Source of the DNA: Methanospirillum hungatei JF-1
GTDB lineage: Archaea > Halobacteriota > Methanomicrobia > Methanomicrobiales > Methanospirillaceae
Direction: 5' to 3'
NCBI RefSeq assembly: GCF_000013445.1
Contig: NC_007796.1
Span: 682,001 to 746,000, forward strand
Length of the DNA stretch: 64,000 nucleotides
A program made the translations under genes and the position numbers. This document shows positions 1-64,000 of this stretch, in pieces (the first letter of the stretch is position 1; every line of letters starts with the position of its first letter). The notes under the pieces were generated by a model. That model was given only the letters and a program-made list of their open reading frames with translations. It did not search any database and was not told where the DNA came from.

Positions 1-544
1 TTTGAAATTCTCCGGCATACCTGACAAGCCGTTCAAGGGCTATGACCAGCTGGGCACCCCTCTTCGTCCCCGCAAGGTCATGGATTTCATCAACAATTAC
101 ATATCTGACCGATCGGAGATGTTCTCTCAGACGTTTTCCCATAAAGAGGGCCTGGACGGTTTCAGGCGTAGTCACCAGCAGGTCAGGAGGATGAAGGACT
201 TGTTTTCTTCGTTCTGCCTGCGATGTATCACCATGTCTGACCCCGCTTGTAAGCCCGAGGTTCTGACACCACCATTCCATCCTCCGCAGAATGTCCCGGT
301 TTAAGGCCCTGAGCGGGGTGATATATAATGTGGTAAATCCTTTGCCTTCTGTAGCCAGCATGCCGCTTAATACCGGGATCATGGCACTTTCAGTCTTGCC
401 TGTTCCTGTTGGTGCGATCAGGAGCAGATGATCTCCCTGTAAAATCTTTGGTATCGCCTGCTGCTGAACTTCGGAGAGTTCTGAAAATCCCCGGTCCCTG
501 ATGACATCCAGTATCCGGGTATCAAGCTGGTGTGTCTTTTTCAT
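1..544 (-). CDS. lhr: Lhr-type DEAD/DEAH helicase, N-terminal part (runs off left edge)
   Basis: ATP-dependent superfamily 2 helicase of the Lhr (large helicase-related) group, probably acting in DNA repair or recombination. Only about the first 181 residues are in the window. Reading the minus strand from an ATG at 544 gives a Q-motif-like start, Walker A APTGTGKT (about residues 44-51), motif Ia TPLRAL (77-82), RHGDT (104-108), TPET and the Walker B box DEIH (153-156), followed by the AGTKRGAQL stretch typical of Lhr. The start lies inside the end of the metallophosphoesterase gene (23-base overlap), so the two are probably co-transcribed and translationally coupled. Family assignment is by motif reading; the winged-helix and Lhr-core C-terminal domains are outside the window. 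Confidence 0.88.
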
Positions 545-1280
545 AGGCAAGATGGGAGTGGAGATCTCCTGCATATGTTCCATCTGGCAGCAGAATCTCT
601 GCTGATTCAATGTGGAGTGACCTGGACAGTGGTGAGAAGGGGGATCGGAATGTCTTTTCTATCCCATATCCGGTCAGTTCATTACATGATGGAACCATCA
701 GGAGTCTGGTCCTTCCCTCTTCATCAGGGTCTTGTGTAAATATATGCTCATCTATCTCTCCCAGGATAAAACAGGGAGACTTCAAGGCAACTCCGACCTG
801 GTCTGTCAGTGATACCACTGGGTGATGATGGCCGCACAGGATAAGATGACCCTGAAGGTCAGGATCAGGAATTGTATGACCATGCAGGATCCCTATTGAT
901 CCTATAAGAGACCCTTCTTTCTTCCTCAATTCTTCAGGCTTTAAAAATTCCTCAATTCCCGGATCATGATTCCCTGGAGTGACGATAAAGGGGATGATCT
1001 TTCGGATAGCTGAAAAGAGACTGCCGAGTTCAAAAAACTCCTGGTACGATGTCCCCGGAATACGGTGCTTAATGTCACCTAGGATCACCATCAGATCAGG
1101 CTGTGCCTCGGTTATGAGATCACAGATACGACGAATACGATCCTGCCCACGGGTTCTGATATGAAACCCATATTTTTGCAGTTCATGCTCAATACCCATA
1201 TGAATATCGGCAAGAAAAAGGATCCTTTGTTCTTCTTCCACCAGCACACCTGGACCAGATGGAAAAAATTCAATATTCAT
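522..1280 (-). CDS. calcineurin-like metallophosphoesterase (ICC/RPE-type)
   Basis: Predicted dinuclear-metal phosphoesterase of the archaeal COG1407 type, 252 residues. Metal-binding motifs are all visible in order: ADIHMG (D25, H27), GDIKH (D69), GNHD (103-106), HGH (133-135) and GHHHP (150-154). The product lacks a signal peptide or membrane segment, so it is cytoplasmic. It lies just downstream of an RPA-associated protein gene (8-base gap) and overlaps the Lhr helicase start. In Haloferax a similar phosphoesterase (rpe) is co-operonic with RPA genes, and in some bacteria an Lhr-core helicase is paired with a metallophosphoesterase. A nucleic-acid end-processing nuclease or phosphodiesterase role is therefore inferred; the substrate cannot be read from the sequence. 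Confidence 0.9.
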
Positions 1281-1288
1281 CAGATTTG

Positions 1289-2062
1289 TCAGAGGAGCTT
1301 TATATATCCGGGTGCCGGTTGATAGACTTCATCTTCCGCTACAAGATTTCGAATGGTATTTCTGACCAGTTCATCAGCAAGGGCTGCACGCCGTGTGTAT
1401 TTCTGGATGTCGTCGATATGAATCCCGCGTGGACCTGAATATTCCTTTATTATTGACAGGATAAGTTCTGCAGGATCCACAGGTGGTCCTGGTTCTTTTA
1501 TAACTCCCAGTGCTTTCTCCGCTCGTTCAGCAAATCCTGTCAAATGTCCGTACTGGATATGATAGTGGGTTTGTGCTTCCCGCATTTCTTCATTCAAATC
1601 ACCGGAAAGAAGACCTTTTCGCAGTTCATGAAGCCGGTTAAGGAGAGAACCAGCCGCAGCTTGAATCCATATATCCCGGTCCTGCTTTGTTGCTATTCTG
1701 CATGTCTCAACTATCCATCGTATCGTTCTGTTATCTGATCCTGTATTTTTCTCCGGATGGGCAGTAACACTCAGAAACAAGGGAGGAACCAGATCTGCGG
1801 GTTCCAGAGAGTCGAGTGTCTGAGGTTTTATTATAAGACTGACTGCTCCGGTTGGGTCTGCAATCCTGATGATTTCTCCCTGTCTGCCAGGTTCATAGCT
1901 GGTCAGAGCTCCCGTAAGCCAAATCTTCTGAATATTACCTCCGGTAGGTGTGAGGATACGGGAGAGCTGTTCTTTTTGCGCAATCAGGTAATCGGTCTGT
2001 TCCAGTTCAAATGAAAATATGGGAATATATGCCGGAAGCAGGTCTGGTGCCGCATTTGACAT
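1289..2062 (-). CDS. RPA-associated protein (COG3390-like, OB fold)
   Basis: OB-fold protein resembling the archaeal RPA-associated proteins (RPAP), about 257 residues. A central stretch around residues 45-120, with GALTSYEPG, IRIADPTGAVSL and a VIETCR-like end, looks like an OB fold; the C-terminal 60 residues resemble a winged helix that ends in a hydrophobic beta strand. RPAPs work with the single-stranded DNA binding protein RPA during replication and repair. A GTG at 2086 would add eight residues, but a TATA-like CTATAAAAAAT near 2095-2105 would place transcription start close to the ATG at 2062, which I prefer. First gene of the RPAP-phosphoesterase-Lhr operon. No RPA gene is in the window, which is unusual because RPAP usually sits next to RPA. 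Confidence 0.72.
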   Translation of the reverse strand: MSNAAPDLLPAYIPIFSFELEQTDYLIAQKEQLSRILTPTGGNIQKIWLTGALTSYEPGRQGEIIRIADPTGAVSLIIKPQTLDSLEPADLVPPLFLSVTAHPEKNTGSDNRTIRWIVETCRIATKQDRDIWIQAAAGSLLNRLHELRKGLLSGDLNEEMREAQTHYHIQYGHLTGFAERAEKALGVIKEPGPPVDPAELILSIIKEYSGPRGIHIDDIQKYTRRAALADELVRNTIRNLVAEDEVYQPAPGYIKLL

Positions 2063-2442
2063 TCTGATATGATCTGTAAGTGTCACGTATGTATTTTTTA
2101 TAGGTGGTACTGACTATTAGATGCATTGGTAAAGCCCTGCGCTTGCTGAAACATGTATGATGTCATGAATTATGGAAAATAGCGTGTAGTCATGGCTGAC
2201 TGGAATACGACAAATTTATAAGCTCCCTATAAAAATGGAAAAATTTTAGTAATTTAGCCTAAAACGGATAAATAATTAATATTTTAAGACGACTATCTGA
2301 ATTAAATTAAATTGGCCCAAGCAGCGTGGATCACATATATGGCAGTATTATTTTTCTCCAATTGACCAGAACTTTCGATATGTTTTTAATTCATTGTGAG
2401 ATATACTTGCGTATACATAACTTTCGATCGCGGGTAATTTGT
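2063..2442. other. divergent intergenic region between RPAP and the giant PKD protein
   Basis: This AT-rich gap holds the promoters of two divergent genes and no convincing coding sequence. On the minus strand a TATA-like CTATAAAAAAT lies near 2095-2105. On the plus strand TTTATAAGC near 2214 and GTATACATAAC near 2411 are the best TATA candidates; the second would give a nearly leaderless transcript for the ATG at 2443. An in-frame ATG at 2326 would add 39 residues to the downstream protein but would bury its signal peptide, so I treat that part as non-coding. Confidence 0.5.
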
Positions 2443-5400
2443 ATGATGGGGAATGCGAAGACTGTCTGGTGCCTCATTCTGGCCATTTTCTTAATAGCAG
2501 GTACATTCGTATCTGCTGATGAGAATGCGGGAGATACTCAGGCATTACAGACAAAGCTGGCTTCAATGCCCCTTGTTTTTATTCAGAACAACGGGCAGTT
2601 TGAAGATAATGTATCGTACCAGACCCAGTCAACTGATCAGGTCATTTCTTTTACTGATGAGGGTATGGAATTCAGCCATAATCCCGGTAACAGCTCAGTA
2701 TTCATGCTCCTGAATGGGTCTAATCCAGATAAGAAGATCATCGGTCTGAATCCATTGAATGGAACGGCAAACTTCTACTATGGTTCTGATCCGTCTGCGT
2801 GGGTTATTGGTGCCATGCTGACATCAGGAGTCAGGTATGAGGATGTTTATAACGGTATTGATTATATCGTTTCCGGGACTGAAGGTCTTTTAAAGAGTGA
2901 ATTCATCCTTGATGCAGGGGCAGATCCATCCCAGATTATGCTGGTGTATCAGGGTCACACCGGTATATCATTGAATGAGACGACCGGGGATCTGGTTATA
3001 GAGACTCCTGCACGACAGATTATTGATGAAGCGCCGGTTGCATACCAGGAGGTAAACGGCACACGGACTGAGGTTGAGTGTTCCTATGTCCTGGGTCCTG
3101 ATGCAACCGTCACCTTTGCCCTTGGGGAGTATGATCCATCACTTCCACTGGTCATAGACCCGGTACTGCGGTATTCTCTCTATTTTGGAGGGGATGGCCG
3201 TGACCAGGGGAACTCAATCAAGGTCGATAAGGAAGGATATGCATACTTTATTGGAACCTCGTGGTCAGATCATCTGAAGTATTTCAAAAATAATGCAAAA
3301 GATCCTCTCTCAAATCAAAATCCACCAGGAACCCAGCAGGCCCTGAGTTCTGGGGATGTATCTGTGGAAGGACTTGCACCAGGGAGTATACAGCCCTACT
3401 TTGGTGGCGGTGAAAAGGATGCGTTTGTTGTAAAAGTGAATCCTGACGGGACTGACCTTGTATACATCTCCTATCTTGGAGGGTCCGGAACTGACGAAGG
3501 TACCGGCCTTGTCATTGATGAAGCAGGAAATGCATACATTACCGGAGGAACGAATTCGCCAAATTTCCCAACAAAGAATCCCTACCGGAATGCTCTTGCA
3601 GGCGGATATGATGCCTGGATGGCAAAACTGGATCCGACCGGAAAGGAACTTGTCTTCTCAACATACTTCGGTGGAGTCCATGATGATTTCGGATTTGACA
3701 TTGACATCGATAAATCTCACAATGTCTTTGTTACCGGTCAGACTGCATCATGGAATTTCCCGGTTGTGAACCGGTATCAGCTCTCACCATACGGCGGTCT
3801 TCCGGATGCCTTTATCACCAAGTTTACCGCTGAGGGCAACTCCATTGTGTACTCCAACTTTATCGGTGGTTCAGCGTTTGATGCAGGAACTGCCGTATCA
3901 GTTGATTCCAATGGATATGCCTGTATTGTAGGTCAGACTGAATCTCCGAATTTCCTGACAATCAAACCATATCAGGATAAACTTCGCGGCCCGTTCGATG
4001 CTTTTGTTACCAAGTTTGATCCAGAAGGAAAGTATCCGGCTATGTATTCCACCTATCTTGGTGGTTCAGGGACAGATGATGCACGGGATGTTATTTCCCT
4101 GCCGGATGGAAGCCTCATCGTCGTAGGTATTACCAAATCAAAGGATTTCCCGACGGTAAATGCACTTCAGGGAGAACTGAAAGGGCTCCAGGATGGATTT
4201 ATCACAACTCTGAACGCTGATGGCTCGGCACTTACCCAGTCAACATACTTTGGTGGTTCCCTCATCGACTCAATAACTGGTGCTGCCCGTGATAAAGATG
4301 GCAATATTTACGTGGTAGGAACCACGAACTCACCAGATATACCGGTAACTCTTGCATACCAGTCCAAACCCGGTGGCAGTTCTGATGTGCTGATTGCAAA
4401 GTTCAATCCAGCCATAAGCCAGATTGGATATGCCACCTATCTTGGTGGTGGAAGTATCGATGAAGGTCGTGCTATTGATGTTCTGCCCGAAGGAGAGGCA
4501 TATCTGACCGGTTATACTGAATCCAAAAACTTCCCGAAGGTATGGCCATATCAGCAGAACTTTGGTGATGGAGACCGTGATGCATTCATCGTCTCCCTGT
4601 CAGAACATGATATGATACCGGTCACAGACTTTGAAGGTGTTCCGACTGAAGGTGATGCTCCGCTTACGGTTCAGTTTACCGATAAATCACTTGGTATCCC
4701 GACTTCATGGGCCTGGGAGTTTGGAGATGGTGGAACCTCAACTGAGAAGAACCCGCTTCATGTCTATGAGAAACCGGGTGTCTACACCGTCTCTCTGACT
4801 GCAAAGAACATTGTATCTAGCCAGAAGAAGACAAAGGAAGATTATATCCACGTGTTTGAACCGGTAAAACCACCAGTTGCAGACTTCTCAGCAAACCCCA
4901 CCGAAGGAATGGTCCCCTTGGCAGTCACCTTCACGGATCTTTCAACAAATGATCCGGAAACATGGTCATGGGTATTTGGTGATGGGGGAACGTCCACTGA
5001 GAGGAACCCGGTGTATACATACAATAATCCGGGAACCTACACTGTGAACCTGACGGTCAGTAACCGTGCTGGAGTATCCTCCAAGGAGAAGCCGGAGTTT
5101 ATCCATGCAAAGCCTGCGGTTATCCCACCGGTTGCAGACTTCAATGCCAACCCGACCAGTGGCATGGTCCCGCTCGCAGTAACCTTCACCGATGCTTCAA
5201 AGAATGGCCCGACTGCATGGAAGTGGACCTTTGGTGATGGTGGTTCATCAGCCGAACAGAACCCGGTATATACTTATACGGTGCCCGGGACCTACAACGT
5301 CACCCTGAACTGCAGCAACAGTGCCGGTTCAGATGAGATCACAAAGCCTGAATTCATCCATGCCCAGCCGGCAGTCATTCCACCAAAAGCAGACTTCAAT

Positions 5401-8031
5401 GCCAATCCGACCAGCGGTATGGTCCCGCTTGCAGTGACCTTCACCGATCTCTCAAAGAATGGCCCGACTGCATGGAAGTGGACCTTTGGTGACGGAGGCT
5501 CTTCAACAGAGCAGAACCCGGTATACACCTACACGGTGCCCGGGACCTACAACGTCACCCTGAACTGCAGCAACAGTGCCGGTTCAGATGAGATCACAAA
5601 GCCTGAATTCATCCATGCCCAGCCGGCAGTCATTGCCCCGGTTGCTAAATTCAAAGGTGAACCACGGAACGGAACAGCTCCGCTCAGGGTAACCTTCACC
5701 GATCTCTCCGAGAATGGGCCGACCAGCTGGGAGTGGAACTTTGGTGACAGTCAGGTCTCAACCGAACAAAATCCGGTTCACGTGTATGAGAAAGCAGGAA
5801 AGTACACCGTGTCCCTGACGGTTAAGAACTCTGCCGGAACTGACACTTTGGTTGAACAAAATTACATCATCGTCAATGAACCGGTTCTTCCGCCATGTGC
5901 AGACTTCTCCGGTGCTCCACGGGAGGGAAAAGCCCCGCTCACAGTGACATTCCTTGACCTCTCAAAGAACAGTCCGAAACAGTGGTACTGGAAATTTGGA
6001 GATGGAACAACCTCCGAGGAACGAAACCCGGTTCATACGTATCCAGCTGAAGGAAAATACACTGTTGAACTGACGGTCAGCAATGAAGGTGGAGCAGACA
6101 CCAAGATTGCACCAGATTACATCACCGTAACTGCTCCGGGTTTCCCGCCTGATGCACAATTCAGAGGATTCCCAACCTCCGGAACCGCACCTCTGACCGT
6201 AAGCTTTACCGATCTCTCTACCGGAGATCCGACCAAGTGGAGTTGGGATTTTGGTGACGGATCAGTATCCAGCGATAAGCATCCGGAACACACCTATACC
6301 ACTCCCGGAGAATACTCGGTTACCCTGACGGTTGAGAATCCGTTTGGTATGTCCACCGAACTTCGTGAGAAGTACATCCGGGTGTATGAAAAACCAGTTC
6401 CGCTCAAAGCCTCCTTCATGGGAGAGCCAACCTCCGGAAAGGAACCCCTGACTGTTCAGTTTACTGATCTTTCAACAGGTAATCCTGAAACATGGATGTG
6501 GAACTTTGGCGATGATCAGACCTCAACTGAGAAGAATCCAGTTCATGTCTATACCAAGGCAGGTGTCTATACTGTATTCCTGACGGTGACCAGAGGAGAG
6601 GATCGGTCCAGTGAGATCAGGTACCAGTACATTACCGTCCTTCCGGCTGGAAAACCACCGGTACCTGATTTTGTTGCATCCCCGACAACCGGATATGTCC
6701 CGCTTGATGTGCAGTTCACGGATCTTTCAACCGACAAACCAACCGCCTGGAGATGGGACTTCGGTGATGGACAGTCCTCATCAGAGCAGCACCCGGTTCA
6801 TCGGTATATGACTCCTGGATCATACACCGTCTGCCTTGAAGCCTCGAATGAGTTCGGCTCTGCAGCAACCTGTAAGGATAACCTGATCAAAGTGACCGAG
6901 GCACCCCTTGCTCCGGCAGAGTTCTTCGGTAGCATCACCGTTGATGGAAGTCCGGGATGTATCGGGACTATCATCGAGGCACGGGGAAGTGGTATTGATA
7001 CCGGTATATTCGGTAATCCTGTCACAACCACGATTGAAGGGGCCTATGGAACACCAGATCCGCTCACCGTCAAGGGAACAATAAAGAATGGAGATGCAAT
7101 CACTTTCTGGGTAAAACCACAGGGCAAACAGGACTTTGTCCAGGCAGAATGCTATGATGTGTATGCCGGTAAGGAATGGCAGAAATCATATCCATACAAG
7201 GGTGGTTCAAAGACCCGGCTGGATCTTCGTGTCGGAGAAGCACCCATTCCGCCAATGCCGGTGCTGCCTCATGAGTTCTATGGTGAAGTAACATCGAACG
7301 GTATGCCGATGCCTGTTGGAACCATGATCCTGGTAAAGGGTGACAATGTGGTTGAAGGACATCGTGGCAATCCGCTTGCTGTCACCTCACCTGGTGTCTA
7401 CGGATTTAATGAACTGAACAAACTGGTTGCACAGGGAGACCTGAAAGCAGGACAGCCACTCACCTTCTGGGTAATCCCGGCAGGTTCTGGTGAGCCGGTC
7501 ATGGCACAGGTCAGGGATGTGGATGCAAGCGGTGAATGGGCAAGTTCATATCCATATATCGAGGGAGGACTTACCAGACTTGATATCCGGATTGATGGAG
7601 GAACCCCTCCAATTCCGGTTGTTCCCATGACCATATCCGGAACGGCCCTTGTTGATGGAAACCCCATCACCCCCGGTTCCCTGATAACCGCGGACGGGAA
7701 GAATGTCAGAGTTGGTATTGATGGAAACCCGGTCTCTGTTGGGAACAATGGACGGTTCGGTGATGGGAGAAAACTGACAATTCAAGGTGATATCCAGACC
7801 GGAAGTCCGATCACTTTCCTCATGTATGATGCAGCATGTGGCAATCAGTATGTGGCAGAGGTAAAGGACCCACAGACCGGAATCTGGGTTGCCTCTATTC
7901 CTTTCAAGCCAGGTGCAGATATGGAACTTGAGATTAGATCCAGTTCTATCATCCCGGCAGATAAAAAGAGTAACGAAACTCCGGTAATTACTGCGTCTGT
8001 CCCTGAAGATGATCAGGTTCAGACACAGTAA
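2443..8031 (+). CDS. giant secreted SBBP-propeller / PKD-repeat surface protein
   Basis: Secreted or cell-surface protein of about 1,862 residues. A signal peptide (hydrophobic WCLILAIFLIAGTFVSA) follows the ATG at 2443. Next come an N-terminal domain beginning FIQNNGQF, of the type that precedes SBBP beta-propellers, and then about eight SBBP-type repeats to roughly base 4,610, with recurring YLGG, TDDAR/TDEG and GxTxSxxFP patterns. Nine PKD domains follow between about 4,618 and 6,900, each with a W-x-FGDG-type core. Three repeats of about 110 residues end the protein (6,909-7,240; 7,270-7,610; 7,621-7,950), each with GNPV/GNPL, a TFW or TFL core and SYPY/SIPF. PKD domains commonly mediate protein or carbohydrate contacts, so adhesion, sheath or S-layer association is inferred. 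No C-terminal anchor is visible. Confidence 0.9.
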   Translation: MMGNAKTVWCLILAIFLIAGTFVSADENAGDTQALQTKLASMPLVFIQNNGQFEDNVSYQTQSTDQVISFTDEGMEFSHNPGNSSVFMLLNGSNPDKKIIGLNPLNGTANFYYGSDPSAWVIGAMLTSGVRYEDVYNGIDYIVSGTEGLLKSEFILDAGADPSQIMLVYQGHTGISLNETTGDLVIETPARQIIDEAPVAYQEVNGTRTEVECSYVLGPDATVTFALGEYDPSLPLVIDPVLRYSLYFGGDGRDQGNSIKVDKEGYAYFIGTSWSDHLKYFKNNAKDPLSNQNPPGTQQALSSGDVSVEGLAPGSIQPYFGGGEKDAFVVKVNPDGTDLVYISYLGGSGTDEGTGLVIDEAGNAYITGGTNSPNFPTKNPYRNALAGGYDAWMAKLDPTGKELVFSTYFGGVHDDFGFDIDIDKSHNVFVTGQTASWNFPVVNRYQLSPYGGLPDAFITKFTAEGNSIVYSNFIGGSAFDAGTAVSVDSNGYACIVGQTESPNFLTIKPYQDKLRGPFDAFVTKFDPEGKYPAMYSTYLGGSGTDDARDVISLPDGSLIVVGITKSKDFPTVNALQGELKGLQDGFITTLNADGSALTQSTYFGGSLIDSITGAARDKDGNIYVVGTTNSPDIPVTLAYQSKPGGSSDVLIAKFNPAISQIGYATYLGGGSIDEGRAIDVLPEGEAYLTGYTESKNFPKVWPYQQNFGDGDRDAFIVSLSEHDMIPVTDFEGVPTEGDAPLTVQFTDKSLGIPTSWAWEFGDGGTSTEKNPLHVYEKPGVYTVSLTAKNIVSSQKKTKEDYIHVFEPVKPPVADFSANPTEGMVPLAVTFTDLSTNDPETWSWVFGDGGTSTERNPVYTYNNPGTYTVNLTVSNRAGVSSKEKPEFIHAKPAVIPPVADFNANPTSGMVPLAVTFTDASKNGPTAWKWTFGDGGSSAEQNPVYTYTVPGTYNVTLNCSNSAGSDEITKPEFIHAQPAVIPPKADFNANPTSGMVPLAVTFTDLSKNGPTAWKWTFGDGGSSTEQNPVYTYTVPGTYNVTLNCSNSAGSDEITKPEFIHAQPAVIAPVAKFKGEPRNGTAPLRVTFTDLSENGPTSWEWNFGDSQVSTEQNPVHVYEKAGKYTVSLTVKNSAGTDTLVEQNYIIVNEPVLPPCADFSGAPREGKAPLTVTFLDLSKNSPKQWYWKFGDGTTSEERNPVHTYPAEGKYTVELTVSNEGGADTKIAPDYITVTAPGFPPDAQFRGFPTSGTAPLTVSFTDLSTGDPTKWSWDFGDGSVSSDKHPEHTYTTPGEYSVTLTVENPFGMSTELREKYIRVYEKPVPLKASFMGEPTSGKEPLTVQFTDLSTGNPETWMWNFGDDQTSTEKNPVHVYTKAGVYTVFLTVTRGEDRSSEIRYQYITVLPAGKPPVPDFVASPTTGYVPLDVQFTDLSTDKPTAWRWDFGDGQSSSEQHPVHRYMTPGSYTVCLEASNEFGSAATCKDNLIKVTEAPLAPAEFFGSITVDGSPGCIGTIIEARGSGIDTGIFGNPVTTTIEGAYGTPDPLTVKGTIKNGDAITFWVKPQGKQDFVQAECYDVYAGKEWQKSYPYKGGSKTRLDLRVGEAPIPPMPVLPHEFYGEVTSNGMPMPVGTMILVKGDNVVEGHRGNPLAVTSPGVYGFNELNKLVAQGDLKAGQPLTFWVIPAGSGEPVMAQVRDVDASGEWASSYPYIEGGLTRLDIRIDGGTPPIPVVPMTISGTALVDGNPITPGSLITADGKNVRVGIDGNPVSVGNNGRFGDGRKLTIQGDIQTGSPITFLMYDAACGNQYVAEVKDPQTGIWVASIPFKPGADMELEIRSSSIIPADKKSNETPVITASVPEDDQVQTQ
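4618..6900 (+). repeat. nine tandem PKD-domain coding repeats
   Basis: Nine consecutive units of about 255 bases encode PKD domains, recognised by the pattern ADF.A.PT.G..PL.V.FTDLS followed by W.WxFGDG and a later YTV.L.V. The third and fourth units (starting near 5,137 and 5,392, offset exactly 255 bases) are almost identical, with an unbroken identical stretch of over 100 bases at about 5,278-5,380 and 5,533-5,635. The other units have diverged, so the third and fourth copies reflect a recent duplication or gene conversion. Confidence 0.9.
6909..7950 (+). repeat. three C-terminal ~110-residue repeats of unrecognised family
   Basis: Three homologous units at about 6,909-7,240, 7,270-7,610 and 7,621-7,950 share the order G-x-x-x-V/L-D/N-G, a P-x-G-S/T-x-I turn, a GNPV/GNPL box, a GxxKxGxxITFWV-like core and a final W-x-x-S-x-P-Y/F motif. 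They are not PKD-like. The beta-strand-rich, short-loop character suggests a small immunoglobulin- or CNA-B-like sandwich, but I do not recognise the family. Confidence 0.7.
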
Positions 8032-8035
8032 AAAT

Positions 8036-8072
8036 TCTAACATTTTTCTTTTCTTTCTGTTTTCTTTTTTAA
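8036..8072 (+). terminator. oligo-T transcription terminator after the PKD protein
   Basis: A run of pyrimidine-rich, T-dominated sequence (several blocks of 4-6 T) directly follows the stop codon of the giant protein. T-runs on the coding strand are the usual archaeal termination signal, so this is a plausible terminator. Confidence 0.5.
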
Positions 8073-8145
8073 CGCATCATCCTCCAGGGATCTCTTAATG
8101 ATCCACATCATATTCCTTCAAATAGAACTATAGCATAAAACGAAT

Positions 8146-9633
8146 ATGGCTTTTTTATTCGTGAACGTGCAAAAAGGGTATATCCCCCTCATTATTGCAA
8201 TATCTCTCGCAACATTCATGGCGTCCCTTGACGGAACAATCGTTAATATCGCTCTTCCTACTATATCAGAATCCTTCTCACTCTCCTCAAGTGCTGTCTC
8301 CTGGGTAGCGACCATCTACCTCCTGGTAATGGCCGGTTGTGTTCTGATCTTTGGGAAAATATCTGACTTGATCGGGTTTAAGAGGATTTTTTTAACCGGC
8401 TTTATCATATTTACCATCGGTTCGTTCTTATGTGGGTTTCTTCCTGACCTTACCGGTTCATTTCTCACTCTTATTGGTTCACGGGCATTCCAGGGTGTAG
8501 GTGGTGCCATGATAACTGCGATTGCCCCGGCAATGGTTACGGCATTCATTCCAATGAATATGAAAGGAAAAGCCATGGGCATTATCATGACAATGGCCGG
8601 ACTTGCAACTGCTATCGGCCCGACCGTGGGAGGATTTCTGACCCAGTATCTCTCGTGGCACTGGATATTTTTTATCAATGTTCCGGTCGGGATTATCGCA
8701 TTACTGCTTGGGTTACGGGTGATTCCTGGTCAGCCATCTCACCAGACTTTGGAAGTATTTGACAGGATCGGTGCTGGTCTGATTTTTGTGGGCCTTGCAT
8801 TTCTACTCTATGGGTTCTCAGAAGGGACAAATCTTGGATGGACGTCTCCAGTAATTATCGGATCTCTTGGGCTTGCAGTTGTCTTACTGGGATTATTCGT
8901 ATGGAAAGAACTTCATATTCAAAATCCAATCCTGGAGATTAGGCTATTTCATGACAAGAATTTTCTGCTCATCAATCTGGTAATATTCCTGGTTTTTTTC
9001 AGTTTTTCAGGAGTAAATTATCTTCTTCCCTTTTACCTCGAATATGTAGGCGGATATTCAACGTCAGAAGCCGGACTCATCCTGACTGCCCTCTCGGTTG
9101 CCATGATGGTTGCCGGCATTATCGCCGGGGTGCTGTATAACCATCTCGGAGGTCGAATCCTCTCTATTATCGCTGCCGTTGTTTTGCTTATCGGCTATTT
9201 CCTTATCACTCATTTGCGGATTTACACCCCGACCATCTTTGTCACGGTATGCCTGCTTTGTATTGGATTCGGACTTGGTCTTATTATTACCCCTATATCA
9301 AACATGATCATGACCAGTGCATCAAAGAAGTACCAGGGTATGGTCTCTTCACTCACAAGTCTTGAACGGTTTGCTCCGATGACCATCGGGATAGCGATTT
9401 ATAATGTAATTTTTATCCAGGGGATGACGACCATAGCAGCACATTATGATATTACAAAAAATGCCCCGGTCGAAATTCAGATGAAGGTGCTGACTGCCGG
9501 ATTTGATCTGGCCTTTCTGCTCTCGTTTATCCTCGGTATAGTAATTCTGGTCCTCACCGTCATGGCACGGTATACGATGCATCCTGATTACCAGGGTGAG
9601 GATATAGATAAGATGGCTGCTGGACTGGTCTAG
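8146..9633 (+). CDS. MFS drug exporter, DHA2 / EmrB-QacA type (14 TM)
   Basis: Inner-membrane proton-antiport exporter of the DHA2 family, 495 residues with about 14 hydrophobic segments. Family motifs visible: SLDGTIVNIALPTI in TM1, a GKISDLIGFKR loop (motif A) between TM2 and TM3, and AMGIIMTMAG...GPTVGGFL followed by WHWIFFINVPVG (motif C region of DHA2). Substrates are typically toxic hydrophobic compounds; the actual substrate is unknown. A GTG at 8161 is an alternative start; neither has a clear ribosome site. It is flanked by T-runs and convergent with hsp20, so it is probably monocistronic. Confidence 0.9.
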   Translation: MAFLFVNVQKGYIPLIIAISLATFMASLDGTIVNIALPTISESFSLSSSAVSWVATIYLLVMAGCVLIFGKISDLIGFKRIFLTGFIIFTIGSFLCGFLPDLTGSFLTLIGSRAFQGVGGAMITAIAPAMVTAFIPMNMKGKAMGIIMTMAGLATAIGPTVGGFLTQYLSWHWIFFINVPVGIIALLLGLRVIPGQPSHQTLEVFDRIGAGLIFVGLAFLLYGFSEGTNLGWTSPVIIGSLGLAVVLLGLFVWKELHIQNPILEIRLFHDKNFLLINLVIFLVFFSFSGVNYLLPFYLEYVGGYSTSEAGLILTALSVAMMVAGIIAGVLYNHLGGRILSIIAAVVLLIGYFLITHLRIYTPTIFVTVCLLCIGFGLGLIITPISNMIMTSASKKYQGMVSSLTSLERFAPMTIGIAIYNVIFIQGMTTIAAHYDITKNAPVEIQMKVLTAGFDLAFLLSFILGIVILVLTVMARYTMHPDYQGEDIDKMAAGLV

Positions 9634-9653
9634 AAAAAAAGTGAATAAAATTT

Positions 9654-10184
9654 TCAGGTAATTGGAATGGTATACACCTGCTCCTTTGCTTTTGGTTCCT
9701 TTTTCGGGATGGTAAGTTCTAAAATTCCATCCTTCATGGAACCTTCAGCCTTCTCTGCCCTGACTTCTTCTGGGAAATGTACTTCCCGTTTCCAGGTTGA
9801 ATAATACCGTTCACGATGGAGATAGTTTTTCTCTGATTTTTCGTTGTAAGATTCCTTCTGGGCCTTCAGGATCAATGAATCACTGGTAATCTGGACTTCT
9901 ACATCATCCTTTGTCATACCAGGTAATTCGACCTGAAGTTTATAGTGATCCCCTTCATCGATGAGATCTAGGGGTGCATAATGTTCTCTTCCAAATTCCG
10001 CTATATCTTTGGGGAGATAATCGAATGGGAAATATGGCCGCATCAGGTTATCGAAGGACCTTCGAAAATCTTCGAATATGGAATCGAAGTCATCAATAAA
10101 TCCTGACCGGTGCTCCCTCAAGGCACGGGTTTGTGGTGATGAGGGAGTAATTTCTGTTCCTTTTTGTTTTTTAAAGAGGCTCAT
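9654..10184 (-). CDS. hsp20: small heat shock protein, Hsp20 / alpha-crystallin family
   Basis: ATP-independent holdase chaperone, 176 residues. The alpha-crystallin domain covers about residues 70-165: YKLQVELPGM, DDVEVQITSDSLILKAQK, a flexible N-YLHRER arm and the typical GILELTIPKK strand near the C-terminus, followed by an I-x-I-type tail (VYTIPIT). The N-terminus is variable and rich in charged residues, with a RRSFDNLMRPYFPF stretch. An AGGAGG ribosome site lies eight bases upstream of the ATG. The gene shares its short intergenic region with a PsiE-like gene on the same strand. Confidence 0.95.
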   Translation of the reverse strand: MSLFKKQKGTEITPSSPQTRALREHRSGFIDDFDSIFEDFRRSFDNLMRPYFPFDYLPKDIAEFGREHYAPLDLIDEGDHYKLQVELPGMTKDDVEVQITSDSLILKAQKESYNEKSEKNYLHRERYYSTWKREVHFPEEVRAEKAEGSMKDGILELTIPKKEPKAKEQVYTIPIT

Positions 10185-10212
10185 AATCGTTCCCTCCTTT
10201 GCACACTTTAAG

Positions 10213-10719
10213 TTAGTCTTTAATTTTATTTATATTTTTCTCTTTTCGTTTTGCAAAATTTTCGAGTGATCCCCTGAACTCCTCAATAAAGGTCCCCCGG
10301 TCAAGAACCTCAACTTCCTCCTTTCTGATAGCACCATATCGCAATAACAGGAGAAGTGAAAAAAACAATACTGAAACCGTGAGTATAGTAAGAGGATTAA
10401 TCTCAAGAATTCCATGAAGGATTATCTCACGCAGTATGGACACGATTCCTACTTCTATCATGATATCAACTGCAATACGGTGCTCCCGGATATAGATGAT
10501 AAGGAGGCGGTAAATTTCCACAAGTACCAGAATATAGATCAATTCTGATGCAACATACTGAAATTCAAAAGGTTGTGCCAGGGCGAAGTACATGGACAGA
10601 AGCGTCTTCACCATGAGAGCGAATAGTAATCCACACGTACCGATTACAATGATATCCTGAATATTTTCAAGCAATCGTCTGAAAAGATCATGAATTTTAT
10701 TGTATGAAATACCCGGCAT
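10213..10719 (-). CDS. PsiE-like four-TM membrane protein
   Basis: Integral membrane protein of 168 residues with about four hydrophobic segments (around residues 20-45, 55-80, 95-115 and 115-135), resembling the phosphate-starvation-inducible PsiE family; function of that family is unknown. The ATG at 10,719 has a GAGGTG ribosome site seven bases upstream; a GTG three codons earlier overlaps that site and is less likely. The C-terminus is basic (KRKEKNINKIK). It lies immediately upstream of hsp20 on the same strand (about 30-base gap), so co-expression with the chaperone is possible. Confidence 0.7.
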   Translation of the reverse strand: MPGISYNKIHDLFRRLLENIQDIIVIGTCGLLFALMVKTLLSMYFALAQPFEFQYVASELIYILVLVEIYRLLIIYIREHRIAVDIMIEVGIVSILREIILHGILEINPLTILTVSVLFFSLLLLLRYGAIRKEEVEVLDRGTFIEEFRGSLENFAKRKEKNINKIKD

Positions 10720-10863
10720 ACAATTCACCTCAGATCTCTTTCCATATTTTATCCTTATGTACTACATATTTATCCTTTTGTAAGGCAACCTTTACTTTGC
10801 ATCGTACACCTCCTGACAATCAAAGACAAAAAGGTCCGGATTATTCTTCAGGAGTTCAATTCC

Positions 10864-11850
10864 ATGAACGCAGAAATTCAGTCACTTACAAATCAGGCAA
10901 AAGAGTGTGCGGATCTCCTCATCCCTCTGGAACATGAGATCTGTCAGGTTATCGCCGGTCAGAAAAACATCCTTGAACGACTTATCATCGCATTGATCGC
11001 AGATGGACATGTTCTATTGGAAGGTGTTCCTGGTATAGCAAAGACACTGATGATAAAAACTCTTGCACAGTGCATCGATACCGGTTTTTGCCGGATACAG
11101 TTCACTCCAGACCTCCTTCCCGCCGACATCACCGGAACGAAGATTTACAACCAGCAGGACTGCACATTCAAAACGGTAAAGGGTCCGGTATTTACTCAGT
11201 TTCTTCTTGCTGATGAGATAAACCGTGCCCCGCCAAAGGTTCAGTCAGCACTTCTTGAAGCAATGCAGGAACGGCAGGTTACCATCCAAGGTGAGACGTA
11301 TGCTCTTCCTGACCCCTTCTTTGTCCTTGCAACAGAGAACCCGATCGAACATGAAGGAACGTATCCGCTTCCTGAAGCACAGATGGATCGGTTCATGTTT
11401 AAGGTTCTGATGGGTTATCCGTCAAAATCAGAGGAACTTCTCATTCTGGATCGGTTTACCGAAGGAGTCTGTTATCAGCCAAAACCGGTCATCTCTGCTT
11501 CAGATATCAAAAAAATCCAAACGGTGGTTCCCTCTATCTATGCAGACCTTGAGATCAAGAAATATGTCACATCTCTTGTTGATGCAACCCGGAATCCGAA
11601 AGAGTATCAAATCCCTCTTGCTTCCTATATCCGGTATGGAGCATCGCCCCGTGCCTCTATATATCTGATGTTGGGAGCGAAGGCACACGCACTCCTCCGG
11701 GGAAGAGGATTTGTCATTCCGGATGACGTAAAAGCAGTTGCTCATGATGTACTTCGTCACCGGATCCTGCTCTCCTATCTTGCAGAGGCAGAAGAGATTA
11801 CGGTGGATTCAATCATCGATCAGATCATACGAACAGTCCCGGTCCCCTGA
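10864..11850 (+). CDS. moxR: MoxR-family AAA+ ATPase
   Basis: Cytoplasmic AAA+ chaperone-like ATPase, 328 residues, at the head of a six-gene cluster. Walker A is GVPGIAKT (54-61), Walker B FLLADEINRAPP (114-124), sensor 1 ATENP, and the MoxR-typical EGTYPLPEAQMDRF follows. MoxR proteins usually work with VWA-domain partners to mature or insert metal ions or cofactors into protein complexes, or in envelope stress responses. A CAGGAG ribosome site precedes the ATG by about eight bases. Downstream DUF58, VWA and BatD-like genes follow with overlaps, which is the classic MoxR/Bat arrangement. Confidence 0.95.
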   Translation: MNAEIQSLTNQAKECADLLIPLEHEICQVIAGQKNILERLIIALIADGHVLLEGVPGIAKTLMIKTLAQCIDTGFCRIQFTPDLLPADITGTKIYNQQDCTFKTVKGPVFTQFLLADEINRAPPKVQSALLEAMQERQVTIQGETYALPDPFFVLATENPIEHEGTYPLPEAQMDRFMFKVLMGYPSKSEELLILDRFTEGVCYQPKPVISASDIKKIQTVVPSIYADLEIKKYVTSLVDATRNPKEYQIPLASYIRYGASPRASIYLMLGAKAHALLRGRGFVIPDDVKAVAHDVLRHRILLSYLAEAEEITVDSIIDQIIRTVPVP

Positions 11851-11861
11851 AGCGGTGAACT

Positions 11862-12749
11862 ATGCCGGATAATACCAGCTATTCGGATTTGATTCAGAAT
11901 GTCAGGACAATTGATATCCTGACCAGGGCACGGGTTACCGGTCAGCAGGCCGGAGTCCATATCTCTCTTTTCAAGGGACAGGGTGTTGAATTTTCCGATA
12001 TCAGGGAATATATTCCCGGTGATGATATCCGTGCCATTGACTGGAAGATAACTGCCCGGTATCAAATCCCCTATGTTAAGGAGTTTGTTGAAGAACGTGA
12101 TCATACTATCTATCTGATTGCAGATATCTCCGGTTCAGGAACTTTTGGTCACGTGGTCTCAAAATTCAGCACTCTGGTCTCTGTTCTCGCAACCATTGCC
12201 TTATCAGCGGTTCATTATCACGACCGGGTAGGGCTGATTCTGGTATCAGACAAGGTTGAGAAGTTCATTCCTGCCAGAAGTGGTAGAAACCATGTTATTC
12301 ACCTTATCCAGTCGATAATAACTCATACATCGCAGGCCGGAGGTTCTGATCTCCGCCCGGCTTTGTCCATGATCGTGCAAAGGGTCCGCCGGATGTCGAC
12401 CGTGATCCTCTTATCTGATTTCTTCACTCCTGACTGTTCAAAGGAGTTATCCATGGTGAAACGACATCATGATCTCCTGGCGATCCGGATCTCCGATCCC
12501 CGTGAAGAAGAGCTTCCTGATGTCGGACTGATAGAACTAGAGGATGCCGAATCAGGAGAGCAGATTCTGGTTGATACATCAAATCCTCTCGTTCGTGAGG
12601 AATACCAAAAAGCAACGGCTCAGCATACCGAGAAGATTTCTCTTATGATGAGAAAGCACAGGATCCCATTCGTCAATATCAGATCCGGTGATGATTATGT
12701 CCCTATCCTTAAGCATCTGATGATGGCCCGTCCGGGAGGAGAATTATGA
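11862..12749 (+). CDS. DUF58 domain protein (VWA-like fold)
   Basis: DUF58 family protein of 295 residues that forms part of the MoxR/Bat module. The hallmark DIREYIPGDDIRAIDWK box appears at about residues 45-60, followed by a VWA-like core with ADISGSG (a MIDAS-like D-x-S-G-S, near residue 90). No transmembrane segment is evident, so it is probably cytoplasmic or membrane-associated through partners. It begins 11 bases after moxR and overlaps the next gene by four bases (ATGA), showing an operon. The exact role of DUF58 proteins is not established; a link to MoxR ATPase substrates is inferred from context. Confidence 0.93.
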   Translation: MPDNTSYSDLIQNVRTIDILTRARVTGQQAGVHISLFKGQGVEFSDIREYIPGDDIRAIDWKITARYQIPYVKEFVEERDHTIYLIADISGSGTFGHVVSKFSTLVSVLATIALSAVHYHDRVGLILVSDKVEKFIPARSGRNHVIHLIQSIITHTSQAGGSDLRPALSMIVQRVRRMSTVILLSDFFTPDCSKELSMVKRHHDLLAIRISDPREEELPDVGLIELEDAESGEQILVDTSNPLVREEYQKATAQHTEKISLMMRKHRIPFVNIRSGDDYVPILKHLMMARPGGEL

Positions 12750-13696
12750 CTGGGTTTTATCATCCTGAGTGGCTGATTGCCCTGGTTCTTCTGCCCTGTC
12801 TCTATTATTACTATGAATATCAGACAAAACGAAAGAAACAGGAAGCAATCGTCTTTTCACATATCGGGTTTTTAAAAAGTGCTCTTCATGGGAGTACGCA
12901 ATCTTCCCGGCCACGGACTCTTCTCCTGCTTATTCTTGCAGCTATCGGATGCATCATCATCGGACTTGCGGATCCTCACATACCCCTTGAACAGACAAAA
13001 GAAGGGGTAAGTGTGGTTCTTGTTCTGGATGTATCAGGAAGCATGCAGGCAACCGATTATCAGCCGACCAGACTGGAATCTTCAAAACGTTCAGCAGAGA
13101 TTCTGTTAAAATCCCTTGATCCAAAGGATTACGCCGGGATAATTACATTTGAATCAGGTGCCACCAGTGCAGCCTATCTCTCACCTGATAAGGATCGTGT
13201 AATCAGAAAACTGCAGGCAATCGAGCCAAAGGAGGGAGCGACAGCAATTGGGGACGGTCTGGCTCTTGGTATTGATATGGCTGAATCTATGCCAAACCGT
13301 AAAAAGGTAGTTATTCTGTTATCCGACGGAGTGAACAATGCCGGTGTTATCCATCCTGAACAGGCGGCAGGGTTTGCACGGGAGAAGGGAATTCAGGTGT
13401 TCACTATTGGTATGGGTTCAGACAGTCCGGTCGTACTTGGATATGACTGGTTTGGAAATCCCCAGTATGCAACACTTGATGAAGCGATGCTCCAGCAGAT
13501 AGCAGCATCTACGAATGGACAGTATTTCAAATCAGTCGACGATCGAACCCTTTCAGAGATATATTCAAATCTGAACAAAGAGATCGTCCGTGAGAAAGAG
13601 GATACCAGTATCCGTGACTGGTTCTATATTGCCGCACTGATTCTGATTTCAGGAGAGATATTCCTACGATACGGAAGGAGGAGGATTATTCAATGA
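12746..13696 (+). CDS. VWA-domain membrane protein, BatA-like
   Basis: Membrane-anchored von Willebrand factor A protein, 316 residues. A hydrophobic segment lies at the N-terminus (residues 9-22), a second at about 58-74, a VWA domain occupies about 88-285, and a third hydrophobic segment is near 293-308, an arrangement typical of BatA/BatB. The MIDAS motif DVSGSM (D95-S97-S99), the downstream GATAIGD threonine and LLSDGVN aspartate complete a metal-binding site. It overlaps the next gene by four bases. In Bat systems such proteins work with MoxR and BatD-type partners in envelope functions; the ligand here is unknown. Confidence 0.92.
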   Translation: MTGFYHPEWLIALVLLPCLYYYYEYQTKRKKQEAIVFSHIGFLKSALHGSTQSSRPRTLLLLILAAIGCIIIGLADPHIPLEQTKEGVSVVLVLDVSGSMQATDYQPTRLESSKRSAEILLKSLDPKDYAGIITFESGATSAAYLSPDKDRVIRKLQAIEPKEGATAIGDGLALGIDMAESMPNRKKVVILLSDGVNNAGVIHPEQAAGFAREKGIQVFTIGMGSDSPVVLGYDWFGNPQYATLDEAMLQQIAASTNGQYFKSVDDRTLSEIYSNLNKEIVREKEDTSIRDWFYIAALILISGEIFLRYGRRRIIQ

Positions 13697-15306
13697 ATGC
13701 GAAAATATTCTTGTGGATTCTTGCCGGATGTATCCTTATATCCGGATTTCATGCAGTTGCGGATGATATTTCAATGTCATCTGCACAATCAGAATATTAT
13801 TATCAGGTTGGGACCGATGCACAGGTTCCCTTTACCATAGAGAGTTCATTTCCGAATACTCTGATTGGAACGCTTCAGTATAGTCTAACCCGGCACCAGA
13901 ATGACGGTGGTTTTTCCATATCACAGACCAGTACACAGTCCCAGTCCTTTCCGGTAGCTCCGGGCAGATCGAATCATGGCCTGACTCTTACTTCAGAAAC
14001 AGAAACCGATTATGATCTCTCTCTGCTCCTGCTGTATGAGGATAAGGGAAAGGATTATGCGGTTGTTCTTCCTCCACTGTCGGTTCACTTTGTCTCTGAT
14101 CCAAAAAAATATAATCCACAGCAGAAGACTGTTCGCTCTTCGACATCTGAAGCGACGAAGACTCCCTCATCCTCTTCACAGATGGATCCATTTACCCAGA
14201 TGGAACAGGAGATGCAGCAGATAAGACAGCAACACCAGCAACTGATGCAGAGTTTCATGTCTCAGAGTATGACAGGATCTTCACGGTCTTCTTCCGCTGC
14301 ACAGAATCCCTCGCAGGCTTTACAAAATAATCAGATGTCTTCTTCCTCTTCAGCATTACAGCAGCAGATGATAGAGGAGAGTCAGCAAAATGAGGAGAAT
14401 AGGCGGAAACTTGCAGATTCTCTTGAGAAGGATCCCCTTATCAGGCAGCAGGCATCAGATCTTCGAAAGGCCGGGTATAACCAAACTTCAGGGCGGATAG
14501 TTCCGACCGGACCAGATAAAGGAGAGGTCGCTGTCAGTTTTGAGAATGATAACGGGGAAAAGATTTCTGTAACAGGAAAGGCAGAAGATGGGAAGGTTTC
14601 ATCGCTCACCGCTGAGAAGAGTGGAGAAATTCCTGTTCCTCCGACACTCAGCTCGAACAGTACCTGGAATGATCTAAAAGACCAGTTACACAACAGTTCG
14701 ATGGTGCCATTATCGGGATCGGTGACCAGGACTCCTGAAGAGACGACGATCAGGCAGCAGTACACAAGTCCGGATGGGAGAAATGCAACCCTGTCTGCCC
14801 GGATTGTAAATGAAACCGTGGAAGAAGTTACTCTGCAGCAGGATGATGCGTTTCCCTTATTCTGGTTTATCGGAATATTGTTGGTTATTCTTCTTATTGT
14901 CCTCTGCGCCGGAGTTGCCTGGTGGTATCTCTCCACCCGCCCGGAGCCAAAACCATGCGAAGAATGTGTGATTCCATCGAAAGATTACCATGAGATTGTG
15001 AATGAGATGCTGAGCGATGCAGAACGTGCCTATCATGCAGGAGAGAAGAAAGAAGGGTATGGCATGCTTGGTCAGGCAATACGGACCTATATTTCACATA
15101 CTTATGGAAAAGGAGATGCCCTGACCAGTGAGGAGATTATATCCGGCTCCCCCGGACTGATTCTTCCGGAAAAGGAGAAGATAATTGAGATTTTGACATG
15201 GTCTTCTCTTGTTGAATATGCAAAAGAAGAACCACTGGATGAGCAGTTTTTCGGATTTCTCTCACAAGCTCATGATCTCGTCAGGTTTCAGAAAAGTGAA
15301 GACTGA
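13693..15306 (+). CDS. BatD-position membrane protein with Gln/Ser-rich linker
   Basis: Protein of 537 residues with a signal peptide (hydrophobic residues 5-20), an extracytoplasmic beta-rich domain to about residue 150, a strongly Ser/Gln/Met-rich region (about 155-240), a second folded part (about 255-385), one transmembrane helix near 390-412 and a cytoplasmic C-terminal helical domain with DAERAYHAGEKKEGY and SLVEYAKEEPLDEQFF. This topology matches BatD-like proteins, with their TPR-like/DUF tail, but overall identity is not recognisable. It overlaps the VWA gene by four bases and completes the MoxR-DUF58-VWA set, so a role in the same envelope complex is inferred. The low-complexity region is unusual for a methanogen gene of this kind. 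Confidence 0.75.
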   Translation: MNAKIFLWILAGCILISGFHAVADDISMSSAQSEYYYQVGTDAQVPFTIESSFPNTLIGTLQYSLTRHQNDGGFSISQTSTQSQSFPVAPGRSNHGLTLTSETETDYDLSLLLLYEDKGKDYAVVLPPLSVHFVSDPKKYNPQQKTVRSSTSEATKTPSSSSQMDPFTQMEQEMQQIRQQHQQLMQSFMSQSMTGSSRSSSAAQNPSQALQNNQMSSSSSALQQQMIEESQQNEENRRKLADSLEKDPLIRQQASDLRKAGYNQTSGRIVPTGPDKGEVAVSFENDNGEKISVTGKAEDGKVSSLTAEKSGEIPVPPTLSSNSTWNDLKDQLHNSSMVPLSGSVTRTPEETTIRQQYTSPDGRNATLSARIVNETVEEVTLQQDDAFPLFWFIGILLVILLIVLCAGVAWWYLSTRPEPKPCEECVIPSKDYHEIVNEMLSDAERAYHAGEKKEGYGMLGQAIRTYISHTYGKGDALTSEEIISGSPGLILPEKEKIIEILTWSSLVEYAKEEPLDEQFFGFLSQAHDLVRFQKSED

Positions 15307-15350
15307 TTCCTGATCAAAGCATCCAAATATTTTCAGGGTTCAGGAATAGT

Positions 15351-15530
15351 ATGGGGATATCACCCGGAGATGAAACGATATGCCAGGTCTGTGGGAAACC
15401 TGCAATCGGTCTTGAAATACTCGGATGTTGTAAGGTGGTGGTATGCGAGGATCATGCTAGTTCCTTCCTCCGTAATCTCTCATCAGGAGAAAAATTGGAG
15501 TTTGGAGCCTGTTATTATGTCAGATATTGA
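15351..15530 (+). CDS. Cys-rich small protein, 59 residues, zinc-binding candidate
   Basis: Small open reading frame from an ATG at 15,351 to a TGA at 15,528-15,530. Its translation has a CQVCGK pair, then CCKVVVCEDH and a later ACYY, giving six cysteines and a histidine in an arrangement that could bind one or two zinc ions. It fills a 266-base gap between the BatD-like and DUF2207 genes, reads in the same direction, and ends only about 40 bases before the DUF2207 start. Only a weak ribosome site (CAGGAAT) precedes it. The presence of regular CxxC spacing in a frame without stops argues for a real gene, but short length keeps confidence moderate. Confidence 0.62.
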   Translation: MGISPGDETICQVCGKPAIGLEILGCCKVVVCEDHASSFLRNLSSGEKLEFGACYYVRY

Positions 15531-15571
15531 TATCCGCGTACAAACCAGATATGGCTTTTCAGAGGAACGCC

Positions 15572-17392
15572 ATGGATGATGAAAATAAGGATTTGACACT
15601 TCTCCTTTTAATAACCGCCGGAATTGCGATATGTGGATTTTTTCTCTTCTCTTTTGCCCAGACGATATTTATCCCTGATCTGAAGGTCAATTCATATGAT
15701 GTCTCCTTCTCATGGGATGGTACATTACAGGAATCATATCTCTATAATGTTCATATATCTGATTACTATAGAAGTCTGAACCGGAAATTTGAAAGTCCGG
15801 TGTATAGCACGATTCGTTCAGACTCATATATCCGGTTTATATCAGTAGCGCCTCCCTCGGGAACCATTGGGTATGTGAAAGAAGCTGATGGAACCGTAAC
15901 CCTTACCGGTGAAAATACAGGTGCCCGTTCAATTATTACTGACCGGGCTGGAAGAAATGAAGCCGGGGCATTCAATCCAGGGTATTTCCGTTCAGGGACG
16001 TACCTGATATCGTATACGTGGGATATTGTACCTCCGGTAGAACGGGGGACTGATGGGGACCATCTGAATATTGATCTGGCCACAACTCATATTCCTTATG
16101 ATTCAGTCAGGATTCAGATCCCGGCACCCGGTGTGACCAAACTCTATCCTCATCCGGCAGATCTTACGGTTACCCGATCTGGTGATTCATACATCCTGAC
16201 CGGTTCAGTATCCGAAGATATTCCACTAGGATTTGAAGTGCTGATAGATCCCTCGGTCACCGCATCACTGAACGGGCAGGTCAGACCTATATCCGGTTCA
16301 GTCAGGGAACGGACAGAGCAGGCAAACCCCTGGTATCTCTCAGTAGCAAATCCCCTGTACCGGCTGATATCCGCACTCTCCAGTCTGCTGCTCTTTGGTA
16401 TTCCTGTCCTTCTGCTTGGTATCTGGTACAGGTATGGCCGGGAAAAATCCTATACTGTCCCTGATCACCTGAGTTTTGTTCCTGATCCGTCAATAAAACC
16501 CTGGCTTGTCTCTCTTGTCTTCTCAGGAGATCCTGGGAAGTTTCCAGAAGAAGGGCTCCATGCGACATTGATTGATCTCCATCGCAGAGGCATCATCTCA
16601 ATACAGCAGCAGTCAGAGAAGGACTTTTCAATCCGGGTATTAAAGAACGGGACCGGTGATAGATACGAAGAGCAGGTGATCAGAACATTATCCCTCCTTT
16701 CAGAGGACGGAATTGTGACAAATGAGACGTTTACCCGGATGGCCTCTGATGCCAATGCGAATGAATCAATGAGGACCCAACTGGTTGAGTTTCAGAGATC
16801 ATTCCGGGACCTTCCAACCGGAATCGTTGATCAGATGATCTCTGCTTATATCAGGAATGGTCATACCCATCTTATTCCCCTTCTCATCCTGGCTGTAGGT
16901 GTATTTTTTGTATCCCTGGTGCTGATCATCATCGGTCCGGGTGATCGTCTGATCCTTGGTCCGGCTGTCTATCATAGTTCTTTAACTATTCTACAGATGA
17001 TTATCGCCCTGGTATTCCCGGTATCTCTCTTTGGAACCTGGAAGGAGGATTACTACCGGGATCGGTTACAATGGGAGTCATTCCGGGGATTTCTTTCAGA
17101 CTCGGTCATGATGCAGCGGTACTCTCCGGAGGATATATCCATCTGGGGAGACTGGATGGTATATGGGACCGCTCTTGGTGTTGGTGATCAGGTATCAAAG
17201 ACGCTTAAATCATTAAAAATTCATGTTCCTGATCTCCCATCCGGCGGGTGGTTTGCTCCTGCTCTCATTCACACCGGATTTTCTCCTATGCTTGCCTATT
17301 CTCCCCCTTCATCCGGGTCAGGCGGATCCTTTGGAGGAGGAGGTTTTGGCGGCGGCGGAGGATTTGGTGGTGGAGGCGCCGGCGGGTGGTAA
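15572..17392 (+). CDS. DUF2207 domain membrane protein with Gly-rich tail
   Basis: Membrane protein of about 606 residues. An N-terminal hydrophobic helix (residues 9-30) precedes a DUF2207-type extracytoplasmic domain (about 35-255), then a helix near 275, a cytoplasmic portion, two further helices near 435-495, and a C-terminus made of Gly/Phe runs (GGSFGGGGFGGGGG), a tail characteristic of DUF2207 proteins. An AGAGG ribosome site lies six bases upstream of the ATG at 15,572; TTG (15,527) and ATG (15,551) alternatives are upstream. Function unknown. Placement directly after the MoxR/Bat set and the Cys-rich protein suggests a shared envelope process. Confidence 0.85.
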   Translation: MDDENKDLTLLLLITAGIAICGFFLFSFAQTIFIPDLKVNSYDVSFSWDGTLQESYLYNVHISDYYRSLNRKFESPVYSTIRSDSYIRFISVAPPSGTIGYVKEADGTVTLTGENTGARSIITDRAGRNEAGAFNPGYFRSGTYLISYTWDIVPPVERGTDGDHLNIDLATTHIPYDSVRIQIPAPGVTKLYPHPADLTVTRSGDSYILTGSVSEDIPLGFEVLIDPSVTASLNGQVRPISGSVRERTEQANPWYLSVANPLYRLISALSSLLLFGIPVLLLGIWYRYGREKSYTVPDHLSFVPDPSIKPWLVSLVFSGDPGKFPEEGLHATLIDLHRRGIISIQQQSEKDFSIRVLKNGTGDRYEEQVIRTLSLLSEDGIVTNETFTRMASDANANESMRTQLVEFQRSFRDLPTGIVDQMISAYIRNGHTHLIPLLILAVGVFFVSLVLIIIGPGDRLILGPAVYHSSLTILQMIIALVFPVSLFGTWKEDYYRDRLQWESFRGFLSDSVMMQRYSPEDISIWGDWMVYGTALGVGDQVSKTLKSLKIHVPDLPSGGWFAPALIHTGFSPMLAYSPPSSGSGGSFGGGGFGGGGGFGGGGAGGW

Positions 17393-17452
17393 TGTAAGAA
17401 ACACCTATCTTCCGGTGCAGCCAATAATATACGGAATTTTTGAGGAAATATT

Positions 17453-20400
17453 GTGCAAGAGGTTACCAGCAGTTTTACGCCCAGGGTAATAGAAGCCTCG
17501 GTTCAGAAATTCTGGACACAGGAGGACATATATGCCCGGGTACAGGAGCAGAACCGGGATGGCAAAACATGGTTTTTCGTAGATGGGCCGCCATATACCA
17601 CCGGGCACATTCACCTTGGAACAGCATGGAATAAGATCCTCAAAGACAGCATTCTCCGGTATAAGCGGATGCATGGGTTACATGTCATCGATCGTGCCGG
17701 ATATGATATGCACGGCCTTCCCATCGAAGTCAGGGTCGAACATGAACTTGGCTTTGAAAATAAGAAAGATATAGAGGCTTTCGGTATCGGCGCATTTATC
17801 GAGCGGTGCAAGCAGTTCGCCCTCAGCCATAAAGACATCATGTCAGAGCAGTTTAAATCTCTCGGCGTCTGGATGAACTTTGATGATCCCTACCAGACCA
17901 TCATGCCCGAATATATTGAAGCGGCATGGTGGACACTGAAACAGGCAGATGAGAAGGGTCTCTTAGATCGTGGTCACCGGGTAGTCAACTGGTGTCCCCG
18001 GTGTGAGACCGCCATCGCCGATTCTGAAGTGGAATACTGGGATGAACAGGATCCGTCAATATTTGTAAAGTTTCCGATCCATGGTCTTATGAATGAATAT
18101 CTGGTCATTTGGACCACGACCCCATGGACCCTTCCGGCAAATGTGGCCGTTGCTGTCGATAAAGATTTCATATATGCAAGAGTTGAGGCAATAAAAGAGG
18201 GGAAAAAGGAGATTCTCTGGATAGCAAAGGATCTTGTCGAACCGGTATTAAAACGGGGGAAATATCAGGATTATTCAATCCTCTCAGAAAAGACCGGAGA
18301 GGAACTGGCAGGAACAACGTATGATTCACCACTTGCTGATCTCATCCCTCGACAGAAAGAGATCGTGCATACGGTGGTTACCGCTGGATTTGTTGAGATG
18401 GACAATACCGGCATGGTCCATATCGCCCCCGGACATGGATGGGACGATTATCTCCTTGGTGTGGAGAAAGGCCTTGATGTGTTCTGTCCTGTTGACGGAG
18501 CCGGATACTATACCGATGAAGGCGGGATATATGCCGGTCAGTTTGTCCGTGATGCAAATGAGAAGATCCTATCAGATCTTGGTAGTCATTTGCTTGGGAG
18601 GCAGAAGATAACCCACCGGTATGGTCATTGCTGGCGGTGTAAGACCCCTATCATCTACCGGGCTACTGAGCAGTGGTTCATCTCTGTTCCGAAGATGAAA
18701 GAGAAGATGCTCTCTGAGATCAAGGCGACTTCATGGTATCCGGACTGGGCCGGGAGTGCCCGTTTTTATGATTTTGTCTCTGATGCACGTGACTGGTGTA
18801 TCTCACGACAGCGGTACTGGGGTATCCCGATTCCGGTCTGGCAGTGTTCCTCATGCTCTGCCCACCGGGTCTTTGGGACGGTTGCAGAATTGAATGCAGC
18901 AGCCGGGAGCAATCTCACTGATCCGCACCGGCCGTATGTCGATGAGATAACCGTGCCCTGTTCCTGTGGCGGGACCATGAAACGGGTAGAGGATATCTTT
19001 GATGTCTGGTTTGACTCGGCAATGGCATCCTGGGCAACCCTTGGTTTTCCCCGGAATGATGCCCTGTTCCATGAGATGTGGCCTGCTGACTTTATCACTG
19101 AAGGGCAGGACCAGACCAGAGGATGGTTTTACTCACAGCTTGGTGCCTCTACGATTGCCTTTAACCGGTCTCCCTATAAGAGCGTCCTGATGCATGGGTT
19201 TGCTCTCGATGCTGATGGGCGGAAGATGAGCAAGAGTCTTGGAAATGTGGTCACTCCTGAAGAGGTGGTTCAGAAGTTCGGTGTTGATGTTCTCCGTCTC
19301 TATATTCTCTCATCCAATGCACCATGGGAAGACCTGAAATTCAACTGGGACGGGGTTTCAACCGTAAACCGGACGATGAATATCCTGTGGAATGTGTATC
19401 GGTTCCCGCTTCCCTATATGATTCTTGACGGGTTTTCCCCTGCCCAGACATCAGACGGGAAGTATGATGATGAGTACATCGTTCGTTCCTACCGGGAGAT
19501 GCCGGAGATTGACCGGTGGATCATCTCACGGATTAATACCATTGCCAGATCGGTTTCTGCAGACATGGATGAGTACCAATTGCACCGTGTCACCCGGCTT
19601 TTGATGAATTTCATCCTTGAAGATCTCTCCCGGTGGTACGTCCAGATTGTCCGGCCTCGTATGTGGCTTGAGGAAGACTCACCTGACAAAAAGTTTGCAT
19701 ATGAGACGATTACATACTGTCTTCGCACCCTATGCAGACTTCTTGCCCCGTTTACTCCTCATATCACCGAAGCAATGTATGAGAATCTCCGGCTGCCTGA
19801 AGATCCGGTATCAGTTCACATGTTGAAATGGCCAGCAGGAGATATCAGGCTTATTGATGAGAATCTTGAGCGTCGGATGGATGTTGTCCGGAAATTTGAT
19901 GAAGCAGTTGCAAATGCACGGCAGGCAGGGAAGAGAAAACTTCGTTGGCCGGTGCAGAATGTCATTGTTGTGACGTCAAGTGAATCGGTCATCGAAGCTT
20001 TCAGGTCAATGGAAGATCTGGCAAAGGATCGAGCCAATACCCGAAATATTGAGGTTATCCAGGGAAGCTGGGAACGGATGCGATTCAATGCAGAACCGGT
20101 CATGAAGAAGATCGGACCATCATTTGGGAAGAAAGGACCGGTTGTGAAGGGTCTGATTGAGGCTGCAGACGGGTCAGCCCTCCGAAAGCAGCTTGAGGAG
20201 TCCGGGTCGGTTACACTGAGTGATGGATCTGAGGAGTTTGTCCTGACCGCTGAACATATGACCTTCAGTCAGCATCTTCCGGAAGGGATCTTTGGTGCAG
20301 AGATGACCGATGCGTCGGTCTATGTTGATACGACGCTTACTGAGGATCTTGAAGCTGAAGGATATAGTCGTGAGATCATCAGAAGGCTTCAGGAGATGAG

Positions 20401-20641
20401 AAAACAGCTTGATCTGAATGTTGAGGATAATATCGTGATAGATGCTGTTATAGAGGATGTGCATCTGCGGGAGCTGCTTTCGGCATCATGGCTGGATCTC
20501 ATAAAACAAGAGGTTCGGGGTAAAACGCTGAAGATTCATGACTCTGTCGGTGGCAGGGATGGATCAGTATTGTTCCAGCTTGACCGGGATTGGGATATTG
20601 AAGGAGTGAATGTTACGCTAGGGATATCTCTGGCCGGATGA
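17453..20641 (+). CDS. ileS: isoleucyl-tRNA synthetase
   Basis: Class I aminoacyl-tRNA synthetase that charges tRNA-Ile, 1,062 residues, the length expected for archaeal/eukaryotic-type IleRS. HIGH-type motif GHIHLG (51-56) and KMSKS near residue 590 are intact; the editing (CP1) domain holds TTTPWTLPAN, and paired cysteines (WCPRC, CWRC, QCSSC) supply zinc-binding sites. The start is a GTG at 17,453 preceded by TGAGGAAAT. It is free-standing, following the DUF2207 gene by 60 bases. A short T-run at about 20,691 probably ends the transcript. Confidence 0.97.
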   Translation: MQEVTSSFTPRVIEASVQKFWTQEDIYARVQEQNRDGKTWFFVDGPPYTTGHIHLGTAWNKILKDSILRYKRMHGLHVIDRAGYDMHGLPIEVRVEHELGFENKKDIEAFGIGAFIERCKQFALSHKDIMSEQFKSLGVWMNFDDPYQTIMPEYIEAAWWTLKQADEKGLLDRGHRVVNWCPRCETAIADSEVEYWDEQDPSIFVKFPIHGLMNEYLVIWTTTPWTLPANVAVAVDKDFIYARVEAIKEGKKEILWIAKDLVEPVLKRGKYQDYSILSEKTGEELAGTTYDSPLADLIPRQKEIVHTVVTAGFVEMDNTGMVHIAPGHGWDDYLLGVEKGLDVFCPVDGAGYYTDEGGIYAGQFVRDANEKILSDLGSHLLGRQKITHRYGHCWRCKTPIIYRATEQWFISVPKMKEKMLSEIKATSWYPDWAGSARFYDFVSDARDWCISRQRYWGIPIPVWQCSSCSAHRVFGTVAELNAAAGSNLTDPHRPYVDEITVPCSCGGTMKRVEDIFDVWFDSAMASWATLGFPRNDALFHEMWPADFITEGQDQTRGWFYSQLGASTIAFNRSPYKSVLMHGFALDADGRKMSKSLGNVVTPEEVVQKFGVDVLRLYILSSNAPWEDLKFNWDGVSTVNRTMNILWNVYRFPLPYMILDGFSPAQTSDGKYDDEYIVRSYREMPEIDRWIISRINTIARSVSADMDEYQLHRVTRLLMNFILEDLSRWYVQIVRPRMWLEEDSPDKKFAYETITYCLRTLCRLLAPFTPHITEAMYENLRLPEDPVSVHMLKWPAGDIRLIDENLERRMDVVRKFDEAVANARQAGKRKLRWPVQNVIVVTSSESVIEAFRSMEDLAKDRANTRNIEVIQGSWERMRFNAEPVMKKIGPSFGKKGPVVKGLIEAADGSALRKQLEESGSVTLSDGSEEFVLTAEHMTFSQHLPEGIFGAEMTDASVYVDTTLTEDLEAEGYSREIIRRLQEMRKQLDLNVEDNIVIDAVIEDVHLRELLSASWLDLIKQEVRGKTLKIHDSVGGRDGSVLFQLDRDWDIEGVNVTLGISLAG

Positions 20642-20660
20642 GATATTCCTTTTCTGGATC

Positions 20661-21030
20661 TCAAGTAACGATAAAATTATTAAAACACTCCCTTTTTTTT
20701 ACAGGCCATTCAAATATCTCTTCCATAAAAGAAATTGGTGTCGGTTCGATTGAATAGTTAATGGTAAAAACATGGTGGTCTGGATTTTCAAAAGGATGCA
20801 TATGCCATGAGTCATGGATGCAATCTCTGGTAAATAATCTGTTTGACCTGCTTATCAAAAAAAAGTATGTTGTTCCGGATATCTCATGGGGATAAAATTG
20901 GATCCATATGTCTTCAAGAATATCAACCCTGGTTTTTTACTGAATGATCAGTCAGATGAAGTATTTCTAGAGGCAGAGCACAGAGGTCTGCAGCATCCTC
21001 CATCTTTCCAACAAATTCTTCGATTTTCAC
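20661..21030 (-). pseudogene. broken gene, second of a decayed two-gene module
   Basis: Remnant of a gene of roughly 122 codons. A GTG start at 21,030 overlaps the upstream gene's TGA (GTGA overlap). The first 38 codons run in one frame, then a stop and a single-base frameshift near 20,915 move the coherent reading to another frame that continues through a FPHEISGT-like stretch and WHMHPFENPDHHVF to a TGA/TAA region at 20,661. The His/Pro-rich WH.HPFENP pattern and the two-gene, overlapping layout recall toxin genes of toxin-antitoxin pairs, but I cannot name the family. Interrupted frames show it is not functional in its present form. Confidence 0.5.
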
Positions 21031-21233
21031 GAAATCACGCTGGATTCAAGAATTGAGAATTTTCTTTTCATTGATTCTATACCATCAACTGCTAATTCCC
21101 AATCACAAAAATCAGATTCAGCTTCAAATGAATAATCTGGATCTTCTTTTATTTTTTCCTGAAATGATTGGAAGTCCTGTTATATTTATGATGAAAATAT
21201 GTATTCATGCATTGATATTGTGTAAGACGACAT
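21027..21233 (-). pseudogene. broken small gene, first of a decayed two-gene module
   Basis: From an ATG at 21,233, a frame of 69 codons runs to a TGA at 21,027-21,029, interrupted by two closely spaced stops near codons 16 and 18 (TAA ATA TAA). Downstream of these, an acidic stretch with KEDPDYSFEAESDF and WELAVDGIESMKRK remains coherent. The last codon overlaps the next gene's GTG. The small size, acidity and overlap with a larger partner fit a degraded antitoxin-like gene; this is inference from layout. Confidence 0.45.
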
Positions 21234-21638
21234 CTTATTTCTTGTAATATGAATATTTTTACCAAATCATTTTCTTTCCCAGGAAAAAAATCCGATATAT
21301 CTCCTGAACCTGATTTGAGAGAACAAGAGACATACCCAATATTTTTATTCCTGTGATTTAGGAATTATGGTCTACCGTCAGATGTTGTTGGCCGAAATAT
21401 TTTTTTTGAACTAATGACTTTGTGGTGTTTGAAAAAATTTAATTGCTTTGGGGTTATCTCTGGATGGGTAAAGAATAATCTCAAATCTTTAATACTTTAA
21501 TCTAATAATACCTCGATTCCCGGACAGGAGAGGAAATGAGAATCCCATGTTATCATTTTCCATCAAATCCAAGTGAGGTTGTTGTTAATAATTCATCAAG
21601 GGCTCCTATTCGGGAACCCTTCTAATGTATGGTGTTTA
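21234..21638. other. non-coding AT-rich stretch between two decayed modules
   Basis: No convincing gene. A 29-codon frame (21,536-21,625, plus) with an AGGAG site before its ATG is present but shows no protein-like pattern. A short inverted repeat, AAGGG...CCCTT near 21,599-21,622, lies at its end. The stretch is low in GC compared with neighbouring genes. Confidence 0.4.
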
Positions 21639-21884
21639 TCAGAATTTTACTAATATTGCAAAATCGCTGGTAACCGGGATTACCTCAATATTCTCTTTAA
21701 TTGTCTCTATCTCCTGGATTTTTTTTCGGATGAGCTGATCGGTAAGCTCCTGCAGTTAATTCAAAAATAGAAATTACTGAAATATATTGATAATCCCCAG
21801 ATTGATACAAGTATTTAGAATTTCAGGTGATTTTTTATCTTTTTGAATGAGCCCGAGCAGATGTGATGTATCGAGTAGTGGCAT
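21639..21884 (-). pseudogene. vapC: vapC-like PIN-domain toxin remnant
   Basis: Decayed PIN-domain ribonuclease toxin. From the ATG at 21,884 the first 24 codons read MPLLDTSHLLGLIQKDKK..., the typical VapC start with its first catalytic Asp. After frameshifts near 21,795 and 21,728 the fragments ISVISIFELTAGAYRS (second acidic residue, Glu) and IEVIPVTSDFAI follow, matching the middle of VapC in order. The C-terminal third with the last catalytic Asp is missing. The ATG overlaps the antitoxin stop by one base (TAATG), the classic TA operon arrangement. Non-functional as it stands. Confidence 0.75.
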
Positions 21885-22111
21885 TATAACCTGATATCTT
21901 TTGGATATTTGGCCCGGCTTTCTTTTATGACATCTTCTATTGCATTTGCAAATTCATTATCCGGGTCAAGATCTGAAAAATTTTTAGATAACGTCTTCTA
22001 TTTTGGAAAATGTTTTATGATTACTTTTGAAAATGATTCATTTTCGGAGGTTTTTAAAGATCGCAGACTTTCTTATGCCTTTTCTCTGATGCTGATTGTT
22101 TTTGTACTCAT
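21884..22111 (-). pseudogene. vapB: vapB-like antitoxin with two in-frame stops
   Basis: Antitoxin remnant of 75 codons. Starting at the ATG at 22,111, preceded by a GAGAGGA ribosome site, the frame reads MSTKTISIREKA, a TAA where a Tyr is expected, then ESLRSLKTSENESFSKVII, a TAG, and an intact acidic C-terminus DLDPDNEFANAIEDVI ending at 21,884. This matches the COG1753-type VapB antitoxins (ribbon-helix-helix start, toxin-binding tail). Apart from the two nonsense codons there is no frameshift, so decay is recent. Partner of the vapC remnant downstream. Confidence 0.75.
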
Positions 22112-22160
22112 TCCTCTCTAATCCTCTATGTGTGTATGTGTATGCAGATCTATTAACTTT

Positions 22161-23272
22161 AGAGAATAGCTAAAAACCTCACCTTTTTATCAGTGGCGAT
22201 CGAATAATAATAGTGGATAACTTTTGCACGTCTATTTTTCGAGAAGAATATAAAAAATACAAAAAATCGGGCGACACACTTTCAAAAATTAGTGATTCTA
22301 TCGACTGGGAGCGTTTAGAGAGCTAATCTCACCCCTTTACAAAGATAACAAAATTGATGGTGGACGTCCCCATTTAGATGAAATAGTGATGATTAAAACC
22401 TTGGTATTGCAACATCTCTATGGATTATCAGATTATGAAATCGAACGAAATATTTATGATCGAATGAGCTTTCGTCATTTTTTAGGTTTTCCAGACATAA
22501 TTCCCGATCGTTCGACAATTTGGCTATTCAGAGAGCGATTAATAAACAGTAACTGCCTTGATTTAATTTGGGAAGAATTACAGCATCAAATAGACAAATT
22601 AGGATTTGGAATTCATCGTGGAGTTCCAGGTCATGCTAAAAAAGATAAACCGAGAGGTGATGAAGCTCTGACTCGACGATCAAAGGAGGGAACATGGAGT
22701 AAAAAAGGGAATAACTCCTATTTCGGTTATAAAATGCATACATTAGTAGACAAAGAATTTATGATTATTCGAGAAGTTGGAACCTCGACGGCATCACTTC
22801 ACGATAGTCAAATCGATCTTACTGAACCCGGACAAACAGTTTACCGCGATAAAGGATATTTTGGCGTAAAACCCAATGCATCAATGGATATAACTATGCA
22901 CAGAGCAACCCGAGATCATCCCTTGAGTTGTAAAGAAAAACGCCGAAATAAAGCAATATCACGGATCCGCTCTCTTGGTGAGTTGCCATACGCTGTGATG
23001 AAACGAATTTTTAAGGGAGGGCATGTTTTGGTAACAACTATTGAACGTGTACACGTGAAAAACATCTTTTCCTGCTTTTCTTACAATTTATATCGGCTGA
23101 ATAGTGTTCAAATAACTATGTAATAATTGCGATAGCTATCGTTCTAAGCGAAAAGGATGGGAAAGAATTTGCTTCTTTTGTGATTTTTTTGCATATTTTC
23201 AGTTTTATCACCTCTCATATGATCATATGTTGTCGTTGTAAGATCAAAAATAGGGGTTATTAGCTATTCTCT
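22161..23272 (+). mobile_element. IS5-family insertion sequence, about 1.1 kb, inactivated
   Basis: Element bounded by imperfect terminal inverted repeats: AGAGAATAGCTA at 22,161-22,172 and its complement TAGCTATTCTCT at 23,261-23,272, with partial matching extending inward (AACC/CC stretches). It carries one DDE transposase gene with a frameshift. TATTAA occurs a few bases outside each end (22,151 and 23,274), but I cannot fix the target duplication. GC content is lower than in the chromosomal genes around it. Confidence 0.75.
22213..23123 (+). pseudogene. IS5-family DDE transposase, frameshifted
   Basis: From a GTG at 22,213 the frame reads a typical IS5 N-terminus (FREEYKKYKKSGDTLSKI...SIDWER) and stops at 22,324-22,326. 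A one-base loss near 22,313 is enough to restore RELISPLYKDNKIDGGRPHLDEI and the rest, which runs intact to 23,123 (ERNIYDRMSFRHFLGFP, PDRSTIWLFRERL, the DDE region around HTLVDKE and YRDKGYFG, and a conserved tail ending CFSYNLYRL). The sequence at the shift lacks the usual A-rich slippery site, so an inactivating mutation is more likely than programmed frameshifting. Confidence 0.85.
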
Positions 23273-23400
23273 TTATTAATTTTCGGGTTACTGAATTCAG
23301 TCTTGGTAATTATAAGATACGATAAAGAGGATATCATTCGCCTTGGAAATATTTATATCACTGTAATTATATATAAGGAACCTCATCACTCGGTTTAATC

Positions 23401-23634
23401 ATGATTATTGACCTAAATTATCAGCATTCTGATGGAGGATTTGATACCCCTCAATTCAATGCAAAGGGACTTGACGGAATGGGTGGAGTGCCAAATGCAT
23501 ACTGGGTTGTTGAACCAGATCTTGTGCTTGATCCGGGACGGTACCAGATACTTGATTCAGGCAGTTCCACCTGGGCTCAGAATTCAGAAACCGTCGGCTG
23601 GGGAATTACAAAGGTCTGGGGAGTTGTCGAGTAA
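23401..23634 (+). CDS. small protein of unknown function, possible C-terminal domain fragment
   Basis: Frame of 77 residues containing SDGGFDTPQFNAKGLDGMGGVPNAYW, PGRYQILDSGSSTWAQNSE and GWGITKVWGV. This resembles a C-terminal calcium- or carbohydrate-binding-like module found at the ends of larger secreted proteins, where the STW.QNSE pattern recurs, but here it is free-standing with no signal peptide. A TATA-like AATTATATATAAGG lies at about 23,363-23,376 and there is a stop in frame 27 bases upstream, so it could be an independent, near-leaderless gene, or the remnant of a larger one lost near the insertion element. Confidence 0.5.
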   Translation: MIIDLNYQHSDGGFDTPQFNAKGLDGMGGVPNAYWVVEPDLVLDPGRYQILDSGSSTWAQNSETVGWGITKVWGVVE

Positions 23635-23685
23635 AGGAAAGGCAATTTTCCCTCTGTTCTTCTTGATACGGTGATGTCGGATTTT

Positions 23686-24411
23686 TTATATAATTATTCG
23701 TTCAATAAAATCTTTACCGTCCGGTTTCCCAAATAACGGTATATCCTTGTCAATTGTCACTACCCTTCTCGTTGTTATCGTCTTTTCATCCGTCTTCGGA
23801 TTATACCCTTCCTTCTCGACCACGGTCCGGTACACCAGAATACCCCGCCGTTGCCAGGCGGGAGTCATGGCAAGATTAACTCCTCGCTGAAAACAGAATT
23901 CATGAAGCTCTGCAGCTTTCATTGCATGGAGCATAGATGCTGCTTCCTGTGAGGTATACCCTTCATCTTTCAGTAATTTCTGGCTCCATCCGTTCATGTG
24001 GTTTCGCCATGCCTCCTGTTGTCTCCAGGAGAGATAGGGTAGGATATGATCCGGAGTGACCGGGATTATTCGTGCATCAAAAGAGACCGGCTCTTTTAAT
24101 TCTAAGGCAATGGTAAGGCAACTTGAAGCAAAGGAGGCAAGGACCGAATCAATTTTTTCAACTCGCCCAAGAAAGAGATTTTCAGAAAAATAGAGACTTA
24201 TCTCATCTGAAAAGGTATACCCGAACACCGGGGCAAAGCCGGCATCAATGAGCAATCCTTTGGTAACAAAGGCCATGGCATCGGAAAACTTCTCATCAAA
24301 GGGTTCAGAAAAATTTAGTTTATCTGTAACCTGGTGAAATGCCCGGCCATCAAGACGGACGATTATCGGAGAGAGGGTCCGTAGGTCTGCATAGATTTCC
24401 CTCTCTTTCAT
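23686..24411 (-). CDS. thg1: tRNA(His) guanylyltransferase family protein (Thg1/TLP)
   Basis: Enzyme that adds nucleotides in the 3'-to-5' direction; archaeal Thg1-like proteins repair or mature the 5' end of tRNA, notably G-1 of tRNA-His. 241 residues. The catalytic signature VRLDGRAFHQ (18-27) and the downstream YTFSDEISLYF (about 66-76) supply the metal-binding aspartates and glutamate of the palm domain, and DAMAFVTKGL lies between. It is nine bases downstream of a PRC-barrel gene on the same strand, so the two are probably co-transcribed. Confidence 0.9.
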   Translation of the reverse strand: MKEREIYADLRTLSPIIVRLDGRAFHQVTDKLNFSEPFDEKFSDAMAFVTKGLLIDAGFAPVFGYTFSDEISLYFSENLFLGRVEKIDSVLASFASSCLTIALELKEPVSFDARIIPVTPDHILPYLSWRQQEAWRNHMNGWSQKLLKDEGYTSQEAASMLHAMKAAELHEFCFQRGVNLAMTPAWQRRGILVYRTVVEKEGYNPKTDEKTITTRRVVTIDKDIPLFGKPDGKDFIERIII

Positions 24412-24420
24412 AAGTCAGGG

Positions 24421-24681
24421 TTAGAGTTCCCCTTCGTTTCTGAACATGTGCGGGATGTGCCTGATAACAATCACATCAGATATACTCTTGACCAACCGGT
24501 ACGGGATTTTCACCCCTTTATGAGACTTGATCTCCATGACTTCAGGGTTCAGTTTTCCTACAGCAAGTGCATCAATTCTCTTTGAATCAATATCCAGGAT
24601 AATATCATCAACCTCTCCGATGAACATCCCGTTTTCAGAATATATTTTTAGTCCGATCAGGTCAGTAATCTGATTCTTCAT
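24421..24681 (-). CDS. PRC-barrel domain protein
   Basis: 86-residue PRC-barrel protein, recognisable by LIGLKIYSENGMFIGEVDDI (I/L-G-x-x-V at residues 9-23), DIDSKRIDALAV and IPYRLVKSISDVIVI. PRC barrels bind RNA or proteins, as in RimM. Archaea carry several short free-standing copies of unknown role. Location directly upstream of thg1 (nine-base gap) suggests coupling to tRNA metabolism, though this is inference from context alone. Confidence 0.85.
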   Translation of the reverse strand: MKNQITDLIGLKIYSENGMFIGEVDDIILDIDSKRIDALAVGKLNPEVMEIKSHKGVKIPYRLVKSISDVIVIRHIPHMFRNEGEL

Positions 24682-24822
24682 ACTGCATTGACATTAATAC
24701 CGGATAGATAAAAAATGTTACCTTATCATTTCAGGATTCGATGAAAAATCAATCGTGGGATACGATCATCTGATGAAACAAGTATCCAAACATATATTAT
24801 GTTCATACAGGAATATTCCCGT

Positions 24823-25614
24823 ATGGTGCACATGGCTGGTTATACAATCTTGACCATATTGGTTCTGTGTCTTGCTATTTCTGTATTTCCCGCTCTGGCA
24901 GAGAATACTCCTTTGGGATCATACATCGTTACTGAGATCAGGGATGAAGCCGGGGCCCTTATCAAACATTCAGATCTGTCAAGAATTACTGCGACAATTG
25001 ATGGTTTGAATATATCCGGTAGCGCAGGTTGTAATCAGTACAAGGCGACGATTGCTATGAAAGACGGGGCCATTACCATCTCTGCCCCTGCAGCAACTCT
25101 CAAGTACTGTCAACCTGAAGTAATGAAGGAAGAGTCACAGTATCTGAAAAACCTTGAAAAGATTGTCCATTACAAGATTATTGATGATAATCTTCTCTTG
25201 TTTGACGCGGAAAATCACCCCGTCATCTCATTTACCAGGTATGAGGAGAAGGAATCTGTACCATTCCCCTATGACACTCCGTTTATACTTACCAGAATCT
25301 TCAGGGACGATCAGTTAAAGTATGCTTTTCTTGCCCTGAAAACCCTGATTGAATTTCATCCGGACGGGACCTTTACCGGTAATGGGGGATGTAACGAATT
25401 CTCAGGAACGTACAACCTGACTGCGAACACCATCACCTTTAATCCGGTGACCATTACAAAGAAGGCATGTAATAAGAGCAGACTAAACCAGGAGCAATCC
25501 CTGTTGGATATTATGAAGGGAACGCTTAGATATGAGATAAGGAATGATCAGGTTATCCTGATGAATGATGCCGGGGTAGTGGTTGCTGAGTGGAAAGAGT
25601 ACGATACTCCATAA
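24823..25614 (+). CDS. secreted protein with two META (HslJ-like) domains
   Basis: Exported protein of about 263 residues. A signal peptide (AGYTILTILVLCLAISVFPALA) precedes two META domains: the first around NISGSAGCNQYKA, the second around FTGNGGCNEFSGTYN, each with a conserved glycine-cysteine-asparagine core and a following short acidic/hydrophobic strand. Upstream ATGs at 24,799 and 24,832 are alternatives; a TATA-like CATATATTATG just before 24,799 makes a start at 24,823 or 24,832 the better fit. META domains occur in outer or secreted proteins such as HslJ, linked to heat and envelope stress; the ligand is unknown. Confidence 0.8.
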   Translation: MVHMAGYTILTILVLCLAISVFPALAENTPLGSYIVTEIRDEAGALIKHSDLSRITATIDGLNISGSAGCNQYKATIAMKDGAITISAPAATLKYCQPEVMKEESQYLKNLEKIVHYKIIDDNLLLFDAENHPVISFTRYEEKESVPFPYDTPFILTRIFRDDQLKYAFLALKTLIEFHPDGTFTGNGGCNEFSGTYNLTANTITFNPVTITKKACNKSRLNQEQSLLDIMKGTLRYEIRNDQVILMNDAGVVVAEWKEYDTP

Positions 25615-25672
25615 AAATTCTCTCATTTTTTGTATCATTCTGATAATTTTTCGATAGCTATACTGGTTCCGA

Positions 25673-26827
25673 GTGCCAAACATATCAGATAATATGGATG
25701 GCTCATTTAAAATCGGCCGGCTATTTGGTATTCCAGTCCTGATTCATTTTACCTTTCTTCTTATTATACCGTTATTTGCCTGGGTAATCGGGTCAGATAT
25801 TGAATTCACGGTAGAAATGGTCAGAAATGTCTTTCATGTGAGTATTGATGACCGGTATATTCTATCCGGATTTATTCCCTATTTTCTTGGAGCCACCGTT
25901 GCAATTGGACTCTTTATTGGGGTGTTTATCCATGAGCTGGCCCATTCACTCATCGCTCTCCGCTCCGGGATTCGGATAGACAGTATCACTCTTCTGTTCT
26001 TTGGTGGAGTAGCAGCAATAGAAGAGCAGGAGCCTGATCCAGGAACCGAACTTGTCATGGCCCTGGCAGGACCGCTCACAAGTCTTGCTATCGGTCTTAT
26101 CTCCGGGGTTCTTGTTTACGTTGTTCATCGGTTTGTTGATTCATCAGCAGAGGCCGGAGTTCTTATCTATATATTCGGGTATCTTGCGATTCTGAACATC
26201 CTGCTCTTTGCGTTTAATCTCCTCCCTGCCTTTCCCATGGATGGCGGAAGGGTTCTCCGTGCCTATCTTGCAACCCGGATGCCCCTTCATAAGGCCACCT
26301 CCATAGCATCATCGGTCGGGAAGGGATTTGCAGTATTATTCGGTCTAGTCGGATTGATCCTCTTCTCCCCCATCCTCATCCTAATTGCTTTCTTCATATA
26401 TATCGGGGCCGGACAGGAATCAATGGTGACCAGATACAACTTCCTTTTAAAGGATGTTACGGTCGGGCAGATCATGTCTCGTCCGGTTGTGGAAGTACCG
26501 CCGCGGATGCCGCTATCTGAAGTACTGTCCTTGATGTACCAGACAAAGCATCTGGGATTTCCGGTCACAGAGCTCGGCCATCTGGTTGGCATCATCACCC
26601 TGACTGATCTTGCACGGACACCGGTGCTTGACCGGGATGCCATGCAGGTTCGTGATGTTATGTCCAGGGATGTAGTTGTCCTCCCGCCTCATGCACCGGT
26701 TATGGACGCTCTCCGGATCATGACCCGGCAGGATATCGGGAGGATTCCTGTTATGGCAGAAGAGAAGATTATCGGGATTGTTACAAAGTCAGATATCTTT
26801 ACGGTAATTGAGCTGCGGGAAGTGTAA
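25673..26827 (+). CDS. site-2 protease-like M50 metalloprotease with two CBS domains
   Basis: Intramembrane metalloprotease, 384 residues. HELAH (H87-E88, H91) is the catalytic zinc motif in a transmembrane helix, and a second zinc ligand is in the NLLPAFPMDGGRVL box near residues 182-195. Hydrophobic segments surround both. Two CBS domains follow (about 265-318 and 325-380: MSRPVVEVP, LGHLVGIITLTDLA, MSRDVVVLPPHAPVMDALRIM, IIGIVTKSDI), which usually bind adenine nucleotides and regulate activity. GTG at 25,673 or ATG at 25,694 starts; I keep the longer frame. Its 3' end overlaps the convergent radical SAM gene by 29 bases. Confidence 0.93.
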   Translation: MPNISDNMDGSFKIGRLFGIPVLIHFTFLLIIPLFAWVIGSDIEFTVEMVRNVFHVSIDDRYILSGFIPYFLGATVAIGLFIGVFIHELAHSLIALRSGIRIDSITLLFFGGVAAIEEQEPDPGTELVMALAGPLTSLAIGLISGVLVYVVHRFVDSSAEAGVLIYIFGYLAILNILLFAFNLLPAFPMDGGRVLRAYLATRMPLHKATSIASSVGKGFAVLFGLVGLILFSPILILIAFFIYIGAGQESMVTRYNFLLKDVTVGQIMSRPVVEVPPRMPLSEVLSLMYQTKHLGFPVTELGHLVGIITLTDLARTPVLDRDAMQVRDVMSRDVVVLPPHAPVMDALRIMTRQDIGRIPVMAEEKIIGIVTKSDIFTVIELREV

Positions 26828-28466
26828 GATCCAGAATACCATCCGGCAGAGAAGTACCGGTGAATTTTGCAAACTCCTTCTCTGATCTGAACGGTCGTTT
26901 TGCAATCACCTGAACTATTCCTTTTTTCGAGAGGCCCGGGATCCATCTGAGTGCTTTGTGGGGAAGCGTGTTGATTGGAACCGGACAGGGAAGAGCCGTC
27001 AGGGAACGCATGCCATGGTCAACGACTACCACATCAAGAACTGCTCGGACTGGCAGGGGAAGAGGAATGCCAACAAGGATTGGGTATGATCCCATCTGCC
27101 TTCCAAAAGAGATATCTCCCTCTTCTTCAATGATAACCGACCTGAGGATGGTGAATGGAGGGAAGACCTTTCGAAGCATGGGAAGATCAAAATTCTTCCG
27201 TGTCCAATCTTTAAATGAATGAAAAGCCTTGTCCGGAACTGGAAGAGCATTATGCTTACTTGCTTTTGTCCCCTCACATGGCATGAGCTGACGGATGTTC
27301 ACTCTCCGGATAAGATATCCCTTCTGCAACACGTTTTCAAGAAATTCCCTGTTCAGTGTATAGGTATTCAGGCTTTCTCCCGCAAGACCTGCAATAAAGT
27401 TCAGGCCAGGTAAGAGTTCAGGAATTCCATCTCTTCTCAAACTCCCCACCTCATGCACAATCCGGATAGCTTCCATCACCATATCAGGAGTCGCCTTGAG
27501 ATTGTTCTCCTCGATGACAACCGGATCTGCAGTCTCCATGCCAAATGCTGCAATGTCTCCCGGGGTATGATGTCTGATGATCGCAGACAGGCTTTCACCT
27601 GCTTCTTCCGGGTGTCGTGCTATTGTGCCCGGATTGACGTTGTCGATGTGAAGGGTTTTCAGGGAAGGAGCAGACGTTCTGACTGATGAAAAAAGTTCTT
27701 CTATCAGGTCTGGTTTTGGGACCGGAAATTCTCCTTTTCCTGCCTGCCAGGTCAGGATATCCGGTTGCCGGCCTATTCTGAAATGAGCTGCCCCGGCCTG
27801 TGCAAGGGCAGAAACCTCGTTTTTTATTCCCTGAAGAGATCGATACTGTGGTTTTCCATAGAGTGGTTCAGTGCAAAAGCTGCATCCACCGGTAACTTCC
27901 CTGCTGCATCCCCGTGCGGTCTCAATCTCACACATCACATAGGGATAATTTGGATGCTGGCAGATAATGCTGGCACCTAGTTCTGACCAGGGATCTTCTT
28001 TCTCATATGAGAAGAGAGCAGACGGGATATTCCCTGAAAACCATTTGTCAAGTGCACCGGCCGGCGAACCATGCAGAAGAGTATCAACATGGAAATCTCC
28101 CTTCCTGAGTGCAGCCTGACCTCCGGCTGATCCTGCTCCGAAGAGAATGGGACCGCCAAGAAAGGTATGCGGGTTAGAAAGGGCTGATCCAATCTGCTCT
28201 ATCTCCTGCCAGGTCGCCGGTGTGCCCCCGAGATATTTCCCCGGAACGGTCATCCCGGCGATCATGACGACATACGATGCAGTATTTGCCGCACAAAGCA
28301 GGCCGGGGTCAGATCTGATCTGATCAATGGTATGATAGGTGACCGGGAATCCATGAGAGAAAAATACCCCTGCGATGGTTCGTATATAGGGGGAGATGTA
28401 AGGAGGAACGCCAAGGCATGCCGGTTCGTCGACATACCCGTCTATTATCCATGCCTCAGAGCTCAT
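26799..28466 (-). CDS. radical SAM protein with atypical Cys spacing and HhH tail
   Basis: Radical S-adenosylmethionine enzyme of an archaeal uncharacterised group (COG1031-like), about 555 residues. The cluster-binding cysteines are C-x7-C-x2-C (ARGCSREVTGGCSFC, around residues 189-200 counted from a GTG at 28,472), longer than the usual C-x3-C-x2-C. Downstream lie HIDNVNPG and MLRGLNFIAG-like stretches of the TIM barrel, and near the C-terminus LRWIPGLSKKGIVQVIAKR looks like a helix-hairpin-helix. Start is ATG at 28,466 or GTG at 28,472. It overlaps mptE upstream and is the last gene of that operon. The reaction is not known. Confidence 0.88.
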   Translation of the reverse strand: MSSEAWIIDGYVDEPACLGVPPYISPYIRTIAGVFFSHGFPVTYHTIDQIRSDPGLLCAANTASYVVMIAGMTVPGKYLGGTPATWQEIEQIGSALSNPHTFLGGPILFGAGSAGGQAALRKGDFHVDTLLHGSPAGALDKWFSGNIPSALFSYEKEDPWSELGASIICQHPNYPYVMCEIETARGCSREVTGGCSFCTEPLYGKPQYRSLQGIKNEVSALAQAGAAHFRIGRQPDILTWQAGKGEFPVPKPDLIEELFSSVRTSAPSLKTLHIDNVNPGTIARHPEEAGESLSAIIRHHTPGDIAAFGMETADPVVIEENNLKATPDMVMEAIRIVHEVGSLRRDGIPELLPGLNFIAGLAGESLNTYTLNREFLENVLQKGYLIRRVNIRQLMPCEGTKASKHNALPVPDKAFHSFKDWTRKNFDLPMLRKVFPPFTILRSVIIEEEGDISFGRQMGSYPILVGIPLPLPVRAVLDVVVVDHGMRSLTALPCPVPINTLPHKALRWIPGLSKKGIVQVIAKRPFRSEKEFAKFTGTSLPDGILDLTLPAAQLP

Positions 28467-29085
28467 GTCCACAGAGGGAGAGGAGTTTTCTTGCCCATTG
28501 GAGTTTTCCTTTCTTCATAGGAGTGACCACCGGATCATCTAGATCAAATCCGATAAGGGTTACGTCTGATGCCTGCATCTCATGAGCAAGGTATACGGCC
28601 CGATCACCATCGGTAAATCCACCAAAGTTGTAGACATGGCCAAAGGGTTTTCCCTGGGTGGTCAAAACCAGCGGTCCTTTCATCCGGGGAACCCATGTCC
28701 GAAGACGGGGAATATTATCTCCATGGGCATGGACTACCAGAATAGTCCCTTTCCTGTTCAAGGTAACTGCCTCATCCTCAATCCCGTCAAGGTCGGTGAC
28801 GATGACATCAGGTGTAATTCCATGTCGTATCAGAACGCCGGAGGCTGCATCTGCAGCGATGATTACTCCGGTAATTGCTTCCAGCTCCTGTGAAAGAGTT
28901 GGTGCATTCCCGCAGATTGTAACCGGTTTTCCTGCAATACAGGATTTTAAAAGATCTGTTGCATCCTGTATTGTCAGATCTGCAAGAATATGTGCAGCCC
29001 GGTCATCTTCTGCAGGGTCAAAAGAGAAGTACTCGCAAATCTCCTGGTACACCGGTTCCCAGTCTTCATACTTCACTCTCCTCAT
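28456..29085 (-). CDS. mptE: 6-hydroxymethyl-7,8-dihydropterin pyrophosphokinase
   Basis: Archaeal MptE-type enzyme that makes the pyrophosphoryl ester of hydroxymethyl-dihydropterin for tetrahydromethanopterin biosynthesis, 209 residues of the DUF115 fold. Family motifs: ICGNAPTLSQEL, IAADAASGVLIRHGITPDVIVTDLDG (first metal/ATP-binding box), LVVHAHGDN, FGGFTDGDRAVYLA and a final LIGFDLDDP. It overlaps the DHH gene upstream by 20 bases and the radical SAM gene downstream by 11 or more bases. The operon position between an RCK-DHH fusion and a radical SAM protein is unusual for methanopterin genes. Confidence 0.9.
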   Translation of the reverse strand: MRRVKYEDWEPVYQEICEYFSFDPAEDDRAAHILADLTIQDATDLLKSCIAGKPVTICGNAPTLSQELEAITGVIIAADAASGVLIRHGITPDVIVTDLDGIEDEAVTLNRKGTILVVHAHGDNIPRLRTWVPRMKGPLVLTTQGKPFGHVYNFGGFTDGDRAVYLAHEMQASDVTLIGFDLDDPVVTPMKKGKLQWARKLLSLCGHEL

Positions 29086-30529
29086 CCTCCAGAAGACCGA
29101 CGAGGCGGTAAAAGTTCTGTAAAACGGGATCTATTACCAGGTGTAAAAGTTCTTCCTTTTCCCTGACATGAGCAAAGACATGGAGTGGAATACTTGCAGC
29201 AGCCATGGTGGCATGACCTCCCGCATCACCGACTTCTGAGAACGCTTCGCTCATGACATTGCCTAGGTTCAGTCTGAGATCCCGGTTCCGGCCTGACATG
29301 ATGATCGCTTCATCAGTAATTCCATAGACGAGCGCGGTACTGATTCCTTCCAGGTTGATGAGGAGATCCGCGGCCTGGGGAAGAGCATCACGGTTTCTGA
29401 CATACCCGACATTTGAAAACAGGTACCCGTTCCTTGTTTTTCTGTTCCGGATTGCTGCCCCGATAATATCCATGGTCTCATGGGAGTACTGAGGGGACAT
29501 GATCTTTTCCAGAAGATCAGCGTCACTGAACTCCAGGAGGAAGGCTGCATATTCAAGATCACTGGGTGAGACATTTCGTCTAAACTGTTTTGTGTCAGCC
29601 CTGATGCCGTAGAGGAGTGCCGTTGCAACCTTTTCGTCTGGTTCAATATTGAGTTCCTTGATATATTCGGTCAGAATGGTCGCACAGGCACCCACATTCT
29701 GCCTGATATCGATAAAATGGACCTTTTCAATGTGAGAGATATCTTCCTGGTGATGGTCAATGATGATATCAACCGGCATGGAGTGAATAAGACCATTATT
29801 TGCTCCAGGTCCCTTGCTATCCACTAGAGCGATATGGGTGCATTCATTAAGTGTCTCTGGTTTTAATTTCTCCATCCTGATATCAAGCAGATTTACCAGT
29901 GTCCGGTTCTCCTGGTGGCCGATGATCCCATCATAGATGATTCTGGTTTCCAGATTCTGGTTTGCCCGTTTTGCGATCGCTGCAAGAGCCATGGCACTGG
30001 CGATCGCATCAGGATCAGGGTTGGTATGCGTCACAATACCAAAGATGCCAGACCAGGATGCAAGCAGGTTATAGAGATCACGGGAGAGGTGGTGCTTTTC
30101 AAGACGGTGTAAGTGTTCTATAGCGGCCCGTGCAACTACATGCTGGGGGTAGAGAACGAGGTCCGCGCCCTCCTGCATCAGGAGTTTTTCATTGATTGGA
30201 TCCTGCGCACGGGCGACGATATGAACCCGTGGATATTTTTTTCTGACTGTTTTCAGACCGGTAATATTTGCTTCATGATTATCGCTGACCACAAAGGCGA
30301 TATCAAAATGATCTATTCCCTGCAGCATGTCAGGATCGGTAAGATCGCGAAGAAAAGCTTCAATCTTCTGCTCCCGAAGTTCCTGAACACGTTCAGGATT
30401 GCTATCCATACAGAGCAGTCTGCCACCTTCCTTTTTCAGTTCTTCAAGGATCAGGTATCCAACACTCCCACACCCACAAATGAGATAGGTTCTGATCCCC
30501 GGTGACGCTGCCGGGCTGAATCCAGGCAT
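29066..30529 (-). CDS. RCK/TrkA-N domain fused to DHH/DHHA1 phosphoesterase
   Basis: 487-residue fusion. Residues about 13-130 form a Rossmann fold of the TrkA-N (RCK) type with the nucleotide loop ICGCGSVGYLI and D at the end of strand 2. Residues about 165-330 are a DHH phosphoesterase: THTNPDPDAIASAM, ALVDSKG, IIDHHQED, and DTKQF follow. DHHA1 (about 365-480) ends with the GGHATMAAASIP substrate loop. DHH/DHHA1 proteins hydrolyse nucleic acid ends or cyclic dinucleotides; the RCK link to nucleotide sensing makes a c-di-AMP or nanoRNA role possible. Heads the mptE/radical SAM operon. Similar fusions are known in archaea and their function is not settled. Confidence 0.88.
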   Translation of the reverse strand: MPGFSPAASPGIRTYLICGCGSVGYLILEELKKEGGRLLCMDSNPERVQELREQKIEAFLRDLTDPDMLQGIDHFDIAFVVSDNHEANITGLKTVRKKYPRVHIVARAQDPINEKLLMQEGADLVLYPQHVVARAAIEHLHRLEKHHLSRDLYNLLASWSGIFGIVTHTNPDPDAIASAMALAAIAKRANQNLETRIIYDGIIGHQENRTLVNLLDIRMEKLKPETLNECTHIALVDSKGPGANNGLIHSMPVDIIIDHHQEDISHIEKVHFIDIRQNVGACATILTEYIKELNIEPDEKVATALLYGIRADTKQFRRNVSPSDLEYAAFLLEFSDADLLEKIMSPQYSHETMDIIGAAIRNRKTRNGYLFSNVGYVRNRDALPQAADLLINLEGISTALVYGITDEAIIMSGRNRDLRLNLGNVMSEAFSEVGDAGGHATMAAASIPLHVFAHVREKEELLHLVIDPVLQNFYRLVGLLEDEESEV

Positions 30530-30576
30530 ATTCAGGTATAGGTTGGATTATAGAGGTATAAAGGGGCGTAAGAAAA

Positions 30577-30585
30577 CTATATAAG
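30577..30585 (+). promoter_or_regulatory. TATA box of tRNA-Lys
   Basis: CTATATAAG lies about 30-38 bases before the mature 5' end of tRNA-Lys at 30,615, the spacing expected for an archaeal TATA element preceding a tRNA with a short leader. Confidence 0.65.
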
Positions 30586-30614
30586 TGGGCTAAACTAACA
30601 TGTTATGGCACAAC

Positions 30615-30687
30615 GGGTCTGTAGCTTAGTCGGTAGAGCGGCGGACTCTTAATCCGCAGGCCAGGGGTTCGAGTCCCTTCAGGCCCG
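30615..30687 (+). tRNA. tRNA-Lys (anticodon CUU)
   Basis: 73-base tRNA folds fully: acceptor GGGTCTG pairs with CAGGCCC, with discriminator G at 30,687; D arm around TAGCTTAGTCGGTAGAGC; anticodon stem GCGGA/TCCGC with loop CTCTTAA (anticodon CTT, Lys AAG); T arm AGGGG-TTCGAGT-CCCTT. No CCA is encoded. A T-run (TTCTTTTTTG) about 10 bases downstream is a likely terminator. Confidence 0.97.
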
Positions 30688-30753
30688 CTCGTTGTTTCTT
30701 TTTTGCAATGGTCTCAATCGATTATTTAACGTTCTCATTCATAAAATTCTCTG

Positions 30754-30945
30754 ATGACTGGTGAAGAACCAGAATACGTGGAAGTAACCTGCCAGCACTG
30801 TGAAGGAGCCGGATGTTGTTTTTGTAACACAAAGGGAATGGTTACGGTGAAATGGCCTGAAAAGATGTGTCGCCATTGTAACGGAGTCGGATGCATATAC
30901 TGCGGATATACTGGCTGGGGTGGTCTGAAAGGGAAATATGATTAA
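30754..30945 (+). CDS. Cys-rich microprotein with duplicated CxxC-x-GxGC zinc motif
   Basis: 63-residue protein with two near-repeated units: CQHCEGAGCCFCNTKG (residues 13-28) and CRHCNGVGCIYCGYTGWGG (39-57). Nine cysteines, mostly in CxxC pairs spaced like the zinc fingers of DnaJ, suggest two zinc sites. Free-standing, with promoter space (about 65 bases) after tRNA-Lys and 54 bases before the HEAT-repeat gene, with which it may be transcribed. Function unknown; DnaJ zinc-finger resemblance suggests protein or redox binding. Confidence 0.82.
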   Translation: MTGEEPEYVEVTCQHCEGAGCCFCNTKGMVTVKWPEKMCRHCNGVGCIYCGYTGWGGLKGKYD

Positions 30946-30999
30946 TTTTAGTGTGGATTATTGATCATTCTCTTGGGTGACTGTTGATATTGGGGGGAT

Positions 31000-33900
31000 A
31001 TGAAGTCTATTTTCAGACCGAATCCGGAACGGATGAGACTTAAAGGGAATTTAAAAGGCCTTCTCCGGTTACTGGACGGGAAAAATGATACTGCATTACG
31101 GATAGAAGCAATATTAGCGCTCGGCCGGATGAAAACTCCGGTTGCAGTTGAAGAACTTATCAGACTTTTTCAGGACCCTGAGTATGGGATCAGGAATGCT
31201 GCATCTCATGCGCTTGTTCAAATTGGATCTGATGCTATAAACCCGCTGATTCGGGCTTTGTCTGTATCTGATGAAGAGACCGCGAGGATGATTCATACCA
31301 CTCTTACCGCGATGGGTGATGATGCAGCCAGGGAAATAGTAAAGAATATCACCACACTTCAGGGTATTGGATATGAACGAGCAGGATATATCCTGAATTC
31401 AATGGGTACTCGGATTATTCCGGTTCTTATAGATGCCTACGGGACAGAGGATCAGACGACGACCAGGTTCATCGAGGGTCTGTTTGAGTCATTTGGCAGA
31501 TCAGCAATCCAGCCGTTAATCAAGGGGCTGAATCATGACCATGAAGAAGTCAGAGCACGTATCTCTGCTTATCTTATTATTCTGGGTGACCAGGTAGTTG
31601 GAGATCTCCTCTCATCATGCGGTCAGGATGAGGAATGGCTGCGAGAACTGAAATTTTACATCATCAGTGAGATAGGAAAGCCGGCACTCGACCCCCTTTA
31701 TCAGGCACTCAAAGATCCAAATCCGGTCACTTCTTCAATGGCACAAAAGGCATTCCTTGAGTTTGGAGAATCGGCAATTATGCCTCTGATATCCGGTCTG
31801 TATGATCAGGACCCTGAAGTCCGGAAGGTATCAGAAAATGCCCTGACCAGGATAGGAGAGCCTGTCATCCCTCACCTGCTTGAGGAGATGTCTGTACGCC
31901 GTGATACTGATCGCGAACCGATTATCTCTGTCATTCAGCATATCGGTGAACCTGCTATCCCTTACCTTATCGGGAATCTGATTCATTCGAAGGGTGATCG
32001 TTCAAAACAGATGGTTCAGATTCTGTCACGAATGGGAGCTGTCACCATTCCCTATCTTATCAATTCTGTCAGGGAGCAATCAGATACGTCCGGAATAAAA
32101 GAGGCAATTCTCTCGATGGGGCGTATTGCATTCCCCTTTTTGGAAGAGGCATCTGAGCGTGAGCGGGGAAAAACTTCTGTATTCGCTATTGATCTTCTCA
32201 GACAGATTGATCCGGTCAGATCCATTGAGCCGATGATTAGTGCTCTGTATCATACTGACCGGGAGGTACGGGAGACTGCTCTTGATAACCTGGTTGCTTC
32301 AGGTGAGATTGCGATCCCCCGTCTGATTCAGGTTCTTGGTTCTGGCGATGAAGAGGCGGTCGATCTGGCAAAGATTGCTCTCATGAAGAATGGAGAACTG
32401 GCAATCCCCCATCTTGTAGATTCGTTGTCAGATCCCATGGGTGCCAATCATGCTCTTATCCTGGAGATTCTCCGTGAGAACGAGACTGCTGCTCTTCCGT
32501 ACCTTATCCCGTTCATGGCACCGGGAAAGGACGGTTATGATGAGGCGATGACACTTATTCGTGAGATTGGTGCAGATGCAACCGCTCCTCTTCTGCAGGC
32601 TCTTTCAGGTTCAGGGCCCGAACTGGCCAGGGAGATCACGTCTTACCTGTCAGAGTTATTCAGTCAGGATCCCAGGAAATTTATCATGCGGCTCTTTTCC
32701 GGTCAGGTACCGGACACCGATCTGATGTACGAACTGGTGCATACCTCACCTGAGGTTGTCATTCCGGAGCTTATCGATATATTTCAGGGAGATGACGGGT
32801 CCCGGGCACTTATTGCAGGAGATCTGTTGTCCAGGTTTGGAAAGGATGCTATTCCACCGTTTATTGATGCCCTCCGGAGTGAAACTGATGATGACCGGAA
32901 GCTTGAGATAACGAGTTTCCTGATTCGAATCGGAGAAGATGCCATTCCTGATCTGGTAGCACGGCTTGGTGACGAGGATATTGCTCCTTATGCCATGGCA
33001 GCATTAAGCGCTATTGGCGAACCTGCAGTACCCGCTCTTTTGCCTTTGCTGAAAAGTCCTGACCTGATTGCACAACAATATGCGATTCATGCTCTTACCA
33101 GAATTGGTACTCCGGCTGCTTCGGCACTGATGACCCTGATGCAGGAAGATGAGAGTCTTGTGCCATTGATTAGCCGGATAATGGCCGGAATGGGAGGTTC
33201 AGCCCTGCCAGAGCTTATTCAGGAACTTGAGACGCTTCAAGGATCAGGACAGGAGGGTAGCAGCAGAGGTATTGCGGTCATGTCGCTGATAACCGAGATA
33301 GCTCTTTCAAACAGAGACGACCTCAGGCACCTCTTCTCCATACAAAATCCGATCCTCATCACGATGTTTGAGCGTATATTTATCAGTAAGGGTGAGCAGA
33401 TCCTGGCCCCTCTTCTGGATGCCGTCATGTATGAACAGGCTGTACCTGACATGGCCGCCAATATCATCACCTCCATGCGCCCACAGGCACAGACCGCCGT
33501 TACCAGGCTTTTAAAATCCATAGGTCCTGGAGACAGACGACGGATTGCCCTTTTAAAGGTGCTTGGTGTTCTGAAAGATCCGGCATCTGCCCCTCTTATG
33601 TATGAGGCATTGCAGGATCCGGATCATGAAATCAGGATGACTGCCATCAGGGAACTTGGAAAGTTTGGCAGGGAAGCTCTGGGACCACTGACCGATGCGA
33701 TGCATGACCCGGACCCTCATGTTCGTGCAGCAGCGGTTGAATCATTGGGTGATATCGGACTTCCTGTCCTTGATCAGCTGATTGCAGCATTAAAAGATCC
33801 CGACGGTTCAATCCGTGCAGCAGCACTCAAAGGGATATCCAAGATCGGGGAACCAGGTCAGTTTATGCTGGTTCAGACACTTGATGACAAAGACAGAAAA

Positions 33901-34125
33901 GTCAGAAATGCGGTGGCAAGGTTATTGGAAGAGAGCGGGTGGAAACCCAAGTATACGACTGATCGGCTGAGTTACCTCTTTGCCAAAGAGAAATTTGATG
34001 ATCTCATCCGTATCGGACCTCCAAGTGTTGATACCCTTGCCAAGGGGCTTCATGATGATGACCCTGAAATCAGGGAACGATCCCGGGATGCACTCGCTGT
34101 CATAAGGGATTCTATTCAAACATAA
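31000..34125 (+). CDS. HEAT/PBS-lyase-like repeat protein, 1,041 residues
   Basis: Long solenoid protein made almost entirely of HEAT-like repeats of about 30 residues with recurring phrases of the type IG-x-PAIP-x-LI-x-x-L, AI-x-PLI-x-AL and DEDIxxYA, and a more regular run of EIR-x-AA-x-x-LG-x-IG units near the C-terminus (residues about 840-985). No signal peptide or membrane helix, so cytoplasmic. HEAT proteins act as scaffolds; a subset in archaea and cyanobacteria bind cofactors, but no partner is evident. An ATG at 31,000 follows a GGGGGGAT ribosome site. Upstream lies the Cys-rich microprotein; downstream is pyrB, probably a separate unit. Confidence 0.9.
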   Translation: MKSIFRPNPERMRLKGNLKGLLRLLDGKNDTALRIEAILALGRMKTPVAVEELIRLFQDPEYGIRNAASHALVQIGSDAINPLIRALSVSDEETARMIHTTLTAMGDDAAREIVKNITTLQGIGYERAGYILNSMGTRIIPVLIDAYGTEDQTTTRFIEGLFESFGRSAIQPLIKGLNHDHEEVRARISAYLIILGDQVVGDLLSSCGQDEEWLRELKFYIISEIGKPALDPLYQALKDPNPVTSSMAQKAFLEFGESAIMPLISGLYDQDPEVRKVSENALTRIGEPVIPHLLEEMSVRRDTDREPIISVIQHIGEPAIPYLIGNLIHSKGDRSKQMVQILSRMGAVTIPYLINSVREQSDTSGIKEAILSMGRIAFPFLEEASERERGKTSVFAIDLLRQIDPVRSIEPMISALYHTDREVRETALDNLVASGEIAIPRLIQVLGSGDEEAVDLAKIALMKNGELAIPHLVDSLSDPMGANHALILEILRENETAALPYLIPFMAPGKDGYDEAMTLIREIGADATAPLLQALSGSGPELAREITSYLSELFSQDPRKFIMRLFSGQVPDTDLMYELVHTSPEVVIPELIDIFQGDDGSRALIAGDLLSRFGKDAIPPFIDALRSETDDDRKLEITSFLIRIGEDAIPDLVARLGDEDIAPYAMAALSAIGEPAVPALLPLLKSPDLIAQQYAIHALTRIGTPAASALMTLMQEDESLVPLISRIMAGMGGSALPELIQELETLQGSGQEGSSRGIAVMSLITEIALSNRDDLRHLFSIQNPILITMFERIFISKGEQILAPLLDAVMYEQAVPDMAANIITSMRPQAQTAVTRLLKSIGPGDRRRIALLKVLGVLKDPASAPLMYEALQDPDHEIRMTAIRELGKFGREALGPLTDAMHDPDPHVRAAAVESLGDIGLPVLDQLIAALKDPDGSIRAAALKGISKIGEPGQFMLVQTLDDKDRKVRNAVARLLEESGWKPKYTTDRLSYLFAKEKFDDLIRIGPPSVDTLAKGLHDDDPEIRERSRDALAVIRDSIQT

Positions 34126-34188
34126 TAACAAAACATACTAGCAGAATGGAAATCCACTAGTAGGTACCGGAGGAGAACGCATACGTCC

Positions 34189-35085
34189 ATGAATCACATC
34201 ATCTCCATCCATGATCTGGACCGGGATCAGATCGACCGGCTATTGGCCAGGGCTGGAGAAGTAACCGCTGAATTTGCAGGTAAAGAACCGCTTAAAGGAA
34301 AAATCCTCGGTCTCCTCTTTTTTGAACCCAGCACCCGGACACGGATGTCATTTGAATCTGCCATGCTCCGGCTTGGCGGGTCCTGTATGAACCTTGGCGG
34401 CGTGGAGGTAAGTTCCATGGCAAAAGGAGAGACCCTTGCCGACACCATCCGGGTTGTCAGCGGGTATGCTGATGCCATTGTGCTCCGTCATCCCAAGGTT
34501 GGGGCAGCCAGGCTTGCCAGTGAATTTTCAGAGATTCCAATTCTGAATGGAGGGGACGGCGCCGGACAACATCCTTCCCAGACCCTCATCGATCTCTATA
34601 CCATCCGTCAGTCAATGTCACTAGACAACATTCATATCGGTCTTATCGGGGACTTGATGTATGGCAGGACCACTCATTCCCTTGCCTATGCACTAACCCA
34701 CTACAATGCGAGGATCCATACGATTGCACCAAAGGGACTAGGGCTTCCTGATTCCATTCATGATAATCTTGAGGAGCGGGGGGCCACCGTTATCGAACAT
34801 GATTCGATTGAAGAGGTAATCAGTGACCTGGATGTGCTGTATGTGACCAGACTTCAGCGTGAGAGGTTCCCTGACCCTGCCAAATTTTATGATGTATCGT
34901 CCAGTTACCGGATCACCCCCTCCCTTCTCACTGATGTAAAGGAACACCTTGCTATTCTGCATCCCTTACCGCGGGTTGATGAGATTGATCCGTCTGTTGA
35001 CAACCTTCCCTATGCCCGGTATTTTGAACAGGCAAGAAATGGCGTCCCAGTCAGGATGGCCATGCTCACCGAGGTTATGGTATGA
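34189..35085 (+). CDS. pyrB: aspartate carbamoyltransferase, catalytic subunit
   Basis: Catalytic chain of aspartate transcarbamoylase (carbamoyl phosphate + aspartate to carbamoyl-aspartate) in pyrimidine synthesis, 298 residues. Carbamoyl-phosphate loop FEPSTRTRMSFE (about residues 45-56), the HPSQTLIDLYTI stretch (about 128-139) and the aspartate-binding HPLPRVDEID near 265 are intact. A GGAGGAG ribosome site lies upstream. The gene overlaps pyrI by four bases, so subunits are co-translated. Confidence 0.97.
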   Translation: MNHIISIHDLDRDQIDRLLARAGEVTAEFAGKEPLKGKILGLLFFEPSTRTRMSFESAMLRLGGSCMNLGGVEVSSMAKGETLADTIRVVSGYADAIVLRHPKVGAARLASEFSEIPILNGGDGAGQHPSQTLIDLYTIRQSMSLDNIHIGLIGDLMYGRTTHSLAYALTHYNARIHTIAPKGLGLPDSIHDNLEERGATVIEHDSIEEVISDLDVLYVTRLQRERFPDPAKFYDVSSSYRITPSLLTDVKEHLAILHPLPRVDEIDPSVDNLPYARYFEQARNGVPVRMAMLTEVMV

Positions 35086-35549
35086 CCAATGAAGAGCCAA
35101 AACGGACTTTGGTCATCAGCACAATCGAGAACGGTACGGTTATCGATCATATCAAAGCCGGAGAGGCACTCACCGTCCTCCGGATTCTTGGGATAACGGG
35201 AAGTACCCGGGAGTGCGTCAGTGTTGCAACCAATGTCAGCAGCAAGGCACAGGAGAAGAAAGATGTAGTAAAGATAGAGAAGCGGGAGCTCAAAGCACAG
35301 GAAGTTGATCGGATAGCCCTTGTTGCACCGAACGCCACCATCAATATCATCCGTAATTTCAGGGTTATTGAAAAGAAAGGTGTTATTATCCCCCCGGTTC
35401 TGATTGGAGTTTTACGATGTCCCAATCCCTGTTGTATTACAAATACCAATGAACCTGTTATGAGCAGATTTGAGATGCATGGGAAGAAAGCAGTTTGTTC
35501 CTATTGTGATGCGGTTATCTCATCCGACATCTCTTCGCATATCATCTGA
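35082..35549 (+). CDS. pyrI: aspartate carbamoyltransferase, regulatory subunit
   Basis: Regulatory chain, 155 residues. N-terminal allosteric domain (VIDHIKAGEALTVLRILGI) binds nucleotide effectors; the C-terminal zinc domain holds CPNPCC and CSYC four-cysteine ligands that contact the catalytic chain. It begins with an ATGA overlap onto pyrB. Its last 30 bases overlap the 3' end of the convergent coaD gene, an unusually tight arrangement. Confidence 0.97.
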   Translation: MTNEEPKRTLVISTIENGTVIDHIKAGEALTVLRILGITGSTRECVSVATNVSSKAQEKKDVVKIEKRELKAQEVDRIALVAPNATINIIRNFRVIEKKGVIIPPVLIGVLRCPNPCCITNTNEPVMSRFEMHGKKAVCSYCDAVISSDISSHII

Positions 35550-36029
35550 ACTCCCTTCTTTTTGGGGCTGCTGCTGTATCAGTCTCCCATGTGTATCGAT
35601 CTCACCCCGCCAGATACGGGTACTTGATATCCATCGGCCATCCTCTGCAAGGACGCACCGTATCATGTGAATTTCAACGCACGGCTTTCCCCGCTCCCGC
35701 CTCTTCTGATTGATATTTTTCCCGACAGGAAATGTCTCTTCACTGACAACCAGAGCATCAAAGTCTGCATCAAGTGTGGAACCGTACTGATCATGCAGTT
35801 CTTCTATCTCCCAGGTCGTTTCAGGTTCAAGGGATTTGATAAATGAGACCAGATCCCGGTACCGGTCAGCATAGGAATGAATCGGATGACTCTTCCGGTT
35901 GGCAAAAGAATCACTGGTAAGGCCGATTATGACCGTCCCTTCCGGGGTGGCCAGGTCAAAAGCGCGTCTGATGAGAAGCCGGTGTCCGTCATGCAGAGGA
36001 TCAAACGTGCCCCCCACCATAATTTTCAT
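35520..36029 (-). CDS. coaD: phosphopantetheine adenylyltransferase, archaeal type
   Basis: Enzyme that adenylylates 4'-phosphopantetheine to dephospho-CoA, 169 residues of the archaeal/eukaryotic COG1019 group. Nucleotidyltransferase motifs VGGTFDPLHDGHRLLIRRAF (T/HxGH, residues 5-24) and the SSTRIWRGEID box near 140 (ISSTxIR-like) are clear. Start ATG at 36,029 faces a 224-base divergent region shared with the gamma-carbonic-anhydrase-like gene. Its 3' end overlaps convergent pyrI by 30 bases. Confidence 0.94.
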   Translation of the reverse strand: MKIMVGGTFDPLHDGHRLLIRRAFDLATPEGTVIIGLTSDSFANRKSHPIHSYADRYRDLVSFIKSLEPETTWEIEELHDQYGSTLDADFDALVVSEETFPVGKNINQKRRERGKPCVEIHMIRCVLAEDGRWISSTRIWRGEIDTHGRLIQQQPQKEGSSDDMRRDVG

Positions 36030-36253
36030 AGATATACTGTTTCATGCGATTTTATAAAATCTGATATCATTCGTTCTCTGTGAGGCCTGAATATCTGACA
36101 AGGTATTCCGGTACTGGAATCATATGATGAGGGAAAAGGTGGAACAAAAGGCTGATTATTACTGATGCTATTATACTATCGGAGTCTAAACGTATGAGAT
36201 AACCTTCCCGAACAGAGGGTTGGTGAATGCGGTAATAAACCTGAGAACGTCTT

Positions 36254-36745
36254 ATGCAGATTTATCAGAATATCCCAAACGCTGCTTTTATTGCACCAAA
36301 CTCCACGGTCATTGGCGATGTGGTTACCGGTCAGGAGGTCAATGTCTGGTACGGAGCTGTCATCCGTGCAGACAAGGACCGGATTACCATTGGAGATCGA
36401 TCCAATATTCAGGATAATTGTGTGGTCCACACTTCAAAAGGGCATCCGGTTACCATTGGTGACGATGTATCCGTCGGCCATGGCGCAATCCTTCATGGAT
36501 GTACTATCGGGAGCACTGTCCTGGTTGGAATGGGGGCGATTGTATTAAACGGTGCGGTTGTTAGTGACAATACCATCATTGGTGCAGGCGCCGTTATTAC
36601 TGAAGGAAAGGTCATACCTCCCGGATCTCTGGTCCTTGGTCTGCCTGGAAAGGTGATCAGAACACTTTCAGATGAAGAGATAGCAGGAATACGAACGAAT
36701 GCTTCTGAGTATGTAAAACTTGCACGGATTCATGCCCATGAATAA
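36254..36745 (+). CDS. gamma-carbonic anhydrase-like left-handed beta-helix protein
   Basis: 163-residue hexapeptide-repeat protein of the gamma-carbonic-anhydrase/ferripyochelin-binding group. Repeats run from about residue 17 to 125; histidines are in the metal-binding positions HTSKGHPV (about 58-65) and VGHGAILHGC (73-82), forming the expected trimer-interface zinc/iron triad. An archaeal prototype (Cam) hydrates CO2; many homologues have other roles, so activity is likely but unproven. The stop overlaps the start region of the HdrA-like gene (36,738), so they are translationally coupled. The upstream divergent region with coaD contains the promoters. Confidence 0.9.
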   Translation: MQIYQNIPNAAFIAPNSTVIGDVVTGQEVNVWYGAVIRADKDRITIGDRSNIQDNCVVHTSKGHPVTIGDDVSVGHGAILHGCTIGSTVLVGMGAIVLNGAVVSDNTIIGAGAVITEGKVIPPGSLVLGLPGKVIRTLSDEEIAGIRTNASEYVKLARIHAHE

Positions 36746-38015
36746 CGCGGTCGTAATCGGAGGAGGCATAGCAGGAATTACTGCTGCACTGGATATTGCC
36801 AACCATGGTGTACATGTAGCCCTTATTGAACGTGAACCGACCATCGGAGGTCATATGGCGATGCTGGATAAGACGTTCCCGACAAATGACTGTTCCATGT
36901 GTATTTTAAGTCCCAAGATGGTCGAGGTTGAGAGGCATCCCACCATAACACTTCATACCTGTTCTGAAGTTATCGGAGTAGAGGGAGAAGCGGGAAACTT
37001 CTCTGTCCATGTGCTCCGTCATCCCCGGTATGTCAGGGCAGCGGATTGTACCGGCTGTGGGGACTGTGTGGAAGTTTGTCCTGTTGAGGTCTATAACCGG
37101 TTTGATGCCGGGATTGGTGTCAGGAAAGCAATATATAAGGCGCATCCACAGGTTGTACCCAATGTCGTCATACGTGACAAGGAGCATTGTATTGACTGCG
37201 GTCTCTGCTATGATATCTGTGGGAAACAGGCCGTTCTCAGGGATAGTGAAGATGCAGAGGAGGAGTTAGTCATCAAGGCCGGAACCATCGTAATCGCAAC
37301 CGGATATGCCGTCTTTGATGCACGAAAGAAAACTCCCTACAAATATCTCTCAATACCGGATGTAATCACCAGCCTGGAACTGGAACGTATTATTAATGCC
37401 AGCGGGCCGACAGGGGGGAAGGTAAAACGGATTTCCGATGGTCAGCCGCCAAAGGAGATCGTCTTTATCCAATGCGTTGGTTCACGGGACTTGCCACTGG
37501 GATGCCCCTCCTGTTCGGCAGTCTGCTGTATGTATGCGATAAAAAATGCCATGCTGATTAAGGAGAAGAATCCGGATACCCGTGTTACGATTCTGTATAT
37601 GGATATCCGTGCATATGGCAAGGGATATGAGGAGTATTATGCCCGTGCAGAGCAGCTTGGTGTCAGGTTTATCAGGGGGATGCCAGGAGATATCTATGCT
37701 CAGGACGGAACGATCATCGTGCAGGTTGAAAATTCAGAGACAAAGGATGTTCTTAAGATACATGCTGATCTCGTTGTTTTGTCTGTTGGAATCAGACCGA
37801 CAGGAAATGCATCAACACTTGCCGAACGTCTTGGTATCACCTGCGATGAATCAGGATTTTTTGAGAGTGTAAATGTAAAATCAGGTCCGGTACAGACCTT
37901 AAAACCAGGAGTTTTTATTGCCGGGACCTGCAAGGAACCAATGGATATTCCTGATTCTGTCATGGAAGGCGGTGCAGCAGCAATGCAGGCCGTAATGAGT
38001 CTGATGCGTGGATGA
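36738..38015 (+). CDS. hdrA: short HdrA-type iron-sulfur flavoprotein
   Basis: Homologue of heterodisulfide reductase subunit A, the electron-bifurcating flavoprotein of methanogens. The FAD loop VIGGGIAGITAALDIA is at the N-terminus; CSMCILSPKM, then two 4Fe-4S clusters (CTGCGDCVEVCPVEV and CIDCGLCYDICGKQA) and the CVGSRD/GCPSCSAVCC section follow. At about 425 residues it is much shorter than the usual 640-660 and lacks the C-terminal ferredoxin domains. No hdrB or hdrC is nearby; instead it lies in an operon with a carbonic-anhydrase-like gene upstream and mtnA downstream (ATGA overlap). It may serve another Hdr-like complex. ATG 36,732 and TTG 36,720 are alternative starts. Confidence 0.9.
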   Translation: MNNAVVIGGGIAGITAALDIANHGVHVALIEREPTIGGHMAMLDKTFPTNDCSMCILSPKMVEVERHPTITLHTCSEVIGVEGEAGNFSVHVLRHPRYVRAADCTGCGDCVEVCPVEVYNRFDAGIGVRKAIYKAHPQVVPNVVIRDKEHCIDCGLCYDICGKQAVLRDSEDAEEELVIKAGTIVIATGYAVFDARKKTPYKYLSIPDVITSLELERIINASGPTGGKVKRISDGQPPKEIVFIQCVGSRDLPLGCPSCSAVCCMYAIKNAMLIKEKNPDTRVTILYMDIRAYGKGYEEYYARAEQLGVRFIRGMPGDIYAQDGTIIVQVENSETKDVLKIHADLVVLSVGIRPTGNASTLAERLGITCDESGFFESVNVKSGPVQTLKPGVFIAGTCKEPMDIPDSVMEGGAAAMQAVMSLMRG

Positions 38016-39076
38016 CCATGGAGCCTCTTCGTCCAATTCTTTTTCACCCCCACATTCCCTCAATTGAATACATAGAACAGACCCTGCTTCCTGACATCTA
38101 TGAAGTCAGAACCGCCAGGACAATTCCTGATCTTGCTGAAGCGATAAAACGTCTGGGTATCAGGGGTGCACCAGCGTTAGGGTGTGCCGGAGGATGTGGG
38201 GTTGCGTTATCGGCGCTGATTACGAAAGCAGATTCACTGCCGGAATTTTTAGACCAGGTGGGATCAGATGCAGATCTTCTCAGAAAAACCCGGCCTACTG
38301 CGGTGAATCTCTTTTATGGCATAGATCATGTCCTCACTGCTATCATGTCCTCACAAACGATAGAAGAGGCCAAAAGCAGGGCAGTAGATGCCGCAGAGGA
38401 GGTTATCGATGCTGACAGGAGAACCTGCCATGCCATTGGGAAAACCGGGCTTGAAGTCATTCCGGATGGTGCCAGAATCCTGACCCATTGTAATGCAGGA
38501 GCTCTTGCCTGTGCCGAATGGGGGACTGCTCTTGGAGTAATCCGTTCCGCTCATGAAGCAGGAAAGAACATTTCGGTATACGCCTGTGAAACGCGGCCAC
38601 TTCTCCAGGGTGCCCGCCTTACCACCTGGGAACTGCTCAGAGACGGGATCGACGTCACCCTCATCACAGATTCCATGGCCGCCGTTCTCATGCGGAAAGG
38701 TGCCATCGACGTTGTAATTGTTGGAGCCGACAGAATCGTATCTGATGCAGTATTCAATAAAATCGGGACATATATGCATGCCGTCTGTGCACAGACTCAT
38801 ACTATTCCCTTTTATGTTGCAGCCCCACTCTCCACCTTTGACGAGGAGAGCTGTGAAGATATGGTCATCATTGAGGAGAGGGATCCACAAGAGGTCAGGA
38901 AGGTCCGTGGATGTGTGACCGGACCAGATAACGTCCCGGTATGGAATCCTGCTTTTGATGCAACACCCGTACATCTTATCTCCGGAATTATTACCGAGTA
39001 CGGAATTTTTACACTCCCTCGTGATATTGAAACCATAAAACAGTTAAAGAAGGGGAAGGATATGCAGAGGCACTAA
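38012..39076 (+). CDS. mtnA: MtnA/eIF2B-family sugar-phosphate isomerase
   Basis: 354-residue isomerase of the methylthioribose-1-phosphate isomerase family. Motifs visible: QTLLP...IRGAPALG near residues 25-55, THCNAGALAC with a catalytic cysteine (about 152-160), ETRPLLQGARLTTWEL (about 192-207) and VGADRIVSDAVFNKIGT with the catalytic Asp (about 240). Likely reaction: methylthioribose-1-phosphate to methylthioribulose-1-phosphate in methionine salvage; related archaeal enzymes act on ribose-1,5-bisphosphate or deoxyribose-1-phosphate, so the substrate is not certain. ATGA overlap with hdrA; DUF116 follows after one base. Confidence 0.93.
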   Translation: MTMEPLRPILFHPHIPSIEYIEQTLLPDIYEVRTARTIPDLAEAIKRLGIRGAPALGCAGGCGVALSALITKADSLPEFLDQVGSDADLLRKTRPTAVNLFYGIDHVLTAIMSSQTIEEAKSRAVDAAEEVIDADRRTCHAIGKTGLEVIPDGARILTHCNAGALACAEWGTALGVIRSAHEAGKNISVYACETRPLLQGARLTTWELLRDGIDVTLITDSMAAVLMRKGAIDVVIVGADRIVSDAVFNKIGTYMHAVCAQTHTIPFYVAAPLSTFDEESCEDMVIIEERDPQEVRKVRGCVTGPDNVPVWNPAFDATPVHLISGIITEYGIFTLPRDIETIKQLKKGKDMQRH

Positions 39077-39077
39077 G

Positions 39078-39779
39078 GTGATGACCATGCTTCAGCCATA
39101 TATGCCGGTAATCACGCTTATCGGAGAGCTGACAATACTGGTAATTTTATCCATCCTTGTGCTTGGATGCATTCTGCTTATTCTTACCCTCTATGCCATC
39201 CGCTCAGGAAATATTCTGTTTCCTAAGTTCATGCGGGCAGGACTTCTCTTTCTTGAAGGAATGATGCGAAGTATGTTCCGCCTCTTCGGTTTTGAAGACA
39301 GTGATTTTTTCAGGATCATTGTAACGCTTCAGAATACGCTGAACCGAAAGGCATTCATGTCTATCCCCGTGACCGAACGGGTTGTCTTTATGCCTCATTG
39401 TCTTCGATCCAATGCATGTCCTGCTCACCTGCATGACGAAGGGCTGAAATGTCGTGAATGCGGTCTCTGTAAGGTAGGAGAGGGAAAACGTCTGTTAGAG
39501 CTGTTAGGATACCGGGTGTTTATTATTCCTGGTTCTTCTTTTATCAAGCGGATGATAAAGCGGTATCGTCCCCGTGCGATTATCGGTATAGGATGTCTTC
39601 TTGAAGTAAAAGAGGGGATTGAGATGTCCGGTCAGTATAACATCATTGCCATGGGAGTTGTAAATACCTCTGATGGGTGTGTGGAGACTTCTGCAGACTG
39701 GGACCAGGTTTTCAAGACCGCTATTCTTGGTATTGCACCGGATAAAATCCCCGAAGAGCTGAAAAAATATATTGAATGA
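39078..39779 (+). CDS. DUF116 membrane-anchored Cys-rich protein
   Basis: 233-residue protein of the COG1852/DUF116 family: an N-terminal transmembrane helix (about 14-42) then a cytoplasmic domain with PHCLRSNACPAH, GLKCRECGLC and a later GIGCLLEVKEG, cysteines that could bind an Fe-S cluster. Function of the family is unknown. It follows mtnA with a one-base gap and is the last gene of the operon, which also holds the HdrA-like protein; a redox role is a reasonable inference. It is convergent with the UbiA gene (two-base gap). Confidence 0.9.
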   Translation: MMTMLQPYMPVITLIGELTILVILSILVLGCILLILTLYAIRSGNILFPKFMRAGLLFLEGMMRSMFRLFGFEDSDFFRIIVTLQNTLNRKAFMSIPVTERVVFMPHCLRSNACPAHLHDEGLKCRECGLCKVGEGKRLLELLGYRVFIIPGSSFIKRMIKRYRPRAIIGIGCLLEVKEGIEMSGQYNIIAMGVVNTSDGCVETSADWDQVFKTAILGIAPDKIPEELKKYIE

Positions 39780-39781
39780 GA

Positions 39782-40624
39782 TTACAGCAGAACTGCCGAG
39801 AGTAGGAATACCAGGAGTGAAGCAAACATTCCTGCCTTTAATATCTTTGAACTCTTTGCTTTTATCATCTCTTCTGAATTGGTTGCCTTCATTCCCCGTA
39901 TTGCTCCAAACAGGATGATTGCATCAACAAGAATGATGGCACCCAGGTAGAATGCCCCCCACCTCGAATAGAGGAGCAGAGACATGAGAACGCCGGCAGT
40001 TGCACTTATGAGAGCAAGATAGATGGTTGCACGAATACCATAGAGGAGAGGAAATGTCCGTGCTCCATGTTCATTATCCCCCGGCATGTCTTCAGCGTCT
40101 TTTATGAGTTCACGTGCAAGCATGACACCCCAGGTGGCACCGGCAATAGGAAAAACAGATATAATGCCTTGAGTTCCTTGTATTGCGCCACCGAACAGAA
40201 AGATGCTTGCTGCAAGATATGATACCGATATATTTCCAATGAGAGGCGTCTTTTTTAAAAATGATGCATACAGCCATAAAATAACTGAATTTCCCATGGC
40301 TATTCCGGCAAGAGGCAGGGGGGTGAAGAGGATGGCGATACCATTACCGATAAGAAAGAGAAGAATGGCATACATGAGTGCATGCCCTGGTATTATCTGC
40401 CCTGATGGGATGGGCCGGTCAGGTTGGTTTATCGCATCGATCTCCTTGTCATAGTAGTCATTGATGACATTGCCTGCCCCAGTGATTGTAAGGACGATAC
40501 AAAAAATCCAAAAAAACTCTGCCGGAATAGAGCCGGTTGCGATAATTGATGCAAGAATTCCTGCTAGTCCGGCAACAACTGCATTAACCGGCCGGATGAT
40601 GGAGAGATAGGCTGCGCCGTTCAT
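39782..40624 (-). CDS. UbiA prenyltransferase, geranylgeranylglyceryl phosphate synthase type
   Basis: Integral membrane UbiA enzyme, 280 residues with about eight hydrophobic segments. The two Asp-rich motifs are present: NDYYDKEIDAIN (about 65-76) and KDAEDMPGDNEHGART (about 178-193). By group this is the digeranylgeranylglyceryl phosphate synthase that adds the second isoprenoid chain of archaeal ether lipids. It is adjacent on the same strand to tRNA-Arg (27 bases upstream), so promoter space is minimal and co-transcription with the tRNA is possible. Confidence 0.88.
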   Translation of the reverse strand: MNGAAYLSIIRPVNAVVAGLAGILASIIATGSIPAEFFWIFCIVLTITGAGNVINDYYDKEIDAINQPDRPIPSGQIIPGHALMYAILLFLIGNGIAILFTPLPLAGIAMGNSVILWLYASFLKKTPLIGNISVSYLAASIFLFGGAIQGTQGIISVFPIAGATWGVMLARELIKDAEDMPGDNEHGARTFPLLYGIRATIYLALISATAGVLMSLLLYSRWGAFYLGAIILVDAIILFGAIRGMKATNSEEMIKAKSSKILKAGMFASLLVFLLSAVLL

Positions 40625-40650
40625 TTCACACCTGTTTCAAAAAAGGGTAC

Positions 40651-40724
40651 GGACGTGGAGGGATTTGAACCCCCGGCATTCAGCTTAGGAGGCTGACGCC
40701 ATATCCTGACTAGGCCACACGTCC
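40651..40724 (-). tRNA. tRNA-Arg (anticodon CCU)
   Basis: 74-base tRNA on the minus strand: acceptor GGACGTG pairs with CACGTCC plus discriminator G; D arm TGGCCTAGTCAGGATATGGC; anticodon stem TCAGC/GCTGA with loop CTCCTAA (anticodon CCT, Arg AGG); T arm CGGGGGTTCAAATCCCTCC. No CCA encoded. Confidence 0.96.
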
Positions 40725-40782
40725 TGCCTTATTACATGTAGCAGGGATAGGTATAAGATTATCGAACACCATTTTTAGCGGA

Positions 40783-41895
40783 ATGGACCTCACCTGGGTC
40801 ACGGAAGGCAGGACCACGATTGCAGTGCCCTGCCAGAATCCTGACGTTCCCTTTCCGCCTGGCACAGCGCCCGTATTTTATAATTCCAGGATGGCACTGA
40901 ATCGTGACAGTACCGTTCTTGTGGTACGGCAGACCCATCCACATTCATATCTGGATGCGATGGCCGCCTCCGGAATCAGGGGGTGCAGGGTCGGTTATGA
41001 AACCGGTGTTCCGGTCACCTTCAATGATCGGGATCAGTTGGCGATTGATCTTATCACGCATAATGTCCAGTCTCTTGGGATAAAGGCAGATATTACCTGT
41101 CGTGATGCGAACAGTCTGATGTCAGATGAGAAGTTCGGGTTTGTGGATCTTGATCCTTTTGGCACTCCTGCTCCGTTTATTGATGCTGCCATTCGTTCTT
41201 CGGGGAAGTATCTTGGCGTTACTGCAACTGATACGGCACCATTATGTGGTGCTCACCTGAAAGCAGGGATACGGCGGTACATGGCACGGCCACTCAATAC
41301 CGAATACCATACCGAAGTTGGCCTTCGGATACTTCTTGGGAATGTTGCCAGGCATGCAGCGGTATATGACAAAGGGATTACTCCACTCTTCTGTTATGCC
41401 CATGAACATTTTGTCAGGCTTCATCTCCAGCTGAAGAGTAGTGCGTCGGCAGCTGACAAGAGTATTGCACGGCTTGGATACATTCATCAGTGTCCGAAAT
41501 GCCCATACCGTTTGGAGGAACAGAAATTCTTCCCCGGGATTCATACCTGTCCGCTCTGCGGAGCATCATTAACTCCAACCGGACCACTCTGGACCGGATC
41601 AACCCATGATCCCAATATTCTTGCCGGGATGATAGAGGATGCTGAGACCTTTATCGCCGGTGATCCATCAGGACTATTAAAACTGTTAGCATTGTGCAGA
41701 GATGAGCCAGATATCTCCTTTAGTTATGATTATCATAAACTGGGGAAATTTTACCGGTTGTCACCAGGGCCGATCGATGTGCTGCTGAACCGACTCAGGG
41801 ATAAAGGATACCGTGCAGGCCGGGTGCATTATTCCGGGTATGGTATCAAGACCGATGCACCGCTCGAAGAGATAAGGGATTGTATAAGTTCGTGA
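40783..41895 (+). CDS. trm1: tRNA (guanine-26 N2,N2)-dimethyltransferase
   Basis: Trm1-type methyltransferase that makes dimethylguanosine at tRNA position 26, 370 residues. Features: N-terminal VTEGRTTIAVP, YNSRMALNRD, SAM-binding motif DAMAASGIRGCRVGYE (about 58-73), VDLDPFGTPAPFIDAA (catalytic/target-base motif, about 125-140), and a zinc-ribbon-like CPKC...CPLC (near 232-255). Divergent from tRNA-Arg and UbiA. Complete; no frameshift. Confidence 0.96.
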   Translation: MDLTWVTEGRTTIAVPCQNPDVPFPPGTAPVFYNSRMALNRDSTVLVVRQTHPHSYLDAMAASGIRGCRVGYETGVPVTFNDRDQLAIDLITHNVQSLGIKADITCRDANSLMSDEKFGFVDLDPFGTPAPFIDAAIRSSGKYLGVTATDTAPLCGAHLKAGIRRYMARPLNTEYHTEVGLRILLGNVARHAAVYDKGITPLFCYAHEHFVRLHLQLKSSASAADKSIARLGYIHQCPKCPYRLEEQKFFPGIHTCPLCGASLTPTGPLWTGSTHDPNILAGMIEDAETFIAGDPSGLLKLLALCRDEPDISFSYDYHKLGKFYRLSPGPIDVLLNRLRDKGYRAGRVHYSGYGIKTDAPLEEIRDCISS

Positions 41896-41913
41896 AGAAT
41901 AAGGGAGAAAAAA

Positions 41914-42470
41914 TTACCAGGGTTTTGGGATGAATGTATCTGCATTTATTATATTGACACAATCTTCTGTTGCCCTGATGACAAAGAGACCTTTCTTCTC
42001 TATGCTGCTCCGGTATCCTCTGTCAGGAATGCAACTGCCCCGTATACCCTTTTATCAGAATATTCCGGCATCCATATCTTTGTCATCTTCAGTTTTTTTT
42101 GAAATCCCTGAAATCTTCAGGCCGTAAGGTTGTTTTTACTTTGACAATCACGATATCAATGCCGTTTATTGCATTAATGTCAAATTCATAATCAATACCC
42201 TCCCGTTCCCCGGATCTCCCTTTTTATGATATCCGTAACTGCCATTCCCCGTTGGTTCAGGATGGGTATAATGTCTCGATCCACCAGGGTTTCAATTAAT
42301 TTTCCCCACTATGATGTAAACAATCTTTCCAGTTTATTGAATCTTTTACCTGTCTTCTGAAACATCAGTCATAGTTTATCAAAAGTGAGCGGACCCTCAG
42401 TATTATCAGAGTCTGATGTCGGGGGAGTATTTGTCTTTGTTGAAGGTGGCATCTCCACAGTGATATCCAT
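41914..42470 (-). pseudogene. decayed DUF3782-like PD-(D/E)XK nuclease gene
   Basis: From an ATG at 42,470 a frame reads MDITVEMPPS, a linker, TFDKL, then a TGA, LMFQKTGKRFNKLERLFTS, a TAG, WGKLIETLVDRDIIPILNQRGMAV and then a frameshift. Beyond it YEFDINAINGIDIVIVKVKTTLRPEDF, KMTKIWMPEY, RVYGAVAF, a TAG, EKKGLFVIRATEDCVN and a TAA at 41,914 follow. The order (helical MFQET-like start, WGKLIE, DIxAxNG, VKVKTTL) matches DUF3782/COG5493 coiled-coil PD-(D/E)XK-like proteins, common in archaea. At least two nonsense codons and two frameshifts show decay. It fills the 600-base gap between trm1 and the DRG GTPase. Confidence 0.72.
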
Positions 42471-42493
42471 GTGATATCATCTAAAAAAAATAA

Positions 42494-43606
42494 TTATCGT
42501 TCGATGATGATCTGCAGAATATCCTCATCTGCAAGGTTATGGGCAATACCTACCCGCTGTGCTTCATGTTTGACAGATGTGCCCCAGACACGTGCATATC
42601 TGAATTTATCAACAAAGTCACGATGCAATTTCCGACAGACGTCTTCAATTTTTGAACCGGTTCTCATGATGAGTGGTTCATCCATATCTGCAGGTCCTGC
42701 CTGGGGCTTGAGGAATATCCTGATAAATCCAAGTGCATTGTATATTGCATCCTTTAATTCTTCCATGTGGTAGCCGGTTGCTGCAGATATCATGATTGGT
42801 TTTTGTCCAAACCGCTCGGTAAGATCTTCTTCGATCTTCTTCCGGTCCTTTTCATCGATAAGGTCAACCTTATTGACAGCGATGATCGCCGGGATGTATA
42901 CTCTGCTCCCCATGATTGCATCAATCAGGTCATCCTGGGTAGCATTTCCTCTGATAAGAATATCTGCACTTGCGATACGGTTCTCAGTCAAAATGGACCG
43001 GACTTCTTCGATATCCAGATCCAAGGTTCCAACCGCATTTAATCTGACCCCTCCCCGTGAGGTCTTTTTTATAGTAATATCAGGTTTTGGAACATTGACC
43101 CTGATACCTGCGTCGTATAATTCACGGAACAGGACGTCCACGTGTTTTTCATTAAAAACATCGACAAGAAGGACGATCATATCTGCATTTCTGACAACGG
43201 CAATGACTTCCTTCCCCCGGCCTTTTCCCATCGCGGCACCGGCGATAAGTCCGGGGATATCAAGGAGCTGAATTTTTGCGCCTTTATGTTCAAGAGCGCC
43301 GGGAACCACTGTCAGGGTGGTGAATGCATACGCTCCGGTTTCACTTTGAGTACCTGTGAGCACATTCAGGAGCGTGGATTTACCAGTAGAAGGAAAACCG
43401 ACAAGAACCACCGTTGCATCGCCGGATTTTTTAACGGCATAGCCTTCTCCACCGCCACCGGCTTTCATCGCCCGGTTTACGGCTTCCTCTTTCATTTTGG
43501 CGAGTTTTGCTTTGAGCCGCCCGATATGCTTTGAGGTAGCCTTGTTATAAACGGTATTCTGGATCTCGTCCTCTATCTCCTTGATTTGATCCTCAATACC
43601 AGCCAT
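42494..43606 (-). CDS. DRG/OBG-family GTPase with TGS domain
   Basis: Developmentally regulated GTP-binding protein family, 370 residues, conserved in archaea and eukaryotes and linked to ribosome or translation factors. G1 GFPSTGKST (70-78), G3 LLDIPGLIAG (about 114-123), G4 NKVD (about 243-246) and G5 SAATGY are intact, and a TGS domain occupies about 292-368. The N-terminal helical EDEIQNTVYNKATSKHIGRLKAKLAKLK stretch is characteristic of DRG. Free-standing, between the decayed nuclease and tRNA-Glu. Confidence 0.95.
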   Translation of the reverse strand: MAGIEDQIKEIEDEIQNTVYNKATSKHIGRLKAKLAKMKEEAVNRAMKAGGGGEGYAVKKSGDATVVLVGFPSTGKSTLLNVLTGTQSETGAYAFTTLTVVPGALEHKGAKIQLLDIPGLIAGAAMGKGRGKEVIAVVRNADMIVLLVDVFNEKHVDVLFRELYDAGIRVNVPKPDITIKKTSRGGVRLNAVGTLDLDIEEVRSILTENRIASADILIRGNATQDDLIDAIMGSRVYIPAIIAVNKVDLIDEKDRKKIEEDLTERFGQKPIMISAATGYHMEELKDAIYNALGFIRIFLKPQAGPADMDEPLIMRTGSKIEDVCRKLHRDFVDKFRYARVWGTSVKHEAQRVGIAHNLADEDILQIIIER

Positions 43607-43671
43607 GTATCCTAATACGTTCCCCTCTTGTACTCTTATATCTGTGGGATCATTTCAGGAAAAACCGGTTT

Positions 43672-43682
43672 GTTTATATATT
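43672..43682 (+). promoter_or_regulatory. TATA box of tRNA-Glu
   Basis: TTTATATATTT lies about 26-36 bases before the mature 5' end of the tRNA at 43,708, as expected for an archaeal tRNA promoter. Confidence 0.6.
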
Positions 43683-43707
43683 TCAAATGATAACATTTAG
43701 AGGCACA

Positions 43708-43780
43708 GCTGATATAGTGTAGGGGTCAATCATGCAGGACTCTCACTCCTGCGACTGGGGTTCAAATCCCCATATCAGCA
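43708..43780 (+). tRNA. tRNA-Glu (anticodon CUC)
   Basis: 73-base tRNA: acceptor GCTGATA pairs with TATCAGC plus discriminator A at 43,780; anticodon stem CAGGA/TCCTG with loop CTCTCAC (anticodon CTC, Glu GAG); T arm CTGGGG-TTCAAAT-CCCCAT. No CCA encoded. An IS1182-type element begins 20 bases after its 3' end. Confidence 0.96.
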
Positions 43781-43799
43781 TAATTTATCTTAAATATTT

Positions 43800-45559
43800 G
43801 AGGCTGTTGCACAAACACAAAAAAAGCTTAATATAAATTATTAAAGCTTAATTATATATATTATTAAGATCAATATATTATATGTCTCATCGCTATAACA
43901 TGATTAGAGGATATGGTAATGAACAACAATTTTTACTCCCTGTCAATGCGATGGACTGGCTATCTGAAAATGATATTACTTATGGCATATTAGAAATTCT
44001 TTCGATTCTCGATATTAGTCCATTTATTAATAAATATCGTGACGATGGTCGCGGTTCTGCCTTTTTTGATCCTCGTTCAATGCTTGGAATAATAATTTAT
44101 TCAATGATTCGTGGAGAAAAATCTAGCAGAAAAATTGAGATGTGCTGCCATTATGATATTGGATATCGGATTGTCGCCAATAATCTTACACCTGACCATA
44201 CAACGATCTATCGTTTCAAGAAGAATAATTCAAAAGAAATCAAATCCCTTTTTAAACAATTATCTCAAATTATCGTAGAATCCGGGATAGCAAGAATCGG
44301 TGTCCTAGCCCTCGATGGATCAAAATTTGGCTGTAATGCCTCTTTATCAGCCAATAAAAAATTAAAATACCTTGAAGCAGAGCTAGGTCGGCTTTTTGAT
44401 GAATCACAGGAAATTGATGAGTTAGAAAACGATGATATAAATATTCAGGATATGGAGATTAACCGACTACCTGAGCATCTTTCAACAAAAGAAAAACGAA
44501 AGGAAGTTCTTAATCGGGCTAAAGAGAAATTAATTGAACGACATGATATCGAATCTAAAAAACAAGAAGAAAAGATTCTGGACCGCGAAAAAGAAGAATT
44601 AGAATCGGGTAAAAAGAAACGAGGTAGAAAGCCTTTAGAGCCTAAAAAAGAGCCATCTTCAGATTCAAAAGTAAATCTCACTGATCCTGAAAGTCAGATA
44701 ATGTCAACCACCAATGGCTGGATTCAAGGGTATAATGGGCAGATTATCGTTTCTGAAAATCAATTTATCCTCGCTGCAATGATATCAGATGAGCAAAACG
44801 ATAAAAAATTATTAATACCTATGCTAAATGAACTCGAAGACCTTTTTACGGGTATTCATCCATCAATTTCGCCTAATATACTACTATCTGATGCAGGTTA
44901 TTTCTCATACCCGAATTCTTTAGCAGAATTGGATTATGGCATTCAACTCATCATCCCTCCTTCTAAAGAAAGAAAAATTCCAGAATATTCAGATAATGAT
45001 GGGTATATCTCACGAATGGAAATGATATGTCGGGCGATTTGTATGGGAGAAATAATCACATTTCCGGAATTGCAAAGTATCGGGACGTTTGTTTGGCAAT
45101 CTTTTATGAACAGAGAGAAACAAGCAACAACTCAGGAAATTTGTAAACGAGTTATGGAAGTACGTGTGAAATCCCCCACTGGTAGAGAGTTATATCGAAA
45201 ACGAAAATACATGGTCGAACCAGTTTTTGGTAATATGAAACATAATATGAGGTTTAGGAGTTTCTCTCAAAAAGGGAAAGAGAATTGCGAGGGAGAATTC
45301 TTTTTAGCTGCATTAGTGCATAATATAAAAAAACTTATCAGATTTGAGGGTATAGTTAAAATTAAAGAATTTGCTACGAATATTATAAAACCGTCAAGAG
45401 GTTCAGGTTTTTCCTATATTTTTGCAAACACAGTATGTAAAGTGGGAATTGATACATGCAGGTTCATACATCCATTAGTCTATTTTGGTTGATAGCTTAA
45501 GGGGTAGAGATCGATCATTTGTGATCCTGCATGATATTGATCATTGGTGCAACACCCTC
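43800..45559 (+). mobile_element. IS1182-family insertion sequence, 1,760 bases, apparently intact
   Basis: Ends are imperfect inverted repeats: GAGGCTGTTGCACAAA at 43,800 and the complement of GAGGGTGTTGCACCAA ending at 45,559. ATTT flanks both sides (43,796-43,799 and 45,560-45,563), consistent with a 4-base target duplication. One uninterrupted transposase gene lies between. The interior is AT-rich compared with chromosomal genes. It sits 20 bases downstream of tRNA-Glu. Confidence 0.9.
43882..45492 (+). CDS. IS1182-family transposase
   Basis: DDE transposase of 536 residues. N-terminal domain (Q-FLLPVNAMDWL, FFDPRSMLGIIIYSMIRGEKSSRKIE) and YRIVANNLTPDHTTIYRFKK are typical of IS1182; catalytic Asp residues lie in LALDGSKFGCNAS (about 138) and LLSDAGYFS (about 337), and a later YMVEPVFGNMKHNMRF holds the Glu. 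The reading frame has no interruption, so the element may still be active. Confidence 0.95.
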   Translation: MSHRYNMIRGYGNEQQFLLPVNAMDWLSENDITYGILEILSILDISPFINKYRDDGRGSAFFDPRSMLGIIIYSMIRGEKSSRKIEMCCHYDIGYRIVANNLTPDHTTIYRFKKNNSKEIKSLFKQLSQIIVESGIARIGVLALDGSKFGCNASLSANKKLKYLEAELGRLFDESQEIDELENDDINIQDMEINRLPEHLSTKEKRKEVLNRAKEKLIERHDIESKKQEEKILDREKEELESGKKKRGRKPLEPKKEPSSDSKVNLTDPESQIMSTTNGWIQGYNGQIIVSENQFILAAMISDEQNDKKLLIPMLNELEDLFTGIHPSISPNILLSDAGYFSYPNSLAELDYGIQLIIPPSKERKIPEYSDNDGYISRMEMICRAICMGEIITFPELQSIGTFVWQSFMNREKQATTQEICKRVMEVRVKSPTGRELYRKRKYMVEPVFGNMKHNMRFRSFSQKGKENCEGEFFLAALVHNIKKLIRFEGIVKIKEFATNIIKPSRGSGFSYIFANTVCKVGIDTCRFIHPLVYFG

Positions 45560-46733
45560 ATTTGATAATTTTAATTTCTCTGTTGTAATACCTTTTTCCA
45601 GATTGATACATCATTGCCGACCATAGAAATATTGCAGTCCTGGAATCATTCACTTGGAATTCTGAAGAAGAATATATCATAAAGAAATCCATACGAAACC
45701 TTGATTCACCGTTTATGGATTTGGCTGATGATGCCAGGTAAAAAAATTTAAAAAAAATTACAATTCAGACGATCAACCCAAGGGGGAGGTCTGTAGCACT
45801 CTACAAAGAAACTCTCACTGAGTAGAGCATCGATAAATTCTCGTTATTCACGTGTAATCTTGCACATTATGACAATGAAATACCGCAGAACCTATTTGTT
45901 GGCCTTCCCGGAGGCCCGGCTCCCGCTGACCGGTCTGTCAGATTAACAAAACTCAACCAGTTCAATCTCCCGATAAAATCCGGTAATGATACAATCCACA
46001 ATTATGTCATGTAGGTATTTCACCTGTTAAACTCGGTTGATGTTGTCACCGGAGAAGATCCAGCAGCCATTCTAGAGAGTGGAGCAGAGAGCAATGTGAC
46101 CTTCTTCCATGAAGTGCAATTATTTACACAGTTTTCTCTGGTGAGGGATCATAAGAACCGGATATACTAGGTAAAAACCGACACGAACCAGAACATTGGA
46201 AAGATCGATCTGAAGAAACTCGATTTTATTTCAGGATCCTATCAAAAAATTTCCAATAAATGCCCATATCCAGAAGAACCGTATGATTTTACCCGGAGTT
46301 TTACTAGATGAAGGAGCGACAGACCGATATACATTATTCGTAAATGCATGTATCAGAAGAGTGGTATTTCTATTCGTTCTGATGAGCGACTATAAATTCG
46401 TAACTTGAATAGGTGGATCGGATGGATCCGCCTGCCTTCCATGGTATGTGAACCTCCCTCATCACCATGGTTGCCCAGCCCGGCTTGAATCATCAGTCGC
46501 GATAGTGTAGGAATCCGGCAGAAGAACTCGTTCTCTTTCTCTGTGATCTGATTCGGTAACAGGTGCTGACGAGGAGGATATCGTATACATATTCGTCTGA
46601 AATGGTGGTTGCTGTCAGAGATTACTGGCGGCCTGATTTAGCCTGATATCCTGATAACAATAATCATCAGGGACCGGATACAAATGAATTGTATTCAAAT
46701 AGTTCTTCCCAGATAGTATAACCAAGAAGTAGT
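45560..46733. other. decayed region right of the IS1182 element
   Basis: No intact gene. The first 180 bases hold a fragment (…HRNIAVLESFTWNSEEEYIIKK…PFMDLADDAR) ending at about 45,741. Then comes the interrupted frame described separately (45,742-46,311). Beyond it, after a +1 shift, a short fragment ATDRYTLFVNA lies at 46,315-46,350. A perfect 9-base stem hairpin (AGGTGGATC/GATCCGCCT with a G:T pair) is at 46,411-46,433. No other coding signal is seen up to the promoter region of the FMN reductase. Confidence 0.55.
45742..46311 (+). pseudogene. interrupted gene with three in-frame TAG codons
   Basis: One frame from 45,742 to a TGA at 46,309 is coherent protein-like sequence (LFVGLPGGPAPADRSVRL, NSVDVVTGEDPAAILESGAE, NIGKIDLKKLDFISGSYQK) except for TAG codons at 45,823, 46,012 and 46,168; all three lie exactly in frame. 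Frameshifted fragments at both ends belong to the same ancestral gene. The family is not recognisable; composition suggests a secreted or surface protein. Decay is the simplest reading. Amber read-through is possible in principle but no pyrrolysine genes are visible here. Confidence 0.45.
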
Positions 46734-47555
46734 ATGGCTGATACATCAGATAACCAGACACCGGGAACCAATAAAATACCCTGGAAATGCACCGTTTGTG
46801 GGTTTCTGTTCACCGGAGAGAAACCCCCGAAAGGCTGCCCTCATTGTCATAGTCCGAGTGGTGAGTTCATACCGGTGCATGACAAGCCGGTTACCTGTCC
46901 GGTTGAGGATTTTGACGTCCTCATCATCAATGGAAGTTCTCACCGAGCTGGGAATACCGGGGTAATGGCCGATATTGCGGAAGAGGTCCTGAAGGAACGA
47001 AATATCTCATACCGGCGGTTTAACCTGAATGAATATACTATCGATAATTGCTGGTGCTGCTATGCGGTCAGGGCCCAGTCATGTGACTACCCCTGTCGGA
47101 ATAATGATGATGACATGCATGTATTTCATGAGTTGCTGGCCAAGACAAAAGCGGTGATAATTGCTTCACCTATTAACTGGAACAACATGTCTGCCAGGCT
47201 GAAGACATTCCTGGACCGGACAACCTGTATGCAGAACCTCTATCATCTGCAAAAACCGGGTCTGACACAGGGGAAAGTAGTCGGGATTCTGGTCTGTGGT
47301 CATGAGGACGGAGGGATTACCACTGCCATGAATATCTTTCTGAACTTTCAGCAGCTCGGGTATATTCTGGCTCCCTTTGGGATTGCATACCGAACCCACG
47401 GGGCAGAATACTCCAGCAATGAGGATAGGGAGTTTTTCAGTACCGATGAGATGCTTCGGACCCATACCAGGGGTGTTGTCAATAATGTGATAGAGATGAT
47501 TGATCTGAATATTGAAAGTCAGATAAAAGATAGGATAATTCCGGTTTCGGAATGA
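46734..47555 (+). CDS. NADPH-dependent FMN reductase family protein with rubredoxin-like zinc ribbon
   Basis: 273-residue flavoprotein. An N-terminal rubredoxin-like/zinc-ribbon knuckle pair, WKCTVCGFLFTGEKPP...GCPHCHSPSGEF (17-47), precedes a flavodoxin-like FMN-reductase domain: VLIINGSSHRAGNTGVMADI (phosphate-binding loop, about 62-81), an iron-sulfur-flavoprotein-like CWCCYAVRAQSCDYPC, ASPINWNNMSARLKTFLDR and LVCGHEDGG. Such proteins reduce FMN or receive electrons from ferredoxin in anaerobes. It is separated by 89 bases from a rubredoxin-ThDP fusion gene, the two forming a probable redox pair. Confidence 0.87.
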   Translation: MADTSDNQTPGTNKIPWKCTVCGFLFTGEKPPKGCPHCHSPSGEFIPVHDKPVTCPVEDFDVLIINGSSHRAGNTGVMADIAEEVLKERNISYRRFNLNEYTIDNCWCCYAVRAQSCDYPCRNNDDDMHVFHELLAKTKAVIIASPINWNNMSARLKTFLDRTTCMQNLYHLQKPGLTQGKVVGILVCGHEDGGITTAMNIFLNFQQLGYILAPFGIAYRTHGAEYSSNEDREFFSTDEMLRTHTRGVVNNVIEMIDLNIESQIKDRIIPVSE

Positions 47556-47644
47556 TTTTTCTAAATTGAATTCCTTTTTTAATAATTTTTGAATATTTTT
47601 CCCGGACAAAACAATATTATCATATCACCGGTAATTCACATATC

Positions 47645-49420
47645 ATGGCTGTATGGAAATGTAACATCTGTGGATATCTCTATAATGAAACAACCGGAGA
47701 TCCGACCTCCTCCATACCACCTGGAACTCCATTTGCAGCAATCCCTGATACCTGGCGATGTCCGATCTGTCATGCAGACAAAACAGTCTTTATACAGGTG
47801 AGTGAAGCATCACCAGAAGGCACCCCATTCCCCACAGTTTCTGAAGCAATAATTGAAAACCTCGTTCACTTTGGTATCACAGAGTATTTCGGAGTTCCTG
47901 GAACGAGCAGTCTTGGGATCATTGATGCAATCAGGAAACATGAACGAGCGAATTTCACGCTCTTCCGACATGAAGAGAATGCAGCAATGGCCGCTTCAGC
48001 CTACAATAAGCTCACCGGAAAAGTAGCAGCATGTGTGACCATTGCAGGACCAGGAGCGACCAATCTTGCAACCGGTCTTTATGATGCCAAGGAAGATCGG
48101 GCATCCGTGCTCTCGATAAACGGACAGGTAGAGATGCAGTATGCCGGTCCGGGCGGTTTTCAGGAGATTGATCAGGATGCCTTTTTCAGGCCGGTTACGG
48201 TCTATAACAACACTATCTATGATAAAAAGATGGCTGTAAAGATCCTGACCGTGGCCGTTCAGCATGCCATTGTCAGAAGTGGCGTTGCACAAATTTCGGT
48301 ACCGAATGATATCCAGAAACAGGAGATTGCTCCTGAACATACCGAGATCAGGGGAGTCATACCTTCACTTATCGTCAGACCGGATGCCCTGACCATACAA
48401 AAAGCCATTGAACTCATCGCTTCATCCAAAAATCCAGTTATTCTCGCCGGATGGGGTGCATGCCCCTATTCTGATCTGGTTGCCTCCTTCGCGGAGAGGA
48501 TTGACGCTCCGGTTCTCTCGACCTTCCGTGCAAAAGGGATATTTCCGGATGACCATCCGATGTATGCAGGGATCCTCGGAACAGTCGGCTCGTCCGGAGC
48601 ACGGACTATGGTTGAGAAGGCAGATCTGCTCATAACCCTGGGTGTCGGGTTTTCAAAAATGACCCGGGTGCCTGAGCATATCAGGATTCTTCAGATAGAT
48701 TATGATCCTCTTCGTCTTGGGAAAGGAAAGGATACCCTGCCGGTGTATGGGGATGTCGGGGAGGTCATATTAGAACTTTTGTCGAAACTCCCTACATCTT
48801 CCCATACCCATGCACAAGAAAAGGTCAGTGCTGTGAAAAAACCCTGGGAAGAAGTCAGGAGAAAAGAGGCTGAAGATCTCTCTGTTCCCATTAGACCTCC
48901 TTTTATTATGGATGTTCTCTCCAGAGTAATCCCGCCGGATGCAATAATCTCCATAGATGTCGGGGAGAATGGATGGTGGTTTGGCAGAAATTTCAGAACA
49001 CGTGGTCAGAAATTTGTCATGTCCGGCTATCTTGCTACCATGGGATTTGGATTTCCCGGAGCTATCGCCGGAAAAATTGCATACCCTGAAAAACCTGTCT
49101 TTTGCATTACCGGTGATGGGGGGTTTGCCATGGCCATGGGAGATTTTGTCACTGCAGTAAAAAACAACCTCCCGATGGTTGTGATAGTTCTCAACAATCA
49201 TGAACTCGGAATGATTCGAGTCGAGCAGCAGCTGGAGCAGTATCCCAATTTTGCAACGAGTCTCCATAATCCGGATTTCGTGATGTATGCCAGATCCTGT
49301 GGCGGTGATGGTATCAGAGTTGAACAACCGGACGTGCTTGAACCAGCAGTGAAATGGGCAATGAATCAGCAATGTCCGGTTATTGTTGATGTGATAACTG
49401 ATCCCCGGCGGTTTCCGTGA
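47645..49420 (+). CDS. rubredoxin fused to pyruvate-oxidase-like ThDP enzyme
   Basis: 591-residue fusion. Residues about 4-49 are a complete rubredoxin, WKCNICGYLYNETTGDPTSS...IPDTWRCPICHADKTVF, whose four cysteines bind one iron. Then follow the ThDP-family domains: pyrimidine-binding HEENAAMAASAY with the catalytic Glu (about 105-116), the central domain, and a ThDP-pyrophosphate motif GDGGFAMAMGDF...NN (about 483-512), as in pyruvate oxidases and acetolactate synthases. Rubredoxin fused to this enzyme class is unusual and implies direct electron transfer from the ThDP/flavin site to rubredoxin. Adjacent FMN reductase gene is a likely partner. Reaction and substrate unproven. Confidence 0.9.
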   Translation: MAVWKCNICGYLYNETTGDPTSSIPPGTPFAAIPDTWRCPICHADKTVFIQVSEASPEGTPFPTVSEAIIENLVHFGITEYFGVPGTSSLGIIDAIRKHERANFTLFRHEENAAMAASAYNKLTGKVAACVTIAGPGATNLATGLYDAKEDRASVLSINGQVEMQYAGPGGFQEIDQDAFFRPVTVYNNTIYDKKMAVKILTVAVQHAIVRSGVAQISVPNDIQKQEIAPEHTEIRGVIPSLIVRPDALTIQKAIELIASSKNPVILAGWGACPYSDLVASFAERIDAPVLSTFRAKGIFPDDHPMYAGILGTVGSSGARTMVEKADLLITLGVGFSKMTRVPEHIRILQIDYDPLRLGKGKDTLPVYGDVGEVILELLSKLPTSSHTHAQEKVSAVKKPWEEVRRKEAEDLSVPIRPPFIMDVLSRVIPPDAIISIDVGENGWWFGRNFRTRGQKFVMSGYLATMGFGFPGAIAGKIAYPEKPVFCITGDGGFAMAMGDFVTAVKNNLPMVVIVLNNHELGMIRVEQQLEQYPNFATSLHNPDFVMYARSCGGDGIRVEQPDVLEPAVKWAMNQQCPVIVDVITDPRRFP

Positions 49421-49518
49421 AAAATGAATCTAGGAATGTAGTAATATTTTTGGCATTCGAAAACAGAGGATATTTGTTCAATGGACTCTTACATATTCGG
49501 CCATAGTATGGGTATATT

Positions 49519-49899
49519 ATGACATTCGCTCCGGAAATCAATCAGACATCGACTCATTCCGGGACCGGTTCCACTCTGGAATTAACAGAGGATAAAATTC
49601 TAAAAACATTCGAGAGAATTCATATCCTGGTTGATACTCGTTCAATCATCTTCTCTGCTCATGCACGGACCAGGATGTTCGAACGTGGCATTTCATCAGA
49701 GGATATATTACCTATCCTGTCAAAAGGAGAGATCATTGAAACTTATGATGACGATACTCCATGTCCCTCCTTTCTGATGCTTGGATATATTCACGATTCT
49801 GTGCTACACATTGTTATTGCAGTTTGTGAAGATCACATAAAAATCGTTACAGTATATCATCCGGATAATCGATGGATAAACGATAAAATGAGGAGATAA
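49519..49899 (+). CDS. DUF4258 domain protein, toxin candidate
   Basis: 126-residue protein with the DUF4258 core at about residues 44-125: SAHARTRMFERGIS, LSKGEIIETYDDD and DHIKIVTVYHPDNRW. DUF4258 members are often toxins in two-gene modules. A YgiT/MqsA-type zinc-finger protein, a typical antitoxin, follows four bases later. The gene order toxin-antitoxin (the reverse of most TA operons) matches MqsRA-like systems. N-terminal 40 residues are not recognised. Confidence 0.85.
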   Translation: MTFAPEINQTSTHSGTGSTLELTEDKILKTFERIHILVDTRSIIFSAHARTRMFERGISSEDILPILSKGEIIETYDDDTPCPSFLMLGYIHDSVLHIVIAVCEDHIKIVTVYHPDNRWINDKMRR

Positions 49900-49902
49900 A
49901 TA

Positions 49903-50148
49903 ATGAAACCGGGATTGTGCCAGTTTTGTAAAGGAACAATGAAAGAAGGAAAAACGGAATTTATTGCCCATGTCAGGGATCAGGTAATTGTGATAAAAGA
50001 TATTCCAGCCTTTGTATGCGAACGATGTGGGGAGGCGTGGTTTTCATATGAGACCTCAGAAAAAATCGATAAAGTTATGCAGGATGTTCATGCCGGAACA
50101 ATCTGTGTCCGTCCGCTTGCTGCAGGTGAGATCGAATTACCAGCCTGA
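49903..50148 (+). CDS. YgiT/MqsA-type zinc-finger antitoxin candidate
   Basis: 81-residue protein with CQFCKGTMKEGKTEF...VRDQVIVIKDIPAFVCERCGEAWF: two CxxC pairs form one zinc site, as in the MqsA N-terminal domain and YgiT-type zinc-finger families that partner DUF4258 toxins. The C-terminal helix-turn-helix of full MqsA is absent. Operonic with the DUF4258 gene (three-base gap). Confidence 0.87.
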   Translation: MKPGLCQFCKGTMKEGKTEFIAHVRDQVIVIKDIPAFVCERCGEAWFSYETSEKIDKVMQDVHAGTICVRPLAAGEIELPA

Positions 50149-50259
50149 AACTATACTTGTCCTTAATAGGACTTATAGGATTACAACACCGATCGAATGA
50201 TAAATTTCAGTTATTTTTTTCTTATCTGCCTGAAATAAATACGGATCTCTTAATACCCT

Positions 50260-52044
50260 TCACATTGGCCAGAAATGAAGTATCACCGGAATCGAAACAA
50301 TAACCATTACTATCTCGAGCGGTAGCCCGAGTTTCCAATAATCCCCGAATTTGAGCCCGGCCGGACCCATAACCAAAGCATTCGACTGATGACCCACCGG
50401 AGTCAGGAAAGCACTGGAGGCTCCAACCACGATAGCCATCAGGAAGGGATCCGGCGAAACCCCAAGACCGGTTGCAATACTAAATGATATCGGAGCCATC
50501 AGGACGGCAGTTGCGGCATTATTGATGAGGGCTGAAAGCAGCATGGTCACGATAAGGATAATTGTAAGCAGGATCACCGGTGAAAGAAGATTCTGAAATG
50601 ATAACAACGTTGATGCTATCAGTTCTGCTCCGCCGGTCTCCTCCATGGCCTGACCAACCGGAATAAATGCACCAAGAAGGATGATCACCGGCCAGTCAAT
50701 ACTCTCGTAAATCTCCCTGACCGGAACAAGGGAAATGAGGACCATCAGCAATGCAGCAAGAGTAAAGATGACCTGAACCGGAACAATCCCGAGAGCTGCA
50801 ATCACGATTGTACCGGCAAAGATACCGACGGATTCGATGATCCGCTTTGGCTCTCCAATCTTGAGGCCCCGCTCTGCAAGAGGGAAACACCCGAGAATTT
50901 TGATAGCTTCCCGAAGTGCTCCCTCGGTTCCCTGAAGTAATAAGACATCACCGGCCTGAAACCTGATATCATTGAGCCGTTCCTTGAGAAGAACTCCCTG
51001 TCTTGCTACTGCAAGAAGATTAATTCCGAAACCTGCCCTGAGATCGATATCTCTCACATTCAAACCCAAAGCTGGAGAATCAGCCCTGATCGTGCCCTCC
51101 ATCAGAATCCTGTCACCAGATTCAATAGTTTCCCGGTCTAACGTGACATGTTCCTCAAGTTGAAACCCGGTTGCAAGAAGAAATTTTTTCAGATCATCAA
51201 GAGCTGCCTGGACTATCAGAATATCATCGGCTTTTATTCGTTCATACATGTACGGGACCGGTCGTGCAAATGATCCCCGGATAAGCTGGATAATGGTAAT
51301 TTTTGCATTGGTTGCCTTAATGATCTCCCGAAGTGCCTTCCCGGCATATTTTGATTCAGGTGGCACCCGTATCTCCGTAAGATAATTTTGAATCGTGAAA
51401 AAATCATCCAGTGAACCTGGTCCGGTTCGTTTTGGTACCAGTCGCCATCCGATCAGGGCGATAAAGAGGAAAGAGATGAACGCAACCCCAAGACCCACCG
51501 GGGTAAAATCAAACATGGCATAGGCCTGCCCGAGATGTTCCTCCCGAAATGCTGAGATGATAAGGTTTGGCGGTGTTCCAATAAGGGTGATCATCCCGCC
51601 CAGTTGTGATCCAAATGCAAGTGGGAGGAGAAGGATGGAAACCGGTACCAGGCTGGATCGTGCCATTTTAATTCCCACCGGCATGAGCAGGGCAAGGGCT
51701 CCAACGTTATTCATGAACCCTGAAAGTGTGATAACAAGGCCGGTGAGTGCAGAGACCTGGATGGTTGGCCGTTTTCCAACCTTCATAAGAGCTCCTGTAA
51801 TCATCTCCACCACTCCGGCATTCAAAAGTCCCCGGCTGATCACCAGAACTGCAGCTACAGTGATGACTGCCGGATTTGCAAAACCGGAAAATGTCTGGGT
51901 CCAGGGAACTACTCCCAGAATTGCGGATACACACAACGCAAGAAGAGCAACGATGTCATATCGCATTCTCCCATCGATAAAGAGAGCAAGAGAAAGGATG
52001 AGGATAACAAAAACGATTATCTGATCAGCTGTTACCGACATCAT
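50260..52044 (-). CDS. SLC13/DASS-type anion transporter with two RCK_C domains
   Basis: 594-residue transporter with about 10-11 hydrophobic segments and two TrkA-C (RCK_C) regulatory domains inserted between about residues 215 and 385 (ESKYAGKALREIIKATNAKITIIQLIRG; PALGLNVRDIDLRAGFGINLLAVARQG...GDVLLLQGTEGAL). Family motifs at both ends: FMNNVGALALLMPVGI near residue 112 and INNAATAVLMAPISF near 507. Such proteins move sulfate, dicarboxylates or related anions with sodium; the substrate is unknown. Upstream on the same strand (90 bases) lies the acetate-transporter gene. Confidence 0.9.
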   Translation of the reverse strand: MMSVTADQIIVFVILILSLALFIDGRMRYDIVALLALCVSAILGVVPWTQTFSGFANPAVITVAAVLVISRGLLNAGVVEMITGALMKVGKRPTIQVSALTGLVITLSGFMNNVGALALLMPVGIKMARSSLVPVSILLLPLAFGSQLGGMITLIGTPPNLIISAFREEHLGQAYAMFDFTPVGLGVAFISFLFIALIGWRLVPKRTGPGSLDDFFTIQNYLTEIRVPPESKYAGKALREIIKATNAKITIIQLIRGSFARPVPYMYERIKADDILIVQAALDDLKKFLLATGFQLEEHVTLDRETIESGDRILMEGTIRADSPALGLNVRDIDLRAGFGINLLAVARQGVLLKERLNDIRFQAGDVLLLQGTEGALREAIKILGCFPLAERGLKIGEPKRIIESVGIFAGTIVIAALGIVPVQVIFTLAALLMVLISLVPVREIYESIDWPVIILLGAFIPVGQAMEETGGAELIASTLLSFQNLLSPVILLTIILIVTMLLSALINNAATAVLMAPISFSIATGLGVSPDPFLMAIVVGASSAFLTPVGHQSNALVMGPAGLKFGDYWKLGLPLEIVMVIVSIPVILHFWPM

Positions 52045-52132
52045 TTCTTATACCTGTTGTGATAATTGGAACTAAAAATCTCTGATTCCTTTATTCTTGC
52101 ACACTAATTTGGTTATGGTATGAAAATGGATA

Positions 52133-52729
52133 TTATACTGGCCAGACCGGCCAGATGATCTTTCCGTACACTTCATTCAGAACCTGGGCAAGTCCGGTGT
52201 AGATTGCTGAAAACCCACAGATAATTCCTTCAATTCCTGCAATCTGTGTGATAGTCTCAATTCCGGTGATATCACCAAGAGCAAGGAGGAAGAACAGGAT
52301 GGTCAGGGAGCCGAAGACAAATTGCAAAGCTCTGTTCAGTCGTAATGTTCCGATGAACATGATTCCGGTGAAGATGCCCCATATGATAAGGTATGAGGCC
52401 ATGGCGATGTTGCCTCCGGTTCCGTCCACCAGATCTGCCGCCGGTAACAGGAGCAGCATCACCAGGGATATCCAGAAAAGGCCGTAGGAGAGAAATGCAG
52501 TCATACCAAAGGTATTATTCTTCTTCCATTCCATAAGTCCTGCAATAATCTGGGCAGTTCCTCCATAACATAGTCCCATTGCCAATATCATGGATCCCAG
52601 CGTAAATAATCCGGCATTATGCAGATTGAGCAGGACGGTTGTCATACCAAAACCAAGAAGCCCGAGAGGTGCAGGATTTGCAGTAAGTTCAGAGACGATC
52701 ATTGATCCTGTTTCACTGATTTGTGTCAT
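52133..52729 (-). CDS. acetate/succinate transporter, GPR1/FUN34/YaaH family
   Basis: 198-residue membrane protein with six helices. The family signature [23 protein letters not shown] is at residues about 18-40, followed by [21 protein letters not shown] and a GLFWISLV helix. The start is set by an AGGAGG ribosome site five bases before the ATG at 52,729; a longer frame to 52,843 has no such site. Acetate is a carbon source for many hydrogenotrophic methanogens, so uptake of acetate is the likely job. Confidence 0.9.
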
Positions 52730-52885
52730 AGTGCCTCCTATAGTAATCTGGTCGGATTGAAGAGTGATTATCCTGTAAGGTATAAGAGGATATGGTGAGT
52801 ATTTGATGTGGTACCTGGAAGGTTTTTTGCCCCTGTACATCAAATAAACGGGAGGTTTTTATATGAATCCTGAATGGTGCAATAG

Positions 52886-53125
52886 GTGTTGCAGGTGAGT
52901 GACCCAATCAATTCTGTAGATAGAAACGGAACAAAACGGAAATACATTAAACCCGGTCTTTCCGTAGATATTATCCTGAAACAGGATCAGCGAACTGGTA
53001 AGAAAACTCGCGGTATTGTCAGAGAGATTTTAACCGGTTCATCATTTCATCCGCATGGGATTAAAGTCAGGCTTACGTCTGGTCATGTCGGCAGGGTTTG
53101 TTTTATCCATCCGGATAGCCCCTGA
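52886..53125 (+). CDS. YwbE-family (DUF2196) small protein
   Basis: 79-residue conserved small protein: KYIKPGLSVDIILKQDQRTGKKTRGIVREILTGSSFHPHGIKVRL and GHVGRV are hallmarks of the YwbE/DUF2196 family, found in bacteria and archaea and of unknown function (RNA or nucleotide binding suspected from the Gly/basic loops). Start is the GTG at 52,886; the divergent gene is the acetate transporter. Confidence 0.93.
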   Translation: MLQVSDPINSVDRNGTKRKYIKPGLSVDIILKQDQRTGKKTRGIVREILTGSSFHPHGIKVRLTSGHVGRVCFIHPDSP

Positions 53126-53756
53126 AAATTTATCCGAGTCCGTGTTCTATCAAATCCGGATAAGAAAACAGTATATTGACCTTAAACCTTAATTTTTCCG
53201 ATAATATATATTTCATAAAAACCACATGTAGGCCTATTCTCAAGGGCATCTTCCTACCGTATGTCTCTATGGAATAATCCTGAGGTCCTTATATAATCTC
53301 TCTGTTGGATTCAATATTGGGTCGCTATTATCAGGTTAATAGAGAGTTTTGATTGAGTGTTTTCATGAAGATATGAGGATTAAATGGGGTTGTGGGCAGT
53401 CTGATATAAATGCTATTGTAGCATTAATCTCATTGTAACAATTTATATTAAAAATCAAATAAATCTTTTAATATCTTTATTTATAAAAAATAACCCATTT
53501 CTAGAGTTGGGTTACATAATCTGATGCCTATACCTGGGTAGAGCCGGTGAAAGGAGTAATATCTGACCAGATGATGTATTGAGATAGTTCCATTCCTTTC
53601 CAAAGGATACTTTCAGAATTTTGAAGATGCTTTATCGAAATTCGCAATTTTTTACATAAGGCCAAGTAGACAATCAGTTCTTTTATTATCTCTGAGGTAT
53701 TATTCAGCATATACCTGATAACCAAAATTTCTCAGTCTCTATCACATTTGAATTTC
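53126..53756. other. 630-base intergenic region before the P-type ATPase operon
   Basis: No convincing gene; a 60-codon minus-strand frame (53,528-53,710) lacks a ribosome site and family signals. A perfect 7-base hairpin, TAACCCA/TGGGTTA with a 10-base loop (53,491-53,514), lies in the middle. AT-rich blocks around 53,430-53,490 could contain the promoter of the ATPase operon, which would then have a long leader. Confidence 0.4.
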
Positions 53757-56552
53757 ATGGTACCAAAAGAGCATTCAGAGCAGGACTATTCTGCATCAGT
53801 TCAGGAGATCTACTCCCGGTACTCTTCCGGCCCCTCCGGGCTCGATCCTACTGAATGTCTTCACCGTCTCACTATTTATGGGAAAAATACCCTGATCCAG
53901 TCAAAGAAAAAATCGGTCTATATTAGGTTTTTCGCAAACTTCACGCATCTTATGGCAATCCTCCTGTGGATCGGTGGGATTGTCGCACTGATCGCACACA
54001 TGCCCCAGCTCGCAGCAGCGGTGTGGATGGTAAATATTATCAATGGTCTTTTCTCCTTCTGGCAGGAGTTTAGAGCTGAGAAGGCTGCGGATGCCCTGAT
54101 GCAGCTACTTCCCGTAAAGGTCCGTGTCATTCGGAATGGTGTCACTATCGAGATTGCAGCCGAAGATCTGGTTCCCGGTGACCTCATGGTCCTTGCAGAG
54201 GGGGATCATATCTCTGCAGATGGCCGGCTGGTGGAAGCATCAGAACTCAGGATTGATCAGTCCACATTAACGGGTGAGTCCCATCCGGTAAAGAAGACTG
54301 CTGATCCGTCATATGAGACTGATATCTCAAAGATTGAGTATCAGAATCTGGTCTTTGCAGGAACCAATGTTGTGTCAGGGACTGGGCTTGCAATAGTCAC
54401 AACCACAGGTATGACCACCGAATTTGGAAAGGTTGCTCATCTCACCCAGGGGATAGAAGAGGAGAAAAGTCCCCTGCAGCAGGAGATGGTGCATGTCACC
54501 AGGATGGTCACCATTGTTGCGGTCAGTATCGGGATTCTCTTTTTCATCATGCTCATGACTCTGACAACCGTCACCCTTGCTGAAAGTTTTATTTTTGCTC
54601 TCGGCATGATTGTTGCATTCGTTCCTGAAGGTTTACTCCCGACAGTCACCCTTGCGCTTGCACGGGGTTCGCAACGGATGGCTAAACGAAATGCCCTGAT
54701 CAAACGATTATCAGCGGTGGAGACTCTGGGCTGTACCAGTGTCATCTGCACTGATAAAACCGGGACCCTGACTCAGAATGAGATGACCATTACCCGGATA
54801 TGGATCCCTGGTTCTTTCTTTTCGGTGACCGGAGTCGGCTATGGCCCCGAAGGTGAGATTACTCCTGACGAACCGGCGAATCAGAAGAATATGGATGCTC
54901 TCAGAGAATTGTTCATAGCCGGTGTTCTCTGTTCAAATGCACGGCTTCTTGCTCCGGATTCTGCAAATCCCCAATGGAATATTCTTGGTGATCCAACTGA
55001 AGCTGCCATCCTTGTCGCAGCAGAAAAGTCAGGAGTATATTATGAAGAGGAGAGCCACCGATTCCCACGGGTTCGGGAATTTCCCTTTGACTCCAGACGA
55101 AAATGCATGAGTACCCTGCACCTTGCAGAGAACGATCTCATCTGTTACCTGAAAGGTGCTCCAAAGGCAGTCCTTGACATCTCTTCAATGGTGATGGAGA
55201 ATGGAGAACCCGTTTTGTTAACCGGGGAGAAACGGGCCAGAATCATGGAGGTGAATGACTCCTTTGCCGAGCAGGGACTTCGTGTTCTGGGGATTGCCCG
55301 GAAAAATATCCACGGCGATGTTACTCCGGAAAATGCTGAAGACGTGGAGCATGACATGACATTCCTCGGCCTTGTTGCCATGATGGATCCCCCCCGTCCT
55401 GAAGTTGCATTGGCCGTGAAAAAATGTCATCGTGCCTGTATCCGGATTATCATGATAACCGGCGATTATGGGCTTACAGCTAAAAGTATTGCCCGTCGTA
55501 TTGGAATAATAACTAGTGATACCCCCCGTATCATCACCGGGGTAGAACTTGATCAGATGGACAATAATGACTTAAAACAGGCTTTGTCAGGGGAGGTCAT
55601 CTTTGCTCGGGTTACCCCTGAGCATAAGCTCAGGGTAGTTGAAGTCTTGCGGGAAACTGGAGAAATTGTTGCAGTTACCGGGGATGGGGTGAATGATGCA
55701 CCTGCTTTGAAAAAAGCGGATATTGGGGTTGCAATGGGAATATCCGGGACTGATGTAGCGAAAGAGGCTGCTGACATGGTTCTTACTGATGATAACTTTG
55801 CATCCATTGTCAATGCTATAGAGGAAGGCAGGGCGGTCTACGCTAATATTAAGAAGTTCACCGGTTACATCTTCACCAGTAATACCCCTGAGGCGGTTCC
55901 GTTCATCCTGTTTGCATTCAGTAAGGGAAGAATCCCGCTGGCTCTGGATGTGATGCCGATTCTTACCATCGATCTTGGAACCGATCTCGTTCCTGCCCTT
56001 GCCCTTGGGTCAGAACCGCCTGAGCCGGGGATTATGGATAAACCACCCAGAAATTTGAGAGAGCATGTCATCACCCGGTCACTCCTATTTCGGTCCTATC
56101 TCTGGCTTGGACCGATACAGAGCCTTGCCGTGATGTCTGCCTTTTTATATCAGTACTGGACGAACGGATACTGGGGAAGAATTTTCGACCTGCCTGCACA
56201 AGGCCCTCTCTATCACTCAGCAGTAGGAATGGCTCTTGCAGCGGTTGTGACCACCCAGATTGGTAATGTCCTTGCACACCGAACTGAACGAAGTTCTATT
56301 CTTAAAATCGGGTTTTTTACAAACAGAATGGTTTGGGCTGGTATTGTCAGTGAACTCATCATTATTATCATCGTTCTCTATATTCCGTTTTTCCAGGAAA
56401 TAATCGGAACAGCTCCCTTCCCGGTAGAGAACTGGCTGTTTCTGTTTGCCTGGGCACCAGTCTTGTTACTGGCAGAGGAGTTCAGAAAGGGAGTTATTCG
56501 TATGATTGAAAAGAAAAAGGGAGTGAATAATCCATCAGGAGGGATAGCATGA
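53757..56552 (+). CDS. P2-type cation ATPase, Na,K-ATPase-like
   Basis: Cation-pumping P-type ATPase, 931 residues from the ATG at 53,757 (a TTG three codons earlier is possible). Order of motifs: actuator TGES (about 175), TM4 PEGLLPTVTLALARG, phosphorylation CTDKTGTLTQ (about 330), nucleotide-binding DPTEAAIL and KGAPK, hinge GDGVNDAP (about 640), then a TM6 TIDLGTDLVPALALGSEPPE that closely resembles the IDLGTD-xVPA of Na,K- and H,K-ATPases. About ten transmembrane helices. No beta-subunit gene is seen. Its stop overlaps the next gene (ATGA), a TrkA protein. Confidence 0.93.
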   Translation: MVPKEHSEQDYSASVQEIYSRYSSGPSGLDPTECLHRLTIYGKNTLIQSKKKSVYIRFFANFTHLMAILLWIGGIVALIAHMPQLAAAVWMVNIINGLFSFWQEFRAEKAADALMQLLPVKVRVIRNGVTIEIAAEDLVPGDLMVLAEGDHISADGRLVEASELRIDQSTLTGESHPVKKTADPSYETDISKIEYQNLVFAGTNVVSGTGLAIVTTTGMTTEFGKVAHLTQGIEEEKSPLQQEMVHVTRMVTIVAVSIGILFFIMLMTLTTVTLAESFIFALGMIVAFVPEGLLPTVTLALARGSQRMAKRNALIKRLSAVETLGCTSVICTDKTGTLTQNEMTITRIWIPGSFFSVTGVGYGPEGEITPDEPANQKNMDALRELFIAGVLCSNARLLAPDSANPQWNILGDPTEAAILVAAEKSGVYYEEESHRFPRVREFPFDSRRKCMSTLHLAENDLICYLKGAPKAVLDISSMVMENGEPVLLTGEKRARIMEVNDSFAEQGLRVLGIARKNIHGDVTPENAEDVEHDMTFLGLVAMMDPPRPEVALAVKKCHRACIRIIMITGDYGLTAKSIARRIGIITSDTPRIITGVELDQMDNNDLKQALSGEVIFARVTPEHKLRVVEVLRETGEIVAVTGDGVNDAPALKKADIGVAMGISGTDVAKEAADMVLTDDNFASIVNAIEEGRAVYANIKKFTGYIFTSNTPEAVPFILFAFSKGRIPLALDVMPILTIDLGTDLVPALALGSEPPEPGIMDKPPRNLREHVITRSLLFRSYLWLGPIQSLAVMSAFLYQYWTNGYWGRIFDLPAQGPLYHSAVGMALAAVVTTQIGNVLAHRTERSSILKIGFFTNRMVWAGIVSELIIIIIVLYIPFFQEIIGTAPFPVENWLFLFAWAPVLLLAEEFRKGVIRMIEKKKGVNNPSGGIA

Positions 56553-57208
56553 AGATAATCATCATCGGATGTGGCCGTATGGGGTCAGGACTTGCCATGC
56601 GTCTTGTACGGTCACATCATGAAATTACGGTAGTGGATCATGATCACCGGGCATTTGACCGTCTTGGGGCAGGATTTTCCGGAATGATAATAGAACATGA
56701 TGCCATGGACAAAAAATCATTTACGATGAGTGGGGTAGAAAAGGCAGATGGACTTGCCGCAGTAACCGGAAATGATGCAGTGAATATTGTCGTCGCCCGT
56801 GCGGCAAAACAGATGTACCGGGTTCCAAAGGTGATTGCCCGAACTCATGATCCCCGATATGCAGAGCTGTATCATAAATTGGGTATTGAGACGGTCACCA
56901 ATGTAACTCTTGGTATAGAACGGATATCAGAACTTCTGACATTTTCAACTCTTGATATTATTCATGGAATCGGAGATGGAGAAGTAGGCATAGTCAGATA
57001 TGATATTCCTCCGCTCCTTGCCGGACATCAGGTGAAGGATCTGACTGTCCCGGGTGAGATCATTGTCTTGTCACTGACCAGGAAGGGGAAGACCAGCATT
57101 CCAACCCTTGGAACTACACTGGAAAAAGGTGATGTGGTTCACATTGCCGTGGAAGAGCGGGCTGTTGACCGGTTAAAGAATGAAATGCGGACCGTCGGAG
57201 GTGGATAA
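56549..57208 (+). CDS. trkA: TrkA-type NAD-binding K+ transport regulator (first copy)
   Basis: 219-residue RCK protein: N-terminal Rossmann domain (IIIGCGRMGSGLAMRLV, D at end of strand 2: VDHD) and a C-terminal TrkA-C domain (about 135-215: GEIIVLSLTRKG, LEKGDVVHIAVE). Such proteins gate TrkH/KtrB potassium channels with nucleotides. Here it overlaps a P-type ATPase upstream by four bases (ATGA) and the second TrkA downstream by one base (TAATG), so all three are a single operon. No TrkH or KtrB is present. Confidence 0.93.
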   Translation: MKIIIIGCGRMGSGLAMRLVRSHHEITVVDHDHRAFDRLGAGFSGMIIEHDAMDKKSFTMSGVEKADGLAAVTGNDAVNIVVARAAKQMYRVPKVIARTHDPRYAELYHKLGIETVTNVTLGIERISELLTFSTLDIIHGIGDGEVGIVRYDIPPLLAGHQVKDLTVPGEIIVLSLTRKGKTSIPTLGTTLEKGDVVHIAVEERAVDRLKNEMRTVGGG

Positions 57209-57885
57209 TGAGTCTTTCTGTATTGATTGCCGGTGGGGGTAAGGTCGGGACCTATCTTGCAAAGATCCTGATTTCCAACGGTAATATTGTTACCATCCTT
57301 GAAGGAGCACCAGAAGATTATCATAAACTCGAACAGGAATTTCAAGAGGGTCACCTGGTCAAAGGAGATCCGACCGATCCACAAGCCCTCATAGCTGCCG
57401 GAATAAAAAATGTCAATGTGGTTGCGGCAGTCACCAGACATGACGAGATGAACCTGGTCATAGCAAGCCTTGCAAAATTTGAGTTCAGGGTGAAAAGGAC
57501 TATCGCCCGGGTAAACATCCCGAAAAATGCCTGGCTTTTTACCAGAGAGATGGGTGTTGATGTCATGGTGAATCAGGCAGATCTGATGGCTCATCTGATT
57601 GCACGGGAGATGACCGTCGGTGATATGATGACAATGCTCAAACTCCGGACCGGTGAATACTCCCTTGTAGAACACATCGTGACCAGTGGATCGGCCGCAT
57701 CAGGCAAAGCGATTAAAGATCTCCACCTCCCACAGGAATGTGTCCTGTCTGCTATCATCAGGGATCATAAACTGGTTATCCCACGTGGGAATATCGTTCT
57801 TCATCCGGGAGATGAGGTCCTCACCGTTGCTCATGAATCGGTAACTGCGCAGGTAAGACAGGTACTTCAGGACCCCTCCGGATGA
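57208..57885 (+). CDS. trkA: TrkA-type NAD-binding K+ transport regulator (second copy)
   Basis: 225-residue RCK protein of the same group but with a slightly different nucleotide loop (LIAGGGKVGTYLAKIL) and a Glu at the strand-2 end (ILEGAP), suggesting a different nucleotide. The TrkA-C domain follows at about 140-222 (YSLVEHIVTSGSAASGKAIKDL, HPGDEVLTVAH). Two non-identical RCK proteins probably form heteromeric or stacked rings. Third gene of the ATPase operon. Confidence 0.93.
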   Translation: MSLSVLIAGGGKVGTYLAKILISNGNIVTILEGAPEDYHKLEQEFQEGHLVKGDPTDPQALIAAGIKNVNVVAAVTRHDEMNLVIASLAKFEFRVKRTIARVNIPKNAWLFTREMGVDVMVNQADLMAHLIAREMTVGDMMTMLKLRTGEYSLVEHIVTSGSAASGKAIKDLHLPQECVLSAIIRDHKLVIPRGNIVLHPGDEVLTVAHESVTAQVRQVLQDPSG

Positions 57886-57931
57886 TTATCAGTTCCTATC
57901 TGTTCATCACCTGGCAGGTACATTACTATAC

Positions 57932-58579
57932 ATGAAATATCTGATTTTTGATACAGAATCCACTGGACTTCCCAGAGAGGAGAAAGATCCCTTCCATTAT
58001 CCTGAATACTGGCCACGTATGGTTCAGCTGGCATGGATTCTGACTGATGGTGAAACCATTATCACAGAGGAGAATTATCTTATCTATCCGGACGGGTTTG
58101 TTATTCCTTCTTCCTCCATGGAGATTCATGGCATTACCAATGAGCGTGCCAGAGAGGAAGGAAAACCGGTACTTGAGGTCCTTTCAGTATTTTCAGAATC
58201 AATCAAGCAGGCAGATGTCCTGGTCGGTCATAATGTCTCATTTGACCGGAGCATTGTGACATCTGAATATTCACGTGCAAAACTGAACGCACCTATCCTG
58301 AAACTTCCCTATCATTGTACCATGAAAACGTCGACAGAAGTCTGTAAATTACCCGCAAAAGGGGGAAGAAGAGGATATAAGTGGCCGTCACTCTCTGAAC
58401 TTCACCAGTTTCTGTTTGAAGAACCATTTGAACATGCTCATGATGCAAGTGCTGATGTAAGGGCATGTATGCGGTGTTACCTCGAGCTCAAAAACCGTGG
58501 TCTTTTTCAGGAACTCTGGACAAAACCTGATCCAAAAGAGATGAAATGGAAGAAAAGAAGGAATAATCCGTATTATTGA
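57932..58579 (+). CDS. DnaQ-like 3'-5' exonuclease (DEDDh)
   Basis: 215-residue exonuclease of the DEDDh group. Exo I: IFDTESTGLP (D7, E9); Exo II: GHNVSFDRSIV (with D near residue 110); Exo III: HDASADVRACMR (H and D near 170-175). These are the four acidic metal-binding residues plus catalytic His. The C-terminus is basic. Free-standing after the TrkA genes (46-base gap). Roles in proofreading, repair or oligonucleotide turnover are possible; no polymerase domain is present. Confidence 0.92.
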   Translation: MKYLIFDTESTGLPREEKDPFHYPEYWPRMVQLAWILTDGETIITEENYLIYPDGFVIPSSSMEIHGITNERAREEGKPVLEVLSVFSESIKQADVLVGHNVSFDRSIVTSEYSRAKLNAPILKLPYHCTMKTSTEVCKLPAKGGRRGYKWPSLSELHQFLFEEPFEHAHDASADVRACMRCYLELKNRGLFQELWTKPDPKEMKWKKRRNNPYY

Positions 58580-58615
58580 CCTGATTTCCCAATGATTCCG
58601 GAAAAAATTAACCAG

Positions 58616-61288
58616 TTATTCAAATCTGTATTTTCCATACGGAACGATCAATTCAAACCGTGCTCCCTGACCAAATACCCCTGTCTCCTGAATCCTGATA
58701 CCGGTGATTGCCAGTACTTCCCGAACAAAATATAATCCCATACCTTTTTTCAAGTCATTTCTTCGTTGGAACAGTGTTTCCTTCTGTTCATCAGGAATTC
58801 CCTGTCCATTATCTTCAAAAATAATTTTAAGATCGTTTCCTTGCATTTCTGTATATAGATGGAGTCTTGTAACTGTATTTTTCCCATGAATGACCAGATT
58901 CATGGCCAGATTGAAGAAGACTTTTTCAAGAAGGGGATCAGCATACATAAAAACTCCTTTTATCTCTTCAACCCGTTCAATATGGGTGAGATCGAGGTGT
59001 GAAATTGCATAGAGGTATACCTGCAGAACATTCTGCCAGTATGCAGGTTTGATTCCCATATCCTGATAATCCTTTGCAAATTCAAGAGACTGGGATACTT
59101 TTTTTACAATACTCTTCTCCTTCTCAAAGAGTGTCAGAACAGCCGGGTCAGAGACCATATCTTTTTGCACTTCCAAATATCCGGACAGAGTAAATATGTA
59201 ATTCCTTATGTCTTCAAAAGTGATGGCATTGAGAAGAGTAAGTTTATTCCTGGCTTTTTCTAAAGCTTCTTCAGCCTTTTTCCGATCTGAAATGTCCCGT
59301 GCGACTGACTGGTATTCAGTGATTGATCCTGAATCATCGAATAATCCCCGAATTGTTCCATTGATCCATCTCTCCTCTCCATCAGGCTGGAAAATTCTAC
59401 ACTCAAAAAATGCCACCGGGTTATCAGATGAGAGTGCGGTGATTTGGTTCAGAATCCCGGAAAGATATTCTTCAATTTCCTGGATCTCTCCTCCTTGCTG
59501 GAGGATATCTTCCCTATTTAACTGGAAGAAAGAACAGAAAGCATCATTAACAAAGATAATTTTTCTTTGTGGTGTGAACCGGAGAATGAGTTCTGTCTGA
59601 TCTTCTACAATATTCCGGTATTTTTGTTCGCTCATCCGAAGTTCCTGCTCAAATGTTGCGAGGGTGTTGTAACTCTCTCTCAGTTCCTCCTCATTTGCTG
59701 CTAACTTTTCATATGCCTCATGTAAATCAGAATTTTTTTGAATGAGTTCCTGTTCAAATCTCTTCTGTTCGGTAACATCGACGAGAGTTGCAAGAGTCTG
59801 ACCTGTTCCCGGCATCTGGGTAACACTGATCATGATATCCCTGATCTCTCCGTATCGGGTTTTGAATCTGAAATTATAAAGCGATGGGATGTCCTTTTCT
59901 CCTGCCTGCCGTCTCTTGTTGTACTCAATCATCCGGTTTCGTTCTTCAGGATCTGCAACAAACTCCACCCATTTCTTCTGCCCAATCACTTCATCTTGTG
60001 AATATCCCCATAACTCCTCAAATTTTTTATTTATGAGTGAGATGGAAAAATCTTTTTCTACAAGAATCAGGGGATTTTCTGAGTGTTCAAATATTGTCCT
60101 GTACTGTTCCTCTGAAATACGGAGTTTCTCTCTGGCCAGCGTTAATTCTGAAATTCGTAATTCAAGGTCAAGGTATGATTCCCTGAGGTTCTTCTGCATC
60201 TGTTCGATTCCACGGGCAAGAATGCCTATCTCATCAGTACGGGTAATTTCATGAATGTCTGTCACCAGATTTCCCTGCCCGATCTTTGAAACGGTAAAGG
60301 TAAGGTTGAGTACCGGGTCGGTCAGATACCGGGAGAGGACATAACCAAGAAGGCCTGAAAAGAGCGCCCCGATAATAAGAGCTGCAATGGTTACATGAAT
60401 CATCCGGAGAATATTTTCAAATGCTTCAGTTGTGGAAAGTTCAATAATCACTGCCCAGTCTGTTCCTTCTATATCGGCATATGATCCGATCACCTCCTCT
60501 CCTTTTAATCCGATATATGGTGAAATATTAGTCCTTTCAGATTTTTCTGAAATAACATCCTGCACCGGTGGATATGCAGTCATTAATGAGCCATAACGGT
60601 CCAGTATATCAGATATCTTCTGATAGGCAACAAACTTACCCTCTTTATCAACAATATATACATACCCGCTGTTTCCAAGATCAATCTTCTCTATCTCTGA
60701 CCATAATGGCAAAACGCTGGCAGTTCCTATAAGAACATGAGTAATTGCTCCCTGATGATCCGAAACCGGTATTGCAATATCAACGGAGATTAAACCTGTT
60801 TGGGGGAATACATAGATGGGTGAAATGACCGTTTCTCCTTTTAGGGCACGGTTAAATAACGATTCTGTTGAACGATTACCAAGTTCATCTGGCATGTAGG
60901 TATAAAAACGTGATAATTTTAAAACCTCTTTTCCGTCAGGAGTCAACACGGTGCATTCATGATACAATTTTCTCTTGTCATTGAGGAGGTCAATAAGAAC
61001 TTCCTTTTGTTCTTTGATGGATAAGGTTGAAAAATGTGAACTGGTGGATAAAAGCATTAGATTATCAGCCAGATTTGAAAAGTAGTATGAAATTATCAGA
61101 CTTACTTCTTCAGCTGTTTTCTTCTGGGTCAAATGGATAGTATTCCCCTGCTCTGAATATGCTATCCAGATAACTCCACAGCCGACGATCATAACCATAA
61201 GGATTACAAGAAGAACTATACTCAGTATGGTCCGGGTTGTAATCCGTTGCAGATAAGGGATGGTATGGGGTGATGTTGGGTACGTCAT
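58616..61288 (-). CDS. membrane HATPase sensor with dCache-like, HAMP and PAS domains, no recognisable phospho-His
   Basis: 890-residue sensor. TM1 near residues 18-42; an extracytoplasmic Cache-like domain (about 45-300, with IYVFPQTGLISVDIAIPV and GYVYIVDKEGKFVAY); TM2 near 308-328; HAMP (about 330-382); PAS 1 (about 395-515: NPLILVEKDF, WGYSQDEVIGQ), PAS 2 (about 565-690), and a C-terminal HATPase domain (FFNLAMNLVIHG, EDNGQGIP, GMGLYFVREV). Where a His-box is expected, near 690, the sequence is NAITFEDIRNYIFTLSGYLEV, with no His. Its ATG overlaps the end of a substrate-binding lipoprotein gene by four bases (ATGA), so sensing is probably by that binding protein. Confidence 0.9.
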   Translation of the reverse strand: MTYPTSPHTIPYLQRITTRTILSIVLLVILMVMIVGCGVIWIAYSEQGNTIHLTQKKTAEEVSLIISYYFSNLADNLMLLSTSSHFSTLSIKEQKEVLIDLLNDKRKLYHECTVLTPDGKEVLKLSRFYTYMPDELGNRSTESLFNRALKGETVISPIYVFPQTGLISVDIAIPVSDHQGAITHVLIGTASVLPLWSEIEKIDLGNSGYVYIVDKEGKFVAYQKISDILDRYGSLMTAYPPVQDVISEKSERTNISPYIGLKGEEVIGSYADIEGTDWAVIIELSTTEAFENILRMIHVTIAALIIGALFSGLLGYVLSRYLTDPVLNLTFTVSKIGQGNLVTDIHEITRTDEIGILARGIEQMQKNLRESYLDLELRISELTLAREKLRISEEQYRTIFEHSENPLILVEKDFSISLINKKFEELWGYSQDEVIGQKKWVEFVADPEERNRMIEYNKRRQAGEKDIPSLYNFRFKTRYGEIRDIMISVTQMPGTGQTLATLVDVTEQKRFEQELIQKNSDLHEAYEKLAANEEELRESYNTLATFEQELRMSEQKYRNIVEDQTELILRFTPQRKIIFVNDAFCSFFQLNREDILQQGGEIQEIEEYLSGILNQITALSSDNPVAFFECRIFQPDGEERWINGTIRGLFDDSGSITEYQSVARDISDRKKAEEALEKARNKLTLLNAITFEDIRNYIFTLSGYLEVQKDMVSDPAVLTLFEKEKSIVKKVSQSLEFAKDYQDMGIKPAYWQNVLQVYLYAISHLDLTHIERVEEIKGVFMYADPLLEKVFFNLAMNLVIHGKNTVTRLHLYTEMQGNDLKIIFEDNGQGIPDEQKETLFQRRNDLKKGMGLYFVREVLAITGIRIQETGVFGQGARFELIVPYGKYRFE

Positions 61289-62541
61289 GGTTTGTCAGGG
61301 TTCGTGGCCTGGGTTGATTCTGCATATGTATCAGGCCATACTGTTGTCCATGATCCATTCTGTACCTGCATCATTGTTAATCTAGAATATTCATTCTGTC
61401 CCTCAGAGCTGAAGGAGATATAATCATCTGGGATGAGAATATCCTGATCGGAAGTAATATTCGTCTCTGATAATGCAGTTCGGATATCTTCACTCTCTAA
61501 AGATGCAGCCCTTTCCAATGCATCACTGAGTACCAGTATTGTCTGGTAGGTATGAGCGGAGGCACCAGAAAGGTTCACGCCGAATCGTGCATAGTATCGT
61601 TTATTTAAGTCACGGACTGCCGTTAGAGAATATACTAATTCAGATACTGAATAGATGCCTTCAGCATCAGGGCCGAGAGCATCTATAAACGCTTGTGAAA
61701 TGGTTCCTCCACCTGAATATATCACAGGTCCGGTAAAACCTGCATTTTTTAATTCTCTGCTGATGATTATTCCATCTTTCAGATATGTTGTCGTAAAAAT
61801 TGCATCAGGTTTTTCCCGAACAGTTCTTCTGATCTCTTCAAGATAATTGTCCACATCTGCTGCAACATAGCTGGTATCAATGGGAATGGTAAATCCCCCT
61901 CTCTTCAAAAATTTATGTTCAGCGATGGCTGCACTGGTTCCAAAGGCCGTATTTTCATAAATGAGTGCAACAGTTTTTATCGGATTAATTAATCTTCGGT
62001 TCATGGATTCAAGAAACTCGACTTTGGTATGTGCATAATCATCGACTGTGGGAATAATTCTGAATGTATAGGAATATCCTCTCTCAATAATGACATCAGA
62101 TATTCCCGTATTTACCATGAAAGGAGTTTGATATTGCTCTGCAATCTGTGTAGCAGCGATGGCCACATTACTTTGATATGCCCCGACGAGTGCAGTTACC
62201 GTGTGATTCAGGATAAATTCTTTCGTTTTCATCGCACCAATGGTTGCATTTCCTTTTGAGTCAGCAATGATATATCTGAGCAATCGTCCTTCTTTGGATC
62301 GAATCCCTCCGTTTTTATTGATCTCTTCAATAGCCAGAATGGAGCCGTTCAGGCATTCATTTCCACGTCCGGCCAGTTCACCGGTCAATGGAAGGAGTAT
62401 ACCGATAGTGATGGTTTTGTTTATTACCGGAGATTTTTCTTCAACACACCCGCATGACAGAATAGTGCATATAATGAATAAACACAGTAAAACCGGGTAG
62501 TACCATGGTATCCGGGAATCTGGATCCAGTCTTCGTTTCAT
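61285..62541 (-). CDS. ABC-type branched-chain amino acid substrate-binding lipoprotein
   Basis: 418-residue periplasmic-binding-fold type I protein of the LivJ group. The lipobox ILSCGC near residues 28-32 follows a hydrophobic signal, so the protein is membrane-anchored at the cell surface. The fold is recognised by ITIGILLPLTGELAGRGNECLNGSILAIEEIN, VGAYQSNVAIAATQIAEQYQTPFMV, TFRIIPTVDDYAHTKVEFL and DAIFTTTYLKDG. There is no ABC transporter gene nearby; the next gene is a sensor kinase-like protein (four-base overlap), so the binding protein most likely supplies a ligand signal to it. Confidence 0.93.
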   Translation of the reverse strand: MKRRLDPDSRIPWYYPVLLCLFIICTILSCGCVEEKSPVINKTITIGILLPLTGELAGRGNECLNGSILAIEEINKNGGIRSKEGRLLRYIIADSKGNATIGAMKTKEFILNHTVTALVGAYQSNVAIAATQIAEQYQTPFMVNTGISDVIIERGYSYTFRIIPTVDDYAHTKVEFLESMNRRLINPIKTVALIYENTAFGTSAAIAEHKFLKRGGFTIPIDTSYVAADVDNYLEEIRRTVREKPDAIFTTTYLKDGIIISRELKNAGFTGPVIYSGGGTISQAFIDALGPDAEGIYSVSELVYSLTAVRDLNKRYYARFGVNLSGASAHTYQTILVLSDALERAASLESEDIRTALSETNITSDQDILIPDDYISFSSEGQNEYSRLTMMQVQNGSWTTVWPDTYAESTQATNPDKP

Positions 62542-62870
62542 TGGGTATGAATGATAATCGACGAATAAAGTATATGTATATATTCAAACAACATAGGGGT
62601 GTCTGAAATATCGTGCCATGCCTACTGAACGTAATGGTATCATCCACTTGAAAAATAGATTGGTCCATGACCTGTACACCTAATGTGCATCATATTATGC
62701 ACACTCTCTGAATTATTTCAGTAACTTTTCATCATTCTGTATTTAATTATTTGCATAATGGTTGACATATCCAATCCTTTTTTTATGTGGGAAGTACAAT
62801 CATACATTACAATCTCACAAATAATGGACGGTTGTCTTTCTTTGGATCAGGAACATCCCTCTTTGCATAT
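62542..62870. other. divergent promoter region of the sensory cluster
   Basis: AT-rich gap between the binding-protein/sensor operon (minus) and the receiver-PAS gene (plus). No coding sequence is seen. It contains a perfect 7-base inverted repeat listed separately and a TATA-like TATTTAATTATTTGC near 62,740-62,755 on the plus strand. A minus-strand TATA candidate (TATACTTTATT as read on minus) lies near 62,565-62,575. Confidence 0.45.
62684..62703. promoter_or_regulatory. inverted repeat, operator candidate
   Basis: TGTGCAT, six-base spacer CATATT, then ATGCACA: a perfect 7-base dyad with 13-base centre-to-centre spacing, in the divergent promoter region of the sensory cluster. Its size fits a dimeric helix-turn-helix regulator site; a hairpin role is also possible. 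No regulator is identified. Confidence 0.45.
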
Positions 62871-63992
62871 ATGACAGTCATTAAAATTCTGCTTGTTGAT
62901 GATCAGGAAGAACTTCTGGATATAACCCGGATTTTTCTTGAAAAGGGTGGGGACATCGTAGTTGAAACCAGCACATCTGCTATAACTGCGATAGAAATGC
63001 TCCGTGAGCATAAATATGATGCCATTGTCTCTGATTATGAAATGCCCCAGATGGATGGGATAGAATTTTTAAAAACCATCAAGAGGATGGGACTTGAAAA
63101 ACCCTTCATCATCTTTACCGGAAGAAGTCGGGAAGATATTGTTATTGAGGCATTAAATTCAGGGGCTGATTTTTACCTTCAGAAAGGATCTGAACCAAAA
63201 GTCCAGTTTGCCGAGCTTCGGAATATGATTCATCAGGCTGTCATGAGAAAGAGGATAGAAGAAGCCCTCATCCAGTCTGAAACAAATTATAAAACCCTTG
63301 TAGAATGTACTCAGGATTCTATCTACATGGTTGACAAGAGGGGAAAATATCTTTTCATGAACTCTCATCACAAAGCCCGTCTTGGAATCAGTGACCAGGA
63401 TTTTCATAATTATTATTATCAAGATCTTCATTCAGATGAAGAAACCGGACATTTTTTAAACCTTATTAAAGAGGTTATCGAAGAGAGCAGACCGGTTCAT
63501 GACGAATATAGAAAAGGTGATAGGTGGTTTGTCAGAACCATCAGCCCGGTCAGGAATGAAATCCTTGATCTCACCATTGCAGCTACGGTAATTTCTACTG
63601 ATATCACTCATACCCGGACGCTTGAAAAGACGGTCAGCACCCTAGAAGAACATTATAAAATACTTGTTGAAGCCATGCAGGACTCGGTGTATTCCGTCGA
63701 TCCTGAATGCAGGTATAAATTTATGAATTCCCATCACCAGAAAAGGCTGGGGATTACCGGAGAATATATCGGGACTTATTATGGGGATTACCATGATAAA
63801 GCAGCAACCGATCGATTTGAATCTCATATCCAAAAGGTCATCAGTACAAAACAATCAGTTTGTGAACGATATACCGAAGATACCCGAATCTTTATCAGGA
63901 CATACAGCCCGGTTCTGGACCCTGAAACACAGATGGTTCAGGAGATAGTTGTTATCTCCATTGAACCAGCCGGCAGATTTGAAAAAACCTAA
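62871..63992 (+). CDS. receiver-PAS-PAS response regulator
   Basis: 373-residue signalling protein with no output DNA-binding domain. The N-terminal receiver (about 1-125) has the acidic pocket VDDQEE (D10, D11), phospho-acceptor Asp in VSDYEMPQMDG (D55) and the Lys in YLQKGSE (about 105). Two PAS domains follow (about 140-260 and 265-370), each with the near-identical YLFMNSHHKARLGIS / YKFMNSHHQKRLGIT core, indicating a domain duplication. The start is the ATG at 62,871; a TTG/ATG further upstream would give a long extension without signals. It is divergent from the binding-protein/sensor operon and is the natural partner of that sensor. Confidence 0.88.
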   Translation: MTVIKILLVDDQEELLDITRIFLEKGGDIVVETSTSAITAIEMLREHKYDAIVSDYEMPQMDGIEFLKTIKRMGLEKPFIIFTGRSREDIVIEALNSGADFYLQKGSEPKVQFAELRNMIHQAVMRKRIEEALIQSETNYKTLVECTQDSIYMVDKRGKYLFMNSHHKARLGISDQDFHNYYYQDLHSDEETGHFLNLIKEVIEESRPVHDEYRKGDRWFVRTISPVRNEILDLTIAATVISTDITHTRTLEKTVSTLEEHYKILVEAMQDSVYSVDPECRYKFMNSHHQKRLGITGEYIGTYYGDYHDKAATDRFESHIQKVISTKQSVCERYTEDTRIFIRTYSPVLDPETQMVQEIVVISIEPAGRFEKT

Positions 63993-64000
63993 ACAGATAA

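Follow-up and report, generated by a model that had tools for sequence, protein, structure and literature searches.

Results

The window, that is, the whole stretch of 64,000 nucleotides that was analysed, comes from the Methanospirillum hungatei JF-1 genome (3,544,738 bp) and carries three genes in the order ATPase, RCK1, RCK2. The features are as follows.

53757..56552, + strand: P2-type ATPase with a Na,K-ATPase-like ion site, 931 amino acids
56549..56552, + strand: ATGA overlap of the ATPase stop and the RCK1 start, read directly
56549..57208, + strand: RCK1, a TrkA/RCK protein of 219 amino acids with a TM1088A-like N domain, an RCK_C domain and a GCGRMG loop
57206..57210, + strand: TAATG overlap of the RCK1 stop and the RCK2 start, read directly
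57208..57885, + strand: RCK2, a TrkA/RCK protein of 225 amino acids, TM1088B/TrkA-like, with a GGGKVG nucleotide loop

An alternative ATPase start, TTG at 53748, lies three codons upstream of 53757. In Pfam, the ATPase matches P-type ATPase domains, and TrkA_N and TrkA_C are found in RCK1 and RCK2 alike (E values of 1e-9 to 1e-27). Both overlaps had been noted in a preliminary description of this DNA, together with the ATPase motifs PEGLLPTV and IDLGTDLVPA and a difference between the nucleotide loops of the two TrkA proteins, and all of these are present in the sequence.

The window ATPase has the P-type core (DKTGT, TGES and GDGxNDxPALxxAxxG) and keeps residues E327, S775, N776, E779, D804, T807, D808, Q923 and E954 of the Na,K-ATPase. 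Among 87 RCK-linked ATPases, E327, E779, D804 and Q923 were found in every member, D808 in 86, N776 in 85, T807 in 84, and S775 and E954 in 81 each; most also have the TM5 SNxPE and TM6 DLGTD sequences in the style of the Na,K-ATPase. Two positions differ in most of the 87, which have Phe at N324 and Asn at D926, the latter being shared with other archaeal Na,K-like pumps. The nearest bacterial pumps without RCK genes have Asn at D804, like Ca2+ pumps, and so does LMCA1. The preliminary description had assigned the ATPase to the Na,K subgroup and not to the SERCA type. The ion-site residues agree with this assignment, but the NCBIfam scores do not separate the types, as the PMR1-type model gave 633 bits and the Na,K-type model (TIGR01106) 626.1 bits, both below the cut-offs (946.1 for TIGR01106), and the label therefore rests on the ion-site residues. 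Other archaeal Na,K-like pumps likewise score below the TIGR01106 cut-off, the best at 751. The SYGQ/E motif for β-subunit assembly is absent from the window ATPase, and it is reported to be missing from the whole prokaryotic group considered in an earlier study (PMC9609216). In the tree, all 87 RCK-linked ATPases fall into one clade with a support of 0.986; the node joining this clade to the Na,K-ATPase has a support of 0.198, or 0.814 in a smaller sequence set. The RCK-linked ATPases were also examined for cytoplasmic insertions or tails that are specific to the clade and might serve as a docking site; none was detected, the only clade-specific differences being scattered positions.

RCK1 and RCK2 each have an RCK_N Rossmann domain and an RCK_C domain. 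The glycines G7, G9 and G12 and the acidic residue D30 are present in 52/52 RCK1 sequences. Among 38 RCK2 sequences, G9, G11 and G14 are found in 34, the other four being truncated there, and all have Glu or Asp at position 32. Over the N domain, RCK1 is closest to TM1088A, whose AMP contacts R10, D30, T73 and R98 it keeps, and RCK2 is nearer to TM1088B than to TM1088A.

The preliminary description had proposed a search for the triad in relatives, and the triad proved to be kept in the host family and far beyond the Methanomicrobiales. In the Methanospirillaceae, 15 of 15 RCK1 orthologues have the ATPase directly before them and RCK2 after them. The possibility that the operon reflects conserved synteny only was rejected, because the flanking genes change from genus to genus while the triad stays constant. 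When species genomes were scanned starting from RCK1, the ATPase was immediately upstream in 63 of 80 loci, and two more loci run off the contig; the median gap between the ATPase stop and the RCK1 start in the 63 loci was 0 bp, with the genes touching or overlapping in 32. The 63 loci belong to Methanomicrobiales, Chloroflexota, Geobacter, Meiothermus, Bipolaricaulota, Actinomycetota and others, and no natural ATPase-RCK fusion occurred among the loci of the scan. Named isolates carrying the triad include Methanospirillum stamsii, Meiothermus hypogaeus and Desulforhabdus sp. TSK.

A scan starting from the ATPase in one unrelated bacterial class placed RCK1 behind 21 of 21 ATPases of at least 49% identity, and RCK2 was present in 20 of these, the remaining one lying at a contig end. 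RCK1 was found behind none of the nine next-best ATPases just below the 49% gap in the same class, none of 12 ATPase relatives of 40-45% identity, and none of six Na,K-like pumps from a different family of archaea. The distance matrices of the ATPase, RCK1 and RCK2 correlate with r = 0.78-0.83, which partly reflects shared ancestry and joint transfer.

The absence of TrkH from the operon, as first reported, extends to the entire genome: TrkH (PF02386) gave zero matches in the host, in a search whose control was positive in 11 of 14 genomes, and it is also absent from 12 of 12 genomes of the genus Methanospirillum. A TrkH or KtrB gene elsewhere in the genome, which the preliminary description had set against its own reading, was looked for and none was found. 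TrkH encoded elsewhere was thus ruled out as a hidden partner for the host genome and the genus, and so was KdpA (PF03814) for the host genome, where it had zero matches; the host has one Kup gene. Of the bacterial carriers of the triad, 20/37 are without TrkH and 17/37 have it somewhere. Among all TrkH-less carriers, 15/27 are without Kup as well. These absences are soft in many carriers because the genomes are incomplete MAGs. A single genome (L113/L085) has a TrkH gene directly preceding the triad. At 11 loci, distant RCK pairs that have no ATPase adjoin a permease resembling the K+ importer KimA, so the module also accompanies a second kind of transporter; with the query used, no KimA-like gene was detected near any ATPase locus.

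Discussion

The ATPase, RCK1 and RCK2 are well supported as a functional unit. Judging from the sequences, we consider it probable that the three genes encode one system, consisting of a Na,K-ATPase-like monovalent-cation pump and a dedicated two-subunit regulator that would sense adenine nucleotides. The pump would be driven by ATP and would most likely move K+ in and/or Na+ out. RCK1 and RCK2 probably form a hetero-oligomeric ring like that of TM1088A/TM1088B. With AMP/ADP/ATP or NAD(H) as its adenine nucleotide ligands, this ring may attach to the ATPase from the cytoplasmic side; the RCK proteins would in this way adjust the pump to the energy or ion status of the cell, much as TrkA acts on TrkH. 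The conservation of the trio across phyla, often without the usual channel, points to a form of pump regulation not described before. Of the two arrangements that had been proposed, a pump directly regulated by RCK proteins and a composite K+/Na+ system, we infer the former from the linkage and order of the genes, their restriction to one ATPase clade and the swapping of partners by RCK pairs; the latter is less probable, since apart from the one TrkH neighbor no channel gene turns up repeatedly next to the triad.

One could envisage that the ATPase is independent and that the genes are only expressed together, with the RCK pair gating in trans some other transporter of K+, be it Kup, a KimA-like importer or a channel lacking RCK, and the operon coordinating K+ supply. 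RCK domains are known as controllers of channels and secondary transporters, and the Kup gene of the host and the distant RCK pairs of the same type beside KimA-like importers are consistent with such an arrangement; since TrkH or Kup is encoded elsewhere in some carriers, these could have a partner in trans. Constant adjacency is not required for partners acting in trans, however, and the RCK genes accompany a single ATPase clade in a single gene order in several phyla. TrkH-less carriers are often without Kup too, and KimA-like genes were not seen near the ATPase loci with the query used. We therefore regard co-expression as an unlikely explanation.

That the pump moves another ion, such as Ca2+, Mn2+ or H+, under an RCK pair sensing a cation or nucleotide appears quite improbable, as the Asp at D804 and the Gln at Q923 are invariant, the TM5 and TM6 sequences are mostly of the Na,K-ATPase style, and RCK proteins otherwise go with K+ transport. 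The PMR1-type Ca2+ model does rank first, and the substitutions at N324 and D926 and the poorly supported deep node would also accommodate another ion; yet Asn at D926 is found in other archaeal Na,K-like pumps, and Asn at D804 is confined in this comparison to LMCA1 and to the bacterial pumps without RCK genes that are nearest to the clade. A Kdp-like division of labor, in which the ATPase and a TrkH-type channel encoded elsewhere are both under the RCK pair, could be imagined for L113/L085 and for the carriers having TrkH somewhere, but with TrkH missing from the host, its genus and 20 of the 37 bacterial carriers we consider it very improbable.

The two-subunit TrkA ring of Thermotoga maritima, TM1088A/TM1088B (PDB 3L4B; PMC4380455), is likewise encoded by two separate overlapping RCK genes, and the AMP-contact residues of TM1088A are common to RCK1. 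TM1088A, however, is an N domain only (143 amino acids), whereas RCK1 adds an RCK_C domain, and the TM1088 partner is TrkH (TM1089), whereas the linked membrane protein here is a P-type ATPase. The Trk/Ktr systems (TrkAH, KtrAB) also have RCK subunits with nucleotide motifs, but in place of their channel-like TrkH/KtrB subunit the triad has an ATP-hydrolysing pump. P2C ATPases, which comprise the animal Na,K- and H,K-ATPase α subunits and uncharacterized Na,K-like methanogen pumps (PMC10654040), share with the RCK-linked ATPases the P2-type domain make-up and the ion residues of TM4, TM5, TM6, TM8 and TM9 except two; the RCK-linked ATPases differ in forming a separate clade, in the Phe at N324, in scoring below the TIGR01106 cut-off and in having no SYGQ/E motif, and they adjoin RCK genes, whereas the other archaeal Na,K-like type does not. 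KdpFABC resembles the triad as a multi-subunit prokaryotic system with a K+-linked P-type ATPase, but it combines a P1A ATPase with the channel-like KdpA and has no RCK protein, while the triad host has no KdpA. CeoB/CeoC of M. tuberculosis, two TrkA proteins called a K+ uptake system with TrkH unmentioned, form a unit described without a P-type ATPase, unlike the triad (PMC13163235).

The chances are about even, in our judgment, that the triad would be the first primary ATP-driven pump in which a hetero-oligomeric RCK ring gates the transport cycle directly, namely a self-contained nucleotide-sensing Na+/K+ pump that occurs in archaea and in several phyla of bacteria and can replace Trk, with RCK pairs as an exchangeable module for TrkH, KimA-like transporters and P-type ATPases. 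We know of no RCK-controlled P-type pump. In keeping with the earlier impression that the arrangement was undescribed, searches of the open-access literature, a scope outside which Palmgren's "Evolution of the sodium pump" falls, revealed no account of a P-type ATPase with TrkA/RCK proteins. The question "P2C ATPases: what do they do in archaea?" figures among the open problems named in a 2023 review (Palmgren 2023, PMC10654040). The triad offers a concrete, expressible three-gene system with which to address this question, and it carries a built-in prediction, that the pump would be subject to nucleotide-dependent regulation through RCK1 and RCK2.

An ATPase-RCK1-RCK2 triad without a potassium channel

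The preliminary description had placed a P2-type ATPase gene in an operon with two TrkA genes, and both the open reading frames (ORFs) and the Pfam matches show that this arrangement is real, with overlaps that read ATGA (ATPase/RCK1) and TAATG (RCK1/RCK2) in the sequence.

53757-56552, + strand, P2-type ATPase (ORF; full P2-type ATPase by Pfam)
56549-57208, + strand, RCK1 (ORF; TrkA_N and TrkA_C by Pfam)
57208-57885, + strand, RCK2 (ORF; TrkA_N and TrkA_C by Pfam)

Upstream lie a short DUF2196 (YwbE-like) gene with a GTG start (52895-53125, +; below the 80-aa minimum of the ORF list), an acetate uptake transporter gene (52133-52843, −) and a gene for a CitMHS/SLC13-type transporter with TrkA_C domains (50260-52044, −); three more Methanospirillum genomes likewise have the SLC13-type gene next to the triad. 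Two small adjacent genes (49519-50148, +) presumably resemble a toxin-antitoxin pair, with a DUF4258/MqsR-type protein and a YgiT/MqsA-type zinc finger.

It had also been stated that the operon holds no TrkH/KtrB channel gene for these RCK proteins; in the whole M. hungatei genome (one contig, 3,544,738 bp), too, no match to TrkH was detected. The same genome has no KdpA and one Kup gene. Its remaining clear TrkA_N proteins are all fusions (to DHH, to a Na/H-exchanger-type antiporter and in a two-RCK ion channel), and therefore RCK1 and RCK2 are its only free-standing RCK proteins and are without a Trk/Ktr partner. Within the window, TrkA_N is fused to DHH/DHHA1 phosphoesterase domains at 29069-30529 (−).

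TrkH was absent from 12 of 12 sampled genomes of the genus, present in 69 of 100 genomes of the family, and missing from 20 of 37 bacterial triad carriers; Kup was also missing from 15 of 27 TrkH-less carriers, many of which are incomplete MAGs. The sole triad locus with an adjoining TrkH gene, upstream of the ATPase and on the same strand, is that of genome G031, represented by two loci. Another genome has two TrkH matches within one 1025-aa open frame (G013:C1:108285-111122), an apparent tandem TrkH fusion.

L085 4324-5826, − strand, TrkH beside triad
L113 4239-5738, TrkH beside triad

RCK1 and RCK2 each model as RCK_N plus RCK_C (mean pLDDT 84), and both match TrkA and the Thermotoga maritima TM1088A:TM1088B ring in fold and sequence. 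RCK1 retains GxGxxG together with R10, D30, T73 and R98, which correspond to the AMP-holding residues of TM1088A, and RCK2 retains GGGKVG, E32 and R101. The TM1088A/B ring is octameric and has TrkH as its partner (PMC4380455).

Conservation of the triad

The triad is conserved in relatives, both within the family and across phyla. A strong RCK1 orthologue (>200 bits; next matches ≤90) was found in 15 of 100 family genomes, and all 15 have it flanked immediately by the ATPase gene before it (62-80% identity) and RCK2 after it. The ATPase-first search added two genomes in which the ATPase is cut by the contig end. Methanospirillum stamsii (NZ_QGMZ01000055) is among the carriers of the triad. Outside the genus the flanking genes vary case by case, the triad alone being constant.

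Scanning one genome per species with an RCK1 profile gave 80 loci, from Methanomicrobiales (overlapping the family set), Chloroflexota, Geobacter and other Desulfobacterota, Meiothermus hypogaeus, Bipolaricaulota, Actinomycetota, Bacillota and Binatia. Of these, 63 have the ATPase as the gene just before RCK1 (median gap from ATPase stop to RCK1 start, 0 bp), two run off the contig end, and 15 lack an ATPase. In the reverse scan, which covered 249 genomes of the class of one Chloroflexota genome, a gap split the ATPase matches into those of about 50% identity or more and those of 47% or less. All 21 upper-group loci fetched carry RCK1 and 20 carry RCK2, the remaining one stopping at a contig edge; an RCK gene was found beside none of nine next-best ATPases of the same class and none of six Na,K-like pumps of another archaeal family. 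The RCK-linked proteins form a single clade (87/87, support 0.986) within a tree of 123 P-type ATPases, and an RCK-free Na,K-like group of Methanomicrobiales is sister to it (0.966). The distance matrices of ATPase, RCK1 and RCK2 are correlated (r = 0.78-0.83), for part of which shared descent accounts.

One locus has an IS605 OrfB/TnpB-type transposase gene between RCK1 and RCK2 (L144 9773-10951). Directly behind RCK2, Roseiflexus and a related genome of the Chloroflexota have an additional P2-type ATPase of a different sort (37-38% identity).

L126 10370-13105, second P2-type ATPase
L128 10370-13105, second P2-type ATPase
L142 5649-8384, second P2-type ATPase

At two loci of Methanomicrobiales, a Na,K-like P2 ATPase gene without RCK genes follows, after 8 bp, a gene for a prokaryotic cation-chloride cotransporter. 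Pfam identified CCC domains in L093, and the L097 protein clusters by sequence with the L093 one. Such a combination of pump and cotransporter recalls animal cells.

L093 2672-4846, cotransporter; 4855-7536, pump
L097 1673-4669, cotransporter; 4678-7374, pump

Ion site of the pump

Residues E291, Y704, S708, N709, E712, D739, T742, D743, Q834 and E866 of the window ATPase correspond to Na,K-ATPase E327, Y771, S775, N776, E779, D804, T807, D808, Q923 and E954. Across the 87 RCK-linked ATPases E327, E779, D804 and Q923 are invariant, and the other ion-site positions are kept in 81-86. The window protein departs from Na,K-ATPase twice, with F288 at N324 and N837 at D926, the latter position being Asn in other archaeal Na,K-like pumps as well. 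Asp at D804 sets the RCK-linked ATPases apart from LMCA1 and the closest RCK-free bacterial pumps, in which Asn takes its place, the Ca2+-pump pattern. Because of these residues the RCK-linked ATPase probably works like a Na,K-type pump; we do not claim formal P2C membership, as the family models are not decisive (PMR1-type 633, Na,K-type 626, both below cut-off) and the deep node of the tree is weak.

Partners of RCK pairs and the proposed mechanism

More distant RCK pairs, in loci without the ATPase, adjoin a permease in 11 cases (seven tandem upstream, four divergent). We call this permease KimA-like on the strength of its AA_permease_2 match and of the general character of KimA, not of a KimA model. 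These proteins, of about 650-800 aa, occur beside two-subunit RCK pairs in Anaerolineae and Actinomycetota.

Tandem: L164 6887-8854
Tandem: L167 3659-5695
Tandem: L168 2002-4113
Tandem: L169 6907-8850
Tandem: L170 1-837
Tandem: L174 890-2836
Tandem: L178 199-2139
Divergent: L177, L179, L180, L181

RCK pairs have in the KimA-like protein another partner that is not TrkH. The KimA-like query found nothing at the ATPase loci. Together, these observations suggest that the RCK pair is a regulatory module that switches its membrane partner. The RCK1-RCK2 pairs of two Bacillota MAGs (L139 9001-10342, L140 9001-10330) have no clear adjoining transporter partner; in L139 an MgtE_N/CBS protein follows the pair.

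A 2023 review, in which TrkA goes unmentioned, leaves open what role the Na,K-like pumps of archaea have (PMC10654040), and we found no paper in the open-access literature, to which the search was confined, that ties RCK proteins to a P2 pump. The main rival explanation is that the RCK proteins are merely co-expressed with the ATPase and act in trans. Their constant adjacency in one order, their restriction to one ATPase clade and their want of other partners lead us to infer instead that they gate the pump directly. Most likely, ATP would drive the pump to move monovalent cations, and an RCK assembly on its cytoplasmic face would sense nucleotides.
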